Below, one piece after another: positions 1 to 64,000 of a stretch of 64,000 nt of DNA (its first letter is position 1; each line of letters starts with the position of its first letter). This DNA comes from Sporosarcina oncorhynchi (lineage in GTDB: Bacteria; Bacillota; Bacilli; Bacillales_A; Planococcaceae): positions 1,670,001 through 1,734,000 of the forward strand of contig NZ_CP129118.1 of NCBI RefSeq assembly GCF_033304615.1, in the 5' to 3' direction. The position numbers and the translations under genes were made by a program. Under the pieces are notes generated by a model. The model was not told where the DNA came from. It worked only from the letters and a program-made list of their open reading frames with translations, and searched no databases.

Positions 1-72
1 TCAATGGTGCAAGCGAAAATGCTGGCGAAACGGGCCGCCAAAGAAATACAATTTCATCTCAAAAAAGATTGA
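1..72 (+). CDS. C-terminal fragment of an unidentified protein
   Basis: Only the last 23 codons are present, ending in TGA at 70-72. They are lysine- and alanine-rich (AKMLAKRAAKEIQFH within it) and look like a charged helix. The gene begins outside the window, so the frame was chosen because it is open from base 1 and runs directly into a strong terminator. The family cannot be identified from this piece. Confidence 0.6.
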   Translation, partial: SMVQAKMLAKRAAKEIQFHLKKD

Positions 73-110
73 AAAAAGGGCACCTCATTGGAGGAGGAGC
101 CCTTTTTTTT
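72..110. terminator. bidirectional terminator
   Basis: A GGGC/GCCC-based hairpin with an inner CCTC/GAGG pairing is flanked by an A-run on one side and eight Ts on the other. It lies between the convergent upstream plus-strand gene and the minus-strand YheC/D-Mur gene, whose TAA stop sits in the T-run. Confidence 0.8.
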
Positions 111-2274
111 AGGAATATTTACCGTCCATGTATTTCACTGTTTCAAACATATTCGTCTTACTTGCTCCTTTCACAAGAATGGTATCCCCTTTTTGAATTA
201 CTGAATCCAAGAGTGTATGAAGTTTTTCCCGATCTGTAAAGTGAAAGATTTTACTGGCATCCATCCCTTTCAATTTTGCTTGGGCACCGATTTCCTCTGT
301 TCTAAAACCGTACGTAATGAGAACATCAATTTCTTGCTGATTGATATAGTCACCGACTTTTCGATATTCTTGCTCTCGCAAGTCTCCTAATTCACGCATT
401 TGGCCGATAATCGCGATCTTTCGTTTCTTGGCAATATTCTTCAGAACATCAATCGCTGCGCGAACTCCTTCAGGATGCGAGTGGACAGTATCGTCTATCA
501 ACTTGATATTGTTCTTTAAATCATAGATTGTTAATCTACGTGGCGGCTTTTTGAAGAGCAGACCTGACTTAATCTCCATTGGTGAAAAGCCAAGATTGTC
601 AGCGATTGCGATTGCAGACAAAGCGTTATACACATGATGCTCACCGAATATCGGGATGAAAAGTTCGATTTCCTCAGCTTGTAACTTCATTTTGAAACTC
701 ATACCGCTGTCTGTATAGTTCACATCATACGCTCGGTAGTCAGCAGGTCGTTTTATCCCGACTGTAAGGATTTCACCTTTGAACTTTTTTGTTTCAAGAT
801 ATCTAGAATGATCATTGTCCTTATTAATGCAAAGTACACCTTGCTGGTCCATTCCATGGATTAGTTCTGATTTAGCCTTAGCTACGCCTCTTGGATCTCC
901 ATTGAAATTTCCGACATGCGCGAGTCCGATATTCGTAACGATACTGATCGTCGGTTGGATGATTTTGCAATGTTCGGTGATGACTCCTGGATAGGCCATT
1001 CCATATTCCAGAACGACAGCGCGGTGAGAGTCATTGATTTCAGCGGCATGTTTCTTCGTATGTTCAGTCGTGTTCCAATAATCTTTGGATTCAAATACAT
1101 TCCATTTCTTCGCAAGAATAGATGCTAGAAATGCTTTCGTTGTTGTTTTACCTGCACTCCCTGTAATCCCGATGACCGGAATTTTCTCTTTGCCATTGGA
1201 ACGTTTCCGTTTCACTTCACGGATTTTGCTTTGTATTACCTTCTGATTGTCAGCTATATAGATTGCATACTGTATCGTGTTTGTGACGACATCCAATTCC
1301 AAATAGAATGTAGGGGGACAACCCGGCCGCCAGTTTACTTCATAAATCCATAATTTCTGTTGCTCATCCATGCCGATATCAACACCAATTTCGTCGATTA
1401 CTTCACCGAACTTTTCCATTTGAAGTTCATCCAAATGCTTCGCAAGCGACAAGGAGAAAAATTCTAGTTTCTTTCTAATATTGAATGCTTCTTCTTTAAA
1501 CTCCTGCTCCAGGAAAGGATCTAGATAGTTTGTATACCCCCCACTATTGATGTTTGCAATAATGGATCCTTCCGGAGCGATGCGAGGATAGATAGCGGTG
1601 ATAACCCAATCGCCCGTTCCGTTTTTTTGTACATGAAGTCTGAAATCGAAAACCTGACCATTTTTAGTCACAGATTGAATATACGGTTGTACGATAAATG
1701 ACTCTGCTTTCATTTTACGTCTTATAAATTCATCTAATTCTAATTTGGAGAATAGTTTATTTAAACCTTGACCGCTCACCTTGTAACCATTTCCTTCGGC
1801 GACAATAAAAAAGATTCCTTTACCCTTTCTGCCATCAACCGGTTTAAAGACAATTTTATTGAATGCAGTTATATAATGATGAAGTTGATCTGTAGTCTTA
1901 AGAATTTCTGCCGGAATTAAATAACTGGCAAATTCTTTTGCCTTTTTCAGTCGTCGGTTGACACTCCATTTATTGCCGATGGAATGGGTCGTAAATGGAA
2001 TTTCGCTTTTCAACTTTTGCATAACATTCTTTGATTTTGCAAGTTTTTCCGGACTGCCTGCATTATAAATCACATCGGGAAAAGGCATGACTTTCAACTT
2101 CCATTTCCCTTTCTCATATACTTGTCCCTTAATTGTACGGGTTGCAAAATTGACTTCTCCTGGGGAGAAATAATAGAAATCTGCACCTTCTGCAGCTGCA
2201 ACAGCCGCAAATGCATAGGCTTTAATTACAGTTTTAGGGTCTTTCCGATGATGTAACATACCGATAATCGTCAT
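109..2274 (-). CDS. YheC/D-type ATP-grasp fused to a MurF-like Mur ligase
   Basis: This 721-residue protein has two ATP-dependent ligase modules. Residues 1 to about 345 resemble the YheC/YheD spore coat-associated ATP-grasp family (FKPVDGRKGKG near 144, metal-site segment YEVNWRPGCPP near 311). Residues 365-721 are a Mur ligase with P-loop GITGSAGKTTTK at 369-380, TNIGLAHVGNF near 450 and the carbamylated-lysine-type segment AKAKSEL. The order ATP-grasp then Mur ligase is that of cyanophycin synthetase, although the ATP-grasp subfamily differs. Start is ATG with GGGAG seven bases upstream. It is last in a minus-strand cluster after an ATP-grasp and a CotY/Z-like gene. A role in making or attaching a peptide-like material on the spore surface is inferred; the substrate is unknown. 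Confidence 0.88.
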   Translation of the reverse strand: MTIIGMLHHRKDPKTVIKAYAFAAVAAAEGADFYYFSPGEVNFATRTIKGQVYEKGKWKLKVMPFPDVIYNAGSPEKLAKSKNVMQKLKSEIPFTTHSIGNKWSVNRRLKKAKEFASYLIPAEILKTTDQLHHYITAFNKIVFKPVDGRKGKGIFFIVAEGNGYKVSGQGLNKLFSKLELDEFIRRKMKAESFIVQPYIQSVTKNGQVFDFRLHVQKNGTGDWVITAIYPRIAPEGSIIANINSGGYTNYLDPFLEQEFKEEAFNIRKKLEFFSLSLAKHLDELQMEKFGEVIDEIGVDIGMDEQQKLWIYEVNWRPGCPPTFYLELDVVTNTIQYAIYIADNQKVIQSKIREVKRKRSNGKEKIPVIGITGSAGKTTTKAFLASILAKKWNVFESKDYWNTTEHTKKHAAEINDSHRAVVLEYGMAYPGVITEHCKIIQPTISIVTNIGLAHVGNFNGDPRGVAKAKSELIHGMDQQGVLCINKDNDHSRYLETKKFKGEILTVGIKRPADYRAYDVNYTDSGMSFKMKLQAEEIELFIPIFGEHHVYNALSAIAIADNLGFSPMEIKSGLLFKKPPRRLTIYDLKNNIKLIDDTVHSHPEGVRAAIDVLKNIAKKRKIAIIGQMRELGDLREQEYRKVGDYINQQEIDVLITYGFRTEEIGAQAKLKGMDASKIFHFTDREKLHTLLDSVIQKGDTILVKGASKTNMFETVKYMDGKYS

Positions 2275-2386
2275 TCACAAACTCCCTCTCTTCTTTTGAC
2301 AACTCTATCTAGTACATGCACACGACAGGGAGTGTGATAAAGACAGTCGCATAGAGAAAAAATATATAATTGTAAACTATCCTTTC

Positions 2387-2797
2387 TCAGACTTTCATTT
2401 CTATAGTAGGCAATGGTTTTGAAACGAGGTTTGCGGGCATCGGATTAATGGCGATAAAACAACAAAGTTTCAAATGAATACACCGATCTGTCTTTTCAAG
2501 TGAATACAGATCGTTTGCAGAAATTGAAGGACGACCCATCATATCTACAGCTTTTAGAAGTGTCAATTGAGCACAACAGCTATCGTTTTCAATGCTTTCC
2601 AATCGAAAGAATGGTGTAGTCGTGTTGTGAAGAATGGCGGTAAATGGTTCGAATCCTTCCGCCGTGATTAACATGAATGGAATGGTATCCAGCTGTTTAG
2701 ACCCAACAATATAACGACAATTCTTTCCAAATTCCGATAATAATTTCTGTTCATTTTGCAGCGCTCTCATCTCCTTGCAAATACAGCATGCATCCAA
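2387..2797 (-). CDS. CotY/CotZ/ExsY-like spore coat or exosporium protein
   Basis: About 136 residues with nine cysteines: a CCIC cluster near the N-terminus, CC at 76-77, and 108, 114 and 115 (numbered from the upstream ATG). The segments TPFFRLES and LEKTDRCIHLKLCCFIAI match the conserved C-terminal part of the CotY/CotZ/ExsY family, which builds disulfide-linked outer coat, crust or exosporium layers. An ATG at 2803 abuts the AGGAGGG Shine-Dalgarno with no spacer, so TTG at 2797, seven bases downstream of AGGAGG, is the likelier start. It begins about 30 bases after the L-amino-acid-ligase-like gene stops, suggesting co-transcription. It is shorter and more divergent than typical CotZ. Confidence 0.85.
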   Translation of the reverse strand: MDACCICKEMRALQNEQKLLSEFGKNCRYIVGSKQLDTIPFMLITAEGFEPFTAILHNTTTPFFRLESIENDSCCAQLTLLKAVDMMGRPSISANDLYSLEKTDRCIHLKLCCFIAINPMPANLVSKPLPTIEMKV

Positions 2798-2827
2798 TTC
2801 CATCCCTCCTCTTTTATGTATGATCAG

Positions 2828-4033
2828 TCATTCGATAGGTTCCAAATAGAACTTCAGTAAGCTTGCTGCATATTCTGCGTAATATTTAGCCTCTTCTTGC
2901 GTATCACTTTTCGCCATTACATAGCCATACCGGTAGCCCATCGACAATGCGGGTAGCATGAGTGAACCGATTTTTGGCGTAAGGTGGACATCAATGATTT
3001 CTGGAATTGTGTTTACCTCTTCAAGCCCATCAATTTTCAATAAATAGCCCATTCCGGCTATCGTAATATAAGAAGTATATATCGGTTGGTTCCGAATTCT
3101 GATTAGATCCGGTTCTAGACCAACATACATTTTAATCGTCTGTTCAACGATATTGATGCCGTAAGCCTCTTCCACCATCCGGTTCATAGCACCACCGGAC
3201 ATGCGTGGATTAATTTCAATCAGTTTCCAACCTTCATCTGTTTGTCGCACTTCCATATGGCAAGTTCCGTTTTCCAATCCGATATCAGACGTAATTTCCA
3301 TTATTGTTTTCCATAATGATTCATACAATTGTTGTTCCATCTTGACGCAAACTTCGTAACCTGTGACAATGAATGTGAAATCACGTGTAATTTCCTGCTT
3401 AATGATTGCAACAATAATAGGAATACCTTCAACTACAAATAGCTCAACATTATATTGAGTTCCTTCTATATACGGTTCAATCATCAATTCGTGAGTGGAC
3501 TTTCCAGTAGATAACTTCCGTATCGCGTCCTTCATTTCAATTTCGTTTTTAATGAAAAGAACATCTTTGGAACCGTTGGATACTACTCTTTTGACGATTT
3601 TTGGATAGATCCCATCAAATTCAGAGAAGGAAGAGTGAATAATTTCAAACTGGACGGATGCTTGATTCTTTCTCAATGCTTTTCGTGTCTCACTCTTGTT
3701 TTCGAGTAATCGCAACGCATTAATTGAAAGATTTGATCCGCATAATTCATTGGATACTAAAGCTGCGTCAGATACGTATGGATCAGTGAAGCTCAGGACG
3801 GCTTGTAACCGGTAGTTCTCCTGTTGAAGCCTAAAAACCACCTCGCGAATCGTTTCAACATCAATCTTCTTAACAAGCAGGATCCGTATATCGGCTGGGA
3901 AGTTCTCTCTTTCTGTTAAAAACCGCTTACGTTGAGTGAGAAGAATTGACGAATATCCTAAACGATTTGCCGCGAAGAAGGCTTCACTACTTGAGCCATT
4001 GCGTGCTGTTTCGACAAATAAAATGGCTTTCAT
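2828..4033 (-). CDS. ATP-grasp enzyme resembling L-amino acid ligases
   Basis: About 401 residues. The order is an N-terminal Rossmann-like pre-ATP-grasp domain, an ATP-grasp core with the metal-binding segment IEINPRMSGGA, and a C-terminal region (IDVHLTPKIGSLMLP, then GYRYGYVMAKSDTQEEA) like the C-terminal domain of L-amino acid ligases and carnosine-synthase relatives. Such enzymes form dipeptides via acyl phosphates. ATG at 4033 has AAGGTG 11 bases upstream; an in-frame ATG at 4054 is less well served. It is the first gene of the spore cluster, after the yneQ terminator, with a SigE-like -10 element upstream. Substrates are unknown, and a general carboxylate-amine ligase is the safe alternative. 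Confidence 0.85.
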   Translation of the reverse strand: MKAILFVETARNGSSSEAFFAANRLGYSSILLTQRKRFLTERENFPADIRILLVKKIDVETIREVVFRLQQENYRLQAVLSFTDPYVSDAALVSNELCGSNLSINALRLLENKSETRKALRKNQASVQFEIIHSSFSEFDGIYPKIVKRVVSNGSKDVLFIKNEIEMKDAIRKLSTGKSTHELMIEPYIEGTQYNVELFVVEGIPIIVAIIKQEITRDFTFIVTGYEVCVKMEQQLYESLWKTIMEITSDIGLENGTCHMEVRQTDEGWKLIEINPRMSGGAMNRMVEEAYGINIVEQTIKMYVGLEPDLIRIRNQPIYTSYITIAGMGYLLKIDGLEEVNTIPEIIDVHLTPKIGSLMLPALSMGYRYGYVMAKSDTQEEAKYYAEYAASLLKFYLEPIE

Positions 4034-4075
4034 CGAACAAGTCACACCTTTCATCTAGACAATTATCTCTTCCTA

Positions 4076-4083
4076 ATTGTATG
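4076..4083 (-). promoter_or_regulatory. possible SigE-type -10 element
   Basis: On the minus strand this reads CATACAAT, matching the SigE -10 consensus (CATACA-T) of mother-cell genes, about 43 bases upstream of the ATP-grasp start. The -35 region is not convincing, so this is tentative. It fits the neighbouring coat protein gene. Confidence 0.4.
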
Positions 4084-4130
4084 CAATAGCCCTCATAATG
4101 ACTTAGGCTGTATAAGACGATTGCAGCAAA

Positions 4131-4163
4131 AAAGCACAAAGGGTGGCTCACCCTTTGTGCTTC
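4131..4163 (-). terminator. terminator overlapping the yneQ 3' end
   Basis: Perfect 14-bp arms AAGCACAAAGGGTG and CACCCTTTGTGCTT surround a 3-base loop, followed on the minus strand by six Ts. The last codons and stop of yneQ form the upstream arm and loop. Confidence 0.85.
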
Positions 4164-4465
4164 TGTAAAAGATTAAAACGATTCAGTTGTTCAATCAGAC
4201 CTTCATTAAGCAGTACTTCGACTTCGACCTTACCAAACAAATCAAAGTGCGGATAATCCGCTTTGTGATCGATCCATTCTGGTTTCAATCCGTAAGCCTT
4301 TCCCCATTCAATCAATTTTTCCAGATCTGCACAACCCGCTTTCGTAACGGTTTTACTACTAGGAAAACGATCATCCAACCAATAATGCGTCAAAAAAGCC
4401 ATTTCACCAGATCGGACCGCCGATTTCCATGCATATAATTCTTTTCGGTTAATACCAAAAGCCAT
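4148..4465 (-). CDS. yneQ: YneQ family small protein
   Basis: This 105-residue soluble protein of unknown function starts MAFGINRKELYAWK and matches my memory of B. subtilis YneQ in length and in position after yneP. It is rich in aromatic and charged residues and shows no catalytic motif. Its ATG follows directly on the stop of yneP, so the two are translationally coupled. Its 3' end doubles as half of the operon terminator. Assignment rests on synteny and general similarity. Confidence 0.75.
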   Translation of the reverse strand: MAFGINRKELYAWKSAVRSGEMAFLTHYWLDDRFPSSKTVTKAGCADLEKLIEWGKAYGLKPEWIDHKADYPHFDLFGKVEVEVLLNEGLIEQLNRFNLLQKHKG

Positions 4466-4890
4466 TAGTCAGTCCCTCGCTGGATTTCAACATATTTAGC
4501 ATCCCACACGGGGTCGATTTTCCGTAGTGAGATTGGACGGAAATTCTCCTTTTTCACTACTACATGCTCGGAAGTGGCTGTAGCTGCAACGGTTTGATCT
4601 TCATGTAAAATTTCATATCCATAGACTGTCCGCAGCTTCCCATGGGATTCAACCCATGTCCTTACAGTTGCGGTTTGACCATATTTCATCGCGGCTTTAT
4701 ATTGAATCGATAAATCGATAACCGGAGATAAGTAGCCTTCTTTTTCAAGGCCAGCATACGTGAAACCCAGATCTTTAATAAGATTTGTCCGACCAATTTC
4801 CATCCATATTAAATAGTTCGCATGATAGACGACCCCCATCTGATCGGTCTCTGCGTACCTGATTTCAATTTCCTTTTCACTTATAAACAT
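4465..4890 (-). CDS. yneP: YneP-like acyl-CoA thioesterase (hotdog fold)
   Basis: About 141 residues of the 4HBT/YbgC-type thioesterase family. The signature RYAETDQMGVVYHANYL lies near the N-terminus, with the usual acidic catalytic residue in the TDQMG segment. The open frame extends upstream to 4977, but ATG at 4890 has GAGG eight bases upstream and gives the family's usual length. Order citB, yneP, yneQ is as in B. subtilis. A citB terminator separates it from citB, so it probably has its own promoter. The physiological acyl-CoA is unknown. Confidence 0.85.
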   Translation of the reverse strand: MFISEKEIEIRYAETDQMGVVYHANYLIWMEIGRTNLIKDLGFTYAGLEKEGYLSPVIDLSIQYKAAMKYGQTATVRTWVESHGKLRTVYGYEILHEDQTVAATATSEHVVVKKENFRPISLRKIDPVWDAKYVEIQRGTD

Positions 4891-4969
4891 CGTCATCACC
4901 TCTAGGTCATTATACAAAAGAGCGAGAGAAAATGCTGTTCTTCGACTCACCCAAACAAATGAACATACG

Positions 4970-5005
4970 AAAAACATCCGGATCGACTACGCGATCCGGA
5001 TGTTT
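4970..5005 (-). terminator. citB terminator
   Basis: Perfect 14-bp arms (4972-4985 and 4992-5005) enclose a 6-base loop and end on the minus strand in TTTTT. It lies 11 bases past the citB stop. Confidence 0.9.
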
Positions 5006-5016
5006 AATTTCTATGC

Positions 5017-7731
5017 TTATTCAGCTTTCATCTTATCACGAAGAACCATTTGAAGGATTCCGCCGTGACGGTAGTAGTCTACTTCTACATCAGAATCGAA
5101 ACGTGCCAACACGTCGAATTCTTTAACAGAACCATCTTTTGCAGTAGCAGTTACTTTCAGGATATCGCGTGGCTTAACGCCTTCTGCGATATTGACGCTA
5201 ATTTCTTCTTCTCCTGTAAGACCAAGTGTTTCAGCACTTTCACCCTTCATGAACTGAAGTGGAAGTACACCCATCATCACAAGGTTTGAACGGTGGATAC
5301 GCTCATAGCTTTCAGCGATAACTGTCTTGATGCCAAGTAAGGATGTACCTTTAGCAGCCCAGTCACGTGAAGATCCCATTCCGTAGTCTTTTCCTGTAAT
5401 GATAACAAGGCCAGTTCCATCTTCCTGATAGCGCATTGCTGCATCATAGATCGGGCAGATTTCTTTTGTCGGCCAGTAAGTTGTGTAGCCGCCTTCTGTA
5501 CCTTTAGCAATTTGGTTACGAATACGGATGTTTGCGAATGTACCACGCATCATGACTTCGTGGTTACCACGACGTGAACCATATGAGTTGAAGTAACGTG
5601 GTTCTACGCCATTTTCGCGCAAGTATTTACCAGCTGGAGTATCTTTACCGATTGCGCCAGCAGGTGAGATATGGTCCGTTGTAATTGAGTCACCAAATTT
5701 ACCGATGACGCGAAGTCCTGATAATGCTTGGATATCAGCAGGCTCTGTTGAGAGACCTTCAAAGAACGGCGGATTTTGGATATAAGTTGAGTTTTCATCG
5801 AAATCATACAAGGAATCATCAGTCGTTTCGATAGCGTTCCATGCTTCGTTTTCAGTGAATACACGTGCATATTCTTTACGGAATAGCTCAGGTGTTACTG
5901 TCGATTTGACGACTTCATTAATTTCTTCAGTTGTCGGCCAGATATCTTTGAAGAATACATCCGTACCATCTTTTCCTTTACCGATTGGATCTTTTTCGAA
6001 ATCAATATCGACTGTACCTGCAAGTGCATAAGCAACAACTAGTGGCGGAGATGCCAAGTAGTTCGCTTTCACTAGAGGGTGGATACGCCCTTCGAAGTTA
6101 CGGTTCCCTGAAAGTACAGAAGATACCAATAGATCGTTCTCGATGACTGTCTTCTCGATTTCAGGTAGAAGTGGACCGGAGTTACCGATACATGTTGTAC
6201 AACCATACCCGACTGTGTTGAATCCGATTTGATCCAAGTATTCATTTAGACCAGAATCATTCAAATAGCCAGTAACGACTTTTGAACCTGGTGCAAGTGA
6301 TGTTTTCACATATGCAGGAGGTGTCAATCCTTTTTCAACTGCCTTCTTCGCAACAAGTCCAGCACCTAACATTACGTATGGGTTAGAAGTGTTTGTACAA
6401 GAAGTGATTGCAGCGATTGCAAGGTCACCTGTCTTCATACCTACAGACCGTCCATCTTCAAATTCAACAGTAGCTTTCTTGTCAAATTCTTTAGGAGTCA
6501 AACCGAAACCTTGATTTCCTTCAGGTGCTACAACAGAATCTTTGAAAGAACGTTGCAGTTCTGTGAGAGGAATCATGTCTTGAGGACGTTTTGGTCCAGC
6601 AAGGTTCGCTACAATTTTAGAAAGATCGATTTCGACGACTTCCGTATATGTCGGCTCTTCATTGTCCACTGTGAAGAACATATCGTTTTCTTCAAGATAT
6701 CTTTTTACGACTTGAATATGTTCTTCTTCGCGTCCAGTCAGACGCATGTAATCTAGTGACTCTTCGTCAACAGGGAAGAATCCGCATGTTGCACCATATT
6801 CAGGAGCCATGTTGGCAATTGTTGCACGGTCTGCAAGTGGTAGTTTTGCTACACCTGGTCCGAAGAACTCGACGAATTTGCCAACAACGCCATGTGCACG
6901 AAGAGTTTGTGTCACTTTAAGTGCAAGGTCAGTTGCAGTCGTTCCGTTTGGAAGTTCACCTAAAAGTTTAACACCGATAACTTCAGGAATTGGGAAGTAT
7001 GAAGGTTGCCCGAGCATTCCAGCTTCAGCTTCGATACCACCGACACCCCACCCTAGAACACCGATACCATTAATCATAGTTGTATGCGAGTCAGTTCCGA
7101 CTAACGTATCAGGATACGTTTCGAATGAACCATCTTTGTTTTCAACTGCATGAACAACATTTGCAAGATACTCAAGGTTTACTTGGTGGACAATACCTGT
7201 TGCAGGTGGAACTGCACGGTAGTTGTCATACGCTTTTTGTGCCCAGCTTAAGAACTGGTAACGTTCAGCGTTACGTTCAAATTCAAGTTCCATATTCAAA
7301 CGTAGTGCATCGTCAGTACCATAACGGTCAACTTGCACCGAGTGGTCAATGACAAGGTCAACCGGGATTTCTGGGTTGATTTTATTTGGATCTCCACCCA
7401 TTTTAGCCATTGCAGAGCGAAGTGCGGCAAGATCGACAACTACAGGTACACCTGTGAAGTCTTGAAGAATTACGCGAGAAGGTTTGAATGGAACTTCAGC
7501 ATCCTTGTCTGCATCTTTCCCCCATTTCGCCAAGTTTTCAACGTGTTCATCCTTGATGACATAGCCGTCATATTGGCGCAGGACGGATTCAAGTAACACT
7601 TTCACTGAGTAAGGCAGTTTAGAAATATTAGCAATTCCCGCGTCTTGAAGAGCTTTGATATGATAATAGTTATACGTCTTACCATTCAGCTCGAATGACT
7701 TGCGGCTGTTATGCAAATTACTTTTAGCCAT
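5017..7731 (-). CDS. citB: aconitate hydratase
   Basis: This 904-residue monomeric aconitase of the AcnA/IRP1 type interconverts citrate and isocitrate in the TCA cycle. The three [4Fe-4S] cysteines are at 445 (SCTNTSN), 511 and 514 ([10 protein letters not shown]). The C-terminal swivel domain includes DHISPAG and [16 protein letters not shown]. Length is that of B. subtilis CitB (about 909), which can also bind RNA when the cluster is lost. The ATG at 7731 has a strong AAAGGAGG nine bases upstream. A sigma-A-like promoter overlapped by a dyad lies upstream. Confidence 0.98.
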
Positions 7732-7790
7732 GTGTATATTCCTCCTTTATCTACTGAAAAGGCCATAAATAAGCATCTTTTCTCTATTAC

Positions 7791-7827
7791 ATCATAATAC
7801 AGCTAGGTTCATAAGTAAAATACTTAA
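7791..7827 (-). promoter_or_regulatory. citB promoter with overlapping dyad (CcpC-like operator candidate)
   Basis: On the minus strand TTTACT (7814-7819), 17 bases and TATGAT (7791-7796) form a plausible sigma-A promoter. The near-perfect inverted repeat ATAAGTAAAATACTTAA (7811-7827) covers the -35 box. In B. subtilis CcpC represses citB from an ATAA-N7-TTAT dyad; here the spacing is ATAA-N9-TTAA, so regulator identity is inference. Confidence 0.55.
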
Positions 7828-7873
7828 TAATTATAGTCTTTCATAAGAAATTGTAATGACCCGAGAAAGACTC

Positions 7874-9190
7874 TTATAAAAGCAGGTTTTGCATATAGTG
7901 TGTCATAAATACATCTGCAGGATCAAACTGTTTTCTGATTTCAAGGAAGCGCCCAAGCTGAGGGTAAAGAGCTTTTGTTTCTTCGCCGTGCAGCTTGTTC
8001 ATCTTACCGAAATGTGGTCTTCCGTCATATTTTTTCATTAGAGCATCGACCCATTTGAAGTAAGGTGCATCGTCCATTCCTTTATACATATGAAATGCGA
8101 TAAAAGCGGAAGGCACTCCCTGAGTAGGACTTAACATTCCCTTTTCTCCAGCTGTCACCCGACACTCAATCGGGAAATGGACGTAAAATGGATGTGCTTT
8201 TAAAAATCCATGCATTTCTTCCATGCAAGTCTTAAAACTGCTCAGCGGAATCGCATATTCGCATTCTGTGAACCGAACTAATCTAGGAGTCGGCAATATT
8301 TCATGATAATAGCCACTTTTAGTTCCAGTCGGGATGGCAGATGCAGCAAAATGCGTCATTTTTCTTGATAGTTGTGGTTTTAGACGTACGATTTCGGACA
8401 TGAGTTTGAAGCCGACTGTTTCTATAATACCATCCTTTACGAAGTCCATCGATTTTGAATGCCAATGTTGTTTTTTTAATGTTGTCTCATTCATCGTTTT
8501 GACTTGTATACTATCTGAACCTGGAAAGTAAAACCATTCCAGATGTCTATGCTCTGTTAAACCGGTTGACCATTCCGCCATTGCCTGCTGAAACGGCTTG
8601 CGTTCATTTGTCACAGTCAAACTATATAGTGGTACTGTACGAATGGTAACTTTAACAAGTACACCGAGTAATCCGAGCGAGATACTTAAAGCGTTTGACA
8701 GATCGTCATCATCGCGGCGATGATGTCGTACTTCCCCGTTGCCGTCCACCCACGTCCACGCAACGACTTGATTCGATAATGAAGCAAATCTGATCCCGGT
8801 ACCATGTGTCCCTGTGCTAATTGCACCCGCAATCGTTTGCTGTTGGATATCCCCCATATTCTCAAATGCCATATCAGCAGAAGCAAGCAGCGGGGCAGCT
8901 TCATACAAATAGGTGCCGGCCCAAAACGTTGCTTCCATCGATGACCGGTCGACGGAAACCAATCCCCTCATTCGGTGCAAAGATAGCGCTTCATCATCCG
9001 GTTTCGCTACTGCACTGAAAGAATGACCAGCCCCAATCACTTTTAATGTTTTCCCACGGATCCTGCAACTGTCGATGATCTGTTGAATTTCACGCACAGA
9101 TTCAGGGAAATGGAAATGTTCCGGTTGTGCATGTACATTGCCAGCCCAGTTATTCCACGTTTGTCGTCCACTACGAATTACAGGAAGCAT
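7874..9190 (-). CDS. FAD-dependent D-arabinono-/L-gulono-1,4-lactone oxidase family protein
   Basis: This 438-residue protein has an N-terminal PCMH-type FAD-binding domain (GAGHSF at 53-58, STGTHGTG near 135) and a C-terminal ALO domain ending with the HFGKMNKL segment typical of aldonolactone oxidases. These enzymes oxidise sugar lactones such as arabinono-1,4-lactone with oxygen. Its start overlaps the preceding gene by 13 bases with GGAG upstream, so the two are coupled. In a Gram-positive bacterium without an ascorbate pathway the true substrate is uncertain. Confidence 0.88.
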   Translation of the reverse strand: MLPVIRSGRQTWNNWAGNVHAQPEHFHFPESVREIQQIIDSCRIRGKTLKVIGAGHSFSAVAKPDDEALSLHRMRGLVSVDRSSMEATFWAGTYLYEAAPLLASADMAFENMGDIQQQTIAGAISTGTHGTGIRFASLSNQVVAWTWVDGNGEVRHHRRDDDDLSNALSISLGLLGVLVKVTIRTVPLYSLTVTNERKPFQQAMAEWSTGLTEHRHLEWFYFPGSDSIQVKTMNETTLKKQHWHSKSMDFVKDGIIETVGFKLMSEIVRLKPQLSRKMTHFAASAIPTGTKSGYYHEILPTPRLVRFTECEYAIPLSSFKTCMEEMHGFLKAHPFYVHFPIECRVTAGEKGMLSPTQGVPSAFIAFHMYKGMDDAPYFKWVDALMKKYDGRPHFGKMNKLHGEETKALYPQLGRFLEIRKQFDPADVFMTHYMQNLLL

Positions 9191-10350
9191 GCTCCATCTC
9201 CTCTATACGTTTTGAATGTTTTCACGTAACGATCTCCCCGTCTTGCATGCAGTTCATTGAACTGCTCACAAAGCTCTCCTGCCTTTGCATGTCGAAAAAA
9301 GACTGTATCGCCTATCGATAAAGATTTTTCTTTGTCATAGACAGGCGTCTGCACTTCCCCGGCTCCTTCGTTTGCCAATAGCGTCAAATGCTTCGGCCAT
9401 ACCGGTACTGGACTTTTATCGATGCCTGGTGCGCCTGATGCTACATATCCTCCCCCGTGGCAAACCGCAATTTGGGCATCCGGTTTCCGGGTCACTCGCA
9501 AAGCAAAAAATGTCGCAGGCTCAAATGGTGCATTGTTATATCTGGAGAACAATGCAGGAAAATAAAAGGCCGACCCGATTGTCACTTCTGACACCTCTTC
9601 CGCACGGCATGTAAATTCAATACTGCCCGACCCCCCGCCATTCACAAAACGGACAGCAGGAAAAGCTTTGCGGATTTCATGGACTGCAGCTTTACGATAT
9701 AAATCCACTTTTTTTTCTGAATGAAGTTTTAATGCGCGAATAATAGGCTTCTGCCATTTGGCAGCAGGTATGTCTGCTACACCGGCAATCTGCGCTTCAT
9801 AACCCATAACGCCAACAACTTCGACAAATGAATATACTTGTAGTTTTTGAATCAGTTCTCTCACATCATCTAGTTTCTTCAAGGATGATCGCTGGGTTCC
9901 AAAATAGAGCAACTTATAATCTGTAGATAGATTTATATCAAGACAGATTTCAATCTTTACATCGAAGGCTTCACCGATACGATGTAAAAGACCCACTTGT
10001 TCTTCACTGTCCACCATGAAAATCACTTTTGCACCATTGGCGATGTAAGGAATGAGTAAAACGATAGCTGCCTTCTCCAACTGCGGATAACCGATCAACA
10101 AATCGTCAAAACCTCTTTCCAATAAAAACTGGGTCTCTTCGCAGTCATACGTCATCCAGCCACCGTGATTAGTCAACTGTTCGGCGATATAACGCAGTAG
10201 TTCGACAGATCTGACCGATTTGGTAGCAATACGGATCTTTTTGTCGACAGTAAGTCTGTTTACCATTTCGATATTCCAATCTACCGCTTCCATATCAATG
10301 CATGCAAATGGACGCTTTAGGTTAGCATAGGCCTTCAAAGCATCATTCAC
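9178..10350 (-). CDS. PLP-dependent amino acid deaminase/aldolase (alanine racemase N-domain, D-threonine aldolase-like)
   Basis: About 390 residues with an alanine racemase-type N-terminal barrel, likely PLP lysine in IRIATKSVRS (Lys 47 counted from ATG 10359), and a C-terminal D-threonine aldolase-like beta domain containing HGGGYVASGAPG. The family cleaves or deaminates D-beta-hydroxy amino acids. ATG at 10359 touches the AGGGAG site with no spacer, so GTG at 10350, nine bases downstream, is the likelier start. It is co-directional with and overlaps the lactone oxidase gene. The specific substrate is unknown. Confidence 0.85.
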   Translation of the reverse strand: MNDALKAYANLKRPFACIDMEAVDWNIEMVNRLTVDKKIRIATKSVRSVELLRYIAEQLTNHGGWMTYDCEETQFLLERGFDDLLIGYPQLEKAAIVLLIPYIANGAKVIFMVDSEEQVGLLHRIGEAFDVKIEICLDINLSTDYKLLYFGTQRSSLKKLDDVRELIQKLQVYSFVEVVGVMGYEAQIAGVADIPAAKWQKPIIRALKLHSEKKVDLYRKAAVHEIRKAFPAVRFVNGGGSGSIEFTCRAEEVSEVTIGSAFYFPALFSRYNNAPFEPATFFALRVTRKPDAQIAVCHGGGYVASGAPGIDKSPVPVWPKHLTLLANEGAGEVQTPVYDKEKSLSIGDTVFFRHAKAGELCEQFNELHARRGDRYVKTFKTYRGDGACFL

Positions 10351-10503
10351 TTTATCCATCTCCCTATGTTTTTCTCTATAAGTTAAGTATATTCTGATTT
10401 CGTGACAGGCGCAAAAATTAGGTCTTTTACATTTGAAATTTGCTGATAATTTTCTAGCTTTATGGCATGATGAATATGCAGCTAATCAAAAGGAGTGGGA
10501 AAG

Positions 10504-11049
10504 ATGAAAAAAGCTTTATTGGTTATTGACTATACACATGACTTTGTTGCTAGAGACGGTGCATTGTCTTGTGGAGAACCGGGAATCGCTTTGGAAGAGT
10601 ATATCTTAGATCTAACTAGAAATTTTCTAGATGCAAGTGACCTTGTTATCACGCTCAATGATATACACGAAAAAAACGATCCATATCATCCAGAAACAAC
10701 ATTATTTCCTCCCCATAATATTAAAGGGACTGCAGGACGCAATCTCTATGGCAAATTACACGACTTATATGAGGAACGGAAGGAAGAAATTATTTGGACC
10801 GATAAAACGCGCTATAGTGCATTTGCAGGAACTGATCTAGATATTAAACTTCGTTCACGCGGTATTACAGAGTTGCATTTGGTCGGAGTATGTACAGATA
10901 TTTGTATTTTACACACGTCTGTTGATGCCTTTAACAAAGGATATAATCTCGTCATCCATGAAAAAGGTGTCGCGAGTTTCGATGCAGAAGGTCATGCTTG
11001 GGCATTACGCCATTTTGAGAACACGCTTGGAGCAAAAATCATACGTTGA
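10504..11049 (+). CDS. pncA: nicotinamidase / isochorismatase-like cysteine hydrolase
   Basis: This 181-residue protein probably hydrolyses nicotinamide to nicotinate in NAD salvage. The catalytic triad is visible: Asp in LLVIDYTHDF, Lys in WTDKTRYSAF and Cys in GVCTDICILH. The metal-site segment is NDIHEKNDPYHPE. ATG at 10504 has AAAGGAG eight bases upstream; an earlier in-frame GTG lies inside the Shine-Dalgarno. It is divergent from the PLP gene and stands alone. A different amide substrate is possible. The NAD regulator NiaR is also encoded in this window (24404). Confidence 0.88.
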   Translation: MKKALLVIDYTHDFVARDGALSCGEPGIALEEYILDLTRNFLDASDLVITLNDIHEKNDPYHPETTLFPPHNIKGTAGRNLYGKLHDLYEERKEEIIWTDKTRYSAFAGTDLDIKLRSRGITELHLVGVCTDICILHTSVDAFNKGYNLVIHEKGVASFDAEGHAWALRHFENTLGAKIIR

Positions 11050-11083
11050 TAGTAATCTTTTTTGTATTTATTTTGCTAAAAAT

Positions 11084-11109
11084 GTTTGAGGTATCAAAAT
11101 AAAGGATAT
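11084..11109 (+). promoter_or_regulatory. probable SigB-type promoter
   Basis: GTTTGA (11084-11089), 14 bases, then GGATAT (11104-11109) resembles the SigB consensus GTTTAA-N13-15-GGGTAT, about 50 bases before the GlsB-like gene. GlsB/YwzA-type proteins are commonly general-stress controlled. Confidence 0.55.
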
Positions 11110-11158
11110 TCAAATACTACGAAGGCAATTACAACTTACAAAAAAGGAGATGGCGTAC

Positions 11159-11413
11159 ATGAGTTTTATTTGGTTCTTAATTATTGGCGGTATTATCGGT
11201 TGGCTAGCAGGTCTTATTCTAGGTAAAGATATTCCAGGTGGAATTATTGGTAATATTATTGCGGGTATCATTGGTGCATGGATTGGTGGAACATTGCTAG
11301 GCGCATGGGGCCCGAAAGTTTCAGATTTCTATATTGTCCCTGCATTATTAGGCGCAATCATCTTGGTATTCATTGTCAGCTTGATCATGAAGTCAATGCG
11401 TAGAGCAACATAA
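11159..11413 (+). CDS. GlsB/YeaQ/YmgE family stress membrane protein
   Basis: This 84-residue, very hydrophobic, glycine-rich protein has about three membrane segments (WFLIIGGIIGWLAGLILG, GGIIGNIIAGIIGAWIGG and a C-terminal helix). It belongs to the transglycosylase-associated/GlsB family, whose function is not established; members are induced by general stress. ATG at 11159 lies nine bases after AAGGAG, whereas the upstream ATG at 11150 has no spacer. A SigB-like promoter precedes it and a shared terminator follows. Confidence 0.88.
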   Translation: MSFIWFLIIGGIIGWLAGLILGKDIPGGIIGNIIAGIIGAWIGGTLLGAWGPKVSDFYIVPALLGAIILVFIVSLIMKSMRRAT

Positions 11414-11442
11414 TATTATAAGACCTTCGAGAATATATAATA

Positions 11443-11481
11443 AAACAGTGGAAACGGTTAATCCGTTCCCACTGTTTTTTT
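11443..11481. terminator. bidirectional terminator
   Basis: 15-bp arms (AAACAGTGGAAACGG against CCGTTCCCACTGTTT, one mismatch) with Ts on the plus strand and As on the other side serve the convergent GlsB-like and lytic transglycosylase genes. The latter's stop lies in the loop region. Confidence 0.85.
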
Positions 11482-12162
11482 GGCTTCCATATCTATTCTC
11501 TGGCCTTCAAATTCATTATAAAAGAACAATATATCTTCCACATATTTTTCGCTATGATTATAATGGAATATTGCCTTTTCGATATTTCCGTCCGCTGCTC
11601 CGCTTTTAGACAAATAATTCGCCGCACTGAAAATAGCATCTTCGATATCATAAGGATCTGCTATACCGTCGCCGTTTGCATCGACACCGTAACCGCCATA
11701 CTTCTTAATGACAGCTGGATCAGTTTTATCAGCTTCGAGAATATTCCCTTTGCCAAGTCCGTCGCATCCCGGATAAGACCACCCGACAAATGTACAGGGC
11801 ATGAACTGCATATGGCCTTCCGCTCCAGCCGGTGACAATAAGGAATCCATCGTAGAAAATCGGGTTTCTATACGATGATGGGCAGCGAGGAGTGTCCAAG
11901 GTATATTATATTCATCTGCTGCAGCCTGATAAATTGGAATATATTCTTCAGGGATTGTTGTTGCCGTATGGCGTTCCTGAAGTTCCAATAGCGTGCTTGC
12001 TGATTTTTTGATGAGTTCGGGATGTTGAACAGTTGTCCAGACGATAGCCGCCAAAGTGAAGGTCGTGACAGCGACGGGAAGAAGCAAAATGATCATAATG
12101 AATTTGGTTTTGTTCGATAAACCTTTCCGCTTCTTTTTTTTCACTGCACCACTCTTTTCCAT
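11458..12162 (-). CDS. membrane-anchored lytic transglycosylase-like protein
   Basis: 234 residues: a basic N-terminus, one membrane helix at about 21-43, then a soluble domain outside the membrane. The domain resembles phage/conjugative-type lytic transglycosylases, with candidate catalytic Glu 99 in HHRIETRFS, a GHMQFMPCTF segment, an EF-hand-like loop DANGDGIADPYDIEDA, and a late Tyr/His segment (FHYNHSEKYV). It would cleave peptidoglycan glycan strands. It starts eight bases after the Sco gene, so the two likely share a transcript. The start site has no clear Shine-Dalgarno. Confidence 0.82.
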   Translation of the reverse strand: MEKSGAVKKKKRKGLSNKTKFIMIILLLPVAVTTFTLAAIVWTTVQHPELIKKSASTLLELQERHTATTIPEEYIPIYQAAADEYNIPWTLLAAHHRIETRFSTMDSLLSPAGAEGHMQFMPCTFVGWSYPGCDGLGKGNILEADKTDPAVIKKYGGYGVDANGDGIADPYDIEDAIFSAANYLSKSGAADGNIEKAIFHYNHSEKYVEDILFFYNEFEGQRIDMEAKKTVGTD

Positions 12163-12169
12163 ATATCAT

Positions 12170-12772
12170 TTAAGATTCTTGGTCTGTTTTTATTAATGCT
12201 TTCATGTCTTTGATGATTTGGTCGTATGGTACATTTTCGGCACCGTTATACGATTTTACTGAGACACCGTCTTTATTCACAAGGCTAAATGCCGTGCCAT
12301 GGATGACTTGGTCATTTCCAGGTGTTTTGCTGACGAACGTCTTGAATGAGCCAATCGCAAACTTCTCGATCGTTTCCTGACTATAGCCTGTCAACATTTC
12401 CCACTTACTTTGATCGACCGGATCGAATGAATCTAAATAGGACTGCATTTCTTCAGGCGTATCCGTTTTTGGATCGATGCTGAACGAAACGAGCTTATAG
12501 TCCTCCACACCCGCATCTTTTAACTGCTTCTGAAGGTCAGTCATATTCGCCATCATTGGCAGGCACACGGTTTCGCAATTTGTAAAGACGAACTGCGCAA
12601 GCCAAACAGTGCCTTTTAAATCATCCAATGAAACGTTCTCATTATGCTGGTTTTCAAAATCAAAGTCTTCGATTTTATATTTATGATCAGCCTTGAAACC
12701 GCCCATGGAACAAGCGCTTACGACCAGCATCATTATAATCATCGAAGTTAATGCCATCATTTTTTTACGCAT
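12170..12772 (-). CDS. ypmQ: Sco1/SenC-family copper lipoprotein for cytochrome oxidase assembly
   Basis: 200 residues with a lipoprotein signal (lipobox VVSAC, Cys 21) and a thioredoxin-like Sco domain. Copper ligands are the CETVC pair (Cys 66 and 70) and His 158 in IHGTAF. It should deliver or reduce copper at the CuA site of cytochrome c oxidase on the outer membrane face, as B. subtilis YpmQ (BsSco) does. AGGGGAG lies seven bases before the ATG. It lies close to the ccd cytochrome maturation genes. Confidence 0.92.
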   Translation of the reverse strand: MRKKMMALTSMIIMMLVVSACSMGGFKADHKYKIEDFDFENQHNENVSLDDLKGTVWLAQFVFTNCETVCLPMMANMTDLQKQLKDAGVEDYKLVSFSIDPKTDTPEEMQSYLDSFDPVDQSKWEMLTGYSQETIEKFAIGSFKTFVSKTPGNDQVIHGTAFSLVNKDGVSVKSYNGAENVPYDQIIKDMKALIKTDQES

Positions 12773-12804
12773 ATTCAGACTCCCCTACTATCAGTATTTA
12801 CTTT

Positions 12805-12833
12805 ATCATAGTGGATACATACTTTACAAACAA
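12805..12833 (-). promoter_or_regulatory. sigma-A-like promoter for the Sco gene
   Basis: On the minus strand TTGTTT, 17 bases, TATGAT lies about 33 bases upstream of the Sco start codon. Confidence 0.55.
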
Positions 12834-12873
12834 CCACACTATCCATACGTTCTTGTCAAAACTTTGACGGTTC

Positions 12874-12891
12874 AGTGAAGTTTACTTCACT
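12874..12891. repeat. inverted repeat AGTGAAGT-TT-ACTTCACT
   Basis: Perfect 8-bp arms with a 2-bp centre overlap the stop codon of the YvrJ-like gene and sit about 100 bp upstream of the Sco start. There is no T-run, so an operator is likelier than a terminator. No known regulator is assigned. Confidence 0.5.
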
Positions 12892-13010
12892 TTCAATGAA
12901 ACCAGCGCATCATGAATGGCTTCAAGTTTGGTTTCAAGACGGTGCAGCAAATAAAAGGATACACAGATTGGAATACCGACCTGCTGTATAAGATTCATCC
13001 ATTGTTCCAT
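12882..13010 (-). CDS. YvrJ family miniprotein
   Basis: A 42-residue protein found by reading the minus strand. It starts MEQWMNLIQQVGIPI, continues with a short hydrophobic helix (CVSFYLLHRLE) and ends in an amphipathic tail. This pattern (a QW-x-x-LI-x-x-VG-x-P start, FYLL-x-R-x-E, then K-rich helix) matches the YvrJ family of 40-50 residue proteins of unknown function in sporeformers. ATG at 13010; an AAAGGG about 13 bases upstream is a weak ribosome site. A hairpin at 13042-13072 precedes it, and an 18-bp palindrome overlaps its stop. Confidence 0.7.
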   Translation of the reverse strand: MEQWMNLIQQVGIPICVSFYLLHRLETKLEAIHDALVSLKVK

Positions 13011-13041
13011 TATGACTCAGCTTCCCTTTACACAAAAGCTA

Positions 13042-13072
13042 AAAGCTCTCCAGCATTGAACTGGAGAGCTTT
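13042..13072. repeat. strong hairpin upstream of the YvrJ-like gene
   Basis: Perfect 12-bp arms AAAGCTCTCCAG and CTGGAGAGCTTT with a 7-base loop. On the minus strand it is followed by a broken T-run (CTTTTAGCTTTTG), so it could act as an attenuator in the leader of the YvrJ-like gene. No upstream minus-strand gene needs terminating here. Confidence 0.6.
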
Positions 13073-13139
13073 CACACACTATATAGAGAAGAATATGAAG
13101 AACGGATACGTTGTCCGTGTATTTTTTTGAAAAAGATCT

Positions 13140-13145
13140 TATAAT
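13140..13145 (+). promoter_or_regulatory. TATAAT -10 box for the DUF2621 gene
   Basis: A consensus TATAAT sits about 30 bases before the GTG start at 13174. The -35 region is poor. Its position rules out the upstream ATG at 13144 as start. Confidence 0.45.
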
Positions 13146-13173
13146 GGATAGTAGAATGGAAGAGGTGAAGAAA

Positions 13174-13596
13174 GTGCAAGATTTTTTTATGTGGTTCATC
13201 TTTTTTTGGTGTATCGTCCTTGTAGGGTTATTCGGCATCGGCGGGTTTTTCATGTTCCGGAAATTTCTCAAAGTCTTTCCGAAAGCGGATGGCAAGTCGA
13301 CACTGGACTGGGAAGAACATTATGTGAATGAATCCCTTCATCTTTGGAATGAGGAAGCGAAAAGCATGTTAAATGAACTCGTCAGTCCGGTACCGGAATT
13401 ATTTCGTGATGTAGCAAAACAGAAAATCGGTGCAAAAATCGGACAGATTGCTTTAGAGGATCGGGCAAAAACCATTGACTTTGACCATATTATCCGTGGC
13501 TATATTATCGCCACTCCCAAGAGGGATCATAATTTCCTGCGAAAAAAGTTAAACTCCATGGAAGTTGACATGACCCCATACGAGCATTTATTTTAA
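13174..13596 (+). CDS. DUF2621 family membrane protein (YneK-like)
   Basis: 140 residues with an N-terminal membrane helix (FFMWFIFFWCIVLVGLFGIG), followed by a soluble region containing STLDWEEHYVNESLHLW and the conserved tail KLNSMEVDMTPYEHLF. This resembles DUF2621 proteins such as B. subtilis YneK; function unknown. GTG at 13174 lies six bases after GAGGTG and matches the family length, whereas the open frame begins at 13111. In B. subtilis yneK follows ccdA-yneI-ccdC; here it is convergent with ccdC. Confidence 0.85.
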   Translation: MQDFFMWFIFFWCIVLVGLFGIGGFFMFRKFLKVFPKADGKSTLDWEEHYVNESLHLWNEEAKSMLNELVSPVPELFRDVAKQKIGAKIGQIALEDRAKTIDFDHIIRGYIIATPKRDHNFLRKKLNSMEVDMTPYEHLF

Positions 13597-13605
13597 ATAA
13601 CATGC

Positions 13606-13639
13606 AAAAAGGCTCTCCTTGTTTAAGGAAAGCCTTTTT
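13606..13639. terminator. bidirectional terminator
   Basis: The hairpin AAAAAGGCT...AGCCTTTTT with inner CTCCTT/AAGGAA pairing separates the convergent DUF2621 and ccdC genes. Confidence 0.8.
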
Positions 13640-13647
13640 GTTTATTA

Positions 13648-14160
13648 TCAGGGGTTCTTTACCATTCCATAATATTTCACGAGCATGCCGATTCGCCATG
13701 GCACTATCATAGCAAATGCCAAAATCCAGAACATGCCTGCCAGTTCACCAACATCAATTGAACTACTCAATATAAGCTTGGCAATCATGCGGATGACTAA
13801 TAATGCAAACAGGATGAAAAGGAATACTTTAGATTTCTTCACATAGAGCTTCTCTTCTATTTGTTCAAAATTAGTCGTTCTAATCAAAAGCAACGAAAAG
13901 AGTAGTCCTACTAATGAAGCTTCCAAAACTTGCGTGAAGGGAACTCTGAACTCTACAAAAAGGAACATGAGTGCGCCTGTCGACATGAACATAGGTGGCA
14001 AAATAATGCGCTTAGGAGATATTGGCCTAGCTGAAGCTTTTGAGCGGACAATGAAAGCAAGCGTACCCATCACGATAAACACGACGGTAGAACCGACTAT
14101 CAAATAGATAGGAGGGATATCATTGAACACATACGTGACGAACTGCTGTAATTTATTCAT
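13648..14160 (-). CDS. ccdC: CcdC family integral membrane protein
   Basis: 170 residues with about five membrane helices (IYLIVGSTVVFIVMGTLAFI, a pair at about 55-90, FLFILFALLVIRMIAKLIL, and MFWILAFAMIVPW). It is the CcdC/YneJ type (DUF1453), a gene adjoining ccdA in bacilli; its own role is unclear and was not essential for cytochrome c in B. subtilis. It overlaps the end of the thioredoxin-like gene by eight bases. Confidence 0.88.
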   Translation of the reverse strand: MNKLQQFVTYVFNDIPPIYLIVGSTVVFIVMGTLAFIVRSKASARPISPKRIILPPMFMSTGALMFLFVEFRVPFTQVLEASLVGLLFSLLLIRTTNFEQIEEKLYVKKSKVFLFILFALLVIRMIAKLILSSSIDVGELAGMFWILAFAMIVPWRIGMLVKYYGMVKNP

Positions 14161-14482
14161 GCCCCTCCCTCCGTTCCATTAGTTCATCCAAACGATATTT
14201 TAACTCCTCCATTTGGACAAAACGTGCAAAACGGGACATCTCTCGTCCTTCGTGAAATAGTAAGACAACAGGGGCGGTGAACAAGGACAGCTGTCCGGCC
14301 ATTTCCGGTACTTTAGCAATATTCACTTTAAAAAAAGGAATTGTGTAATCACTTCGCAATGCATCCACTTGGGGATACAAGCCTTCACAGACAGAACAAT
14401 TCTCTGTTTTAACGAATAAGACCAACTGTGGTTCATTTACCTTAATTTCCAACCACTGTTCAAAAGTTCCGATTTCTTTCAT
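14153..14482 (-). CDS. thioredoxin-like protein, CSVC active site
   Basis: About 109 residues. A thioredoxin fold is suggested by the LVLFVKTENCSVCEGL redox motif, FFKVNIAKVPEMAGQ and the FTAPVVLLFHEGRE segment with a cis-Pro before Val. ATG at 14482 lies eight bases after GGAGG; the frame opens earlier at 14497. No signal peptide is seen, so it is probably cytosolic. It sits between ccdA and ccdC, where B. subtilis has a CheY-like gene (yneI), and could supply electrons to CcdA. That role is inferred. Confidence 0.85.
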   Translation of the reverse strand: MKEIGTFEQWLEIKVNEPQLVLFVKTENCSVCEGLYPQVDALRSDYTIPFFKVNIAKVPEMAGQLSLFTAPVVLLFHEGREMSRFARFVQMEELKYRLDELMERREGHE

Positions 14483-14512
14483 CGGCATTTCCTCCACTTC
14501 ACCATCAATTAT

Positions 14513-14546
14513 GCCTCCGGACTACTTATCCGGAGGCAAGCTTTTT
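14513..14546. repeat. hairpin between ccdA and the thioredoxin-like gene
   Basis: 8-bp arms GCCTCCGG and CCGGAGGC with a 9-base loop are followed on the plus strand by a T-run. On the transcribed minus strand the T-run is missing, so it may only attenuate or protect the ccdA message. Confidence 0.5.
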
Positions 14547-14569
14547 TATATTCATTCACTATACGGCTG

Positions 14570-15280
14570 TTAGAATCCTTGGAAATCACCGAAAATGGGG
14601 CTCAACAAGCTTGTTAGGAACTGAATGCCGTCAAAGAACAGCAATAGTCCAAACGCTATCATAATATAGCCGCCGATTTTCATGATTTTTTGACTGTTTC
14701 TGCGAATCCATCCGAGTCTTGTAATGAAAAACGATAATACGAAAAATGGAATAGCGAAACCTAATACATATAACATCATATACAACATGCTAGATCCCGG
14801 GTTTGCCGCTGCAAGTCCTATGATTGCACCGATAATTGGCCCCATGCACGGTTGCCAGCCCGCTGAAAACGCTAGACCGATTAGGGCAGTACCCAAATAA
14901 CCTGCAGGTCTATTCTTGAACTGAAGTTTATGCTCTTTCATCAGGAATTTTGGTGTAAATAGCCCAATGACCATTAATCCGAATAAAACGATGAAAATAG
15001 CTCCTACTTGTCTCAATAAATCTTTGTACTGTACAAAGAAAGTGCCTACGAATGAAGTACTGAATCCTAAAAATACGAATACGACTGAAAATCCGAGTAG
15101 GAAAAATAGTGTGTGCAGCATTCCGTTTCGGTTCATCCGTTTCGAATCCGATTTCAAATCATCGATTGACATCCCTGTAATATAGGAAATGAAAGCGGGG
15201 TACAACGGCAGGACGCAAGGTGATATGAAACTTAGGAAGCCTGCGCCGAACGCTAGGAATACATTTAAATCTGTCGGCAT
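14570..15280 (-). CDS. ccdA: cytochrome c biogenesis thiol-disulfide transporter CcdA
   Basis: 236 residues with six membrane helices. The two functional cysteines are in ISPCVLPLYPAF (Cys 22) and GWQPCMGPIIGA (Cys 145). CcdA carries electrons from cytosolic thioredoxin to extracytoplasmic thiol proteins for cytochrome c maturation and spore synthesis. ATG at 15280 with GGGGAG upstream. It heads a minus-strand group with the thioredoxin-like gene and ccdC. Confidence 0.95.
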   Translation of the reverse strand: MPTDLNVFLAFGAGFLSFISPCVLPLYPAFISYITGMSIDDLKSDSKRMNRNGMLHTLFFLLGFSVVFVFLGFSTSFVGTFFVQYKDLLRQVGAIFIVLFGLMVIGLFTPKFLMKEHKLQFKNRPAGYLGTALIGLAFSAGWQPCMGPIIGAIIGLAAANPGSSMLYMMLYVLGFAIPFFVLSFFITRLGWIRRNSQKIMKIGGYIMIAFGLLLFFDGIQFLTSLLSPIFGDFQGF

Positions 15281-15327
15281 TATTCTCTCCCCTTTATTTT
15301 TTCTCCCACTATCGTATCAAATCCTCC

Positions 15328-15350
15328 AGTCAAATACGTCATATTTGACT
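15328..15350. promoter_or_regulatory. inverted repeat upstream of ccdA (operator candidate)
   Basis: Perfect 9-bp arms AGTCAAATA and TATTTGACT separated by five bases, 48-70 bp before the ccdA start codon. The regulator is unknown. It has no T-run and is far from the exporter terminator at 15402. Confidence 0.5.
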
Positions 15351-15401
15351 GTGAACAGTTTATGAACATGTGAAATATGCGTTAATTGTTTCGGAAATGT
15401 G

Positions 15402-15446
15402 AAAAAGACCTGCATATCACTGTCATTCCAGTGTAGGCAGGTCTTT
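15402..15446 (-). terminator. terminator of the ABC exporter operon
   Basis: AAAGACCTGC/GCAGGTCTTT outer arms with inner CACTG/CAGTG pairing, ending in TTTTTC on the minus strand just after the 15453 stop. Confidence 0.85.
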
Positions 15447-15452
15447 AAACAA

Positions 15453-17243
15453 TTAGATGGCGTCATCCACGATGCCGTTTTGAAGTTGGTACATCATAAA
15501 GTATAAACCCTTTTGATTGAGAAGTTGTTGGTGGGTTCCACGCTCAACAATTTCCCCTTTATGCAACACGAGTATCAGTTCAGCGTCTTGAATCGTACTC
15601 AATCTGTGTGCGATGGCGATAGTTGTTCTACCTTTACGCATCTTCTCAAGGCTCGTCTGGATTGCTACTTCTGTTTCCGTATCGATGTTTGCTGTTGCTT
15701 CATCGAGTACAAGGATTTTCGGATTCGTTGCAATCGTCCTTGCAAATGCGACAAGTTGGCGTTGTCCACTTGAGAATGTCGATCCGCGTTCCGTCACCTT
15801 TTGTGAATATTTTGAAGGAAGCTTTTCGATGAATTCATTCGCATGCACAAATTCTGCCGCTGCTCGTACTTCTTCCGATGTCATGCCTTCATTATGCAAA
15901 CGGATATTACTTTCAATATCACCGTAAAACAGGAACGGGTCCTGCAAAACCAGACCGATTTTATTTCGCAGTTCAGCTTTCCGTAATTCTTTCAATGAAA
16001 CACCATCAATAAGAATTTCACCTTTTTCATACTCATAGAAACGCATGAGAAGATTGATGATGGAACTCTTTCCGCTTCCTGTATGCCCGACAAGTGCGAT
16101 TGTCTCTCCGGCGTTTGCAGTAAAACTAATATTCTTCAATACGTCGTTTTTGCCGTCATAGGCAAATGTGACATTTTTGAATTCAATTTTTCCATCTTGC
16201 ACTTTCTTCTGCTCAGCATCATGCTGCAATGGTTCCATATCAGGTTCATCCATCAATTTAAATACACGTGATGCTGATACGAGCGCTTGTTGAAAAATCG
16301 ACAACCGTTGCATAACTTGTTGAACTGGTTGAAAAAGTCTACCGATCAACGTAGTGAATGCATAAATAATCCCAACGTCCACTGCGCTGTCTAACGACAT
16401 AAATCCAAAATAACCGAGCACGAAAACAATAGTAAATGCATATAGAAGATCAATAAATGGACCTAGCAGCACGCTGTCAAACTTAATGTTACGCATTCCA
16501 GCGCGGTAATGTCCTTCATTTATATCATCGAACTCCTTAGATAACCGCTGCTCTTGTCTGAATGCCTGCACCATGCCCATTCCTGATAGCGATTCAGCAA
16601 TTTTCGCATTCAACTGGCTTAACCGTTCGCGGATATCTTGATAGAAGTCCGCACTGTAACGACGGTATATAGTGATGATGAGTAAGAACAATGGCATTAG
16701 TGTCATGGAAGCGAATGTCAACTTCACATCGAGTGAGAAGAGCGCGATATATACACCAATCAGAACGAAAATCGCTTGAAGGAATGTCACTACAACACTG
16801 ACAAACATCTCTTTGATTGATTCAGTGTCGTTCGTAACACGTGATACAATGCTTCCTGCTGGTGTCTGGTCAAAATAACGCATCCCCAGTCCTTGCACTT
16901 TTGTAAACACGTCAATTCGCATTTGCTGAATGACTTTCAATGCGATGTCCTGGAAACGTAATAGCTGAAAATAGGAGACGGCAACAATAAACAGCTGCAG
17001 TCCAATGTAAACGAGCACCAATGTCGTCACTTCACTTTTCGGGAACTGAAGCGGCGTCAAATAATCATCGATGAATGTCTGGATAATGAGCGGTCCGATG
17101 ATGCTTCCTGCAACTGTCAGCAGCAAGAAGAACAATGCAATTGTAATACTCCATTTATGGGGGATGGCATAGCGCATCAGTCGTTTGAATACGCCCCACT
17201 GATCTTTTGCTGTCAATTTAGGCTGTTTTTCCATCGGTTGCAT
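15453..17243 (-). CDS. ABC exporter half-transporter, YheH/BmrD-like, with intact catalytic Glu
   Basis: 596 residues: six-helix export domain (about 1-330) then an ATPase domain with Walker A GHTGSGKSS, signature FSSGQRQ and Walker B ILVLDEATANID, so the catalytic Glu is present. The signature deviates from LSGGQ. It starts one base inside the stop of the partner gene (TAATG), a coupled pair as in heterodimeric multidrug exporters such as B. subtilis YheI/YheH (BmrC/BmrD). B. subtilis YheH is longer (about 670), so the exact orthology is uncertain. Confidence 0.88.
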   Translation of the reverse strand: MQPMEKQPKLTAKDQWGVFKRLMRYAIPHKWSITIALFFLLLTVAGSIIGPLIIQTFIDDYLTPLQFPKSEVTTLVLVYIGLQLFIVAVSYFQLLRFQDIALKVIQQMRIDVFTKVQGLGMRYFDQTPAGSIVSRVTNDTESIKEMFVSVVVTFLQAIFVLIGVYIALFSLDVKLTFASMTLMPLFLLIITIYRRYSADFYQDIRERLSQLNAKIAESLSGMGMVQAFRQEQRLSKEFDDINEGHYRAGMRNIKFDSVLLGPFIDLLYAFTIVFVLGYFGFMSLDSAVDVGIIYAFTTLIGRLFQPVQQVMQRLSIFQQALVSASRVFKLMDEPDMEPLQHDAEQKKVQDGKIEFKNVTFAYDGKNDVLKNISFTANAGETIALVGHTGSGKSSIINLLMRFYEYEKGEILIDGVSLKELRKAELRNKIGLVLQDPFLFYGDIESNIRLHNEGMTSEEVRAAAEFVHANEFIEKLPSKYSQKVTERGSTFSSGQRQLVAFARTIATNPKILVLDEATANIDTETEVAIQTSLEKMRKGRTTIAIAHRLSTIQDAELILVLHKGEIVERGTHQQLLNQKGLYFMMYQLQNGIVDDAI

Positions 17244-18997
17244 TATTCTTCCCCTCCTTGCTCAACAAGAACTTCCAATTGTTGCAGGTCGTACATTTCT
17301 TTATATTTTCCATCTAACGCGAGCAATTCCTCATGCGTGCCTGCTTCAACAATCTCTCCTGCATCCATGACGATGATTTTGTGCGCATGTTGAATTGCAC
17401 TTAATCGGTGAGAGGTAATAATTGTTGTTTCCCCTGTCCGTGTGCGTTTCAATGATTCAAGAATGGCCTCTTCCGTCTTTGCATCGACGGCAGATAACGA
17501 ATCGTCTAATATAAGCAGTTCTGGCTTCATAATCAGTGCACGCGCAATGGATACACGTTGTTTCTGTCCGCCCGACAGGGATACGCCACGTTCGCCGACG
17601 ATTGTTTCATAGCACTCTTCAAATCCTAAAATGTCTTCATGGATATGGGCAAGTCTTGCTGCTTCATAAATTTCTTCACGATCCAGTTTCGGATTCGTGA
17701 ATGCGATATTCTCTCCAATTGTCGTAGAGAATAGGAAATGATCCTGCGGTACATAACCGATCGACTCACGTAAACGCTGTTGCTTGTATTGGTTTATTGG
17801 ATGTCCGCCATACATGATATTTCCTTTGTATCCTTCAAATTCCCGTAACAACAGTTTTAGAATAGCGGTTTTACCTGATCCTGTTTTCCCAACAATCCCC
17901 AACGTCTCCCCGCGGTTCAATGTGAAATGAACGTTATGGAGAGCTGGTGTTTCGTCATCCGGGAAATAGAATTCATCGATGTCAAAATGCAGATTACCTT
18001 CAGGACGCTCATCAATCGCTCCAGTGACGTCTTGGATATCGGCATCGACGGATAACAATTCCGTAATACGGCTATAGGATGCGTTTCCACGCTCCACGAT
18101 ATTAAATAGAAAACCGAATGCCAGCATCGGCCAAGTTAATAGTCCGAGATATGTACTAAACGCTACCATATCACCGATCGTCATGTCTTCCGCGATAATG
18201 AATTTCGTTCCGAAGTAGAATGATAGAATATACGATATTGCAAAAATTCCCGCTATCGTCGGATCGAACAACGCATCGACTTTTGCAACGCGCATATTTT
18301 TCGCAACAACATCTGTCGACAAATCGGTAAAGTCATCTATGTCTTCTTTTTGTTGCCCGAACGTTTTAATGACTTTGATACCTGAAATACTTTCCTGTGT
18401 CTTATCATTCAGATTGGAAAATGCCTCTTGTGCAAACCGGAATCTGCGACGCAACAGTCTGCCATAATAGCTCGTCAGGAAAATCATGAATGGAAATGGA
18501 ATAAGTGCAATTAATGTCAGTTTCCAGTTGATCGTCAACGCCATTGTCAAAATGACGAATCCCCCTGTTGAAATGGAATCGACAAGTGTCAGTATCCCCA
18601 TCCCTGCTGTCTGTTGGACGGCGTTGATGTCATTAGTGGCATGAGCCATCAAATCGCCGACCCGTCTTTTCTGATAGAATGACGGCGACATCCTAGTGAA
18701 GTGAGTAAATAACTTTTCCCGCATCGTTCTGGATAGCAGTACAGCTGATCCGAAAATCATTACCCTCCAATAATAGCGAGATGCATACATCAAAACTCCT
18801 GCGACTGCCAAAATGATGAGCCAGTTGGTCAGCTTTGACGCAACTAATGTACCCTCTGTAATATCATCAACGATATAGCCGATGATTTTTGGAGGAAGCA
18901 ACTGCAGCAAGGAAACAAATATGAGTGCTGCGATTCCGAGACCGTATTGTTTCTTCCGTTGTTTGAAAAACCAGCCTAGCTGTAATAAGACTTTCAC
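17243..18997 (-). CDS. ABC exporter half-transporter, YheI/BmrC-like, degenerate Walker B
   Basis: 584 residues: a six-helix export domain and an ATPase domain with Walker A GKTGSGKTA, canonical signature LSGGQKQ and Walker B LLILDDSLSAVD, where Asp replaces the catalytic Glu. This is the pattern of the non-catalytic subunit in heterodimeric exporters. GTG at 18997 has AGGGGGA six bases upstream and gives the YheI length of about 585; the frame opens at 19054. Probably multidrug or lipid export; substrate not evident. Confidence 0.9.
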   Translation of the reverse strand: MKVLLQLGWFFKQRKKQYGLGIAALIFVSLLQLLPPKIIGYIVDDITEGTLVASKLTNWLIILAVAGVLMYASRYYWRVMIFGSAVLLSRTMREKLFTHFTRMSPSFYQKRRVGDLMAHATNDINAVQQTAGMGILTLVDSISTGGFVILTMALTINWKLTLIALIPFPFMIFLTSYYGRLLRRRFRFAQEAFSNLNDKTQESISGIKVIKTFGQQKEDIDDFTDLSTDVVAKNMRVAKVDALFDPTIAGIFAISYILSFYFGTKFIIAEDMTIGDMVAFSTYLGLLTWPMLAFGFLFNIVERGNASYSRITELLSVDADIQDVTGAIDERPEGNLHFDIDEFYFPDDETPALHNVHFTLNRGETLGIVGKTGSGKTAILKLLLREFEGYKGNIMYGGHPINQYKQQRLRESIGYVPQDHFLFSTTIGENIAFTNPKLDREEIYEAARLAHIHEDILGFEECYETIVGERGVSLSGGQKQRVSIARALIMKPELLILDDSLSAVDAKTEEAILESLKRTRTGETTIITSHRLSAIQHAHKIIVMDAGEIVEAGTHEELLALDGKYKEMYDLQQLEVLVEQGGEE

Positions 18998-19076
18998 AGT
19001 ATTCCCCCTACTCTTTTTCTCTACCCTTGAACAGTCTATCAAAATTCTGAACAATAGAAAAGGTACGAAACTTAAA

Positions 19077-19409
19077 TTATTCGAAATCTGAAATACTTTT
19101 TATGTCGACAAATGGGATTCGGTGTGCTTCACCTGCTTCATTTTTCATGTGAACAACGCCTTCAAGCAGATCAATCTTGCCGATAAAACCCTTACCTATC
19201 AACACCTCTGGACCTTTCCAGTAAGCGATGGCAATCGGCAGATTCATCTGGACTGCTTTTTGAAACTGTAAATCCCATTCTTCCAGCTGTTGTTCATCCG
19301 GTTGTTGTCTTTGTTGAAAATAATCTTCTTTTTGCCATTCGCGCAGTTGCCCGACATGTTCCGGCAGCATCATTGCCGTCCATTTGATACGTCCGCGGTC
19401 ACGAAGCAT
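19077..19409 (-). CDS. YolD-like family protein
   Basis: 110 residues typical of the YolD-like family: RDRGRIKWTAMMLPEHVGQLREW at the start and an OB/SH3-like second half (YWKGPEVLIGKGFIGKIDLL). Such genes often accompany UvrX-type Y-family polymerases; a role in the SOS response has been proposed but the mechanism is unknown. ATG at 19409 lies eight bases after AAGGAG; the open frame extends to 19496. The polymerase gene lies upstream, with a plus-strand miniprotein gene between. Confidence 0.88.
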   Translation of the reverse strand: MLRDRGRIKWTAMMLPEHVGQLREWQKEDYFQQRQQPDEQQLEEWDLQFQKAVQMNLPIAIAYWKGPEVLIGKGFIGKIDLLEGVVHMKNEAGEAHRIPFVDIKSISDFE

Positions 19410-19454
19410 ACGCTCATCTCCTTTAATATGTAATGAAATTCTGCTGACATCAAA

Positions 19455-19484
19455 TTGTTTTGTAAAAGTTGCTATTGCTATACT
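19455..19484 (+). promoter_or_regulatory. sigma-A-like promoter for the membrane miniprotein
   Basis: TTGTTT (19455-19460), 18 bases and TATACT (19479-19484), about 36 bases before the ATG at 19521. Confidence 0.5.
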
Positions 19485-19520
19485 GATAGAATACACTCGT
19501 CGAGAAGAGGTGAACTAGTA

Positions 19521-19688
19521 ATGCTTGATACAACTACTTTCATACTGACAATGATTTTTTCAATCGTAATCGTTTCTTTCATCTTTCGCTTCATTGTCCG
19601 TAACGCCATTGATTCGTCCCGACTTATGAAGAAGGTGGAACAGTTGGAACGCGACTTGGCCGAATTCCGGTCAAACAAAAAATTGTAA
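19521..19688 (+). CDS. 55-residue single-pass membrane protein, unknown function
   Basis: An N-terminal membrane helix (about residues 6-28, TFILTMIFSIVIVSFIFRF) is followed by a short heptad-like coiled coil (LMKKVEQLERDLAEFRS) and a basic end. ATG at 19521 has GAGGTG eight bases upstream and a promoter in front, so it is likely expressed. I do not recognise the family. It lies on the opposite strand between the YolD-like and Y-family polymerase genes. Confidence 0.65.
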   Translation: MLDTTTFILTMIFSIVIVSFIFRFIVRNAIDSSRLMKKVEQLERDLAEFRSNKKL

Positions 19689-19728
19689 TCGAAAATTGGA
19701 CCGCCTGGCTTTTTGCTGGGCAGGCATT

Positions 19729-20982
19729 TCATTTGTAGTGACCACCAATCAGTTTTGAACGATGGACTGCTGTTCCCGCATCCGTATAGGATACCGCACG
19801 CAATACTGCGGTGGATCCATATTTTTTACGCAAAGAATCCATCGCTTTGCCCAGTTGGCGATTTCGCCATTTATGTTCTTCAAAAAGACTCAATTGCATC
19901 GACTGTTCTTCTTCAAGATTTGCGAGGCTAATGGCGAGGCGTCTTACGGGGCGATCGTCATGGAATTCATCAAGCAGTTCCGCACATAAACCAAAGATTT
20001 TCAGTGTATCATTCGTCGCTTCATGCATCGTACGGGAACGTCCGAACCCACCACCGAGCGCGTTTTTTGAATAACCAACAGACAGATGGATTGTGCGACC
20101 AGCCCGACCTGCTTCCCTTGCGCGAAAAGCAACGTCTTCACACATTTCTAACAGGACAGCGAGGATATCTTCTCGCTTCACATAGTCCCGGAAGAGGATC
20201 TGACCTTTGCCGTAACTGATTTGTCCTTCTATCAAAGGGGCACCCATTTCCGATAAATCGATGCCATGCGCATGATGATACAACTGATTGCCCATGATAC
20301 CGAACTTCTTTTCCAGACGTTCTAATGGCGTATGTGCCAAGTCTCCGACTGAAAAAATCCCCATTGCATTGAGATTCTTCTCCATCCGTCCGCCGATTCC
20401 CCACATCTTGCTTAAAGGAGCTACGGGCCAAAGTCTTGCCGGGACATCTTCGTATTTCCACTGGGCAAACCCCGTCTTTTTTGCATCAAGATCCAGTGCC
20501 AGTTTGGATAACAGCATATTCGGCCCCATTCCACATGCCGATCGCAACTGGAATTGTTCGTACAACTCATCCTGAATCCGCCGTATTGTATCTTCTGGGT
20601 TGCCCCAAAGCCGTTCAGTTCCATCTAAGTCGATGAAACTTTCATCAATGGAATATACATGGATTGCCTCTTTTGGCACGTAGCGGTTCAGATGGCGGGC
20701 GATTTCCATGGAAACATCGATATAAAACTGCATTTTCGGTTCAATTAGCCGAATGGATGGATCATCCGGTATTTCAAACAGCCGCATGCCCGTCTGTACG
20801 CCAAATTCCTTTTTTAAAGCCGGTGAGGCAGCAAGGACGATACCTCCTTTTCGTTCTTTGTCGCCAATAATGGCGATAGGCGTATCCATAACGTCCAGCC
20901 CTTCAAGTGCAGCTGCACAGCTTGCATAGAAACTACGCATATCCAGACAGACAATTTTCCGGTCCGGTAACCCTTCGTACAT
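19729..20982 (-). CDS. Y-family DNA polymerase (UvrX/YqjW-like)
   Basis: 417 residues. Catalytic carboxylates appear in VCLDMRSFYASCAA and YSIDESFIDL; a helix-hairpin-helix (MWGIGGRMEKNLNAMG) and little-finger region follow. This is the DinB/UvrX group that copies past DNA lesions. ATG at 20982 has GGAGG eight bases upstream and fits the YqjW length (about 412); the frame opens at 21048. A LexA-type box lies 19 bases upstream, implying SOS induction. Confidence 0.92.
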   Translation of the reverse strand: MYEGLPDRKIVCLDMRSFYASCAAALEGLDVMDTPIAIIGDKERKGGIVLAASPALKKEFGVQTGMRLFEIPDDPSIRLIEPKMQFYIDVSMEIARHLNRYVPKEAIHVYSIDESFIDLDGTERLWGNPEDTIRRIQDELYEQFQLRSACGMGPNMLLSKLALDLDAKKTGFAQWKYEDVPARLWPVAPLSKMWGIGGRMEKNLNAMGIFSVGDLAHTPLERLEKKFGIMGNQLYHHAHGIDLSEMGAPLIEGQISYGKGQILFRDYVKREDILAVLLEMCEDVAFRAREAGRAGRTIHLSVGYSKNALGGGFGRSRTMHEATNDTLKIFGLCAELLDEFHDDRPVRRLAISLANLEEEQSMQLSLFEEHKWRNRQLGKAMDSLRKKYGSTAVLRAVSYTDAGTAVHRSKLIGGHYK

Positions 20983-21000
20983 ACCGCATACCTCCGATAT

Positions 21001-21014
21001 CGAACATTCGTTCT
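21001..21014. promoter_or_regulatory. LexA (DinR) SOS box
   Basis: CGAACATTCGTTCT contains the perfect core GAAC-N4-GTTC of the Bacillus SOS box CGAACRNRYGTTYC (12 of 14 positions). It is just upstream of the Y-family polymerase start. Confidence 0.75.
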
Positions 21015-21148
21015 CAATAGTATACACGAAACGAACGAAGTTATTCAATGGGCTCTATTCCCAGTTCCCATAAAAATGTGTGGTATCGCACCAAATTGGC
21101 AGGATATAAAAAAGGTGTCCATCCTTACCAGGATAGACACCAGACATA

Positions 21149-21952
21149 TTATTCTGTTGCAGAAGCCTTCACTTCTTCAGGCAATACAAAATCTTTTATA
21201 TCGTTGAAATAGCTATATGTGGCGTTCAACTTTTGACGCGCCCTATAGGAATTACCACCGCTGTATGTTTTCATGTCCGCGGACATTTTAAAGCTCGTCA
21301 CATATAAAGTGTTTTTGTTGATTGTAATGACAAAATCCATTTTGTCGATGAGTAGGAAACCTTCTTCGGACGGACCAATTTCGGGAAATATTTCATTGAA
21401 TTTCTTAAATTCGTTACGGTCCAACGATAAACGCAGTGCATACCCATATTCAATTGGCTCAAGGATAAAATCATCCGCAAACACTTTGAATTTCGACAAA
21501 TCTAACAGCGGATTTGTCGCTGAGATTAACGTACCGAAAGATTCCGCAAGAGGATCAGTCGACGTTTCGTTCCATTTTTTGTCTCGATCGTCCATCACGA
21601 ACAAATTGTCTCCAACATTGTACATTTCCAGATTCCATTTCTCCACACCGCGCGGATGGATCTGAACTTGTCGGCGGATTTTGACTGGGTCAAGAAAAGC
21701 ATCCATGTTCATATCGAATTTCGATCCTGATTTCTCGTTATTTTCAATATCACCGTCATAAATCGTCACGCCATAATCGTCATACGAAATATGTGCACGA
21801 ACCGATTTCAACGATGAGGCCATTGCCTGTTCAGATTTGTCCAACAGATCTGCCGCCGTCATTTTCTTCTGTGCCGCACCACCCGTGCTGTTGCAAGCCG
21901 TAAGCAGCAAAATAGTTACGCTGACAGCGAAGATACTCATTATTTTTTTCAA
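21149..21952 (-). CDS. DUF6612-like lipoprotein
   Basis: About 267 residues. A lipoprotein signal (KKIMSIFAVSVTILLLTAC, lipobox LLTAC) is followed by a folded extracellular domain starting near ADLLDKSEQAMASSLKS, a pattern of LppX/DUF6612-type Bacillales lipoproteins of unknown function. TTG at 21952 has AAAGGAAG six bases upstream and places the signal peptide at the N-terminus; the frame opens at 22096, overlapping menC. Possible lipid or hydrophobic-ligand carrier; unproven. Confidence 0.78.
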   Translation of the reverse strand: MKKIMSIFAVSVTILLLTACNSTGGAAQKKMTAADLLDKSEQAMASSLKSVRAHISYDDYGVTIYDGDIENNEKSGSKFDMNMDAFLDPVKIRRQVQIHPRGVEKWNLEMYNVGDNLFVMDDRDKKWNETSTDPLAESFGTLISATNPLLDLSKFKVFADDFILEPIEYGYALRLSLDRNEFKKFNEIFPEIGPSEEGFLLIDKMDFVITINKNTLYVTSFKMSADMKTYSGGNSYRARQKLNATYSYFNDIKDFVLPEEVKASATE

Positions 21953-22070
21953 TGTAAACTTCCTTTCTACAAAACCTACGTTCATTTTACTGGAATAAGT
22001 GAACTTCATCAATGCATTGGACGGAAATTTCGAATAAGAAGTTGCATCGATTATAAAATAGGCTGTAAAG

Positions 22071-23180
22071 TCATTTCGTAAAATGCCATTTTCCAACTGT
22101 AAATTCCTCTATCGTTGCAAGATTCGGTGTAAAACCGATACCTTTGGAGACTGGTACTTTGATTTTACCGTCTTGCACAGTCACTTCAGGCGTTATAATG
22201 TCCTTTTCCCAATAACGTGAAGAGCCTGCAGTATCGCCGGGAAGTATGAAGTTTGGCAAAGAGGTTAAAGCAATATTGTGAGCGCGGCCGATGCCTGCTT
22301 CCAGCATACCGCCACACCAAACCGGAATACCATTATCCATGCAGTAGTCGTGGATTTTTTTCGCTTCGGATAATCCGCCGACCCGGCCAATCTTAATATT
22401 GATAATCTTTGTGCTGCCGAGAGCAATCGCTTTTCGCGCATCCGCAAGAGAGTGAATACTCTCATCTAGGCAGATGGGGGTCTTCAGTTCTTTCTGCAGT
22501 ATGGAATGATCGACAATATCGTCATAGCCGAGCGGTTGTTCAATCATGAGAAGACCGAAATCATCAAGCTGTTTAAGTAAGTCGATATCGTCGAGTGTGT
22601 ACGCCGAATTTGCATCCGCCATAAGTGGGACATCCGGGTATACGGCTCGCAGTCTGCGAAGCAATTCAACATCCGCTCCTGGTTTGATCTTCACTTTTAT
22701 TCTTTTATAACCTTCATCCAAAAACATTCGGACTTTTTCTATCAAATCCGACAGATTTTGTTGGAGACCGATACTGATGCCGACATCAATATACGCTCGC
22801 CCCCCTCCCAATGATTCTGCTAATGAAAGATTATTGCGCTTAGCGTACAGATCCCAAACAGCCCCTTCGACTGCCGCTTTCGCCATATTATTTCCACGTA
22901 TTGACGAAAAATTTTCTCCGACTTGATCGGGATGGGAAAGTTCTTTTCCAATGAGAAGAGGAATGAGGAAGTCACGAATCATATGCCAATTCGTTTCTAC
23001 AGTCTCTTCTGTATACCATGGTGCTTCAAAAGCAACGGATTCCCCCCATCCGCAGTTCCCGAGTTCGTCTTTCACTTCAATCAATAAAAACTGCTTGTCC
23101 TGCATCGTACCAAAACTAGTTGAAAAAGGTTCTTTCATTCTCATTTTCAATCTGCGGACCGTGAATTGTTCGATAAGCAT
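22071..23180 (-). CDS. menC: o-succinylbenzoate synthase / N-acylamino acid racemase
   Basis: 369-residue enolase-superfamily protein. Metal ligands lie in [17 protein letters not shown] and LDESIHS; the acid/base lysines are in KVKIKP and the NIKIGRVGG segment. In menaquinone synthesis MenC dehydrates SHCHC to o-succinylbenzoate; close relatives racemise N-succinylamino acids. ATG at 23180 has GGAGG seven bases upstream. No other men gene is near, and an ilvE terminator precedes it, so the racemase role cannot be excluded. Confidence 0.9.
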
Positions 23181-23195
23181 GCTAATCCCTCCATA

Positions 23196-23228
23196 AAAAC
23201 ACCCTGTCACCGATTGACAGGGTGTTGT
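23196..23228 (-). terminator. ilvE terminator
   Basis: Perfect 12-bp arms AACACCCTGTCA (23198-23209) and TGACAGGGTGTT (23215-23226), ending in TTTTT on the minus strand, directly before the menC ribosome site. Confidence 0.88.
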
Positions 23229-23233
23229 TGTAA

Positions 23234-24310
23234 TTATAATTCCACTGTCATGCGCCAGCCAAATGGATCTTCCAATCTGCCTGTCTGGATTCCAGTCATC
23301 ATATCGTAGATTTTTTTCGATAATGCCCCGATTTCACCGTTATTCACTGTTAGGTTGGCATTGTTCCAAGAAAGTTCACCAATCGGGGAAATAACGGCCG
23401 CTGTTCCTGTGCCAAACGCCTCTTCAAGTATTCCTACTTGATGCGCTTCGTACAGTTCATCTATCGATATTTTCCGCTCTATTACAGGGATATCCCAATA
23501 CCGGAGTAATTCAATGACGGATTTGCGTGTAATTCCTTCCAAGATACTGCCATTAAGTTCAGGGGTAACGACTTTTCCATCCATTTTAAAGAAGACGTTC
23601 ATCGCGCCAACTTCTTCAATATATTTATGTTCTTTGCCGTCGAGCCATAGTACTTGGGAATAACCTTTTGCTTCAGCTACTTCCTGTGCTTTCATGGCAC
23701 CTGCATAGTTGCCTGCAGTTTTTGCACTACCTGTCCCACCTTTCACAGCGCGGACAAATTCAGATTCAACTGCGATCTTCACCGGGTTGATGCCTTCTTT
23801 GTAATAGGCACCTACAGGCGAAAGGATAATCATGAAACGGTACGTCTTCGAAGGAGCCACCCCTAAATACGGCTGTGTCGCAATAATGAACGGACGTATG
23901 TATAGAGATGTACCTTCTATTTTCGGAATCCAATCCTTGTCAATCTGGATCAGTTTACGTAAACCTTTCAAGGCAAGTTCTTCGTCAAAGTGGGGCATGC
24001 AAAGCCTTTCGTTGGAACGGTTCAATCTTTTCATGTTCTCTTCCGGTCTAAATAACAACACTTCATCCTCTTCGGTCACATAAGCTTTCAATCCTTCGAA
24101 AACGGTTTGACCGTAATGGAAAACAATAGCTGCTGGATCGATTGTGATTGGTTCATAGGGGATAATCATTGGATCATGCCATCCGTGACCTTCCGTATAA
24201 TCCATTGTGAACATATGATCCGTAAATACAGTGCCGAACGCAAGCTGATCGGATGCCGGTTTCACTTTAGGTTCTTTTGTCAATTTTACTTCTATCGATA
24301 AATTCTCCAA
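23234..24310 (-). CDS. ilvE: branched-chain amino acid aminotransferase
   Basis: 358-residue fold-type IV PLP enzyme of the eukaryote-like BCAT group ([12 protein letters not shown] start, [17 protein letters not shown] lysine in [27 protein letters not shown]). It transfers amino groups between Leu/Ile/Val and 2-oxoglutarate. The start codon is TTG, with AGGAGG eight bases upstream; no ATG fits. Monocistronic by its terminator. It resembles B. subtilis YwaA/YbgE. Confidence 0.95.
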
Positions 24311-24403
24311 GATAAATCCCTCCTGATCGAACTATGTATTTTTTCATTATACACGAAATTCCCAAGGCTGATATGATAAAATGTAAACAAAGGAGTGATA
24401 AGG

Positions 24404-24943
24404 ATGACCGATTCGATAAAGATGCCCGGGGAAGAGCGCCGGGAAATGATTCTGCAAACCTTACGCGAATCCGAAAAACCGCTCACTGGAAAAGATCTAG
24501 GTGACATGGCAAATGTCAGCCGGCAAGTCATTGTAGGTGACGTCAACTTGCTAAAAGCGGTGAACGAGCCCATTATCGCGACTAGCCAAGGCTACCTCTA
24601 TGTTCATCCGCTGAAAGGGCCAGCAAAGATTGCAAAGACGCTTGTTTGCAAGCATACTCCAGAACAGACAGAAGAGGAATTGAACATCTTAGTCGATCAT
24701 GGGCTGACTGTTAAGGATGTCAAGGTCGAGCATCCTGTATATGGGGATCTGAGTGCTTCGATCATGGTGTCGAACAGGCGTGAAGTGAAAGCGTTCATGC
24801 ATCAAGTGCTTGAAGCAAAAGCCGTGTATCTTGCGAATCTATCCGAAGAAGGCATACATCTGCACACCGTCACAGCCGACACATATGAACAGATTAACGA
24901 AGCCGAGAACGCATTAAGAAAAGCGGGTATTCTCATTGAATGA
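24404..24943 (+). CDS. niaR: NAD-pathway repressor NiaR (YrxA-like)
   Basis: About 179 residues: an N-terminal HTH_11 winged helix (EERREMILQTLRESEKPLTG, VSRQVIVGDVNLL) and a C-terminal 3H domain with its three histidines (CKHTPEQ, VEHPVYGDL, IHLHTVTAD). NiaR represses NAD synthesis or niacin uptake genes with nicotinate as co-repressor. ATG at 24404 has AAAGGAG eight bases upstream. No nad genes adjoin it here. Its last codons and stop form part of the terminator. Confidence 0.92.
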   Translation: MTDSIKMPGEERREMILQTLRESEKPLTGKDLGDMANVSRQVIVGDVNLLKAVNEPIIATSQGYLYVHPLKGPAKIAKTLVCKHTPEQTEEELNILVDHGLTVKDVKVEHPVYGDLSASIMVSNRREVKAFMHQVLEAKAVYLANLSEEGIHLHTVTADTYEQINEAENALRKAGILIE

Positions 24944-24960
24944 AGAATACCCGCTTAGTT
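24923..24960. terminator. terminator overlapping the niaR stop
   Basis: Arms GCGGGTATTCT and AGAATACCCGC pair perfectly; the TGA of niaR is in the loop. TTAGTTATTTTTATTT follows on the plus strand. The convergent mscS-like gene ends at 24965. Confidence 0.85.
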
Positions 24961-24964
24961 ATTT

Positions 24965-26035
24965 TTATTTCTGTTCTTCGACAATCAACTTGCTGTTCGG
25001 CAAAGCAAATGTGACATTTTCATCCCGGAGAATATCCATGATTTTAAAATTGACATCCTCTTTCACTTGCAAATACTTTTCCCAATTAGTTGTTTTAGTG
25101 AAGAAGTAGAACATGAGATCCATTCCGTTTACCTTATATTCGTCAAACGTGACAAAAACGGTTTCTTGGTGAATGTCCGCATGATTATGGAGCATCTTCC
25201 TAATACGGGCGATACTTCGTTCAAGGGAAACTTTTTCCGTGTCGTATGTGACTTGCAGGTTAAACGAAATACGTCGTTTCCCCATTTTGCTCCAATTTGT
25301 TATCGCTTCATTGGCAAGCGTAGCATTTGGAACAGTGACAAGCGCTTGACCAAATGTCCGGATTTTCGTACTGCGGAAAGAAATGTCCTCTACTGTCCCC
25401 TCAACACTAGGCGTATAAATCCAATCTCCGATTGTGAAAGGTTTTTCTGTAATGAGGACAATTCCTCCGAACAAGTTGGCGAGTGACTCCTTAGCGGCAA
25501 AGGCGAAAGCTAATCCGCCGATACCAAGTCCCGCAACAAATGTGTTTACATTATAGCCAAATACCTGGGCAACTACACTCACCGTCACAGCGATAATGAC
25601 AAATCGCAATGTTTTTGAAAGGAATGGAATGAGTATGTCATCAATTTTAATATTGAAACGGGTATTCAAATTGGAGAATAAATTCGATGTTGCGCCTGAC
25701 AGATTATAAAATCCCCAACCGATTAAAATAACAATCGACGACCTGATTAAATCGAGAAAAAGTAAACTTTCTCGGTTGAAATAAGGAAAATAGCCAGCTG
25801 CTATATAAAATCCGATGATAGTAACCAGCCATTGAAAAGGTTTCTCAAATGACAGCATTATATTCGAAAAGAAACTGTTTGGTGCTTTTTTGCTTATCTT
25901 CAATACAATCGTAAATATGTATTTTGAAAAAACTTTACGCAATAGCCAAAACAGAAGCAGTACGCCTACTGCGATCAAGGAACTGATTACCTGTTCCATC
26001 CTGAGCCACTCCATCAATCTTTCGATGTCCATCAT
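24965..26035 (-). CDS. MscS family mechanosensitive channel (YhdY-like)
   Basis: 356 residues: N-terminal membrane helices to about 180, the pore-lining helix region GLGIGGLAFAFAAKESLANLFGG, then the cytosolic MscS beta/vestibule domain (ITEKPFTIGDWI, TVPNATLANEAITNWSKMGKRRI). It would release solutes on osmotic downshift. ATG at 26035 with AAGGAG six bases upstream. Length and architecture resemble B. subtilis YhdY. Confidence 0.92.
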   Translation of the reverse strand: MMDIERLMEWLRMEQVISSLIAVGVLLLFWLLRKVFSKYIFTIVLKISKKAPNSFFSNIMLSFEKPFQWLVTIIGFYIAAGYFPYFNRESLLFLDLIRSSIVILIGWGFYNLSGATSNLFSNLNTRFNIKIDDILIPFLSKTLRFVIIAVTVSVVAQVFGYNVNTFVAGLGIGGLAFAFAAKESLANLFGGIVLITEKPFTIGDWIYTPSVEGTVEDISFRSTKIRTFGQALVTVPNATLANEAITNWSKMGKRRISFNLQVTYDTEKVSLERSIARIRKMLHNHADIHQETVFVTFDEYKVNGMDLMFYFFTKTTNWEKYLQVKEDVNFKIMDILRDENVTFALPNSKLIVEEQK

Positions 26036-26109
26036 AATTCACTCCTTCCTTAATTACGTCCTTCATCTTAACAAACAGATGCAACAAGAAAAAGAAATAC
26101 ACATACACA

Positions 26110-26760
26110 TCAGTTGATATCTGCTTGGAAGCTACTACCCGTTTCATCCTCCAGCTGATCAAGAAAAGCGACCATAAACGTATGACGTTGTTCGGCAAGA
26201 CGTTTTCCTTCTGTAGTAACCATCAATTCTTTCAGAAGTAGAAGTTTTTCATAGAAATGCGTAACCGAAGACGTCTCTTTCGACCGATATTCCGCTTCGG
26301 TCATCTTGTTTCTTGAAATCTCTTGTGTATCATATAGTTTTCTCCCTCTTGCGCCGCCAAATGCAAATGTGCGTGCAATCCCGATTGCTCCCAGTGCGTC
26401 AAGCCTATCTGCATCGCGTACAATTGCTCCTTCAGTGGAAGTGATAGCTTCTTCGTTTCCTCCATTAAAAGAAACGCTTTTGATAATGTCCAGTACACGT
26501 GATACAGTCTCGTCATCCGCCCCAGCACTTCGCATGACGTCTTCTGCCGACTGATTGCCTCGTTTGAAGTATTTAGGATCGTCGATATCATGAAGAAGAG
26601 CTGCCAACCGGATAATTGGCAAATCTGCCTCTGGCATTGCCGCTGCAATATTCTCTGCATTTTTCATGACACGTAAGATATGATCAAAATCGTGACTTGC
26701 ATCAAAACGTTCATATGTACCGCGCACCTGCTTCATGCATTGTTTAAAAATCGTCTCCAT
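26110..26760 (-). CDS. HD-domain phosphohydrolase (YpgQ-like)
   Basis: 216 residues with the HD metal-binding signature: H in SHDFDHILRV and HD in LAALLHDIDDPK, followed by VRDADRLDALGAIGIAR, the YedJ/YpgQ group. YpgQ hydrolyses nucleoside triphosphates in vitro; cellular substrate is unknown. ATG at 26760 has AAGGGTG upstream. It is divergent from the cold-shock gene, a neighbourhood shared with B. subtilis. Confidence 0.85.
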   Translation of the reverse strand: METIFKQCMKQVRGTYERFDASHDFDHILRVMKNAENIAAAMPEADLPIIRLAALLHDIDDPKYFKRGNQSAEDVMRSAGADDETVSRVLDIIKSVSFNGGNEEAITSTEGAIVRDADRLDALGAIGIARTFAFGGARGRKLYDTQEISRNKMTEAEYRSKETSSVTHFYEKLLLLKELMVTTEGKRLAEQRHTFMVAFLDQLEDETGSSFQADIN

Positions 26761-26813
26761 AAACTCACCCTTTTCTGTTCAATTTTGACTCGACTGAAAA
26801 TTTCGGCACATCA

Positions 26814-26842
26814 TTGACGTATAATGTCGATTCATGTATAGT
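26814..26842 (+). promoter_or_regulatory. sigma-A promoter of the cold-shock gene
   Basis: TTGACG, 17 bases, TATAGT. The leader to the ATG at 26899 would be about 50 nt, short for a classical csp thermosensor leader. Confidence 0.8.
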
Positions 26843-26898
26843 AAAAACAACCATGTTAATAATGGGTAGGACATTGAAATGCCGAGGGAGGAATATGC

Positions 26899-27102
26899 AT
26901 GTACCAAGGTAAAGTAAAGTGGTTCAGCAATGAAAAAGGATATGGTTTCATCGAAACGGAAAATGGCGAGGATGTATTCGTCCACTATACTGGCATTATG
27001 TCAGAAGGATTTAAGACACTCGATGAAGGCCAGGCCGTATCCTTCGAAATCATCGAAGGAAACCGTGGACCTCAAGCGGCAAATGTCTTGACTATCTCGT
27101 AA
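26899..27102 (+). CDS. cold-shock protein (CspA family)
   Basis: 67-residue OB-fold RNA/DNA chaperone with RNP1 (KGYGFIE) and RNP2 (VFVHY) motifs. ATG has GGGAGG seven bases upstream. It occupies the cspD position next to ypeQ and ypeP; the exact paralogue (B, C or D) cannot be told from sequence alone. Confidence 0.95.
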
Positions 27103-27118
27103 ATAATCATGCATTAAA

Positions 27119-27157
27119 GCATCCCGCCGGCAACTTGTGGCGGGATATTATTTTGTC
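27119..27157. terminator. bidirectional terminator
   Basis: ATCCCGCC/GGCGGGAT arms with a 10-base loop, then ATTATTTT on the plus strand; it separates the cold-shock gene from convergent ypeQ. Confidence 0.75.
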
Positions 27158-27336
27158 AATTTATTCATTTCATTCCCAAGGAATTTCAATTGTTCTCCGA
27201 TAGTACATGTGCTGATGCAAAATTGATGGGCTCCGGTTTTGCCGAATTCTTTTGCCTGTTGCGTTTTGATAAAACATCCTTCACAATACGTATCGAGCAC
27301 ATCATTGATTTCCTGCATGACCATTAATTTATCCAT
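27148..27336 (-). CDS. ypeQ: YpeQ family zinc-finger-like small protein
   Basis: 62 residues with four conserved cysteines arranged as CEGC ... CISTC, likely one metal site, and an N-terminal MQEINDVLDTYCEGC segment. Function unknown. Position between a csp gene and ypeP is as in B. subtilis. ATG at 27336 has GGGAGG upstream. Confidence 0.85.
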   Translation of the reverse strand: MDKLMVMQEINDVLDTYCEGCFIKTQQAKEFGKTGAHQFCISTCTIGEQLKFLGNEMNKLTK

Positions 27337-27416
27337 AGAAACCTCCCGATCGGATCATTCATCCATTTTAGTATGCATTCCGATCAGTTGCAACTATATG
27401 TAAGGAGTGACTAACG

Positions 27417-27830
27417 ATGATCGAGTTGTATGTCGATGGCGCGAGTGCCGGTAATCCAGGTAAGAGCGGTATTGGAATTTATATTAAAGGTGAAGGGCGC
27501 CAACTGAGGATTTCAGAGCCGATTGAACCAACGAATAATCATACAGCTGAATTCACTGCTCTTCTTAGAGGTCTTGAAGAGACAGAGAACCTTACGACAG
27601 GCATCGTATCGGCCCGCTCCGATTCAAAAGCCGTCGTTTCAGCGGTGGAAAATGAGTTTGTGAAAAACGAACTGCATAAGGAGATTTTACATAAAATACT
27701 AGCTATAACGAAGAAGTTCGATTTTTTCTTTATAAAATGGATTCCGGATGCAGAAAACCGCACAGCGGACAGTCTCGCCCGCCAAGCGATTCATAAAGAG
27801 AAGCCGTCAAGGATTGATGGGGATCTTTGA
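27417..27830 (+). CDS. ypeP: RNase H-like protein YpeP
   Basis: 137 residues of the bacterial RNase HI/reverse-transcriptase-like family. The acidic catalytic set appears complete: Asp in LYVDGASAGNPG, Glu in HTAEFTALLRGL, Asp in SARSDSKAVV and Asp in NRTADSLARQA. It should cleave RNA in RNA:DNA hybrids, though activity of the B. subtilis homologue has been reported absent. ATG at 27418 region with AAGGAG upstream; start taken as the frame's first ATG. Confidence 0.85.
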   Translation: MIELYVDGASAGNPGKSGIGIYIKGEGRQLRISEPIEPTNNHTAEFTALLRGLEETENLTTGIVSARSDSKAVVSAVENEFVKNELHKEILHKILAITKKFDFFFIKWIPDAENRTADSLARQAIHKEKPSRIDGDL

Positions 27831-27855
27831 CTAGCCGAAAGGCGTCTGAACCTGT

Positions 27856-30126
27856 TCAGACTTCCTTCCTCAACCATTTAGCTGTAGAAGTATCGGCGGC
27901 CAACATCTGTTCAGGCGTCCCTTCGTAAATGATCTGTCCACCTTGCTTCCCTCCCCCAGGACCAAGCTCAATTACCCAGTCGCTTGCTGCTATGAAATCG
28001 AGGTTATGTTCAATAATAATAACGGAATTACCCCGATTGACGAGCCTCTGAAATAACTCCAGCAGTTTTGCATTATCTCTAAGATGAAGTCCTAAGGACG
28101 GTTCATCCAATAGGTAGATTTGGCCTTCATTTTGCAGATGGCTAGCAAGCTTCAACCGTTGGATTTCGCCACCGCTTAAGGAGCTTGTCGTCTGTCCTAA
28201 CGTCAGATAGTCTAATCCGACATCTAGCAGTGTGTTCAGTCGTTTGATGATTTTGGGCAATATAAAATAATCCATAGCTTCAACAATTGTTAACTCCAGA
28301 ACTTCCGCAATATTTTTTCCTTTGTACACAAAGGACAAGGCTTCGTCTGAATACCGCAGTCCTTGACAGGCTTCGCATGTTACTGTGACGGGATCTGCAA
28401 ATGCGACGTCAGGAGTTGTTACACCCTTTCCTTCACAGACAGGACATGCCCCAATCGAGTTGAAACTGAATAGACCTGCTGGCTGTCCTGTTTCTTTTGC
28501 AAATATTGTCCGCACATCATCCATGATTCCCATATAAGTAGCCATCGTGGAACGACTTGAAATGCCGATACGTCCTTGACTAACTTGAATAGTTTCAGGG
28601 TGGCGACTTGCGAATGCATCAAACATCAGGGAACTTTTACCGGAACCTGAAACGCCGCAAATTGAAACGAATACATGCTTAGGAATATGTATCGTTACAT
28701 CCTTCAAGTTATTGTCATCTGCTTTCGTAATAGTGAAATAGCTTTCGGATTGTCTCGTTGTTTTATTGATGCTCACTTTATGATTAAGCAATTGTGAAGT
28801 TGAGGTAGAAGAGTTTTCGAGCGCCCGAAGTACACCTTGATACACAACTTCCCCACCACTTACGCCTGCCCCTGGACCCATCTCAATAATTTCATCTGCC
28901 ACTCTAATTACAGAAGCATCATGTTCAATCACGATTACCGTGTTATGGTTGGCTTTAATTGTTTGGAGCATCTGGATTAACATATCCACCTCTTCGGGAT
29001 GAAGTCCCGCACTAGGTTCATCGAAGATATAGGTCATATTATTAAGACTGCTTCCTAGATGACGGGCAATTTTAACACGTTGCGCTTCGCCGCCAGACAA
29101 TGTGCCCATTTTTCGTGAAAGGCTCAAATAACCTAAACCTAATTCGATCAATTGCTTGATTGGCGGTATAGCTTGCTGAGCTATAGACGCTCCGATTGGA
29201 TCATCTACAACAGCCAGTTCCTTAAGTAAGTCCGTCAACTCCAATTGGTCGTATTCCGCTATATTGTAACCATTTATCTTAGACGCCAATACTTTCGGAT
29301 TGAGTCCTGAACCTAAACACATCGGGCATAAACTATGTGTTGATACTGCCAGTACATCTTCTTGGGATACCTGCTTCAACTTTGTAACATCTCTGTTTAT
29401 ATAAAGACGCGTAAACCTGGGCAATAAACCATCCCATTCATGATCTTGTGGTCCGTTTTTTGTATGGAAAGGAGCAAACACCCGCTCCCCTTCTCGTGGA
29501 CCATGGACGAATAGTCGAAAATCTTCTTCGGAATACTCTTTTAGCGGCTTATCAGGATCAAATAACCCGCCAGTTATCATCCATCTTCCTTGCCAACCCG
29601 AGGGGGATAGTGGTTTAAATTGTACGGCGTAATCCCGAAGTGATTTGTTGACATTGAGGATTTTATTGAGATCTGGTGAAACGACCTCACCGAATCCACT
29701 GCACTCGGGACATCTACCAAAAGAACTTTGGCTTGAAAAATCTGTGGCCGAACCTATCAAAGGATCACCGATTCTTGAAAATAGCAGTCGGATCAATGGA
29801 TGAATATCCATATAGGTGCCGACTGTTGAACGGGAATTCCCACTGATTGGTCTTTGTTCGACAACGACAACTGGACTTAAATTTCGCATGAAATCTGCAT
29901 GGGGCCGCTCGTACCTGGGCATTTGATAGCGAACGTAAAAAGGATAGTTCATCGTCATCTGTCTTCGGCTCTCAGTAGCTAATGTATCAAAAACGACAGA
30001 ACTTTTACCAGAGCCTGATAGGCCAGTAAAGACAATAATTTTTTCTTTAGGAATCGTTAGATCAATATTTTTTAAATTATTTTCTTTAAGCCCTTTTAAA
30101 ATAATAGCATCTTTACTATCTGACAC
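27856..30126 (-). CDS. UvrA paralogue (ABC ATPase, excinuclease-like)
   Basis: About 756 residues with two ABC ATPase modules (Walker A GLSGSGKSS and GVSGSGKSS; two LSGGE signatures) and CxxC zinc modules (CPECSGFG, CPMCLGSG, CPVCEGKG, CEACQG). It is about 190 residues shorter than UvrA, lacking space for the UvrB-binding insertion, so it belongs to the UvrA2-like/drug-resistance-associated group. GTG at 30126 has GGAGG eight bases upstream; the upstream ATG at 30201 falls in a terminator. Function (DNA damage or drug tolerance) is unproven. Confidence 0.88.
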   Translation of the reverse strand: MSDSKDAIILKGLKENNLKNIDLTIPKEKIIVFTGLSGSGKSSVVFDTLATESRRQMTMNYPFYVRYQMPRYERPHADFMRNLSPVVVVEQRPISGNSRSTVGTYMDIHPLIRLLFSRIGDPLIGSATDFSSQSSFGRCPECSGFGEVVSPDLNKILNVNKSLRDYAVQFKPLSPSGWQGRWMITGGLFDPDKPLKEYSEEDFRLFVHGPREGERVFAPFHTKNGPQDHEWDGLLPRFTRLYINRDVTKLKQVSQEDVLAVSTHSLCPMCLGSGLNPKVLASKINGYNIAEYDQLELTDLLKELAVVDDPIGASIAQQAIPPIKQLIELGLGYLSLSRKMGTLSGGEAQRVKIARHLGSSLNNMTYIFDEPSAGLHPEEVDMLIQMLQTIKANHNTVIVIEHDASVIRVADEIIEMGPGAGVSGGEVVYQGVLRALENSSTSTSQLLNHKVSINKTTRQSESYFTITKADDNNLKDVTIHIPKHVFVSICGVSGSGKSSLMFDAFASRHPETIQVSQGRIGISSRSTMATYMGIMDDVRTIFAKETGQPAGLFSFNSIGACPVCEGKGVTTPDVAFADPVTVTCEACQGLRYSDEALSFVYKGKNIAEVLELTIVEAMDYFILPKIIKRLNTLLDVGLDYLTLGQTTSSLSGGEIQRLKLASHLQNEGQIYLLDEPSLGLHLRDNAKLLELFQRLVNRGNSVIIIEHNLDFIAASDWVIELGPGGGKQGGQIIYEGTPEQMLAADTSTAKWLRKEV

Positions 30127-30192
30127 AGTATCACCCTCCCAGTTACTAAAGAGTTTCCCTGTTTTCGCATATTTACTCCCATTGGAGAGGCT

Positions 30193-30234
30193 AAAAAGCA
30201 TTTACCAGTTGGCCATATGCCAAAGGTAAATGCT
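30193..30234 (-). terminator. terminator of the phosphoesterase gene
   Basis: AGCATTTACC/GGTAAATGCT arms with inner TTGGC/GCCAA pairing, followed on the minus strand by TTTTTAG. Confidence 0.85.
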
Positions 30235-30241
30235 CATTGTT

Positions 30242-30838
30242 TTATTGTGTTTTCATAAACATAACAGTATTGCTAATACTGTCATATAAAACCCATTCCC
30301 GATCGTGGATGACCGCGCCGACATTCACCAAGGTCTGTCGATTGTCCATTTTATACGTTTTTCCGAAGTTCACCTGTTCATCTTCTACCCCTTCACAAAT
30401 CATGCCTGAGCGATGACTATGGCCATAAAACGTCAACGGTTTGGTAACTTCCGCTTTTAGTAGCGACCACGGGTCACCGCCCCATTCGAATTGATGGCCG
30501 TGAATAATCTCTGCAGCACCCAATTCCATCCGTTCGGGCATGGCAGACAACATGCCGAGAAGTGGATCTTCCGTTTCCGTAATGAAAAGGATACGTTCTT
30601 CCTGATTCCCAATAACGGATGGAAAAGTCAATAATTCAACGAAGCCGTCAGGTAAAAGCATAACATCGGTAAGGAATTCAAACTTTTTGTCAGTCATACG
30701 ACGTTTACTAATCGTGCATTCGAATAAATCACCAGTACTGACTAAAGCAGCGTCGGGTGCTATTTTACGAATATCAGCCAAAACTTTCTCCAAATCTTGT
30801 TTGGCTGAGTGTATGTCTCCGATGATTGCGTATCGCAT
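30242..30838 (-). CDS. calcineurin-like metallophosphoesterase
   Basis: About 198 residues with phosphoesterase motifs GDIHS, STGDLFE, HGHQFEWG and YGHSHRSG. The usual GNHD/E motif reads GNQEE, so the catalytic-loop His is replaced by Gln, as some YfcE-type enzymes also lack it. It probably still binds two metals. ATG at 30838 lies nine bases after GGAGG. It follows the sulfurtransferase gene closely and may be co-transcribed. Substrate unknown. Confidence 0.85.
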   Translation of the reverse strand: MRYAIIGDIHSAKQDLEKVLADIRKIAPDAALVSTGDLFECTISKRRMTDKKFEFLTDVMLLPDGFVELLTFPSVIGNQEERILFITETEDPLLGMLSAMPERMELGAAEIIHGHQFEWGGDPWSLLKAEVTKPLTFYGHSHRSGMICEGVEDEQVNFGKTYKMDNRQTLVNVGAVIHDREWVLYDSISNTVMFMKTQ

Positions 30839-30859
30839 ATGCAACTACCTCCATCTTCG

Positions 30860-31681
30860 TTAGCTTTGTTCCACTTCAATCTTGTCTCTTGAAATCCAAT
30901 CACTATAACTACCAATATATACATTCACATTGTCATAGCCATTTTGTTTGAGCATGGCATATAACGGAGCGGCTGTCACACCACTTCCGCAATAGACAGT
31001 GATATGATCGCTTTTATCTACTACATGTGAAAGTTGTTCTTTCACATGCGGATCCATTGAAAACTGTCCATTCTTTTTTAAAGCTTCCCAGTCGAAGTTC
31101 AGTGCACCCGGAATGTGTCCTGCAATCGGATCGATTGGTTCTACCTCACCTCTATACCTTTCACCCGACCGTGCGTCCAATAGGACATTACCCGTTTCTC
31201 CAGCGACTGTCCGTTCAACGAATTGCCGGGAAGCGAAAATAGTTTCGTTCCAAATAGGCACCACGTCTGATTTATCGGGAGCTGAAAGTTCATCCGTAAT
31301 TGCAATACCCGTGGAGCGAATCTGTTCAAAACCTTCTAGGAGAATAAAAGAGTTAGTAAACCCCGCATATTGCAAAATCCACCAAGCTCTTGCTGCAAAA
31401 GGACTCCCTCCATCATCGTAAATGATGATTTTATCATTCAGTTGGAGTCCACTTGCTCTAAAAAGGACGGTTAGGGAATCTTTACTCGGCATCGGATGCC
31501 TACCTTGCTTTTTAGACATATCGGACAAGTCCTCTTCTAGATCCCAATACACAGCCCCTGAAATATGGCTTTCTTCAAATTTCTTTCGACCAGATGACTT
31601 ATCCTGCAATGAAAAACGTGTATCGATCCACTTCACTTCATCGATTGCCACTTCGGTAATTGATGTGAAAACTTTTGTCAT
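30860..31681 (-). CDS. 3-mercaptopyruvate/thiosulfate sulfurtransferase
   Basis: 273 residues with two rhodanese domains; the C-terminal one carries the catalytic Cys in YCGSGVTAAP. The CGSGVTA loop is the 3-mercaptopyruvate type (as E. coli SseA) rather than CRKGVT of thiosulfate enzymes. The N-terminal domain is the non-catalytic one (IYDDGGSPFAARAWW). AAGGAG lies ten bases before the ATG, inside the end of dynA, indicating coupling. Confidence 0.92.
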   Translation of the reverse strand: MTKVFTSITEVAIDEVKWIDTRFSLQDKSSGRKKFEESHISGAVYWDLEEDLSDMSKKQGRHPMPSKDSLTVLFRASGLQLNDKIIIYDDGGSPFAARAWWILQYAGFTNSFILLEGFEQIRSTGIAITDELSAPDKSDVVPIWNETIFASRQFVERTVAGETGNVLLDARSGERYRGEVEPIDPIAGHIPGALNFDWEALKKNGQFSMDPHVKEQLSHVVDKSDHITVYCGSGVTAAPLYAMLKQNGYDNVNVYIGSYSDWISRDKIEVEQS

Positions 31682-31682
31682 T

Positions 31683-34600
31683 TCAGTCAGACTCCTTCAG
31701 TCGTATTTTTTCATAGGTTGTACGCCATTCTTCCAATTGTTCGCTGTCAGACAACAAGGCTCGTTCTGATTCAATCTGTTGGACACTTTGATTCAACAGA
31801 TGCTTCCGAAGACCTTCAGATTCCCCTTCAATCCATTGTTCCGCCCATTGTTCAATTCGTTCTTTTTCATTACCTAAATAGAGGGATGAGTCTTGCTTCA
31901 AACGTTCCTCCAATTGCTCCCGTAAGATGAGTCTTTCACCCTTTTCAAAGAATGCCTTCTGGTTTTTAAATAGCCGGTTGACGCCGCTGTAGACGGAAGG
32001 TTTTTCGAAAGGTGATTTGAATGAAAGCATGTCAGCATCATCCGGCTCATAAGGAGATGGAGAAATTGACTGGTCGATGTCAGTTAACCGGCGCATTTCA
32101 GTGCGTTGACGCTCTTTCAGCTGTTTGTTCATGAAATTCAACATGCGCAAGTTTGTCACTTTCAATTCCTGGGTCAAGTCAAACCCGACCATCTGCACAG
32201 TCTCGTTCAAAGCCATAGTCAGCGCTTTCTCGGTCGAATGGTTCGCAAATGTTGACGGGCTGTAGCCTTCTTTGAAGAAATCTCCAAAGCGCAGGAATAC
32301 CCGTTGTAAAATATAATACACCAATTCGTTCAATTCATTAATGGAAGCTTTGCGGATCACTTCTGCAAAGCTATGCATATAGTGAGTTCTGATTTCTTGC
32401 TCCAACCGATTGAGTTCAGCTAGCCGTTCCGCTTTACGAGTCCGGTTTGATTCTGTCCGCTCAATCAATGTAGCCAGACGGTGAATGGTCTTTTCCACCT
32501 CTTCTTCTAGCGCTTGGATAGCCAGACCTTTCAGATCATCTTTTAAGAAATGTTCAAAATGGCTCTCAAACACTTGCATGAAAGGATCTTCATTGCCAGC
32601 AAGTTTTGCGTCCAATGCCTGAAGACTTGAGATTCCGTGAACTCGTGGATGACGGATTCCGAATGCAGTTAGCTCCTGTTCAACAAAAGATTTTACCGCT
32701 TCCGCTTCCTCTTCGTTTGAAGCGAGATCAATTGCATTCACGATGAAGAACATCTTATCTAATTCAAAAGCATCTTTCACCCGCCCAAGCTGGATAAGGA
32801 ATTCTCTGTCTGCCCTAGCAAAAGCGTGATTATAATAAGTAATGAACAAGATTGCGTCCGCATTACGGATATATTCAAAAGCTACGTCCGTATGACGTGC
32901 ATTGATTGAGTCGGCGCCCGGAGTGTCTACTAATGTAATCCCTTGACGAGTTAATGCACAATCAATGAACAAATCAATTGAATCGACGAAACAGCTACGG
33001 TCTTCTTCTGCAACAAAACGAGTGAATTCAACTTGATTTACATTCATCGACTGTCCAAGACTTCCGTGATAGATAGGATATCCTTTTTGGAAAGCACGTA
33101 TAAACGTCTTATGGATATGCAAGCTTTCGTCATCGAGTTCTTTTGTAAGCACTTCATCCGAACGGTCAAATGCTTCTTTTAACGATGTAAGTGGTATGCC
33201 TAAAGCTTCAAACGAAAACGCTACATCCTCAAGCATCTGCTGTTCTGATTTTAAATGAACATCTGCTGTGCGATCTTCTTTACCGTCCATGACGGGGCGA
33301 ATCCGGTTGATAGCTGCAGTCGTTGGATTCGGAGACACCGGCAATACGCGGTCACCGATAAGTGCATTTGAAAACGAAGATTTCCCAGCACTGAAAGCTC
33401 CGAATAACGCAACGGTGAATTCCTGCTCGGCCAGCCGTTCTGATTTATTTTTAAGATAGTGCGCTGTTTCAAGGAATCCTGGAATGTCCATAACAGCATC
33501 AGCAATTCGTTGCGCTTGTTCAATTACAATTCCGGCATCCGTATAAGAAGATGTCATGTATGCAATCTGGTCTTCTGTTTGTTGATTGGCTACACTTTGA
33601 CTCACTTCGTTTGTCTCAAGTGAATTTAAGTCGACTATTTCAATTTCTGGTTTTTTTGTCCATTTATCCAATAACAACTCACTTTTTTTAAGAAGGTCAA
33701 CAGATGGGTTCGAGCAGCTATTTATGTATGTGGTCAATTGCATATTGATTTTTTCGACATGCGCAATAGCATTTAGTTTCGTTTCAAGTGTCTGTACAGT
33801 GTGTAGCAAATGTTCAATATGCTCGTTTCCTGCATCTGCAGCAATCTCAGACATTTTCATTTTCCATGCATCTGTTCGTTTTTTAAGAATCTGTTGGATC
33901 CCCGTTTTCATCTGCTCAGCCATGTTGAGTACAGTGTCACCCGTCATAACATCAGATACTGGGAGATGCTGGTCAATTTCATCGAACGGGATACTCATAT
34001 CCATTTCATCGATTTCAATGGAGCGTTCATCTGTCATTAAACCCGCTCGTTTCAATGTGTTCTTCATCAACGCTTTCAAATGAACTTCTATTTGCGTATG
34101 AACCAGATCCGAAAGGTTGCGGTCAAATTCGGATCTTCTTCTATCCCGTTCCTCTGCTGTTTTCTTCGCACCGAACAACAACCCTACTTTGAACCGAGGT
34201 GATTTAGATTCGATATACGCTTTCATCAATTCGCGTGTTTCGAATGGGCTGATGGAGGCATTTCTGAGTAGTTCATTGCGCTCACTTTCAAAAGAAGCAT
34301 AAAACTCGTTACTGCCTAAGAGAGATGCGCGCGTTTTCAACTCCTTGACGTCAGCAGCGATTTCTTTGTAGAGGTGCCACTCATCTTCCGCAACAATTTC
34401 TGCATAGACAGATTTTCGTTCTTCAAGTTCGTCTTGCAGGAATGCAAGATGTTCTTCTTGTAACTTGAGCAGTGATTGGTCTGCATTGTCTAGAAAATGC
34501 GCTTCCCAATTGGAGATGGAGCCATCAACTATGGACTTCACTTTTTTGAAATCATTATGTGGGTGCTCCTGGTCACGAAGAGATGTATAAAAAATAGCCT

Positions 34601-35282
34601 TCGGTTCAACGCCCCATAATCGGAAAGAATCTTCAACAGACTTTTTAAAATCAGAAAAACTTAATTCACTGTCACGGTGTTTATCAATCTGGTTGATAAT
34701 CAAATAGACATTCGGATTATACCGAAGTAATTCTTTCGTGAATTTGAAGTTTAGTTCAGATTGGACATGATTGTAATCCATCGTGTAAAACACAAGATCC
34801 GCAAGATGAAGCGCTGATTCTGTAGACATCCTATGTGCATCATCAGTAGAATCTACACCTGGCGTGTCCATCACAGTGATTGCTTCAGGCAAAGCAGAAT
34901 TTGGATGACCAATTTCAATTAATGCAATTTCTGCTCCATCTTTACTAAATGCCTTAATAGCATCGGGGAAACCATGCCCATCCAATTTCACTGTTGCGCC
35001 ATCTGTTTTGTGGATAATGACATATTCTTGTTCAGTCTTTTTCACTTTAACAATATTTGCACTCGTAGGAATGGGGCTGGAAGGTAAAAGATCCTCTCCA
35101 GTCAATGCGTTAATCATGGAGGATTTGCCGGCCGAAAAGTGGCCCGCAAAACCGATAACGAATTCTTCGTCAATCAATTTCTCCGCTAGTGAAGCAGCTT
35201 TTTTAAATCGTTCCTCGTCATGGCTCTCTATGAAAAGCTCGCCATGAATCGATGTTCTTTTCAGTATGTCAGTAGTATGCAT
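31683..35282 (-). CDS. dynA: double-dynamin membrane-fusion/repair GTPase DynA
   Basis: 1199 residues made of two fused dynamin modules. Module 1 has P-loop GHFSAGKSS near 46 and DTPGVDS; module 2 has P-loop GAFSAGKSS near 640, DTPGADS and NAID. Length equals that of B. subtilis DynA/YpbR (1193), which tethers and fuses membranes and protects cells from pore-forming stress and phages. ATG at 35282 with AAGGG upstream. The sulfurtransferase gene follows after one base. Confidence 0.95.
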   Translation of the reverse strand: MHTTDILKRTSIHGELFIESHDEERFKKAASLAEKLIDEEFVIGFAGHFSAGKSSMINALTGEDLLPSSPIPTSANIVKVKKTEQEYVIIHKTDGATVKLDGHGFPDAIKAFSKDGAEIALIEIGHPNSALPEAITVMDTPGVDSTDDAHRMSTESALHLADLVFYTMDYNHVQSELNFKFTKELLRYNPNVYLIINQIDKHRDSELSFSDFKKSVEDSFRLWGVEPKAIFYTSLRDQEHPHNDFKKVKSIVDGSISNWEAHFLDNADQSLLKLQEEHLAFLQDELEERKSVYAEIVAEDEWHLYKEIAADVKELKTRASLLGSNEFYASFESERNELLRNASISPFETRELMKAYIESKSPRFKVGLLFGAKKTAEERDRRRSEFDRNLSDLVHTQIEVHLKALMKNTLKRAGLMTDERSIEIDEMDMSIPFDEIDQHLPVSDVMTGDTVLNMAEQMKTGIQQILKKRTDAWKMKMSEIAADAGNEHIEHLLHTVQTLETKLNAIAHVEKINMQLTTYINSCSNPSVDLLKKSELLLDKWTKKPEIEIVDLNSLETNEVSQSVANQQTEDQIAYMTSSYTDAGIVIEQAQRIADAVMDIPGFLETAHYLKNKSERLAEQEFTVALFGAFSAGKSSFSNALIGDRVLPVSPNPTTAAINRIRPVMDGKEDRTADVHLKSEQQMLEDVAFSFEALGIPLTSLKEAFDRSDEVLTKELDDESLHIHKTFIRAFQKGYPIYHGSLGQSMNVNQVEFTRFVAEEDRSCFVDSIDLFIDCALTRQGITLVDTPGADSINARHTDVAFEYIRNADAILFITYYNHAFARADREFLIQLGRVKDAFELDKMFFIVNAIDLASNEEEAEAVKSFVEQELTAFGIRHPRVHGISSLQALDAKLAGNEDPFMQVFESHFEHFLKDDLKGLAIQALEEEVEKTIHRLATLIERTESNRTRKAERLAELNRLEQEIRTHYMHSFAEVIRKASINELNELVYYILQRVFLRFGDFFKEGYSPSTFANHSTEKALTMALNETVQMVGFDLTQELKVTNLRMLNFMNKQLKERQRTEMRRLTDIDQSISPSPYEPDDADMLSFKSPFEKPSVYSGVNRLFKNQKAFFEKGERLILREQLEERLKQDSSLYLGNEKERIEQWAEQWIEGESEGLRKHLLNQSVQQIESERALLSDSEQLEEWRTTYEKIRLKESD

Positions 35283-35431
35283 TGGTTTTCGACCCTTCTT
35301 TCAATTCTCTTTCTATCATAACATCTTTACACATTCTAACTACCTATAAAAGTCATCCTACTTTCATCTATACTAACGACCTTTATCATGGTATTATTAG
35401 ACTATATACTTTTTTTATGGGAGGTGTCCAA

Positions 35432-35884
35432 ATGAGTGCTGCTGTCAATATACAAAAAGTGTTAAATGGTACCATCACTTCATTGACGAATATTGTTCCT
35501 TTAAACTTCAATGTATTGGCCCCCGTCCTAACTAGCGAGCCATATGAACAGAAAGAGCTAAGTGTTCTCATACATATTGTAGGTGCTATTAAAGGCAGAT
35601 TGATATTGGATACGAATATAGAATTGATAGATCTTATAGGCCAATCGATGTTTGGAATGATCATCGAAGGCGAGATGATTGAATCGTTTACAGGCGAGCT
35701 TGGCAATATGGTCGCCGGAAATTTATGTACGGTATTGGAATCGGATGATTTTATACTGGATATTTCTACTCCGACGGTCATGACAGGCAATACAAAGTTC
35801 TATGGTTTCAAAAAGGCTTTTAAGTTGCCTGTTCAGTTCGACAGCGGCTCTATAATGAATATTCTGCTGACAATTGATGAATGA
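35432..35884 (+). CDS. CheX/CheC-type chemotaxis phosphatase-like protein
   Basis: 150 residues. The motif SFTGELGNMVAGNLCT matches the E-x-x-N phosphatase signature of the CheC/CheX/FliY family that dephosphorylates CheY-P. Only one such motif is present, as in CheX. ATG at 35432 has GGAGG seven bases upstream; the open frame extends to 35282. It is isolated from other chemotaxis genes and divergent from dynA. Confidence 0.85.
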   Translation: MSAAVNIQKVLNGTITSLTNIVPLNFNVLAPVLTSEPYEQKELSVLIHIVGAIKGRLILDTNIELIDLIGQSMFGMIIEGEMIESFTGELGNMVAGNLCTVLESDDFILDISTPTVMTGNTKFYGFKKAFKLPVQFDSGSIMNILLTIDE

Positions 35885-35891
35885 AAATGAG

Positions 35892-35941
35892 AAAAGCTGT
35901 CTTTGACCAGTTTGCACTGGTACGGAAGACAGCTTCTATTT
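35892..35941. terminator. bidirectional terminator
   Basis: AAGCTGTCTT/GAAGACAGCTT outer arms with inner GACCAGT/ACTGGTAC pairing between the convergent cheX-like and ypvA genes. Confidence 0.75.
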
Positions 35942-37860
35942 TATAATGCGGCAGCAGTCAATTGAATCTCTACAGGGAATAACCTCGAAATGATATCTTT
36001 CATCTCTTGTTCCTTACCTTCGAGCAAGATATGCACAGAACCATAATCATCTGATGTCCGGATCAGCCGGCCGGATCCTTGTCTTAATCGAAGAAGCATA
36101 AATGGCAAATCAACTTCTTCAAATGGTTTTTCTGCATTTTTCCTGCGAGCATCAAATAATGGATCATGTGGCGGGAATGGCAAATCGTATATGATCACCC
36201 GCGTTAACGCATCCTGTGGAACATCAAGACCTTCCCACAAATGGTATGAACATAAAACGGATACATTTTTCTGTTGGAAATCACGTATCATCGCTGACAG
36301 CTCTCGATCACCTTCAAAAGCAATCTGTTTCGTATGCTCTTCAGTGAGCTGACTTTGGAAATCCAACATAGACTGTTCAGATTTGAATAGCAGCAAGGTT
36401 TGCTGTTCATCTTGCAACAAATCTTCCACATGCCTGGATTTTCCGTTTTCTACGACATCCGTTACAATGACCTGCATCTTTTCTTCATAGTCAAATGGCG
36501 ATTCTACCGAAAAAGATAAGAAATCTTCAATTCCTAGACTATCGAGTATATAAGTGAAATCCTCTTCTACGGAGAATGTTGCTGAAGAAAAAACAATTGG
36601 AATATTTGACGAAAATAGCTTCTCCTGCAAAATATCTGTAACTAGACGAGGCATGATAATTAATGTCACTTCATCCTCGCGCTTTTCAAGCCAGTCAACG
36701 ACATCATTTTCTGATATGAATAGCTCCATTGAGAAGATATACTGCTCTAGATACTCTTCAACCATCTTCAAATCATATTCTGGAATGATATACAATTCCC
36801 CATCAAAGACAAACTCCTCCAGAAGATCTGTAGAGATGGAAACAGCTTCTTTTCCTGTCGCGAGCAGTTCCTCACTTTTACTGATAGCGATCCGCTCATC
36901 ATGGCTCGTTTGAGAGTTCGATTTCAATAGTCGGAAGAAATGTTCGTGTACATCAATTAGACGTTCCATTAATTGTAATGTCTCTTCCCTAATCCCATCT
37001 ACCATGATCCGTTCCAATAGATTTAATAATGTCTGATTTTGGACTTCATACGTCAATGCACGCTGTGCGGAATATTCGAGCAAATGACCTTCGTCAAAAA
37101 CAATCATTGAAACATCTGGAAGCAATGCTAATTGCCCTTGGCGTTTTCTAGATTCTTTCGTCCAAATATGCTCCATATAGAAGTCATGTGAACAGATAAC
37201 GAGGTCTGCCGAATCACGGTAATGGTTCCGATGGATTGTTTGGCCACATCTATTTCTCACATCGCAAGCTGAACATTGTTGGATAGGATTGAAATTGATT
37301 GAATTCCATTGCGCATCGTTCAAATCTGGATAATCTGAGCGTTCACCATATGGGTAAATGGATTGAAGTGACCCATTACCATTCACAAATTCAGGCAGTT
37401 CACTATGGACAATCTCTGCAAATTCCTCATCCGTCGCGTCGAGTGTATCATCAAGTCGTTTCAAACAGACATACTGGTCTCTCGCCTTAGCAAGTCGCAC
37501 ATCTATATCAATATTAAGCGCTTCACTTATTTTATGAATATCGCCTTCTTTTTTTACAAGTTGGTCTATGAGGGTTTCGTCTGCACATGAAATAAGAGCA
37601 GGTTTTCCAGTGTATCTCGCATACGCGATTGCAGGGAGCAAATAAGCGATTGTTTTCCCTGTACCGACTCCAGCTTCTGCCAATAACACTTTTTTCTCCT
37701 TTAGTGCCTGTTCAATCTGAAATGCCATGAAAATTTGTTCGTCCCTGCATTCGAAACCTTTTTCTGTTAGATCATCATATAATGTATCGCCAATCCAGTC
37801 ATTCAGTGATTCATAGAAAGACTTTTCTTTTGATAACGCAAATGGCATTTTATTGCCCAT
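35941..37860 (-). CDS. ypvA: XPD/DinG-like DNA helicase YpvA
   Basis: 639 residues of superfamily 2. Walker A EAGVGTGKT (62-70), Walker B DEGH, and the C-terminal GSGRLIR motif VI are present. Four cysteines (132, 196, 199, 205) have the spacing of the XPD-type [4Fe-4S] cluster. Length matches B. subtilis YpvA (about 640). Role in repair or replication is presumed. AAAGGAG precedes the ATG. Confidence 0.9.
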   Translation of the reverse strand: MGNKMPFALSKEKSFYESLNDWIGDTLYDDLTEKGFECRDEQIFMAFQIEQALKEKKVLLAEAGVGTGKTIAYLLPAIAYARYTGKPALISCADETLIDQLVKKEGDIHKISEALNIDIDVRLAKARDQYVCLKRLDDTLDATDEEFAEIVHSELPEFVNGNGSLQSIYPYGERSDYPDLNDAQWNSINFNPIQQCSACDVRNRCGQTIHRNHYRDSADLVICSHDFYMEHIWTKESRKRQGQLALLPDVSMIVFDEGHLLEYSAQRALTYEVQNQTLLNLLERIMVDGIREETLQLMERLIDVHEHFFRLLKSNSQTSHDERIAISKSEELLATGKEAVSISTDLLEEFVFDGELYIIPEYDLKMVEEYLEQYIFSMELFISENDVVDWLEKREDEVTLIIMPRLVTDILQEKLFSSNIPIVFSSATFSVEEDFTYILDSLGIEDFLSFSVESPFDYEEKMQVIVTDVVENGKSRHVEDLLQDEQQTLLLFKSEQSMLDFQSQLTEEHTKQIAFEGDRELSAMIRDFQQKNVSVLCSYHLWEGLDVPQDALTRVIIYDLPFPPHDPLFDARRKNAEKPFEEVDLPFMLLRLRQGSGRLIRTSDDYGSVHILLEGKEQEMKDIISRLFPVEIQLTAAAL

Positions 37861-37892
37861 CAGAACATCTCCTTTACTCAGTGCACATACAA

Positions 37893-37918
37893 ACGGAAGA
37901 GGGATGGCCTCTTCCGTC
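37893..37918 (-). terminator. weak terminator after ypsC
   Basis: 10-bp arms ACGGAAGAGG and CCTCTTCCGT with a 6-base loop; only a short GTTTGT tail on the minus strand. Confidence 0.5.
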
Positions 37919-37927
37919 AGTTTCTAC

Positions 37928-39058
37928 TCATTTATGTCGTTGACCCCAATATTGATAAAAATCGGTTCTGATAAAGCCATTAAATAATTTCCGTTTCTTT
38001 GTAGCCTTCTTGCCATACATTGTCTCGAAGTTTTCCAATGAGGATAACATGTAGACAGACCAACTCGGATAGTTCTCCATGATAGAGCCAAGAATACTTG
38101 TCAGTTCCTCGGCTTCTTCAAGTTCTCCTAAACGTTCCCCATAAGGAGGGTTACCTACTAGCACACCGTTAATACCTTCCAGTGTCAAATCTTGAATATC
38201 GCCCTGTTTCCACTGAATAAGATCCATGAATCCTGCTTCAACGGCATTCTGTTGAGCAACTTTGATCATTCGTGGATCTACGTCAAAACCTTTAATATCA
38301 AGCGGTTGATCGTATTTGGCAAGATCTTCAGACTCTTCGCGAACCCGGTCCCAAATGGCTTGATCCATCCACGGCCAATGTTCACTGCTGAACTCGCGAT
38401 TATAACCAGGAGCAATCTGTTGTCCGATCATTGCTGCTTCGATGGCGATTGTACCAGAACCGCAAAAAGGATCTACAAATGGACGATCGGGATTCCAACG
38501 AGTCAATTTGACAAGTGCTGCTGCAAGTGTTTCTTTCAATGGGGCATCACCTTGGCTCATCCGATAGCCGCGTTTATGCAGTCCAGTTCCACTTGAATCG
38601 ATTGTAAGGGTAACTTTATCTTTAAGAATTGAAACCTCTAATTTGAACAAAGGTCCTGTCTCATCCAGAAAACCAGTACGTCCGTATGCCTTGTTCAATC
38701 TGTCGACAATCGCCTTTTTAACGATTGCCTGGCAATCGGGAACGCTATATAAAATGGACTTAACGGACTTTCCCGCTACTGGAAATTCAGCATCTACAGG
38801 TAAATACTGTTCCCAAGGTAATGCTTTTGTCTGTTCGAACAGCTCATCAAATGTCGTTGCTTTAAACTCGCCTACGATAATCCGGACACGATCTGCAACG
38901 CGTAGCCACATATTCGTCTTAGCGATTGCGGTTTCATCACCTTCAAAATAGATTTTTCCGTTTTCAGTAGTTGTCTGGAAACCCAATTCCTTTACTTCAT
39001 CCGCAACGATGGATTCAAGTCCCATTGCTGAAGTTGCAACCAATTTATAGTTTGTCAT
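37928..39058 (-). CDS. ypsC: THUMP-domain 23S rRNA methyltransferase-like protein YpsC
   Basis: 376 residues: N-terminal THUMP RNA-binding region and a C-terminal Rossmann methyltransferase with DPFCGSGTIAIEAA and the N6/N2-type catalytic NPPYGE. It resembles RlmL/RlmK-type enzymes that make N2-methylguanosine in 23S rRNA. It lies directly downstream of rnpB, as in B. subtilis. Confidence 0.93.
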   Translation of the reverse strand: MTNYKLVATSAMGLESIVADEVKELGFQTTTENGKIYFEGDETAIAKTNMWLRVADRVRIIVGEFKATTFDELFEQTKALPWEQYLPVDAEFPVAGKSVKSILYSVPDCQAIVKKAIVDRLNKAYGRTGFLDETGPLFKLEVSILKDKVTLTIDSSGTGLHKRGYRMSQGDAPLKETLAAALVKLTRWNPDRPFVDPFCGSGTIAIEAAMIGQQIAPGYNREFSSEHWPWMDQAIWDRVREESEDLAKYDQPLDIKGFDVDPRMIKVAQQNAVEAGFMDLIQWKQGDIQDLTLEGINGVLVGNPPYGERLGELEEAEELTSILGSIMENYPSWSVYMLSSLENFETMYGKKATKKRKLFNGFIRTDFYQYWGQRHK

Positions 39059-39165
39059 GCCTTCTCAACTCCAATTCTGTCCATCGGGAAATAGTATAGT
39101 TAACTTTCTCACGTATATGTAGTGTGTGAAAGGAAATGAAATCCATTCATATTCTGTCAAATGAA

Positions 39166-39197
39166 GAAATGCTCTCCAAAACAGAAGGAGAGCATTG
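39166..39197 (-). terminator. rnpB terminator
   Basis: AATGCTCTCC/GGAGAGCATT arms with a 9-base loop and TCTTCATTT on the minus strand. Confidence 0.8.
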
Positions 39198-39213
39198 ATT
39201 GTTGTATAAAACC

Positions 39214-39616
39214 ATCGTAAATTCGATAAGCCATGTTTTGTTCCCGTGTACTCAAACGGCTTTCGCCTCGTACTTAGGGCGGTAATCATCTATCTACAGA
39301 CTGGGTCTGTCCCTTCATCCGTTCAATTCCTTCAGAAGAGTGCCCCTACCATAATTTGGGTTTCTCGCTCATGGGGTTTACCGCGTTCCATCTGAACCGT
39401 TTCCGGAACAGCTACGTCACTGTGGCACTTTTCAGGGAACCTCATCCATATTTGTCGAAACAAACGTAGGATTTATCCCCGCCGTCAACGCGCAAGCGCG
39501 AAGCCCCGGCTTATCTTTTCGCCGAGCACGAACACTACAGTCATCTCAGAACCGTGCGAGCATGGACTTTCCTCTACAACGTAAGTTGCAGCGATTACCT
39601 GAATTTACACTATGGT
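39214..39616 (-). ncRNA. rnpB: RNase P RNA, type B
   Basis: The catalytic RNA that removes tRNA 5' leaders. On the minus strand the conserved core blocks are in order: GTAATCGCTGC, GAGGAAAGTCCATGCTCGCA, AAGTGCCACAGTGACG, TGGAACGCGGTAAACCCC, GAGCGAGAAACCCAAAT, ATAGATGATTACCGCC and ACAAAACATGGCTTA. The ends GTAAATTC (5') and GAATTTAC (3') pair as P1. The arrangement is the Bacillus-type (B) structure. Ends are estimated to within a few bases. Confidence 0.95.
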
Positions 39617-39622
39617 TTCAAC

Positions 39623-39651
39623 AGTATAATCCTTTTTTCAACAAAAATCAA
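39623..39651 (-). promoter_or_regulatory. rnpB promoter
   Basis: On the minus strand TTGATT, 17 bases, TATACT, placing the transcription start at about 39615-39617, in agreement with the P1 helix. Confidence 0.75.
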
Positions 39652-39681
39652 TGGCTTAGCTTATATTTCTATTGAAGCTGT

Positions 39682-39978
39682 TTATTCGTTTTCATATAAC
39701 TTACTGCCAAAGACGTGTTTCTCCAAGTTTGAGATTCGCTTTAAGAGATCGAAATTCGTCGTATTGGTATTTGTAGTCGCAGGACGTTTTGCAGCGATAG
39801 CCAGTTCATCCTTCAACTTCTCATTTTCCATACGCAATTCGGAAATGTTCTTTTTGAAAGCTTCATAATCTTGAATGACTTGGTCCAGGAACAAGTCCAC
39901 ATCTTCTTGGTTATAGCCTCGCATGCCGGTTTTGAACTCTTTTTCAAGAATCGTTTTAGAATCTAGTTTTATTTCCAT
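39682..39978 (-). CDS. gpsB: cell division/elongation coordinator GpsB
   Basis: 98 residues, the exact length of B. subtilis GpsB. The DivIVA-like N-terminal membrane-binding coiled coil ([21 protein letters not shown], then [12 protein letters not shown]) is followed by a linker and a short C-terminal trimerisation helix ([16 protein letters not shown]). GpsB docks PBP1 and other wall enzymes; ponA is about 5 kb away. ATG at 39978 has AAGGA nine bases upstream. Confidence 0.95.
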
Positions 39979-40077
39979 GAAATAACGTCCTTCCATCTAT
40001 GTTTACATGACGTAATTATAGCATAATTTGTACTTCCTTGTCTTTCTATTTCGATGGATAAACACGTTTTATGTCGG

Positions 40078-41343
40078 TTACTGCGCTTGCCCGGGAAATA
40101 GTTTCTTCATCAATCTCATTTCCCGGTGCTCAAAATTATTTCGCATTCTTTTTTTGAAGCGTTCAGAAATATCTGTACCTTCCTCTAAAAGCTCTCGGGC
40201 GTTTTTAGTCCATTTTAAAGCCGATTGCAACTCTTTCATCTTATGCTCATACAGTTTGGCCAATTCCTCATATGCGATAATTTTTTCTCTTCCGGATAAT
40301 CCATTTGCGGCTATCGTGAATGAATCAACCGCTTTTGAATAATGCGCATCTCTTTTCAATATGAAACCGATGTGATAATGTGCGCGAGGCTCATCGTTTC
40401 CATATTCCGAAATGACTCTGCTAAGAATCTCTTTGCTTCGGTCATAAGATTTCAGATCGGTGAACCATTTCCCAATATTCGTATCCGCATTTGAAGATGC
40501 TTCGGTCGAGTCGAGTAAAAGCATATCAGTGGTACGGATATATAACGTGACAAGCGACAGTATATCCCATTCATTGTGAAGAAGTACTTTCATTAACATT
40601 TCTGCACGACCGTTTTTCACGGCATCCTGATAGATGATGGGTGCCATATAACCGGGAATGTCCCCTTCACGGAAAAAACCAAGTTGCTCCTCTTCGACTG
40701 CAGTCAGTTTAAAAGTATCCATTTCATTTTTCCAAATCCTTTTGGAACCGTGCAATAAATCGATTTCAGTGTGTTTGAGCAAAGGTGGAAGTGTATTCCT
40801 GTTCATTGTCCATCTTGTTTGGACTTGTGGCATATCAAAACTTTTACCGTTATACATGACAACCGACATCGGATACTTCCACAAGTTCGTAGCATAGAGA
40901 AATGCTGCTTCATGGTCAGGCCCGGGAAGTACATATTGTGTCAACGTGAATGAAGTATCAGTGTATTCAATGAAGCCCATAAGGAAGATGAGGGTGCCTG
41001 CGCCTTTAAGTCCTGTTGTTTCTGTATCGAAAAAGACGAGAGGCCTTTTGAAGTCTGGTGCAAGCGGATGGTCTTCTTTCGCTTTCCCCCATCGTTCAAC
41101 CGTATGAAGTAAACTCGCCAATTCATAGTTTCCGTGTTCATAGCCCGGCTTATAATTGATAACTCGCTTATAGACGGATCCATATTCGTTTTCTTCTTTC
41201 ACTAGCCCTGCACTGAGCCATCGATCCTCATAAGATGGTGAAGGTGGGATAACGTGTTCTCGATCAGGTTGATTTTCCAGCGGCAAAGGGGCTTTCTTCT
41301 TCACCAGCTTCTTCATCTGCATTAGTTTTGCTTCATATGACAT
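40078..41343 (-). CDS. mrfB: MrfB/YprB 3'-5' exonuclease
   Basis: 421 residues: DEDD-type exonuclease domain (VFFDTETTGLKGAGT start; YNGKSFDMPQVQTRW; NEWDILSLVTLY) followed by a TPR-like helical tail. In B. subtilis MrfB acts with helicase MrfA in a mitomycin-C repair route independent of UvrABC. It overlaps the end of mrfA by 11 bases, with GGGGGA seven bases before its ATG. Confidence 0.93.
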   Translation of the reverse strand: MSYEAKLMQMKKLVKKKAPLPLENQPDREHVIPPSPSYEDRWLSAGLVKEENEYGSVYKRVINYKPGYEHGNYELASLLHTVERWGKAKEDHPLAPDFKRPLVFFDTETTGLKGAGTLIFLMGFIEYTDTSFTLTQYVLPGPDHEAAFLYATNLWKYPMSVVMYNGKSFDMPQVQTRWTMNRNTLPPLLKHTEIDLLHGSKRIWKNEMDTFKLTAVEEEQLGFFREGDIPGYMAPIIYQDAVKNGRAEMLMKVLLHNEWDILSLVTLYIRTTDMLLLDSTEASSNADTNIGKWFTDLKSYDRSKEILSRVISEYGNDEPRAHYHIGFILKRDAHYSKAVDSFTIAANGLSGREKIIAYEELAKLYEHKMKELQSALKWTKNARELLEEGTDISERFKKRMRNNFEHREMRLMKKLFPGQAQ

Positions 41344-43612
41344 GTTTACGTCCCCCAGTTAATGCGCGAAGAAGAGATAATACATCCTGTTTCACTCGTA
41401 TCCCTTCTTCTTGAGCCCCAATGCATACCGGACAACCATTATCACATCTGCAATTGCGAACATGTTCAGCAGCCATAGTTAATAATTCTTCCCATCTCGT
41501 AAATATCTTCTCACTTAAACCGATTCCACCAGGATAGCTGTCATATATAAAAATCGTCGGTCGATTTGTATGAACAGCTTTCACTTGAGGGACGACATGA
41601 ATATCAGAGCGGTCACATCGGACAAATAGCGGAATGAAAGATTGTATAGCATACGCTGCACCGGTTAGAGCATCCGTTAAATCGGACTCTTTCCAACCGT
41701 CTGGTGTATCAAATGAATACCATGTAGATGATGTATGAAGTTCTTCTGCTGGTAAAGAAATCGGACCCGAACCGATATTGTCATGTGAGTCAAACCGAAT
41801 TTTTTTAAATATTGTAGGAATCGCCAAAACGGCTATATCTCCGTATGCGACTATTGCTTTTCCGACTAGAGCTGTTTCATCCTCGCTAATTACTTTTAAC
41901 TCGACGGCCAAATTAGCATCTGTATAATAATCGACATCTACTTCTCTGACGTATGCTTTCTTCTCTTCCCAGTCTAGCAGTTCCACTTGGTATTGCTTGC
42001 CTTGATGAATATAGATTGCCTCTTCATGCAAAAGTGTCATAGCACTGTATCTGTCCATTTCTCCGATGACAACCGTACCTTTTGGAACTGTTTTATCGAT
42101 GATGACAACATTTTCTTGAGAAGCTGAACGTAAACTAATTTCACTTGCTGGAAACCGATCCGTCATCCAATGCCATTTATCAGACGTCTTTACGAGAATT
42201 CCTTCACTTTCTAAATAAGCAAGAAGTTCTTGGACTTCGAACTCCCCGTATAGTTCAGTCATTGTAAAAGGTAATTCAAAAGAAGCGCATTTCAGATGAT
42301 CCATTAAGATCAGCATATTGTCCGGATGGATCCTCGCTTCTTCAGGAGTCTGTCCCAATAAGTAGTCGGGATGTTGTATGATGTATTGATCCAGTGCCAT
42401 TGACTGAGCAACATAGACGATTAATGCATCATCCTGTCTTCTCCCCGCCCTGCCCGCTTGCTGGAATGCGCTTGCGATATTGCCTGGGTAACCCGTCATA
42501 ATACATGCTTGCAACTGTCCGATATCGATACCGAGTTCCAATGCATTTGTACTGACAACGGTTTTTATTTCTCCATCACGTAATCGTTTTTCAATCACTC
42601 TTCGCTCGGACGGCAAGTATCCTCCCCTGTATCCCATGATTGTTGTGTCAAACAGTTTTTTCTTCGTCAATTCCTTCATATAAGTAACGAGCATTTCTAC
42701 ACGTACTCTACTTTTCGCGAAAATGATTGTCTGAATGCCTTCTCGATATAAAAATGAGGCGATATCACGTACTTCTAGAATTGCACTGCGTCTGATACCG
42801 AACGTCTTGTGAACAACTGGAGGGTTATAGAAGATGAAATGCTTCACGCCTGCAGGTGCACCGTTATTTGTGATGAGCTGCATCGAAGAATTGGTTAGTG
42901 CTTCTGCAAGTTCTTTCGGATTAGCAATAGTAGCTGATGTGCAGATGAAAACGGGGTCAGATCCATAATAATTGCAAATTCTTTTCAATCTTCTTAAGAC
43001 GTGTGCCACATGACTTCCAAAGACCCCTTTGTACGTATGCAACTCATCAATGATGATATACTTCAAGTTTTCAAAGAGCGATACCCATTTTGTATGATGC
43101 GGCAATATGCCTGAATGGAGCATATCGGGATTCGTCAAAACGATATGGCCCGACTTGCGCACTTTTGTTCTAAGACCCGGCGCCGTATCTCCGTCATACG
43201 TATAACTTAATATCGTTTCTTCGCTATCTTCAATCAAACTATGCAAATCTGCCAATTGGTCCTGTGCGAGTGCTTTCGTAGGAAACAGATACAAAGCACG
43301 CGAAGAATCATCTTCCAGGATACTTTGCAGCACTGGCAGATGATAACAAAGGGATTTACCTGATGCTGTGGGAGTTACAGCTGTAATCGATTGGGAAGAT
43401 GTTGCCAAGTCGAACGCATCACGTTGATGGCTGTATAGTTGCTTGATACCTCTTTTATCCAAAGCTTTAACAATTGAAGGATGGAGACGTTCTGGAAACG
43501 GAGCATATGTTGCAGATTTACCTTCAATCTTTTCATGATGGACAATATTCAGAGAGATTTCAGGGTCTGTTGTCAGCCGATCGACGACTTCCATGACACT
43601 TGCTTTTTTCAA
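41333..43612 (-). CDS. mrfA: MrfA/YprA DEAD-box DNA helicase
   Basis: 759 residues: SF2 helicase core (Walker A TPTASGKS, DELH, QQAGRAGRRQ) and a C-terminal DUF1998-type domain with a four-cysteine cluster CRCDNGCPVC. MrfA unwinds DNA for repair of mitomycin-C lesions with MrfB. The start codon is TTG, overlapping the yppE stop (TTGA), with GAGG upstream. Confidence 0.94.
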   Translation of the reverse strand: MKKASVMEVVDRLTTDPEISLNIVHHEKIEGKSATYAPFPERLHPSIVKALDKRGIKQLYSHQRDAFDLATSSQSITAVTPTASGKSLCYHLPVLQSILEDDSSRALYLFPTKALAQDQLADLHSLIEDSEETILSYTYDGDTAPGLRTKVRKSGHIVLTNPDMLHSGILPHHTKWVSLFENLKYIIIDELHTYKGVFGSHVAHVLRRLKRICNYYGSDPVFICTSATIANPKELAEALTNSSMQLITNNGAPAGVKHFIFYNPPVVHKTFGIRRSAILEVRDIASFLYREGIQTIIFAKSRVRVEMLVTYMKELTKKKLFDTTIMGYRGGYLPSERRVIEKRLRDGEIKTVVSTNALELGIDIGQLQACIMTGYPGNIASAFQQAGRAGRRQDDALIVYVAQSMALDQYIIQHPDYLLGQTPEEARIHPDNMLILMDHLKCASFELPFTMTELYGEFEVQELLAYLESEGILVKTSDKWHWMTDRFPASEISLRSASQENVVIIDKTVPKGTVVIGEMDRYSAMTLLHEEAIYIHQGKQYQVELLDWEEKKAYVREVDVDYYTDANLAVELKVISEDETALVGKAIVAYGDIAVLAIPTIFKKIRFDSHDNIGSGPISLPAEELHTSSTWYSFDTPDGWKESDLTDALTGAAYAIQSFIPLFVRCDRSDIHVVPQVKAVHTNRPTIFIYDSYPGGIGLSEKIFTRWEELLTMAAEHVRNCRCDNGCPVCIGAQEEGIRVKQDVLSLLRALTGGRKHVI

Positions 43613-43980
43613 TTGTCCTCTCCCCCTTCATCTTGCAACGCTTTTAAAACTGTTTTAAATGTATATGTTGCTGAGTTAATGGAAAGGATAAACCGTTTTT
43701 TTCCTGTCTTTGAATAAAAAGATTGAACAATAAACTGCTTCATTGAATCATTCAATGACTCGACTTGATGAATGTGGACATATTTTGGTCGTTCGTTCCT
43801 GATGAGTTCCCGTACCTCATCAGCCCATTCTTCCAGTAATCTATGATTTACATCCGCATATGGTTTAACTTCAGTAAAGAAATCTGGCTCATGTCCCGTT
43901 TCTCTCATTTTTGTATGTCTCTCAAGACATTCTTCACAAACAGCAAGGAGTTGGATCGTTTTTTCTTGTAAAGTTAACAT
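43609..43980 (-). CDS. yppE: YppE family protein
   Basis: 123-residue soluble helical protein of the DUF1798/YppE family, function unknown. It is predicted to be mostly alpha-helical (LTLQEKTIQLLAVCEECLER at the start). AGAGGAAG lies seven bases before the ATG. It overlaps mrfA by four bases and so heads the yppE-mrfA-mrfB operon, divergent from recU. Confidence 0.85.
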   Translation of the reverse strand: MLTLQEKTIQLLAVCEECLERHTKMRETGHEPDFFTEVKPYADVNHRLLEEWADEVRELIRNERPKYVHIHQVESLNDSMKQFIVQSFYSKTGKKRFILSINSATYTFKTVLKALQDEGGEDN

Positions 43981-44155
43981 GCATTCACTTCCTCTCCGAA
44001 CTTATTATCTCTAGTCTATCAAAAAAGTGTGAAAGACACCAAACTTCAGCGAACATGTATTCTTTAACGTAATAATACTTGCGACAACTGTGGAACTTTT
44101 AAGAGGCTATTCCGTCCAATCATTATGGTATGATAGGAAATGCGAGGTGATAGGT

Positions 44156-44794
44156 TTGACAATAAGATATCCTAACGGAAAAAAATACGAACCCACACAA
44201 CATCCGATAGCCAGAAAGAAAACCAATCTTTCATTCAGTAACCGAGGGAAAGCATTGGAAGACGAGTTAAATGAATCCAATGAATATTATCTATCCAGAA
44301 GCATTGCTGTCATCCATAAAAAACCAGTTCCAGTTCAAATCGTACACGTCAAGTACCCCGCGCGTAGCGCAGCAGTTATTACAGAAGCTTATTTCAGATC
44401 ACCATCGACTACAGACTTCAACGGTATATGGAGAGGAAAATATATAGATTTTGAAGCAAAAGAAACGACTAGCCGCACTTCCTTTCCATTGAATAATATA
44501 CATGAACACCAAGTCGAGCACATGAAAAAGGTAACAGAACTTGACGGAATTGCTTTTCTTATTATAAAATTCACCGCATTGGAACGTTATTTTATCGTTC
44601 CATATGAATATTTCGAGGAAAAGTGGGATAGGAAAATAGCAGGTGGCCGTAAATCGATGACACTCACTGAAATCGAAGACATGTCAATCGAAATACAGGC
44701 AGGATTCAATCCACGGCTTGATTACTTGGCTGCTTTAGAACAACACTTGCAGTCGCCAATAAAAGAACGCATTGAAAGGCAGGAAAATGAATGA
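44156..44794 (+). CDS. recU: Holliday junction resolvase RecU
   Basis: 212 residues. Catalytic motifs are TTDFNGIWRGKYIDFEAKET (Asp, Glu, Lys of the nuclease core) and the conserved IRYPNGKKY N-terminus aligns with B. subtilis RecU. The start is TTG at 44156 with GAGGTG six bases upstream; the open frame extends to 44090. TGGTATGAT just upstream is an extended -10. It overlaps ponA by four bases (ATGA), the conserved recU-ponA pair. Confidence 0.95.
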   Translation: MTIRYPNGKKYEPTQHPIARKKTNLSFSNRGKALEDELNESNEYYLSRSIAVIHKKPVPVQIVHVKYPARSAAVITEAYFRSPSTTDFNGIWRGKYIDFEAKETTSRTSFPLNNIHEHQVEHMKKVTELDGIAFLIIKFTALERYFIVPYEYFEEKWDRKIAGGRKSMTLTEIEDMSIEIQAGFNPRLDYLAALEQHLQSPIKERIERQENE

Positions 44795-47451
44795 GTGACC
44801 AGATGAATTCGCGGGCAGCTCGCCGTCAACAGATGGAAAATGAGCGTAAGCACGGGAGTAAGAAAAAACCTAAAAAGAACAACAAAATGATTATAAAGAA
44901 AATATTGCTCGGGATAGTTGCGCTAGGTTTAGCAATTTTAGTAGGTGGCGCAGGCTTGTTTGCATTTTACGCAAGCAGTGCCCCTGATCTTGACGAGAAA
45001 TTGTTAAAAGATCCACTAACATCAAATTTTGCAGACATGAATGGCGACATATTCATGAAATTCGGCCAAGAGAAAAGAGAGTTCGTTCCCTACGAAGATA
45101 TTCCTGAAGAAATGCGGGATGCGATACTGGCAACTGAAGATGTTCGGTTCTTCAAACACCACGGAATGGATTTCTGGAGACTTGGTGGTGCAGTTATTGC
45201 AAACTTCCGTAGTGGATTCGGTTCACAAGGTGCTTCCACACTGACCCAACAAGTCATCAAGAACTCTTTCCTTTCGGATCAGAAAACATTGAAAAGGAAA
45301 GCGCAGGAAGCGTGGCTAGCTTTTAAACTTGAAAGGGAATACAAAAAAGAAGAAATCTTTGAGATGTATTTCAACAAAATTCTTATGGGTGGATTAGTGC
45401 ACGGTTTCGGGACCGCTGCGGATAGTTTCTACGGCAAGCGTCTGGATGAACTCGAACTTCACGAAATGGCAATGTTGGCAGGTTTGCCACAGTCGCCTAA
45501 TGGTTATAATCCATTCAAAAATCCGGAACGAGCTGAAAAACGCAGAAATATTGTGCTCGGTCTTATGTACAAACATGATAAAATTACAAAAGAAGAGATG
45601 GAAGCGGCAATAGCAATCCCGGTAACGCAGACACTTCTTCCTGAAGATCAGCGTAAAGACACTCAAAACTCGAAATACCTTGCATATGTAGATATCGTAT
45701 TAGATGAATTGGAAGCAGCAGGTATGACGGATCTTCTGTCCGAAGGGGTGACCATTCAAACAGCTCTAGATCCGAAAGCGCAGCAATCTGTGGAAAATGC
45801 AATCAATACTGCTACTTATGAGTCTGAAGAGATGCAAGCTGGAATGACGGTATTGAATACGAAAACAGGTGAAATTGTTGCGATAGGCGGCGGAAGGAAT
45901 TATAGCGGTAGAAACTTGAACTTTGCATCAGGTGATAACCAGAGGCAACCCGGTTCGGTTATTAAGCCCATTCTTTCTTATGGTCCTATTATCGAAAATG
46001 AAAGTTGGTCAACAGGTCAAATCGTTGTCGATGAGCCATATAAATACAAAGGTACTGATGTTTCAATCCAGAACGTGGATGGCAAATATCATGGTGCGAT
46101 GACAATCCGCGAGGCGTTATATAAATCGCGGAATATACCTGCAGTAAAAGTATTTGAAGAATCGGGAACAAAAAAAGCTAGTGCATTCGCAAATAAACTT
46201 GGCTTTAACTACGAAAAAATGGATTCCTCCAACTCGCTTGGTGGAGGCACATATGAGGTTTCAACTATGCAAATGGCTGGTGCATACGCAGCTTTCGGTA
46301 ATGGTGGAATTTACACAAAACCACACGCTGTAAAAAAAGTCATTTTACGTGACGGAAAAACGGAACGAGGTCTTACTCCTGACCCCGTAGCAGCCATGAA
46401 AGATTCAACTGCTTATATGATTACGGATATCCTGCGCGATGTCATTTCAATGGGGACTGGCAAAACAGCCAATGTTCAAGGATTGGATATGGCAGGTAAA
46501 ACAGGGACAACAAACTATTCATCCGACCAAAAGCAGAAATACAATCTAAAAAATACTGACGTCCCTGATAGCTGGTTCACCGGTTATACGACAGAATACA
46601 CAATTTCCGTCTGGGGAGGTTACAAAGACTATGCGACACCAATACGATCAACCGGAGAAGGTGGTCGTGCAGTTCCTCAAACATTATTCCGAACAGTAAT
46701 GACGGAATTAGTCGCCGGGAAAACGACTCCTCACTTCAAACAACCGAGTTCGGTTGAAGAAACTAGAATTATCAAAGGATCGAATCCAATCGTTTTAGCA
46801 GGTAATACAATACCTGACGATATGACTAGCAAAGAATTGTTTGTACGTGGCACACTTCCGACTGAAGTTGAAGAAATAGAAGTGCTTACGGAGATTGAAG
46901 CTCCTACTGGTCTTTCAGCGAACTACGATGAAGGCAGTCAATCGATTTCGTTGCAATGGAGCCATAACGCACCTGATGAAGAGCTATTTGATGGTCAAGT
47001 GCAATTTGATGTATTTGTTGCAGTAGATGGCAGTGAAGAGCAAAAAATGACGTCTACTGAAGAAAACTCTGTCACGTTTTCGGGAGCTGAGCCAGGTCGA
47101 ACGTACGTCTTCCGAGTAATTGCACGTGCGGGTGATTTGGAGAGTAGCCCGGCATCCACTTCCCTTCTCATTGAAGAGCAGATTGAAGAACCTGAAATAG
47201 ATGAAGAAGAGTTCGAAGAAGATCAAAATGATGATCAGAATGAGAACAACAACAACAATGGGAATAACGGCAACAACAATAATAATGGAAACAACGGTAA
47301 CAACGGAAATAACAATGATGGCGGTAGTGGAAACAATAATGGTTCCTCCGATGGGTCAAGCGGAAATGATGGCTCAAATCCTGGAACTGGCGGTAGTGAA
47401 CCTGGAGCCGGCGGGAACACTGGTGGAACCGATGATAGTGGCGATGAATAA
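44791..47451 (+). CDS. ponA: class A penicillin-binding protein 1
   Basis: 886 residues: a basic cytosolic N-terminus, one membrane helix (about 36-58), a GT51 glycosyltransferase (ATEDVRFFKHHGMD, GASTLTQQ), a transpeptidase (SxxK in PGSVIKP, SRN, KTGTTN), an FN3-like domain at about 710-790, and a low-complexity tail rich in Asn/Gly/Asp. It polymerises and crosslinks peptidoglycan. Coupled to recU. The Asn-rich tail is encoded by AAC/AAT-rich DNA prone to slippage. Confidence 0.96.
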   Translation: MSDQMNSRAARRQQMENERKHGSKKKPKKNNKMIIKKILLGIVALGLAILVGGAGLFAFYASSAPDLDEKLLKDPLTSNFADMNGDIFMKFGQEKREFVPYEDIPEEMRDAILATEDVRFFKHHGMDFWRLGGAVIANFRSGFGSQGASTLTQQVIKNSFLSDQKTLKRKAQEAWLAFKLEREYKKEEIFEMYFNKILMGGLVHGFGTAADSFYGKRLDELELHEMAMLAGLPQSPNGYNPFKNPERAEKRRNIVLGLMYKHDKITKEEMEAAIAIPVTQTLLPEDQRKDTQNSKYLAYVDIVLDELEAAGMTDLLSEGVTIQTALDPKAQQSVENAINTATYESEEMQAGMTVLNTKTGEIVAIGGGRNYSGRNLNFASGDNQRQPGSVIKPILSYGPIIENESWSTGQIVVDEPYKYKGTDVSIQNVDGKYHGAMTIREALYKSRNIPAVKVFEESGTKKASAFANKLGFNYEKMDSSNSLGGGTYEVSTMQMAGAYAAFGNGGIYTKPHAVKKVILRDGKTERGLTPDPVAAMKDSTAYMITDILRDVISMGTGKTANVQGLDMAGKTGTTNYSSDQKQKYNLKNTDVPDSWFTGYTTEYTISVWGGYKDYATPIRSTGEGGRAVPQTLFRTVMTELVAGKTTPHFKQPSSVEETRIIKGSNPIVLAGNTIPDDMTSKELFVRGTLPTEVEEIEVLTEIEAPTGLSANYDEGSQSISLQWSHNAPDEELFDGQVQFDVFVAVDGSEEQKMTSTEENSVTFSGAEPGRTYVFRVIARAGDLESSPASTSLLIEEQIEEPEIDEEEFEEDQNDDQNENNNNNGNNGNNNNNGNNGNNGNNNDGGSGNNNGSSDGSSGNDGSNPGTGGSEPGAGGNTGGTDDSGDE

Positions 47452-47465
47452 ATCGCCATGGCGAT

Positions 47466-47503
47466 TAAAGCAGTTGGAATGCATGCATTCCAACTGCTTT
47501 TTT
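47466..47503 (+). terminator. recU-ponA terminator
   Basis: A perfect 34-bp palindrome centred on GCATGC (47467-47500) followed by a T-run. Confidence 0.9.
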
Positions 47504-47532
47504 ATATGTCTTTAAGGTAAATTGTACAAAGA

Positions 47533-47573
47533 AAAAGACTACGGATTTATCTTAAAAAAACCCGTAGTCTTAC
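47533..47573 (-). terminator. terminator of the dnaD-nth-ypoC group
   Basis: AAGACTACGG/CCGTAGTCTT arms, ending on the minus strand in TTTTTCTTT. Confidence 0.85.
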
Positions 47574-47579
47574 AATAAA

Positions 47580-47921
47580 TTATCGATGAATCCTAGCCAG
47601 TTGACTAGCTGCTTTCTTCATCGCTTCTGAAAACAAGGCGTCCAATTGGATAAATGCGAATCTTCCCGACATCTTTTCTTCGATAAACCGCAAACGTTCT
47701 TTAGCGTTCAACGGTCTAATATCCATCCCTTCATCATCGGAAGTAGCCACATCTCTTGTAAACGTGCTTATAAATGAATGATAGAGCCCAATTGCTTCCC
47801 TCATCAAATCGGATTTTTTTTGATTTTCCTCAGAAAAAGCAATCGCGAGCTTCCCTTTCAACACAATCCAGTCATTCTGGAATGATTCAAGATTTTCTCT
47901 AGATGGATGAAATGACATCAT
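47580..47921 (-). CDS. ypoC: YpoC-like protein
   Basis: 113 residues, mostly helical, with no recognisable catalytic motif; function unknown. It is assigned from its position directly after nth and its size. ATG at 47921 overlaps the nth stop as ATGA; the open frame reaches 47984 but would overlap nth further. The segment LNAKERLRFIEEKMSGRFAF is the most family-like. Confidence 0.75.
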   Translation of the reverse strand: MMSFHPSRENLESFQNDWIVLKGKLAIAFSEENQKKSDLMREAIGLYHSFISTFTRDVATSDDEGMDIRPLNAKERLRFIEEKMSGRFAFIQLDALFSEAMKKAASQLARIHR

Positions 47922-48568
47922 GCTAAAACTTTCATCCGCTTCTTCCCTTCCCTGCAAACAACAAGAAGTGGACATTCTCCGCAAGCGGGATTTTGTGCCT
48001 TACAATGATACCGTCCAAAGAAAATGAGCTGATGATGTGTATCCGTCCATCGTTCGATTGGTGTCCACCGCATAATCTTCTCTTCGACAACGAGTACTGA
48101 GTCTTTCCATCTATTCATGCCTAGACGTTTTGCCACTCTCTCAACATGCGTATCCACTGCCAAAGCAGGAATATTAAACGCATTGGAAACTACCACATTT
48201 GCAGTTTTCCTCCCTACGCCTGGAAATGTTGTGAGTACATCTCTGTCAGCTGGTACCTCTCCGTTAAACTGATCAATAAGCATGGCGCTTAAAGCCTGTA
48301 TGTTTTTAGCTTTATTTCGGTATAGTCCGATTGATCGGATGTCCATCTGCAATTCTTCTATATCAACGGACAGATAGTCCTCAGGTTTTTTATATTTAGT
48401 AAAAAGTTCTGCAGTTACCCGATTCACTAAAACGTCCGTGCATTGTGCTGAAAGCAATGTAGCAATCAGTAGCTCAAAAGCATTGTCATGAACTAATTCA
48501 CAATGTGCATCCGGAAACATTTTTCCAATCTCGTCTAGACAGAATTCCCATTGTTTTTTTGTCAACAA
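47918..48568 (-). CDS. nth: endonuclease III (DNA glycosylase/AP lyase)
   Basis: 216 residues. Helix-hairpin-helix TFPGVGRKTANVV contains the catalytic Lys; the catalytic Asp is in AVDTHVERVAKRL. A C-x6-C-x2-C-x5-C [4Fe-4S] motif ends the domain (CKAQNPACGECPLLVVC). It removes oxidised pyrimidines. The start codon is TTG (48568 or the next, 48565) after AGGGTGA. Confidence 0.96.
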   Translation of the reverse strand: MLTKKQWEFCLDEIGKMFPDAHCELVHDNAFELLIATLLSAQCTDVLVNRVTAELFTKYKKPEDYLSVDIEELQMDIRSIGLYRNKAKNIQALSAMLIDQFNGEVPADRDVLTTFPGVGRKTANVVVSNAFNIPALAVDTHVERVAKRLGMNRWKDSVLVVEEKIMRWTPIERWTDTHHQLIFFGRYHCKAQNPACGECPLLVVCREGKKRMKVLA

Positions 48569-48579
48569 CCTATATCACC

Positions 48580-49287
48580 CTATTCCCGTTCTTCAAGCCA
48601 ATTGTAGAATGGTACTTTCTTTACTGTTTTTTGTTCCTTTTGCATTGGCCGTATAATCGCCGTCCTAAACGTTTTAGTCTGATTTTCAACATCTGCCAAT
48701 GTCTTTACATTCTTTTTCTTCCATTCGAAAAGTATTCTGTCAATATACCGTAAACTCAGTTTCTGCGCTAAGACTGCTTCTTTTAATGCTGCCGTAATAA
48801 TTTGTGCAGTGTGACCGTCTTCATCAAGCCACATCGTAATCGTTTCGCACTCCATAGGAGATAACAAACGTCCGAATTCCTGTTCGAAAAGCGTGAAAAT
48901 CTCTCCTTCGTCAGCTTTAACAACTTGTTCCGCCTCGGCTGTTTTTTCAGAAACAAGGAGATTGATAAGTCGATTCCATAACGGTTGAAGTGAAAAATGT
49001 TCGAATAATACGCCGTTTTCATCCTGGCCCTGATGTATTTCCAACAATCCTCGTTGCATAAATCGCTGCAGAATCGTAGAAATTTGATTGAGATCGAGGT
49101 GCATACGTGCTTCTAAATCAGAAGGTGTAGGAAACTTAGAACCTTCTGCTTGGAATGAAATCATATGCATGATTAACATGGCTTCGACATCTTTAATGTC
49201 TAACGTTTTGTAATGCTGAAAAAAAAGTTGGGGAATGGTTACATTTCCCCGCTCGATCCACAACTGGAGCCGTTCATCTTGTTGCAT
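48580..49287 (-). CDS. dnaD: primosomal replication protein DnaD
   Basis: 235 residues with an N-terminal winged-helix domain (TIPQLFFQHYKTLDIKDVEAM, PTPSDLEARM) and a C-terminal DnaD domain ending in YIDRILFEWKKKNVKT and the FYNWLEE tail. DnaD remodels oriC and loads the helicase with DnaB and DnaI. ATG at 49287 has GAGGTG six bases upstream. nth follows after 11 bases. Confidence 0.96.
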   Translation of the reverse strand: MQQDERLQLWIERGNVTIPQLFFQHYKTLDIKDVEAMLIMHMISFQAEGSKFPTPSDLEARMHLDLNQISTILQRFMQRGLLEIHQGQDENGVLFEHFSLQPLWNRLINLLVSEKTAEAEQVVKADEGEIFTLFEQEFGRLLSPMECETITMWLDEDGHTAQIITAALKEAVLAQKLSLRYIDRILFEWKKKNVKTLADVENQTKTFRTAIIRPMQKEQKTVKKVPFYNWLEERE

Positions 49288-49452
49288 GCCGAACACCTCA
49301 TTCTAGTAGATGATTACTCCATATTATCGCATCCAAGCGATAAAGTTTGGTTCAGTTACGAAAAAACCGGGCAGAAGAAAAAACCACATCTTCGGCGCCG
49401 GCAATTTCTTGTACTAAAAAATATACTTACATCTGCTAAACTTTGTTGACTA

Positions 49453-50748
49453 TTAAGGATATAGACGATTCAGTAAGCGTGGGAATGGAATGGATTCGCG
49501 AACGTGTTCCGCTCCTGAAATCCAGGCGACAGTCCGTTCAAGTCCCAGACCGAAACCGGAGTGTGGAACCGCTCCGTATTTGCTGAGATCCAAATACCAT
49601 TCATAAGCAGATTCATCCAGATTATGTTCATTAATACGCTGTTTCATTAATTCATAATCGTAAATACGCTCTGAACCACCTATAATTTCACCGTACCCTT
49701 CAGGTGCAATCAAATCCGCGCATAATACAACATCATCGCGCTCCGGGTGGGGTTGCATATAGAAAGGCTTGATGCCAATCGGATAATGTGTGATAAACAC
49801 AGGCATATCATACTTTTCAGCAATTGCCGTTTCATGTGGTGCACCAAAGTCGTCTCCCCATACAATATCATCAAAGCCTTCCTCATGAAGGAATTTGATG
49901 GCCTCATCATACGTAATTCTAGGGAATGGAGCTTTGATCTTTTCAAGTTTCGAAATGTCACGACCGAGTCTTTCCAATTCCAACGGACAATTCTTTAGTA
50001 CAGATTGAACTAGATGTGCCACGAATTGTTCTTGCACTTCAAGGCTCTCTGCATGTTCGACGAAGGCCATTTCAGGCTCGATCATCCAGAATTCAATCAA
50101 GTGTCTGCGTGTTTTAGACTTTTCTGCACGGAAAGTCGGTCCAAATGAAAACACTTTTCCGAGAGCCATTGCTGCAGCCTCCATGTAAAGTTGACCAGAC
50201 TGTGACAAGTATGCATCTTCATCAAAATACTTCGTATGGAATAGTTCAGAAGTTCCTTCAGGTGAAGAACCTGTCAAAATAGGAGGATCGATTTTAACGA
50301 AACCGTTCGTATGGAAAAATTCATATGTAGCGCGGATGATTTCATCACGCACTTTCATAATTGCGTGCTGTTTACGAGAACGTAGCCATAAATGACGGTG
50401 ATCCATTAAAAACTCCGTACCATGCTCCTTCGGCGTAATTGGATAGTCGACAGCCTCTTTGATGACTTCGACGTCCTTTACTTGAAGTTCCACACCGAAT
50501 GATGAACGTTCATCTACAGTTACTTCTGCTGTTATATAAAGTGAGCTTTCCTGGTGGATAGCTTTCGCTTTCGCAAAAACATCCTCCCCAACTACTTCTT
50601 TAACGACGACGCCTTGAACGAATCCTGAGCCGTCTCTAAGTTGTAGGAATGCAATCTTTCCACTTGATCTTTTATTGGCCAACCAAGCTCCAATCCGCAC
50701 AGTTTCTCCGATATGATTGGGCATTTCGTGAATCATAATTGTTTTCAT
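49453..50748 (-). CDS. asnS: asparaginyl-tRNA synthetase
   Basis: 431-residue class IIb synthetase: N-terminal OB-fold anticodon domain (about 15-100), class II motifs [21 protein letters not shown] and [18 protein letters not shown] lies five bases before the ATG. It follows aspB as in B. subtilis. A 165-bp gap follows before dnaD, so dnaD probably has its own promoter. Confidence 0.97.
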
Positions 50749-50811
50749 AAGTTCCTCCGAGTCTAAGACATTTATTTGTTTGTATAGGGTATAAGTATTG
50801 GATAGGTGATT

Positions 50812-52005
50812 TCAGTCTTTCCAGTTTGCTTCTACAAAAGTCCGGATCCGTTTAACGGCTTCCTCAATCAGATCAATTGAGGTTGCATAGGATAAGCGAA
50901 TTGTGTCCGATGAACCGAAGCCTGATCCTGGAATGACTGCAACCTTCGCATCGGTCAATAAAGCGGCCGCAAATTCATCTACCGTTTTGAATCCTGTTTT
51001 TTCTACTGCTTCCGTAACGACCGGCAACAAGTAGAATGCTCCTTGCGGCTTTAATACTTTAAATCCGGGAATGGCGTCAAGTTGCGGATAGACACGCTCT
51101 AACCGTGATTCAAAATCTTGTCGCATCGTTTCAACTGCATCTTGTGAACCATTATAAGCTTCAATTGCCGCATATTGTGAAGTAGTTGTCGGATTCGATG
51201 TAGAATGACTTGCCAAATTCGTCATTGCGCTGACGATTTCCTTATCACCCGCAATATAGCCAATGCGCCACCCCGTCATCGAATGGGATTTCGAAACGCC
51301 GTTAATGATTAGCGTACGTGCTTTCGCATCGTCAGACAATTGGGCGATTGAAACATGCACTTCATCAGCATAAATTAATTTCTCATAAATTTCATCTGAG
51401 ATAATCCAAAGATCATATTCCTTACACACATCCGCGATTTGTTGAAGTTCCTCACGAGAATAGATCATACCTGAAGGGTTGCTTGGCGAGTTAATAATTA
51501 CCGCTTTTGTCTTATCTGTAACTGCGTCGCGTATTTGTTGAGCAGATACTTTGAATTGAGTATCAAACGAGCTTTCGACAAATACAGGTTCCCCTTCAGC
51601 CAATTTTACCTGTTCGGGATAGCTGACCCAGTAAGGCGTCGGGATAATAACCTCATCGCCAGGATTCAATATGACTTGGAAAAGTGTATAAAGTACATGC
51701 TTAGCACCAATACCAATCATAACTTCCTGTCGGGAATAAGCAAGTTGTTGGTCACGCTTCAGTTTATTGATAACTGAATCTTTCAAGTCAGGGAGCCCAC
51801 CCGATGGGGTATATTTTGTTTTGCCTTCAATCATCGACCGATAAGCAGCTTCAATAATATTGTCTGGCGTATTGTAATCAGGCTCGCCAGCTCCTAGACC
51901 AATGACATCGATTCCCGATTCTTTCATTTCTTTGGCTTTTGCCGTAATGGCAAGCGTTGTAGATGGAGTCAACGTGCTTACTCGTGCCGCTAAACTTGTT
52001 CTCAA
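50812..52005 (-). CDS. aspB: aspartate aminotransferase
   Basis: 397-residue fold-type I PLP enzyme of the Ib subgroup. The PLP lysine is in NGVSKSHSMTGWRIGYIAG and the substrate arginine in DTIRLSYATS. The start codon is TTG with GGGAG nine bases upstream; no suitable ATG exists. It interconverts aspartate and oxaloacetate. Position next to asnS and ypmB is conserved. Confidence 0.96.
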   Translation of the reverse strand: MRTSLAARVSTLTPSTTLAITAKAKEMKESGIDVIGLGAGEPDYNTPDNIIEAAYRSMIEGKTKYTPSGGLPDLKDSVINKLKRDQQLAYSRQEVMIGIGAKHVLYTLFQVILNPGDEVIIPTPYWVSYPEQVKLAEGEPVFVESSFDTQFKVSAQQIRDAVTDKTKAVIINSPSNPSGMIYSREELQQIADVCKEYDLWIISDEIYEKLIYADEVHVSIAQLSDDAKARTLIINGVSKSHSMTGWRIGYIAGDKEIVSAMTNLASHSTSNPTTTSQYAAIEAYNGSQDAVETMRQDFESRLERVYPQLDAIPGFKVLKPQGAFYLLPVVTEAVEKTGFKTVDEFAAALLTDAKVAVIPGSGFGSSDTIRLSYATSIDLIEEAVKRIRTFVEANWKD

Positions 52006-52059
52006 CTAAAATCGCTCCCTTTTGTACGCATAGTAGTGAGCAGGAATGCTCAAAAGAAG

Positions 52060-52539
52060 TTACAAATTCAAAATCCTCTTCCACCATTCGCCACTTTCAA
52101 AAAATACATAGACATAATTCAATTTGCCATTTTCACTTTTAAATGCCACTTCCCAAACGGGAACATCCTCTTCTAACCCGAGTTTCACATGGATAATTTT
52201 TTCCACTTTCAATTCAGATCGGACTGTTTTAATCGCAACATCGGAGGTGACACCATCACTTATTGCCACTTCATCAAGCATTTCACCTGTTTTTTCATCG
52301 ATAAAGACTGCTTTTTCGATGTCTTCTTCATCGATGCCGTAAACGATGACCATTGCCTTCGTTCCGTTGTAAACTTCGGAATGATTGACAACTTTCAATT
52401 GTCCGTTTGCTAGAACATCGGCTTCAGCTTTGTCCGTCACGGCTGAAAATGGTTTGTTCGCATTATAAAAAACGAGGACAGTGATGACAAGCGTCAGAGC
52501 AAGAAGAAAAGCCGCAATAAATTTTATCCAATTCATCAT
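52060..52539 (-). CDS. ypmB: YpmB family membrane-anchored protein
   Basis: 159 residues: an N-terminal membrane helix (FIAAFLLALTLVITVLVFY) then two PepSY-like repeats (DUF5590), exported. Function unknown. AGGAAG lies nine bases before the ATG. B. subtilis has ypmA between dinG and ypmB; here only 68 bp separate them, so ypmA is absent. Confidence 0.88.
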   Translation of the reverse strand: MMNWIKFIAAFLLALTLVITVLVFYNANKPFSAVTDKAEADVLANGQLKVVNHSEVYNGTKAMVIVYGIDEEDIEKAVFIDEKTGEMLDEVAISDGVTSDVAIKTVRSELKVEKIIHVKLGLEEDVPVWEVAFKSENGKLNYVYVFFESGEWWKRILNL

Positions 52540-52607
52540 TTGGCATCACTTCCTAAAACACGAAACGACAATTCTTTAAACTGTCCATCCCGCTTTCTTT
52601 TGGGTTC

Positions 52608-55385
52608 CTATTCATTATAACAATTTTCGAGTTCATTCACCATATGTTCTAGTGACAGTTTCTTGATAGGTACTTCAGGCAACGCTTTTAAGAACCGTTC
52701 ACCGTAAGATTTCGTCTCAATCCGTTTATCCAATATAATGAAAAAGCCCCTATCTTCAGACGAGCGAATCAATCTTCCGAAACCTTGGCGGAACCTCAGT
52801 ATCGCTTCAGGCAACGCCAATTCGGTAAATGGATTTGCGCCTTGCTCTGTAAGCTTCGATGCGCGTGCTTTAAATACCATCTCATCCGGAGAGGTAAAGG
52901 GCAACCTGACGATGATGACAGCCGATAACGCTTCGCCCGGTACATCGACGCCTTCCCAGAAACTGTTCGTTCCGAATAGAACCGACTTATCGAATTGCCT
53001 AAATGATTTCAACAACTTCATCCGACTACCCGAACTGACGCCTTGCGCAATTAATGCGTAATCGTCAAGGAGCTCGCTGTCAACAATCAGTTCGTATGTT
53101 TTTCGCAACATATCCTGTGAAGTGAACAGCACAAATAATCTTCCGCCGGTTGCAATTACAGTCTGGACGACGGCATCTGCTACAGCTTCAATATATTCAT
53201 GTTGGGAGACTTGTTGGATTGCCGGCATATCATCGACGATGAAAATACCTGCCTTATCATAAAAGTGTGCTGGCGCACCGAATACAACCAACGGTGTATT
53301 TTCTTCAACGCCCAATTGTTTAGCGACGAAGCGCTCATCTTCATTGATTGTCATCGTTCCTGACGTCCAAACAATCCCGACATTTTCATTCTTCATAACT
53401 GATACAAATTCTTGAATGACGGTGGACGGATCAATCGGACTTTTGACGATATGCAAACTGCCCGGCAAACTTCTTTTATCTTTTTCAATCCAGACAGTGA
53501 ATCGATCCTGTTCTTTTTCAAGAAACACTTCAATCCACTCGCCAGCTTTGATTTTCAACTCACGTGACCAATAAGCCCATTCTTCCATAAAAGCGATTTC
53601 ATTGTCAGACATTACGGGCTTATGGACCTGAAGTTGATCGCTGATCCGCTCGATATCCTCGATATACACATTCATCGAATCGACCATTTTTTTGAACAAC
53701 TTGTCATCACCATTTGTATCATCCAAAGAAAATATAATACGATTTCCCAACTGTTTTTTACTATCTTTATCATGTAGAGAAGCTAATTTCCCCGCTACTT
53801 CATCGAATGCGAGTGTGAAGGATTCATAAGAATTCATCATGTGTTTGAAAACGTAATTTCCATAGCTACTGAACTTACTGTGCATTTTCATGATCTGGTG
53901 AAGCAACTGACCTTCTGCATCTGATCCAAGCTGCCCCATCACATACTTCCAATTCATATAAGAAAGAACAGTCTCATTGAAACGGGCTGCTATCTGAGGG
54001 AATTGATGGGCTTCATCAATGATTAACCCAGATATCTGATCAAAAACTTTCTGTTCACGGAAAGAGTCCGAGAGAAGCATCGAATGATTTGTAATGATCA
54101 AATCCGAATACTGACATGCCTGCATCATTTTCTGATGATAATCAGCCATTTTTTCATCTGTCGCCATATGGTTTGTTCTTTTTCTTATACGATCGATGAA
54201 CAGCTGCCCGCCACCAGATACATTTAGTTCGCTGACATCTCCCGTCGTCGTTTCAGTTAGCCAGACGAGAATTTGCATGATAGAAAAAGTCTCATCATAA
54301 GATTCATCGGTTATTCTCAGCAACTCTTCAAATTTCCCAAGGGCGATATACTGCTCTTTCCCTTTCATAACAGTCGCCGTGCAATTTATGTCAAGTATGT
54401 TTTGTATCCGTTCCACTTCATCTTCCATAATCTTATCGACAAGATGATTCGTGAATGTGCTAATCACGACCGGTTTTCCGGTTTCAACCGAATGAATGGC
54501 AGCCGGCAATAAATAACTGACAGTCTTGCCGATGCCGGTTGGAACTTCAACTATCGTTTCTGAATCGTTACGTAATGTCGACCAGACTGTATCCATAAAA
54601 CGCAGTTGTGATTGTCTGTATTCAAACAGCTCATATCCTTTTTTTAATAAACGAACCTTGTCATTGTCGTCTTTAGGATATTGACAGCGAGTAGACGCCT
54701 TCCCTTCAGGTAATTTCGGGCTTCGATATGGGATCCCTCTGAATAGTTGGTACTCCTTTTTGCCTGCTTGTTTCCTCACGACTTTCAAAGCATCATAAAT
54801 GAGAGTTGAGATATCAGAACGTAATGAGAACGAGCGACGATGTAAAAGATTTAATGTCTCCTCAGGCAATGTTTTTAGTTTGGATAGTGCAATCAGCAAC
54901 AAATGTGCAGTCGCTTCCGCGTCGTCGTCAGCACGATGGGCAGCAGGCAGCGCAATACCGAATTCTTCTGCCAAATCTTGGAGTCGATAGCTTGAAGAAG
55001 AAGGGAACAGAATTTTGGACAATTCAACTGTGTCTATCTGTTTCCCAATCCATTTTTGGACTTGACAACGCTTGAATTCACTTTGCAAAAATGACAAATC
55101 GAAATCTGTATTGTGTGCTACAAAAATCGTATCTTGAAGCATCTCTGAAACATCACGCGCGATTTCTTCAAATGTAGGTGCAGAGTGCACTTCATTATCC
55201 GAAATGGACGTCAAGTGTTGGATGAACACCGGGATATCCCTTAATGGATTTACAAATGATGAATATTTTTTTATAATAGATCCATTTTTAATGAAAACGA
55301 TGGCGATTTGTATGATCCGGTCGCCTTTCAAAGGAGAATGCCCAGTGGTTTCCAAATCGACGACCGCATATGTATGGTTATCCAT
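52608..55385 (-). CDS. dinG: DinG-type helicase/exonuclease
   Basis: 925 residues: an N-terminal DnaQ-like exonuclease (AVVDLETTGHSPLKGDR; HNTDFDLSFL; HRADDDAEAT) and an XPD-like helicase (Walker A VPTGIGKTVSYLL, DEAH in LIIDEAHQFP, FRQGFGRLIRSSEDRG). The cysteines that bind Fe-S in E. coli DinG and YpvA are not seen, as expected for the Firmicutes form, which acts mainly as a 3'-5' exonuclease. AGGAAG is 11 bases before the ATG. Confidence 0.95.
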   Translation of the reverse strand: MDNHTYAVVDLETTGHSPLKGDRIIQIAIVFIKNGSIIKKYSSFVNPLRDIPVFIQHLTSISDNEVHSAPTFEEIARDVSEMLQDTIFVAHNTDFDLSFLQSEFKRCQVQKWIGKQIDTVELSKILFPSSSSYRLQDLAEEFGIALPAAHRADDDAEATAHLLLIALSKLKTLPEETLNLLHRRSFSLRSDISTLIYDALKVVRKQAGKKEYQLFRGIPYRSPKLPEGKASTRCQYPKDDNDKVRLLKKGYELFEYRQSQLRFMDTVWSTLRNDSETIVEVPTGIGKTVSYLLPAAIHSVETGKPVVISTFTNHLVDKIMEDEVERIQNILDINCTATVMKGKEQYIALGKFEELLRITDESYDETFSIMQILVWLTETTTGDVSELNVSGGGQLFIDRIRKRTNHMATDEKMADYHQKMMQACQYSDLIITNHSMLLSDSFREQKVFDQISGLIIDEAHQFPQIAARFNETVLSYMNWKYVMGQLGSDAEGQLLHQIMKMHSKFSSYGNYVFKHMMNSYESFTLAFDEVAGKLASLHDKDSKKQLGNRIIFSLDDTNGDDKLFKKMVDSMNVYIEDIERISDQLQVHKPVMSDNEIAFMEEWAYWSRELKIKAGEWIEVFLEKEQDRFTVWIEKDKRSLPGSLHIVKSPIDPSTVIQEFVSVMKNENVGIVWTSGTMTINEDERFVAKQLGVEENTPLVVFGAPAHFYDKAGIFIVDDMPAIQQVSQHEYIEAVADAVVQTVIATGGRLFVLFTSQDMLRKTYELIVDSELLDDYALIAQGVSSGSRMKLLKSFRQFDKSVLFGTNSFWEGVDVPGEALSAVIIVRLPFTSPDEMVFKARASKLTEQGANPFTELALPEAILRFRQGFGRLIRSSEDRGFFIILDKRIETKSYGERFLKALPEVPIKKLSLEHMVNELENCYNE

Positions 55386-55612
55386 TCAATCATCAACTTC
55401 CTGTTATTGATTGTCACTTAGACGAATCGTTTTCGGATCTTCTCCCGATAACCTGTGATCATCAGTGACTGTACTTGAATAATTGGAAGACTGTTCAAGC
55501 GAGTTGAATACTACAGCAGATTGTATCATATTCACCGTTGTGTTTGCGTATTTAGGCATCAGATTGGCTGGATTTCTCGTATATTGCTCAGTCTTTAATA
55601 GGCAAAATACTG

Positions 55613-55648
55613 CAAAAAAACTGCCCAAAGGTTTTGTCCTTAGGCAGT
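55613..55648 (-). terminator. panBCD terminator
   Basis: ACTGCC-AAGG type arms (55620-55631 with 55638-55648) and seven Ts on the minus strand. Confidence 0.88.
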
Positions 55649-55656
55649 GATTCTAA

Positions 55657-56037
55657 TCAGGCAATAATGCCTGGCCGTTCTTTTATAATATCTTTGATGC
55701 CATTCTTTTCATCCATTAGCAAGACGGTAGGCTGGTGGGTCGCTGCTTCTTCATTTGTAACATAAGCATAGGAAATGATAATGACGATATCTCCCTTTTG
55801 AACAAGCCTTGCAGCTGCACCATTAACACAAATAACACCACTTCCTCGTTCCCCTGCTATGATATATGTTTCAAAGCGGGCACCATTATTATTGTTGACA
55901 ATATGGACTTTTTCATTTGGCAATAAGCCCGCTGCATCCAAAACGTCGCTGTCAATCGTAATACTTCCGACATAATTCAAATTTGCTTCCGTCACTGTTG
56001 CCCTATGCAATTTACTGTTCATCATCATTCGGAACAT
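55657..56037 (-). CDS. panD: aspartate 1-decarboxylase (pyruvoyl type)
   Basis: 126 residues. The self-cleavage site Gly-Ser is in [10 protein letters not shown], generating the pyruvoyl group; [11 protein letters not shown] and GAAARLVQ are conserved. It makes beta-alanine for pantothenate. ATG at 56037 has AAAGGA eight bases upstream and overlaps the end of panC by 26 bases. Last gene of panBCD. Confidence 0.97.
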
Positions 56038-56914
56038 GAAAACCATCCTTTGTTGACATAATAATATTATCTATCAATCTTGTGTTTGTGAATTTTACCG
56101 CGCAAGCCAAAATAACTTCTTTTGAATCTTTTGTAATCGCTGTCAATGATGGATAGGATAACAGAGTTACATAATCGATTTCACCTGAAGTGTTGGAGTT
56201 AATCAACTCTACTACTTCGCGTTCAATATCCTGTGGTGACTTTTGTGCATCAAAATTCTCTGCTCCTATTAACAAGGCTCTATAGATACTAGGAGCCTCA
56301 AGACGTTCCGATGCGTTCAAATTTACATTTCTCGAACTTCTTGCGAGTCCATCTTCTTCACGTACAGTCGAAACTCGAACAATTTGAGTACGCAAATTGA
56401 AATCCCTGACAAACGTTTCAATTAGCGCAAGTTGCTGTGCATCTTTCATACCGAAATAGGATCGGTCCGGGTCAACGATATTGAATAGCTTCAAAACGAC
56501 TTTTAAAACACCATCAAAGTGTCCAGGCCGTTTTGACCCGCACAGGACATCGGCTTGAGGTCCGGGCAGAATCCTTATCCCACTGTCTGAAGGATACATT
56601 TCTTGTGCAGTTGGGATGAAAAGAATATCCACTCCCGCTTTTTCAGCCTTCATGATATCATTCTCTAAGTCCCTGGGATAGCTCTCGAAATCTTCTCCAG
56701 GTCCAAACTGTGCGGGATTGACGAAAATACTCATGACGACAATGTCATCATGTTCTTTGGCGGTCTCAATAAGCCTCAAGTGTCCTTCATGCAAAAATCC
56801 CATCGTCGGCACAAATCCCACCGTTTTACCCATCCGGAAATCCCGATTTAATACGCTCTCCAGTTCCCGTACGGTTTGAATGATTTGAAGACTCTTGCAT
56901 TCAACGCCCATCAT
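56012..56914 (-). CDS. panC: pantoate-beta-alanine ligase
   Basis: About 300 residues. ATP-binding HIGH-like motif [11 protein letters not shown] and KMSKS-region equivalent SSRNVNL near 190; SIFVNPAQF and FGMKDAQQ bind pantoate. It joins pantoate and beta-alanine using ATP. ATG at 56914 (or the adjacent 56911) follows GGAGG and overlaps panB by 14 bases. Confidence 0.97.
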
Positions 56915-57746
56915 TTTTTCCTCCGTATAATGCATTCAATTCATTTTCTTTCATTGTGAAACGATGTTCTTCAGAAGGAAATGTTCCTGATTTCACTTCT
57001 AATACATACTCTTCTACCCCTCGTACAATGGAGTCTCCCACTTCAGCGAATGCTTTGACGAACTTTGGTATATGGTGGTTACCGTATTTCACCGTGTCGT
57101 GGAATACAAGCACTTGGCCGTCAGTTCCCGCCCCCGCCCCAATACCGATTGTCGGGACTGTAACGACCTTTGACACTTGTTCTGCCAATTGATAAGGAAT
57201 ACATTCCAGAACGATCATGCATGCGCCCGCAGCTTCAGACGCTATCGCATCTTGTATGAGCTGTTCGGCAGCAACAGCCGTCTTTCCTTGAACTTTATAG
57301 CCACCAGCGACTGCTGCTGACTGGGGCAATAGACCAAGATGGGCAACTACAGGAATACCAGCACCTGTTAACAATCGGGTTGTCTCTATCACATTTCCTG
57401 CACCTTCGAGTTTTAAAGCGTTTGCTCCGGTTTCCTGAAATAGTTTGATTGCAGACATAAGTGTCCGATCAGCGGATCCATGGTAAGAGCCGAACGGCAT
57501 GTCGACTACAACAAATGTATTCTTCGCCCCTCTTCTGACAGCCTTTCCATGATGTATCATATCCTCCACAGTGACCAATGCTGTCGTTTCATATCCGAGC
57601 ACTACCATGCCAAGTGAATCTCCGACTAGAAGGACGTCAATACCCGCTTCCTCAGCAAGTTGTGCAGATGGATGATCATACGCTGTCAACATAACAATCT
57701 TTTCGTTAGCCTTTTTCATTTTCGTGAAGTCCGCAGTGCTTTTCAT
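56901..57746 (-). CDS. panB: 3-methyl-2-oxobutanoate hydroxymethyltransferase
   Basis: 281 residues, a TIM barrel with [24 protein letters not shown] and catalytic Glu region [18 protein letters not shown]. It makes ketopantoate from 2-oxoisovalerate. ATG at 57746 has GGGGAG seven bases upstream and fits the 277-residue B. subtilis protein; the frame opens at 57767. First gene of panBCD; a 490-bp leader/intergenic region precedes it. Confidence 0.97.
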
Positions 57747-57767
57747 TTTATCTCTCCCCATTTCCAT

Positions 57768-58240
57768 TCATATTGAATGGAGAAAACCTTATAACCAGTT
57801 CACCTTGGCGTTATCGCTTCCAGATTTTCAATAAAACATGACACCAACAGGACGTTGGAAATGCAGTCATTGCAATAGAAGTTCGCGTATTTAGACTGCC
57901 TTCAGTAGTTCTTATCAAAATCCGTGACATTCACCGTAGGTTTTATCTTCATGCAGTAAGTATTTAACAATCGCCGAGCAGTCAACAAATCGGCATTCTT
58001 GTAAACACCTATTGAAGTAAAACACTTCTTCTGAATAAAGATAAAAACCCTTCCATCCATAAAAGGACAGAAGGGTTGTGTAGTAAAAGATTTGGTTTCC
58101 TCCGTCCCTGTCTCTTGCAAGATCAAGGCAGATCGTATTAAATTGATTGTGGTTGTGCAAGTGCGCTTAATGCAGGTGCAGTTCCGGTTGATACTGCCCT
58201 TCGCACTAACTATATCAAATGGCTGGTAGGTTGTATACCC
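57768..58240 (-). other. birA-panB intergenic region / possible panB leader
   Basis: No convincing gene. It holds, in minus-strand order, about 160 nt after the birA stop with a purine-rich segment (AGACAGGGACGGAGGAAACC at 58096-58115), a terminator at 58041-58077, a weak TTGACT -35-like site near 57980 and small hairpins such as CCAACGTCCTGTTGG nearer panB. A pan-type RNA motif is known upstream of panB in bacilli, but I cannot confirm one here. Confidence 0.4.
58041..58077 (-). terminator. terminator downstream of birA
   Basis: AACCCTTC/GAAGGGTT arms followed on the minus strand by TTTTTAT, 165 nt after the birA stop. Confidence 0.7.
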
Positions 58241-59224
58241 TCATTTCTCGATGATGATATCAGCAGAGTATATCCCTTTAATTGTACCGTCATCCATTTT
58301 CACTTCTAACAATCCTTCTTCTGATATGCCGAGCGCAATGCCTTCAACCGTTTCATTCAACATGACTGCTTTGATACGTTTACCGGCAGTATTCGAGTAT
58401 CCTTCCCACAATAGCTTAATTGGACCAAATCCGTGTTTTACATACATTTCCGTATAGAGCTCAAGGAAACTAAGGATTTCTGCAATAAGTCGTGCTCGAT
58501 CCGTTACTTTACCAGTTTTTAATTTTAAAGATGTCGCTATATCTTGAATTTCCTCAGGAAAATCGTCTATATCGTGGTTGATATTCATTCCGATACCGAT
58601 GATTATCGCTTTTACACGATCAGGGTCTGACTGTAATTCGGTGAGTATTCCTGTTATCTTTTTGCCATCAATCATAATATCATTCGGCCATTTAATCGTC
58701 GCCTCTAGTCCCACGATTTCTTCAATCGCCCTAACTATCGCAACTGCGGCTACCAAAGTCATTTGTGGGGCTTCCTGTGGCATTAGTGATGGACGTATAA
58801 TCAGACTCATCCATATTCCTTTGCCGGCAGCGGAACTCCATGGTCTTGATAATCTGCCTTTACCGGCTGTCTGTTCTTCTGAAACGACGAGCGTTCCGTC
58901 TGCTGCCCCGTTTTGTGCGGCATCATGCGCAATCAATTGTGTAGTAGCGCAGCTTTCATAATAATCAACAATCCTGCCATAGCTTTTTGTTTTCAACTTT
59001 TTTTGAATATTAGCGGCATTGATTCGATCAGGCGAACCTGTCAATACATACCCTTTTTTGCGAATGGATAGAATATCATAGCCTTCCTCTTCGAATTCTT
59101 TAATATACTTCCATATCGCCGTTCGGGACAGACCGAATTCATCGGCAAATTCCTGTCCGGATATTGGGATGCCATTCGCTTCGAATAGTCTCCTTAGCAA
59201 CTCATTTTTCACTTGTGTATTCAT
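58241..59224 (-). CDS. birA: biotin ligase / biotin operon repressor
   Basis: 327 residues: N-terminal winged helix (GQEFADEFGLSRTAIWKYIKE within it), biotin ligase core with the nucleotide loop GKGRLSRPWSS, KWPNDI and GIGMNINHD, and a C-terminal SH3-like domain. It biotinylates carboxylases and represses biotin genes. ATG overlaps the cca gene by 23 bases with AAGGA upstream. Confidence 0.96.
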   Translation of the reverse strand: MNTQVKNELLRRLFEANGIPISGQEFADEFGLSRTAIWKYIKEFEEEGYDILSIRKKGYVLTGSPDRINAANIQKKLKTKSYGRIVDYYESCATTQLIAHDAAQNGAADGTLVVSEEQTAGKGRLSRPWSSAAGKGIWMSLIIRPSLMPQEAPQMTLVAAVAIVRAIEEIVGLEATIKWPNDIMIDGKKITGILTELQSDPDRVKAIIIGIGMNINHDIDDFPEEIQDIATSLKLKTGKVTDRARLIAEILSFLELYTEMYVKHGFGPIKLLWEGYSNTAGKRIKAVMLNETVEGIALGISEEGLLEVKMDDGTIKGIYSADIIIEK

Positions 59225-60398
59225 TAAGAAACCATTCCTTTATATCATCAACTTCGTTTTGCACGTTTCCATGTAGGATAGCCGATTCAATCTTGCTAAT
59301 CCATTCACCTACCCAATGTCCGCCTCGTTGATTCTTCCAATCCAAAAGATTTTTTCCACTGATAGCAAGATCTTCTTTGGAATGGATCGGCAATTCGGCT
59401 TTTGCATGCGCAATTTCCGATTCGTTTAGTGAGCTCGCTTCAGGATGAAATGCTGAAAAAGCTTTTTCTGCAACGACAAGAACTTCCTGTGGAAAGCGAT
59501 AATAGTCATCATTTGTGTAGATTCTTTCAATACGGTTCATGAACGCAGATCGCACATCAATCAAATAAAATCGTTCTTTCTTAGAAAGCTTATAAGCTTT
59601 TACTACCTTGTCCACAGAATAGTCACCTACGAGCATTATATTCGCCCAGCCTTCCCATGCATTGACGAAAGGACTGCTGTTTATGAGTAACTGTGGATCT
59701 TTCGGAAAGAGCGGCAGATGATCAGCTAAGCCCGTAGTGAGCAGAGAAATTATCGCTTTTTGCGAATGGGAACCTGTCCATATTTTGTCCATTTCGTTTT
59801 TAATACGTTCAATTGAAACTTGCTTAATTTTTTCAGCTTTAGTAGCGATTGCTGTAAACGTATTCAGTTCGATATCAAATCCAAATACAGATGAGAAACG
59901 TACTGCGCGTAACATTCTTAACGGATCTTCGTTGAAACGGTCTTCAGCATTGTCAACGGCCTTAATTATCCTACTTTGTAAATCAGCTACACCACCAAAC
60001 GGATCAACCAGTTTGCCATTCAATGTCAAAGCCATGGCATTCATTGTAAAATCTCTGCGTTTCAGATCCTCGTGTAACGATTGTACGAACGGAACATCAG
60101 CTGTTGCCTTTTTATAGGTGCTTGTATTTGTATTCTCCGAACGATATGTCGTAACTTCAATCGGTTCACCCTCAAGTAAAACAACGATCGTCCCGTGTTC
60201 AATACCGATATCGAAGGTTGTCTGAAATTGCCCTTTCACTTCATCGGGTGTAGCAGAGGTTGCGATATCAAAATCAGAAGCAGTCTTGCCTAGAAGATGA
60301 TCCCTTACAGACCCTCCTACAAAAACAGCTTCATAACCGGCAGATTCGAGCGTTGCAATGACTTCCCGGCTAGCACTCGTTCCAAATGTTTTTGTCAT
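59202..60398 (-). CDS. cca: tRNA nucleotidyltransferase (CCA-adding enzyme)
   Basis: 398 residues, the class II CCA-adding enzyme length. Nucleotidyltransferase motif GGSVRDHLLGKTASDFDIAT, then RRDFTMNAMAL, the EDRFNEDPLRMLRAVRF template segment and helical body/tail. It adds or repairs the 3' CCA of tRNA. It overlaps bshA by four bases. Confidence 0.96.
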   Translation of the reverse strand: MTKTFGTSASREVIATLESAGYEAVFVGGSVRDHLLGKTASDFDIATSATPDEVKGQFQTTFDIGIEHGTIVVLLEGEPIEVTTYRSENTNTSTYKKATADVPFVQSLHEDLKRRDFTMNAMALTLNGKLVDPFGGVADLQSRIIKAVDNAEDRFNEDPLRMLRAVRFSSVFGFDIELNTFTAIATKAEKIKQVSIERIKNEMDKIWTGSHSQKAIISLLTTGLADHLPLFPKDPQLLINSSPFVNAWEGWANIMLVGDYSVDKVVKAYKLSKKERFYLIDVRSAFMNRIERIYTNDDYYRFPQEVLVVAEKAFSAFHPEASSLNESEIAHAKAELPIHSKEDLAISGKNLLDWKNQRGGHWVGEWISKIESAILHGNVQNEVDDIKEWFLNEYTSEK

Positions 60399-61537
60399 TT
60401 CGTCAAACCTGCTATTCGGTAATAAAGTTCTTCATACTGCGAAACAATCGTTTCTGAATTAAATTTTTCTTTGACAGTTAGCAGTGCATTTTGACAGAGA
60501 CGTTCATATAGCTCTGCATCAGAAAAGATCTTTAACGCTTGAACAGCAACAGCTTCAACATCCCCCTGTTCTACAAGGAAACCATTCTTCCCGTCTTCGA
60601 CTACTTCGGGTATACCTCCAATATTTGTTGCGATCGCGGGTACACCACAAGCAAATCCCTCCAGTAGAACTAGACCAAATGCTTCTTTTTCAGATAATAG
60701 CAACATGAGATCGCTGATTGCCAATAATTCAGGTAGATCATCACGTTTGCCAGTAAAGATGACATCATCAGCCAATCCTTCAGCCTGAACTTTTTCCATC
60801 ATTTCAAATTGTTCCGGTCCTTCACCGACTAACAATAATTTTGCGGATGTTTCATGTCGAATCAATTTAAAACTGTCAATAATATCTGGGATGTTCTTGA
60901 CACTGCGGAAATTCGAAATATGTATGAGTACTTTATCATTTGCATCGATGCCAAGTGCGGTTTTCATGCACCCTGGATCTATTGGCCTGTATTTAGACTC
61001 ATCGATAAAGTTATAAATTGTCAATATTTCCTTTTCAGGTTCAATCATCTCAAGGGTTTCCTGTCTGAGAGCTTCCGATACCGCGGTCGTAATATCTGAT
61101 TTGTCTATTCCGTAGCGGACCGTATTCTTCAAGCCAGGATCATGTCCGAGAATCGTCACATCGGTGCCATGCAACGTCGTAATGACACCAATCGAGGAAT
61201 TGGCCATATCTTTTGCTAATGCCGCAGAAATGGCGTGTGGCACGGCATAATGGACATGCAGCAAGTCAAGTTTTTCTTCAATAATCACTTGTGCAATACG
61301 ATTCGCCAAGGCAATATCATAGGGTGGATATTTGAAAACGGCATAGCCGTCGATTTTCACTTCATGGAACTGGATATTAGGATGGACATCGGTGAACCTG
61401 AACGGCTTGCTCGACGTGATATAGTGCATTTCATGACCTTTTTCCGCCATTTTCAACCCTAACTCTGTAGCAACGACACCTGATCCGCCTAATGTCGGGT
61501 AACAAATGACCCCTACTTTCAATCTTTCCACATACAT
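60395..61537 (-). CDS. bshA: bacillithiol glycosyltransferase BshA
   Basis: 380-residue GT4/GT-B glycosyltransferase: CYPTLGGSGVVATELG near the N-terminus, LHGTDVTILGHD, and EKEAFGLVLLEGFACGVP in the UDP-GlcNAc site. BshA links GlcNAc to malate, the first step of bacillithiol. GAGGAG lies close to the ATG; GTG at codon 3 would have better spacing. bshB1 and mgsA, adjacent in B. subtilis, are absent here. Confidence 0.95.
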   Translation of the reverse strand: MYVERLKVGVICYPTLGGSGVVATELGLKMAEKGHEMHYITSSKPFRFTDVHPNIQFHEVKIDGYAVFKYPPYDIALANRIAQVIIEEKLDLLHVHYAVPHAISAALAKDMANSSIGVITTLHGTDVTILGHDPGLKNTVRYGIDKSDITTAVSEALRQETLEMIEPEKEILTIYNFIDESKYRPIDPGCMKTALGIDANDKVLIHISNFRSVKNIPDIIDSFKLIRHETSAKLLLVGEGPEQFEMMEKVQAEGLADDVIFTGKRDDLPELLAISDLMLLLSEKEAFGLVLLEGFACGVPAIATNIGGIPEVVEDGKNGFLVEQGDVEAVAVQALKIFSDAELYERLCQNALLTVKEKFNSETIVSQYEELYYRIAGLTK

Positions 61538-61555
61538 CTCCTCTTCCTTAACGGT

Positions 61556-62356
61556 TTAATCAATCAAATGTTCCAGGCCATACACAAGATCTTTTCTACC
61601 GACCACGTTCCGAATCGACAATAAGATACCTGGCATGAAACTTTTCCTATCGAAGGAATCATGACGCAAAGTCAGTAATTCGCCTTCTCCTCCGAGCAAT
61701 ACTTGCTGGTGGGCCAATAAACCCGGCAATCGGACACTATGAATTTTCATGCCATCCACATCTGCTCCACGTGCACCTTCAATATGAACCTGTTCATCGG
61801 GATGACCTTGTATATGAGCCGGCCGATATTGTCGGATCATTTCTGCCGTCTTTACTGCAGTACCTGATGGTGCATCCAATTTACGGTCGTGGTGCATCTC
61901 AATGATTTCTACATCACCTAAATATCGAGATGCTTGAGCTGCAAACTTCATCATTAAAACGGCTCCGATGGAAAAGTTCGGTGCAATAATACAACCAATA
62001 TGCTCTGTTTCGACAAGTACAGAGATTTCATCCACTTGACGTCTCGATAATCCCGATGTACCCACAACAGGGTGCACACCGTGAGCAAGTGCCTCTTCTA
62101 CATTTTTGAAGACCGCATCAGGATCTGTAACGTCTAATAATACGTCTATAGCATGATTTTCCATCATTTGAGCCATGCTTGTATAGATTGGAATGCCGTT
62201 ACCTTCATCGTTTATATTTCCATTATGTAAATGCAATCCATTATATTTATAATCGAGTGCTGCAATCGCTTCAACGTCGGGTGAAGACTCAATCGCTTCA
62301 ATTGCCGTCGTTCCCATTCTACCCCTAGCACCAGCTATGGCAACTTTGATCGTCAT
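61556..62356 (-). CDS. dapB: 4-hydroxy-tetrahydrodipicolinate reductase
   Basis: 266 residues. NAD(P)H-binding GARGRMG, GTSGLSRRQVDEI, catalytic EMHHDRKLDAPSGTAVKT. It acts in lysine/diaminopimelate synthesis, feeding peptidoglycan and spore dipicolinate. GGAGG lies seven bases before the ATG, which overlaps ypjD by four bases. Confidence 0.97.
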   Translation of the reverse strand: MTIKVAIAGARGRMGTTAIEAIESSPDVEAIAALDYKYNGLHLHNGNINDEGNGIPIYTSMAQMMENHAIDVLLDVTDPDAVFKNVEEALAHGVHPVVGTSGLSRRQVDEISVLVETEHIGCIIAPNFSIGAVLMMKFAAQASRYLGDVEIIEMHHDRKLDAPSGTAVKTAEMIRQYRPAHIQGHPDEQVHIEGARGADVDGMKIHSVRLPGLLAHQQVLLGGEGELLTLRHDSFDRKSFMPGILLSIRNVVGRKDLVYGLEHLID

Positions 62357-62691
62357 TCCTGCTCCTCCTTTTTAGTCCATCGATCTGCATCACGTTCTTT
62401 GAATTTAGTTAAAACAGTAGTCAAAGCCTTTTCAAGACTAATGCCTTGGGAGTTTGCGAAACAGATAAGCACGAAAAACAAATCACCCGTCTCTTCTTCC
62501 AACGATCTGATCTGTTCGGTACTCTTCTTCTTTTTCATGCCAAAGACGTGTTGGACTTCTCGTGATAATTCACCAAGTTCTTCTGTTAAACGGGCCAACA
62601 ACTCCATTGGTGGAAAATAGCCTTCTTTAAAACCAGCTATATAGGTATGGACGTCATCTTGAAGTAATTGTAATGATTTCGATTGTTCCAT
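62353..62691 (-). CDS. ypjD: MazG-like nucleotide pyrophosphohydrolase YpjD
   Basis: About 112 residues. Metal-binding E-x-x-E ... E-x-x-D pattern: LTEELGELSREV and EEETGDLFFVLICFAN. MazG-like enzymes hydrolyse NTPs, probably for house-cleaning. ATG at 62691 or 62700; the latter touches the AAGGG site, so 62691 is preferred. First gene of the ypjD-dapB-bshA-cca-birA operon. Confidence 0.9.
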   Translation of the reverse strand: MEQSKSLQLLQDDVHTYIAGFKEGYFPPMELLARLTEELGELSREVQHVFGMKKKKSTEQIRSLEEETGDLFFVLICFANSQGISLEKALTTVLTKFKERDADRWTKKEEQE

Positions 62692-62715
62692 TTGCTTCAT
62701 TTCCCTTCATCTGAT

Positions 62716-62744
62716 ATCTTATTCATTCGTATCGCTATTGTCAA
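62716..62744 (-). promoter_or_regulatory. promoter of the ypjD-birA operon
   Basis: On the minus strand TTGACA (62739-62744), 17 bases, TAAGAT (62716-62721). Its -35 box overlaps the opposing ypjC -35 box by five bases. Confidence 0.75.
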
Positions 62745-62766
62745 AATTTGAAGAATGGTTGATAAT
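62738..62766 (+). promoter_or_regulatory. promoter of ypjC
   Basis: TTGTCA (62738-62743), 17 bases, GATAAT (62761-62766). The predicted start of transcription near 62773 lies after the ATG at 62755, supporting the downstream TTG start. Confidence 0.7.
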
Positions 62767-62796
62767 AAAAAGGTCTTCAAGAAAGGTGGTCATCTT

Positions 62797-63669
62797 TTGC
62801 TGCGTGGTATAAAATTCAAAAACATCTTTTTCATCTTGTTAGGTGCTGCCATTTTCAGTTTTGGACTCGTGCATTTCAATATCCAACATGAACTTGCTGA
62901 AGGCGGCTTCACAGGTATAACGCTAATTCTGTTATTTGCATTCAAATGGGATCCTGCCATCATGAACCTCGTCTTGAATATACCGATGTTCGCCATTGGT
63001 TGGAAACTACTAGGCAGAAAAGTATTTATTTATACGATTATCGGAACTGTTGGTGTTTCTGTGTTCCTGAAAGTTTTCATGAAGTACCAATTTACGATTC
63101 ATATGGAAGATGATATGTTCCTCGTTGCTCTATTCGCCGGTATATTCATCGGAATCGGACTCGGCATCATTTTCCGCTATGGTGGAACTACTGGCGGTGT
63201 AGATATTATCGCACGTTTGGCACATAAATACATAGGCTGGAGCATGGGAAAGACCATGTTCATGTTTGACGCATTCGTCATTATGCTTTCATGGGCTGTA
63301 TACTTGGACTATCGTTCCATGATGTACACACTCGTTGCGCTGTTTGTCGGGGCTCGAGTCATCGACTTCGTTCAAGAAGGGGCTTATGCGGCAAGAGGAG
63401 CGTTCATCATTTCAGAATATCAGGATGAGATCGCTTCCAAAATCACGGCGGAAATGGATCGGGGCGTTACTGTTTTCAGGGGCTATGGCCATTTCACCAA
63501 ATCCGACCGTGAAATATTATATTGCGTCGTTGGGAGAAATGAAATGATGCGTTTGAAAAATATTATTACCTCAATTGATCCACATGCTTTTGTGTCAGTG
63601 ACGGATGTACATGATGTACTTGGTGAAGGCTTTACACTAGATGACCAGAAACGACCGTTAGATCATTAA
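62797..63669 (+). CDS. ypjC: YitT family membrane protein YpjC
   Basis: 290 residues, equal to B. subtilis YpjC: five or so membrane helices (KNIFFILLGAAIFSFGLVHF onward; YGGTTGGVDIIARL signature) and a C-terminal DUF2179 domain (RGVTVFRGYGHFTKSDREI, CVVGRNEMMRLK). Function unknown. TTG at 62797 lies seven bases after AAAGGTGG; the ATG at 62755 is upstream of the promoter's -10 box. Confidence 0.88.
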   Translation: MLRGIKFKNIFFILLGAAIFSFGLVHFNIQHELAEGGFTGITLILLFAFKWDPAIMNLVLNIPMFAIGWKLLGRKVFIYTIIGTVGVSVFLKVFMKYQFTIHMEDDMFLVALFAGIFIGIGLGIIFRYGGTTGGVDIIARLAHKYIGWSMGKTMFMFDAFVIMLSWAVYLDYRSMMYTLVALFVGARVIDFVQEGAYAARGAFIISEYQDEIASKITAEMDRGVTVFRGYGHFTKSDREILYCVVGRNEMMRLKNIITSIDPHAFVSVTDVHDVLGEGFTLDDQKRPLDH

Positions 63670-63682
63670 AATTTTATAAAAG

Positions 63683-63720
63683 AAAAACCCGACCAATTAC
63701 CATTGCGGTCGGGTTTTTGA
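63683..63720. terminator. bidirectional terminator
   Basis: 11-bp arms AAAAACCCGAC and GTCGGGTTTTT between the convergent ypjC and yugP-like genes. Confidence 0.88.
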
Positions 63721-63721
63721 G

Positions 63722-64000
63722 TTAGTCTCTGTTTGTGAAAATAAGAATGAGTCGAAGCAATTCCATTACAGCAACTGCTGTAGCGGCAACATACGTCATT
63801 GCAGCAGCACTCAATACTTTTTTCGCATGTGGCTCTTCTTCATTTCGGATAATCCCAAGCTCAACAATTTGGCTCATTGCACGGTTAGATGCATTGAATT
63901 CTACCGGCAATGTTACGATTTGGAATAAAACACCTACTGCCATAAAGGCAATACCAATTCCTAGTAAAGATTTTCCCATCGGGATCGTTAAGAGCATACC
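63722..64000 (-). CDS. YugP-type zinc metallopeptidase, C-terminal part
   Basis: The last 92 residues of a membrane metallopeptidase of the YugP family (DUF with HExxH upstream, outside the window): a membrane helix, TLPVEFNASNRAM, and KKVLSAAAMTYVAATAVAV before a final hydrophobic helix. The reading frame is open to the window edge, so the N-terminus and active site are not visible here. Confidence 0.85.
   Translation of the reverse strand, partial: GMLLTIPMGKSLLGIGIAFMAVGVLFQIVTLPVEFNASNRAMSQIVELGIIRNEEEPHAKKVLSAAAMTYVAATAVAVMELLRLILIFTNRD

Follow-up and report, generated by a model that had tools for sequence, protein, structure and literature searches.

A conserved gene island suggests a non-ribosomal amide built on the spore surface in Sporosarcina oncorhynchi and its relatives

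Introduction

Three genes at one end of a 64,000-nt stretch of the Sporosarcina oncorhynchi genome (the window) raise the question of what a coat-like protein would be doing between two ATP-dependent ligases. Protein and glycan are the main materials known from the outer spore layers of Bacillaceae and Planococcaceae; a non-ribosomal amide there would, if real, be a third class. No description of the gene group was found in the open-licence PMC literature, as searched by titles and the beginnings of abstracts.

Organization of the locus

The trio consists of three co-directional ORFs on the minus strand (window positions 109-4054, transcribed from 4054 to 109), exactly where an earlier note on this DNA had placed them, and each has Pfam matches above curated cut-offs. 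The features at this end of the window are:

1..72, plus strand: 3' end of LAL2, the second L-amino-acid-ligase (LAL)-type ATP-grasp; the remainder is at genome C1:1668852-1670000
72..110, no strand: terminator-like inverted repeat flanked by runs of A and T, between the convergent LAL2 and fusion genes (by eye)
109..2274, minus strand: fusion, 721 aa, YheC/D ATP-grasp plus MurF-like ligase without a UDP-MurNAc-binding domain (Pfam, alignment, model)
163..540, minus strand: Mur ligase C-terminal domain of the fusion, residues 579-704 (PF02875, Mur_ligase_C, 68.3 bits)
601..1167, minus strand: Mur ligase middle domain of the fusion, residues 370-558 (PF08245, Mur_ligase_M, 115.7 bits)
1258..2001, minus strand: YheC/D ATP-grasp domain of the fusion, residues 92-339 (PF14398, ATPgrasp_YheCD, 210.4 bits)
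2387..2803, minus strand: CotZ-like protein, 138 aa, nine Cys (PF10612, 37.2 bits)
2828..4054, minus strand: LAL1, 408 aa, LAL-type ATP-grasp (ATP-grasp_4 + LAL_C2), first gene of the run (Pfam, nearest structure 3vot); a further ATG some 20 nt into the gene offers an alternative start
4075..4083, minus strand: CATACAATT box, 29 nt before the LAL1 start codon (ATG), similar to a mother-cell sigma factor's -10 box

The trio had been taken for a complete unit, but it forms one end of a larger island, which is cut by the window boundary and continues to the left of it. In the source genome the island covers about 11 kb and at least eight genes. Its other ATP-grasps besides LAL1 are LAL2 and a second YheC/D protein (Yhe2); its Mur-type ligases are the fusion and two further MurF-like proteins (MurA and MurB); and the remaining genes encode the CotZ-like protein, a beta-rich protein (Cys145) and an NlpC/P60 protein (NlpC). 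MurA, Cys145, Yhe2, MurB and NlpC all lie left of the window. With five further ligase genes accompanying the fusion, and seven ligase domains in total, the two amide ligases counted earlier were an undercount.

Conservation and distribution

Among 37 same-genus genomes, with the source genome counted, the CotZ-like protein (E ≤ 1e-10) and LAL (E ≤ 1e-70) occur in one identical set of 18, and their genes adjoin in all of these. The expectation that the trio is kept together is thus borne out in every same-genus genome having either protein at these thresholds, and a chance trio was rejected on the identical genome sets, the adjacency and the recurring layout. The island layout recurs in all 12 same-genus genomes with the fusion, with Cys145 and Yhe2 present in 11 of them. 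More widely, 80 loci found by LAL similarity include the fusion, MurA and NlpC in 66 each, MurB in 60, the CotZ-like protein in 58, Yhe2 in 41, LAL1 in 35 and Cys145 in 30; these and the other genome and locus counts given here are phylogenetically non-independent. Of 62 loci that have MurA, LAL2 and the fusion, from many genera, 61 show them in the order MurA, LAL2 (opposite strand), fusion. The genes flanking the island differ between genera, and clustering of neighbouring ORFs gave genus-specific flanking genes only, with no shared precursor gene among them. Yhe2 and Cys145 come and go as a pair (both in 25 of 51 loci, neither in 24, Yhe2 without Cys145 in two and the reverse in none).

The link to sporulation comes from a set of 200 family genomes, where LAL (E ≤ 1e-60) occurs in 85 of 151 that are SpoIVA-positive and in none of the 49 that are SpoIVA-negative, a result on which a vegetative metabolic role for LAL was rejected. 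The fusion was found in nine of 250 class genomes, split in one of them. This patchiness, at the genus, family and class levels alike, indicates that the island is not needed for sporulation.

The sequence CATANNNTA, a -10 box of the mother-cell type, is enriched before five island genes: it occurs within 250 nt upstream of LAL1 in 21 of 36 cases, MurA in 36 of 68, LAL2 in 32 of 84, MurB in 26 of 61 and the CotZ-like gene in 25 of 60, against 56 of 574 other ORFs used as a control. There is no such enrichment upstream of the operon-internal fusion (7/67) and Cys145 (1/32), or of NlpC (4/75), and NlpC may be a neighbour only and not a member of the island. A full sigma-K pattern including the -35 element was matched for 31% of LAL1, 25% of MurB and 3% of MurA genes, with 2% for the control. 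In the source genome the strict CATANNNTA box is found before LAL2 only; LAL1 has CATACAATT, which fails the stricter pattern used for counting, and MurA and MurB have neither. Judged by these motifs, the island promoters look like sporulation promoters of the mother-cell type.

The ligases

Both LAL proteins pass the curated Pfam cut-offs for ATP-grasp_4 (65.5 bits for LAL1, 64.7 for LAL2) and LAL_C2 (63.2 and 72.9 bits), and the nearest solved structure to LAL1 is 3vot, the L-amino acid ligase BL00235 (E 2.8e-17). All three domains of the fusion score above their cut-offs (26.8 bits for PF14398, which Yhe2 also passes with 161.9). In an alignment of 28 fusions, K144, R212, E312 and N314 of the ATP-grasp part are invariant, as are the P-loop, E423, H453, K468, D594 and D595 of the Mur part. 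With catalytic residues conserved in this way, the island enzymes are plausible amide ligases.

MurB matches both the middle and C-terminal Mur domains, and MurA the middle domain only (E ≤ 0.1). The N-terminal UDP-MurNAc-binding domain, PF01225, is matched neither by the fusion (E ≤ 1) nor by MurA or MurB (E ≤ 0.1), while the source genome's own MurF, the positive control, matches it with 39.4 bits. By profile comparison, then, the UDP-muramoyl-binding domain is absent from the fusion and unrecognised in MurA and MurB. Likewise, the fusion (266.0 bits), MurB (261.7) and MurA (233.3) all fall below the cut-off of the MurF model TIGR01143 (288.6), which the genome's own MurF passes with 417.5 bits, and in a tree the island Mur domains form a clade separate from four true MurFs (support 100/97).

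In structural comparisons of a predicted model, the Mur part of the fusion resembles MurF 4qf5 (Z 42.9). The longest match spanning both fusion domains is to cyanophycin synthetase 7wae (517 residues, Z 31.9), at an rmsd of 24 Å, so that the likeness is one of domain order and not of domain placement. Stretches of the ATP-grasp half of the model are under pLDDT 50.

YheC/YheD-type proteins have long been known from sporulation regulons; we know of no function established for them, and the family was reportedly predicted by Iyer et al. in 2009 to modify spore-wall or capsular proteins. One report gives yheC and yheD as sigma-E genes stimulated by SpoIIID (PMC517825).

The coat-like proteins

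The earlier description of a nine-cysteine CotY/CotZ-like protein holds for the source protein, which has nine Cys and exceeds the PF10612 (Spore-coat_CotZ) cut-off of 24 bits, but not generally for its family: cysteine counts range from 0 to 14 among 59 members, 33 of which have three or fewer. PF10612 is matched by 28 of 32 aligned members (E ≤ 0.01). The NCBIfam model CotZ_rel is not passed (19.3 bits, cut-off 90).

Cys145 matches no Pfam family at E ≤ 0.1. Its predicted structure is all-beta (mean pLDDT 89.1) and has no Foldseek match at E ≤ 0.001; the best re-aligned match is NspA 1p4t (Z 8.3, rmsd 4.1, 129 residues), a likeness that may reflect just a common arrangement. No endospore-appendage proteins are among the matches listed for Cys145, which does not argue against a kinship with them.

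Proposed function and alternatives

The reading favoured here, somewhat better than evenly balanced, is that the island makes an amide for the outer spore, specifically in sporulation and independently of UDP-muramate. In the mother cell, the LAL-type ATP-grasps would couple carboxylates with amino acids or amines. The resulting products would be extended or capped by the MurF-like and YheC/D ligases without a UDP-MurNAc carrier, and the fusion would act like cyanophycin synthetase, its single chain having two domains for ATP-dependent amide formation. What is made might be a short peptide, a polyamide or a decoration that amide bonds hold on coat proteins, and would enter the outer spore layers along with the CotZ-like protein and Cys145; NlpC could trim amide bonds. 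The earlier proposal that a short peptide or amide polymer may be made and attached to the spore surface holds up in large part: the conserved grouping, spore link, promoters and catalytic residues lend support to the setting and to plausible amide ligases, while polymer and attachment, like the reactions, substrates, mother-cell timing, coat location and the choice between polymer and decoration, are what we infer.

The ligases might instead modify coat proteins directly, placing isopeptide tags (amino acids or amines) on side chains of the CotZ-like protein and Cys145, with no free polymer. Each ligase block has one structural gene beside it, gain or loss of Yhe2 goes with that of Cys145, and the YheC/D domains also give matches to the tubulin-tyrosine-ligase-like (TTL) family, which tags proteins. 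However, the CotZ-like protein occurs without LAL1 in 23 of 46 loci, and Mur ligases are known for small-molecule acceptors; direct tagging is considered rather unlikely. A small diffusible peptide, such as a dipeptide antibiotic or a germination signal, merely made during sporulation, is quite improbable: the LAL_C2 ATP-grasps do include dipeptide ligases (3vot, 4wd3), and the model for the dapdiamide synthase DdaF gives 39.8 bits, far below its cut-off of 840, but when the ORFs around the island were clustered, no gene for transport, resistance or self-protection came up repeatedly, and the CotZ-like protein and Cys145 are present in 58 and 30 of the 80 loci.

Least probable are sporulation paralogues of MurF serving the spore peptidoglycan (cortex). 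The MurF-type catalytic domains and the frequent NlpC/P60 protein would fit such a role, but the PF01225, MurF-model and tree results reject it, and the island is patchy among spore formers.

A possible aminoethylphosphonate link

A bolder version of amide synthesis for the outer spore, and an unlikely one, is a modular spore-surface polyamide with a species-swapped amine block: in some relatives this would be 2-aminoethylphosphonate, which a PEP mutase operon next to YheC/D or MurA-like ligases would supply during sporulation and which would be amide-linked into the outer spore, so that the spores bear phosphonate; in the source organism it would be another amine. Of the 14 family genomes that have PEP mutase, nine carry aminoethylphosphonate genes adjoining a YheC/D or MurA-like ligase. 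PEP mutase is near a LAL gene in none of 13 genomes with both (in five the two share a contig but are separated by over 200 kb, and in eight they lie on different contigs, one at a contig edge), and an aminoethylphosphonate operon lies within a LAL cluster in G003 (L037) only. For the source organism itself this substrate is rejected, its genome having no PEP mutase at E ≤ 1e-60. If aminoethylphosphonate were a building block, the spore would be added to the places where phosphonates occur.

Comparison with known systems

The Mur-type ligases of the island share the middle and C-terminal domains, catalytic residues and fold of MurF, the UDP-MurNAc-tripeptide D-Ala-D-Ala ligase, but differ in having no recognisable UDP-muramoyl-binding domain and in forming their own clade. 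Like the fusion, the cyanophycin synthetase CphA1 joins an ATP-grasp and then a Mur ligase, both amide-forming, in one chain. However, the fusion scores 55.0 bits against a cut-off of 850 with the cyanophycin model TIGR02068, its Mur part is nearest MurF, its ATP-grasp is of the YheC/D kind, and its neighbours are coat-like proteins and the other ligase genes. As to the poly-gamma-glutamate capsule (CapB/CapA), stand-alone relatives of the Mur part adjoin a PGA_cap gene in three of five loci examined, whereas the scanned island genes include none.

L-amino acid ligases such as BL00235 resemble LAL1 in domain make-up (ATP-grasp_4 + LAL_C2) and structure match, but are encoded by a single dipeptide-making gene, while the island has two diverged, spore-linked LAL copies (36% identical). 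The CotZ-like protein resembles the outer coat proteins CotY, CotZ and ExsY in its PF10612 match; it is shorter, below the CotZ_rel cut-off, and its Cys-richness is not general among its relatives. Finally, YheC and YheD of Bacillus subtilis belong to the same ATP-grasp family as the fusion and Yhe2, but the island versions either share a chain with a Mur ligase or have Mur and LAL ligase genes around them; if the proposed function is right, YheC/YheD-type proteins would gain a biochemical setting.

Composition of the island

The island is a real, conserved and spore-linked set of amide ligases built from known enzyme families. The earlier note was correct in describing three co-directional genes at 109–4054: the ORFs lie there, with domains above the Pfam cut-offs. 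The unit extends left of the window (C1:1670001–1734000 of the source genome), whose start falls inside it. MurA and MurB are labels of this report, not the peptidoglycan enzymes of the same names.

Genes of the island in the source genome (locus L025), from right to left; domains are Pfam matches, those of the first three genes above cut-offs
2828..4054, minus strand: LAL1 (L-amino-acid-ligase-type ATP-grasp), 408 aa ORF; ATP-grasp_4 and LAL_C2
2387..2803, minus strand: CotZ-like protein, 138 aa ORF; Spore-coat_CotZ
109..2274, minus strand: fusion, 721 aa ORF; ATPgrasp_YheCD, Mur_ligase_M and Mur_ligase_C
L025, plus strand: LAL2; ATP-grasp_4 and LAL_C2
L025, minus strand: MurA, 468 aa; Mur_M alone
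L025, minus strand: Cys145, 145 aa; no family matched in the Pfam search
L025, minus strand: Yhe2 (second YheC/D ATP-grasp), 432 aa; PF14398
L025, minus strand: MurB, 462 aa; Mur_M and Mur_C
L025, plus strand: NlpC/P60, 461 aa; three NlpC/P60 stretches

Beyond NlpC/P60 lie plsY (plus strand) and a gyrase/topoisomerase pair. Elsewhere, the window encodes a 1199-aa single chain with two dynamin-type GTPase stretches (31683–35282) and a 781-aa ABC-type ATPase (27856–30201) with a DnaJ-like CXXCXGXG stretch scoring under its cut-off, which we take to be perhaps a UvrA-like paralogue.

Distribution

Of 61 genomes surveyed, 37 belong to Sporosarcina. The CotZ-like gene (E<=1e-10) was found in 18 of these 37 and LAL (E<=1e-70) in the identical 18; at these thresholds the remaining 19 have neither. 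Within the trio of the earlier note, LAL adjoins CotZ-like in 18/18; the fusion is present in 12, with order and strands identical in all 12, while six genomes have a short form consisting of LAL, YheC/D alone (about 340 aa) and CotZ-like. Cys145 and Yhe2 accompany 11 of the 12 fusion loci, the exception being L031. Frameshifts interrupt one island (L035), whose genome is listed as 83% complete with 9% contamination; an additional NlpC gene is present in L027 and two additional ORFs in L033.

A scan of genome contigs with a LAL alignment found 264 relatives, of which 80 loci were retained, several from genomes also in the 61-genome survey. They include Sporosarcina, Lysinibacillus, Neobacillus, Psychrobacillus, Lederbergia, Heyndrickxia, Domibacillus, Jeotgalibacillus, Solibacillus, Peribacillus, Halalkalibacter, Paenibacillus and Paenactinomyces. 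Because contig ends cut some loci, the counts are lower bounds: at least 66 of 80 for fusion, MurA and NlpC, 60 for MurB, 58 for CotZ-like, 41 for Yhe2, 35 for LAL1 and 30 for Cys145. In 78 of 80 loci one or more Mur or YheC/D genes are near LAL (exceptions L121 and L122), and 61 of the 62 loci that contain MurA, LAL2 and the fusion have them in this order, LAL2 on the opposite strand; the genes flanking the island vary from genus to genus. The distribution of the fusion in the class is patchy (9/250 genomes at E<=1e-150, one as two split ORFs). Separate Mur and YheC/D genes adjoin each other in Lederbergia, Peribacillus and Calidifontibacillus loci.

Sporulation and promoter boxes

Among 200 family genomes, LAL (E<=1e-60) occurs in 85 and SpoIVA in 151, and all 85 are among the 151 (by genus, 10/13 vs. 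0/6). The motif CATANNNTA, the core of sigma-K-type -10 boxes, was counted in the 250 nt preceding each mechanically called ORF of 81 loci, with 574 other ORFs and shuffled sequences as controls. Consensus logos for such boxes are among the material described in PMC517825. The motif precedes LAL1 in 21/36 cases (shuffled mean 4.5), MurA in 36/68 (9.4), LAL2 in 32/84 (12.8), MurB in 26/61 (9.0) and CotZ-like in 25/60 (7.5), vs. 56/574 other ORFs (one-sided Fisher 2e-9 to 5e-16); related genomes are included many times over, which counts against this enrichment, as does the full sigma-K pattern with -35 being common before LAL1 and MurB only. Many matches sit about 30–45 nt upstream of the start codon. 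Enrichment is weak for Yhe2 (15/71) and absent for fusion (7/67), Cys145 (1/32) and NlpC (4/75) in these 81 loci. The source genome is a further point against: there LAL2 alone fits the strict pattern, and LAL1 has CATACAATT at -29.

PF10612 is matched by 28 of 32 CotZ-like members, but their Cys content varies from 0 to 14 per protein (three or fewer in 33/59). The 31 Cys145 members have 6 to 10 Cys; the predicted model is all-beta, and structural comparison gave no clear relative. Of the 51 loci that have the fusion together with MurA and MurB, 25 contain both Yhe2 and Cys145 and 24 contain neither, with Yhe2 alone in two (L076, L105) and Cys145 alone in none; by this co-occurrence they are a sub-module. 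Together, the coat-like partners and promoter boxes suggest that the amide product would be located on the spore surface.

Possible building blocks

In L037 (genome G003), a LAL, YheC/D and CotZ-like set is followed at 9686–12879 by a complete operon for PEP mutase, phosphonopyruvate decarboxylase and 2-aminoethylphosphonate transaminase, all three scoring above their NCBIfam cut-offs. After it come three further YheC/D genes, one for a MurB-like ligase and one resembling succinate-semialdehyde dehydrogenase. Of 200 family genomes, 14 carry PEP mutase (E<=1e-60), 13 of them with LAL. In nine of the 14 operons (L139–L146, L151) a YheC/D (about 257 aa) or MurA-like gene (395–534 bits vs. the MurA profile) adjoins or is one small ORF off, vs. 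one of 20 same-size control windows, chosen by the author in five of the genomes, where the match is a true MurF by tree (Fisher 3e-4). The other five have no such adjoining gene; these, and L151, whose genome has no LAL, have long PEP mutase frames (437–535 aa). CATA-type boxes lie shortly upstream of the PEP mutase ORF in five of the nine (L141, L142, L144, L145, L146). None of the 14 has the operon beside LAL, and PEP mutase is absent from the source genome at E<=1e-60, so aminoethylphosphonate can at most be one building block among several.

Other Bacillaceae islands include a YheC/D ATP-grasp fused to a UDP-sugar dehydrogenase (L093:1893–3983) and a run with glycosyltransferase and polysaccharide pyruvyl transferase genes (L125:9271–11353), hinting at sugar acids as acceptors.

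Relation to known ligases

An alignment of 28 fusions (mean column identity 71%) has invariant residues in both halves: in the Mur part the P-loop (G372, K376, T377), E423, H453, K468, D594 and D595, and in the ATP-grasp K144, R212, E312 and N314. Their roles are assigned from what is established for these enzyme families. When the genome's own MurF serves as reference in an alignment, the Mur core is retained in MurA and MurB but the DSR stretch of the N-domain is not; the fusion and its stand-alone relatives lack the N-domain. As a positive control, this MurF gives a PF01225 match and scores above the cut-off of the MurF model; none of the three island proteins (fusion, MurA, MurB) does either. 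In a tree of 44 hand-picked Mur domains, with only four true MurFs, one on a long branch, these four fall on one side (100/97); fusion, split and stand-alone forms share a second branch (100/99), with the fusion as one group (100/99), and MurA, MurB and phosphonate-linked forms make up a third (100/99). It is well supported, at the sequence level, that the island would build its amide without UDP-muramate. Closest to the fusion's Mur part are stand-alone MurF-like ligases without the N-domain, adjoined by a PGA_cap (CapA-like) gene in three of five loci (L044, L046, L048).

An AlphaFold model of the fusion reached a mean pLDDT of 83.5, with some stretches of the ATP-grasp half modelled less confidently. 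The Mur part of the model aligns with MurF 4qf5 (Z 42.9, 347 residues, rmsd 1.9), and cyanophycin synthetase 7wae matches the most residues across both parts (517, Z 31.9, rmsd 24.2). Searches of the open-licence literature found no description of this gene combination. That YheC/D modifies spore-wall or capsular proteins was reportedly predicted by Iyer et al. in 2009.
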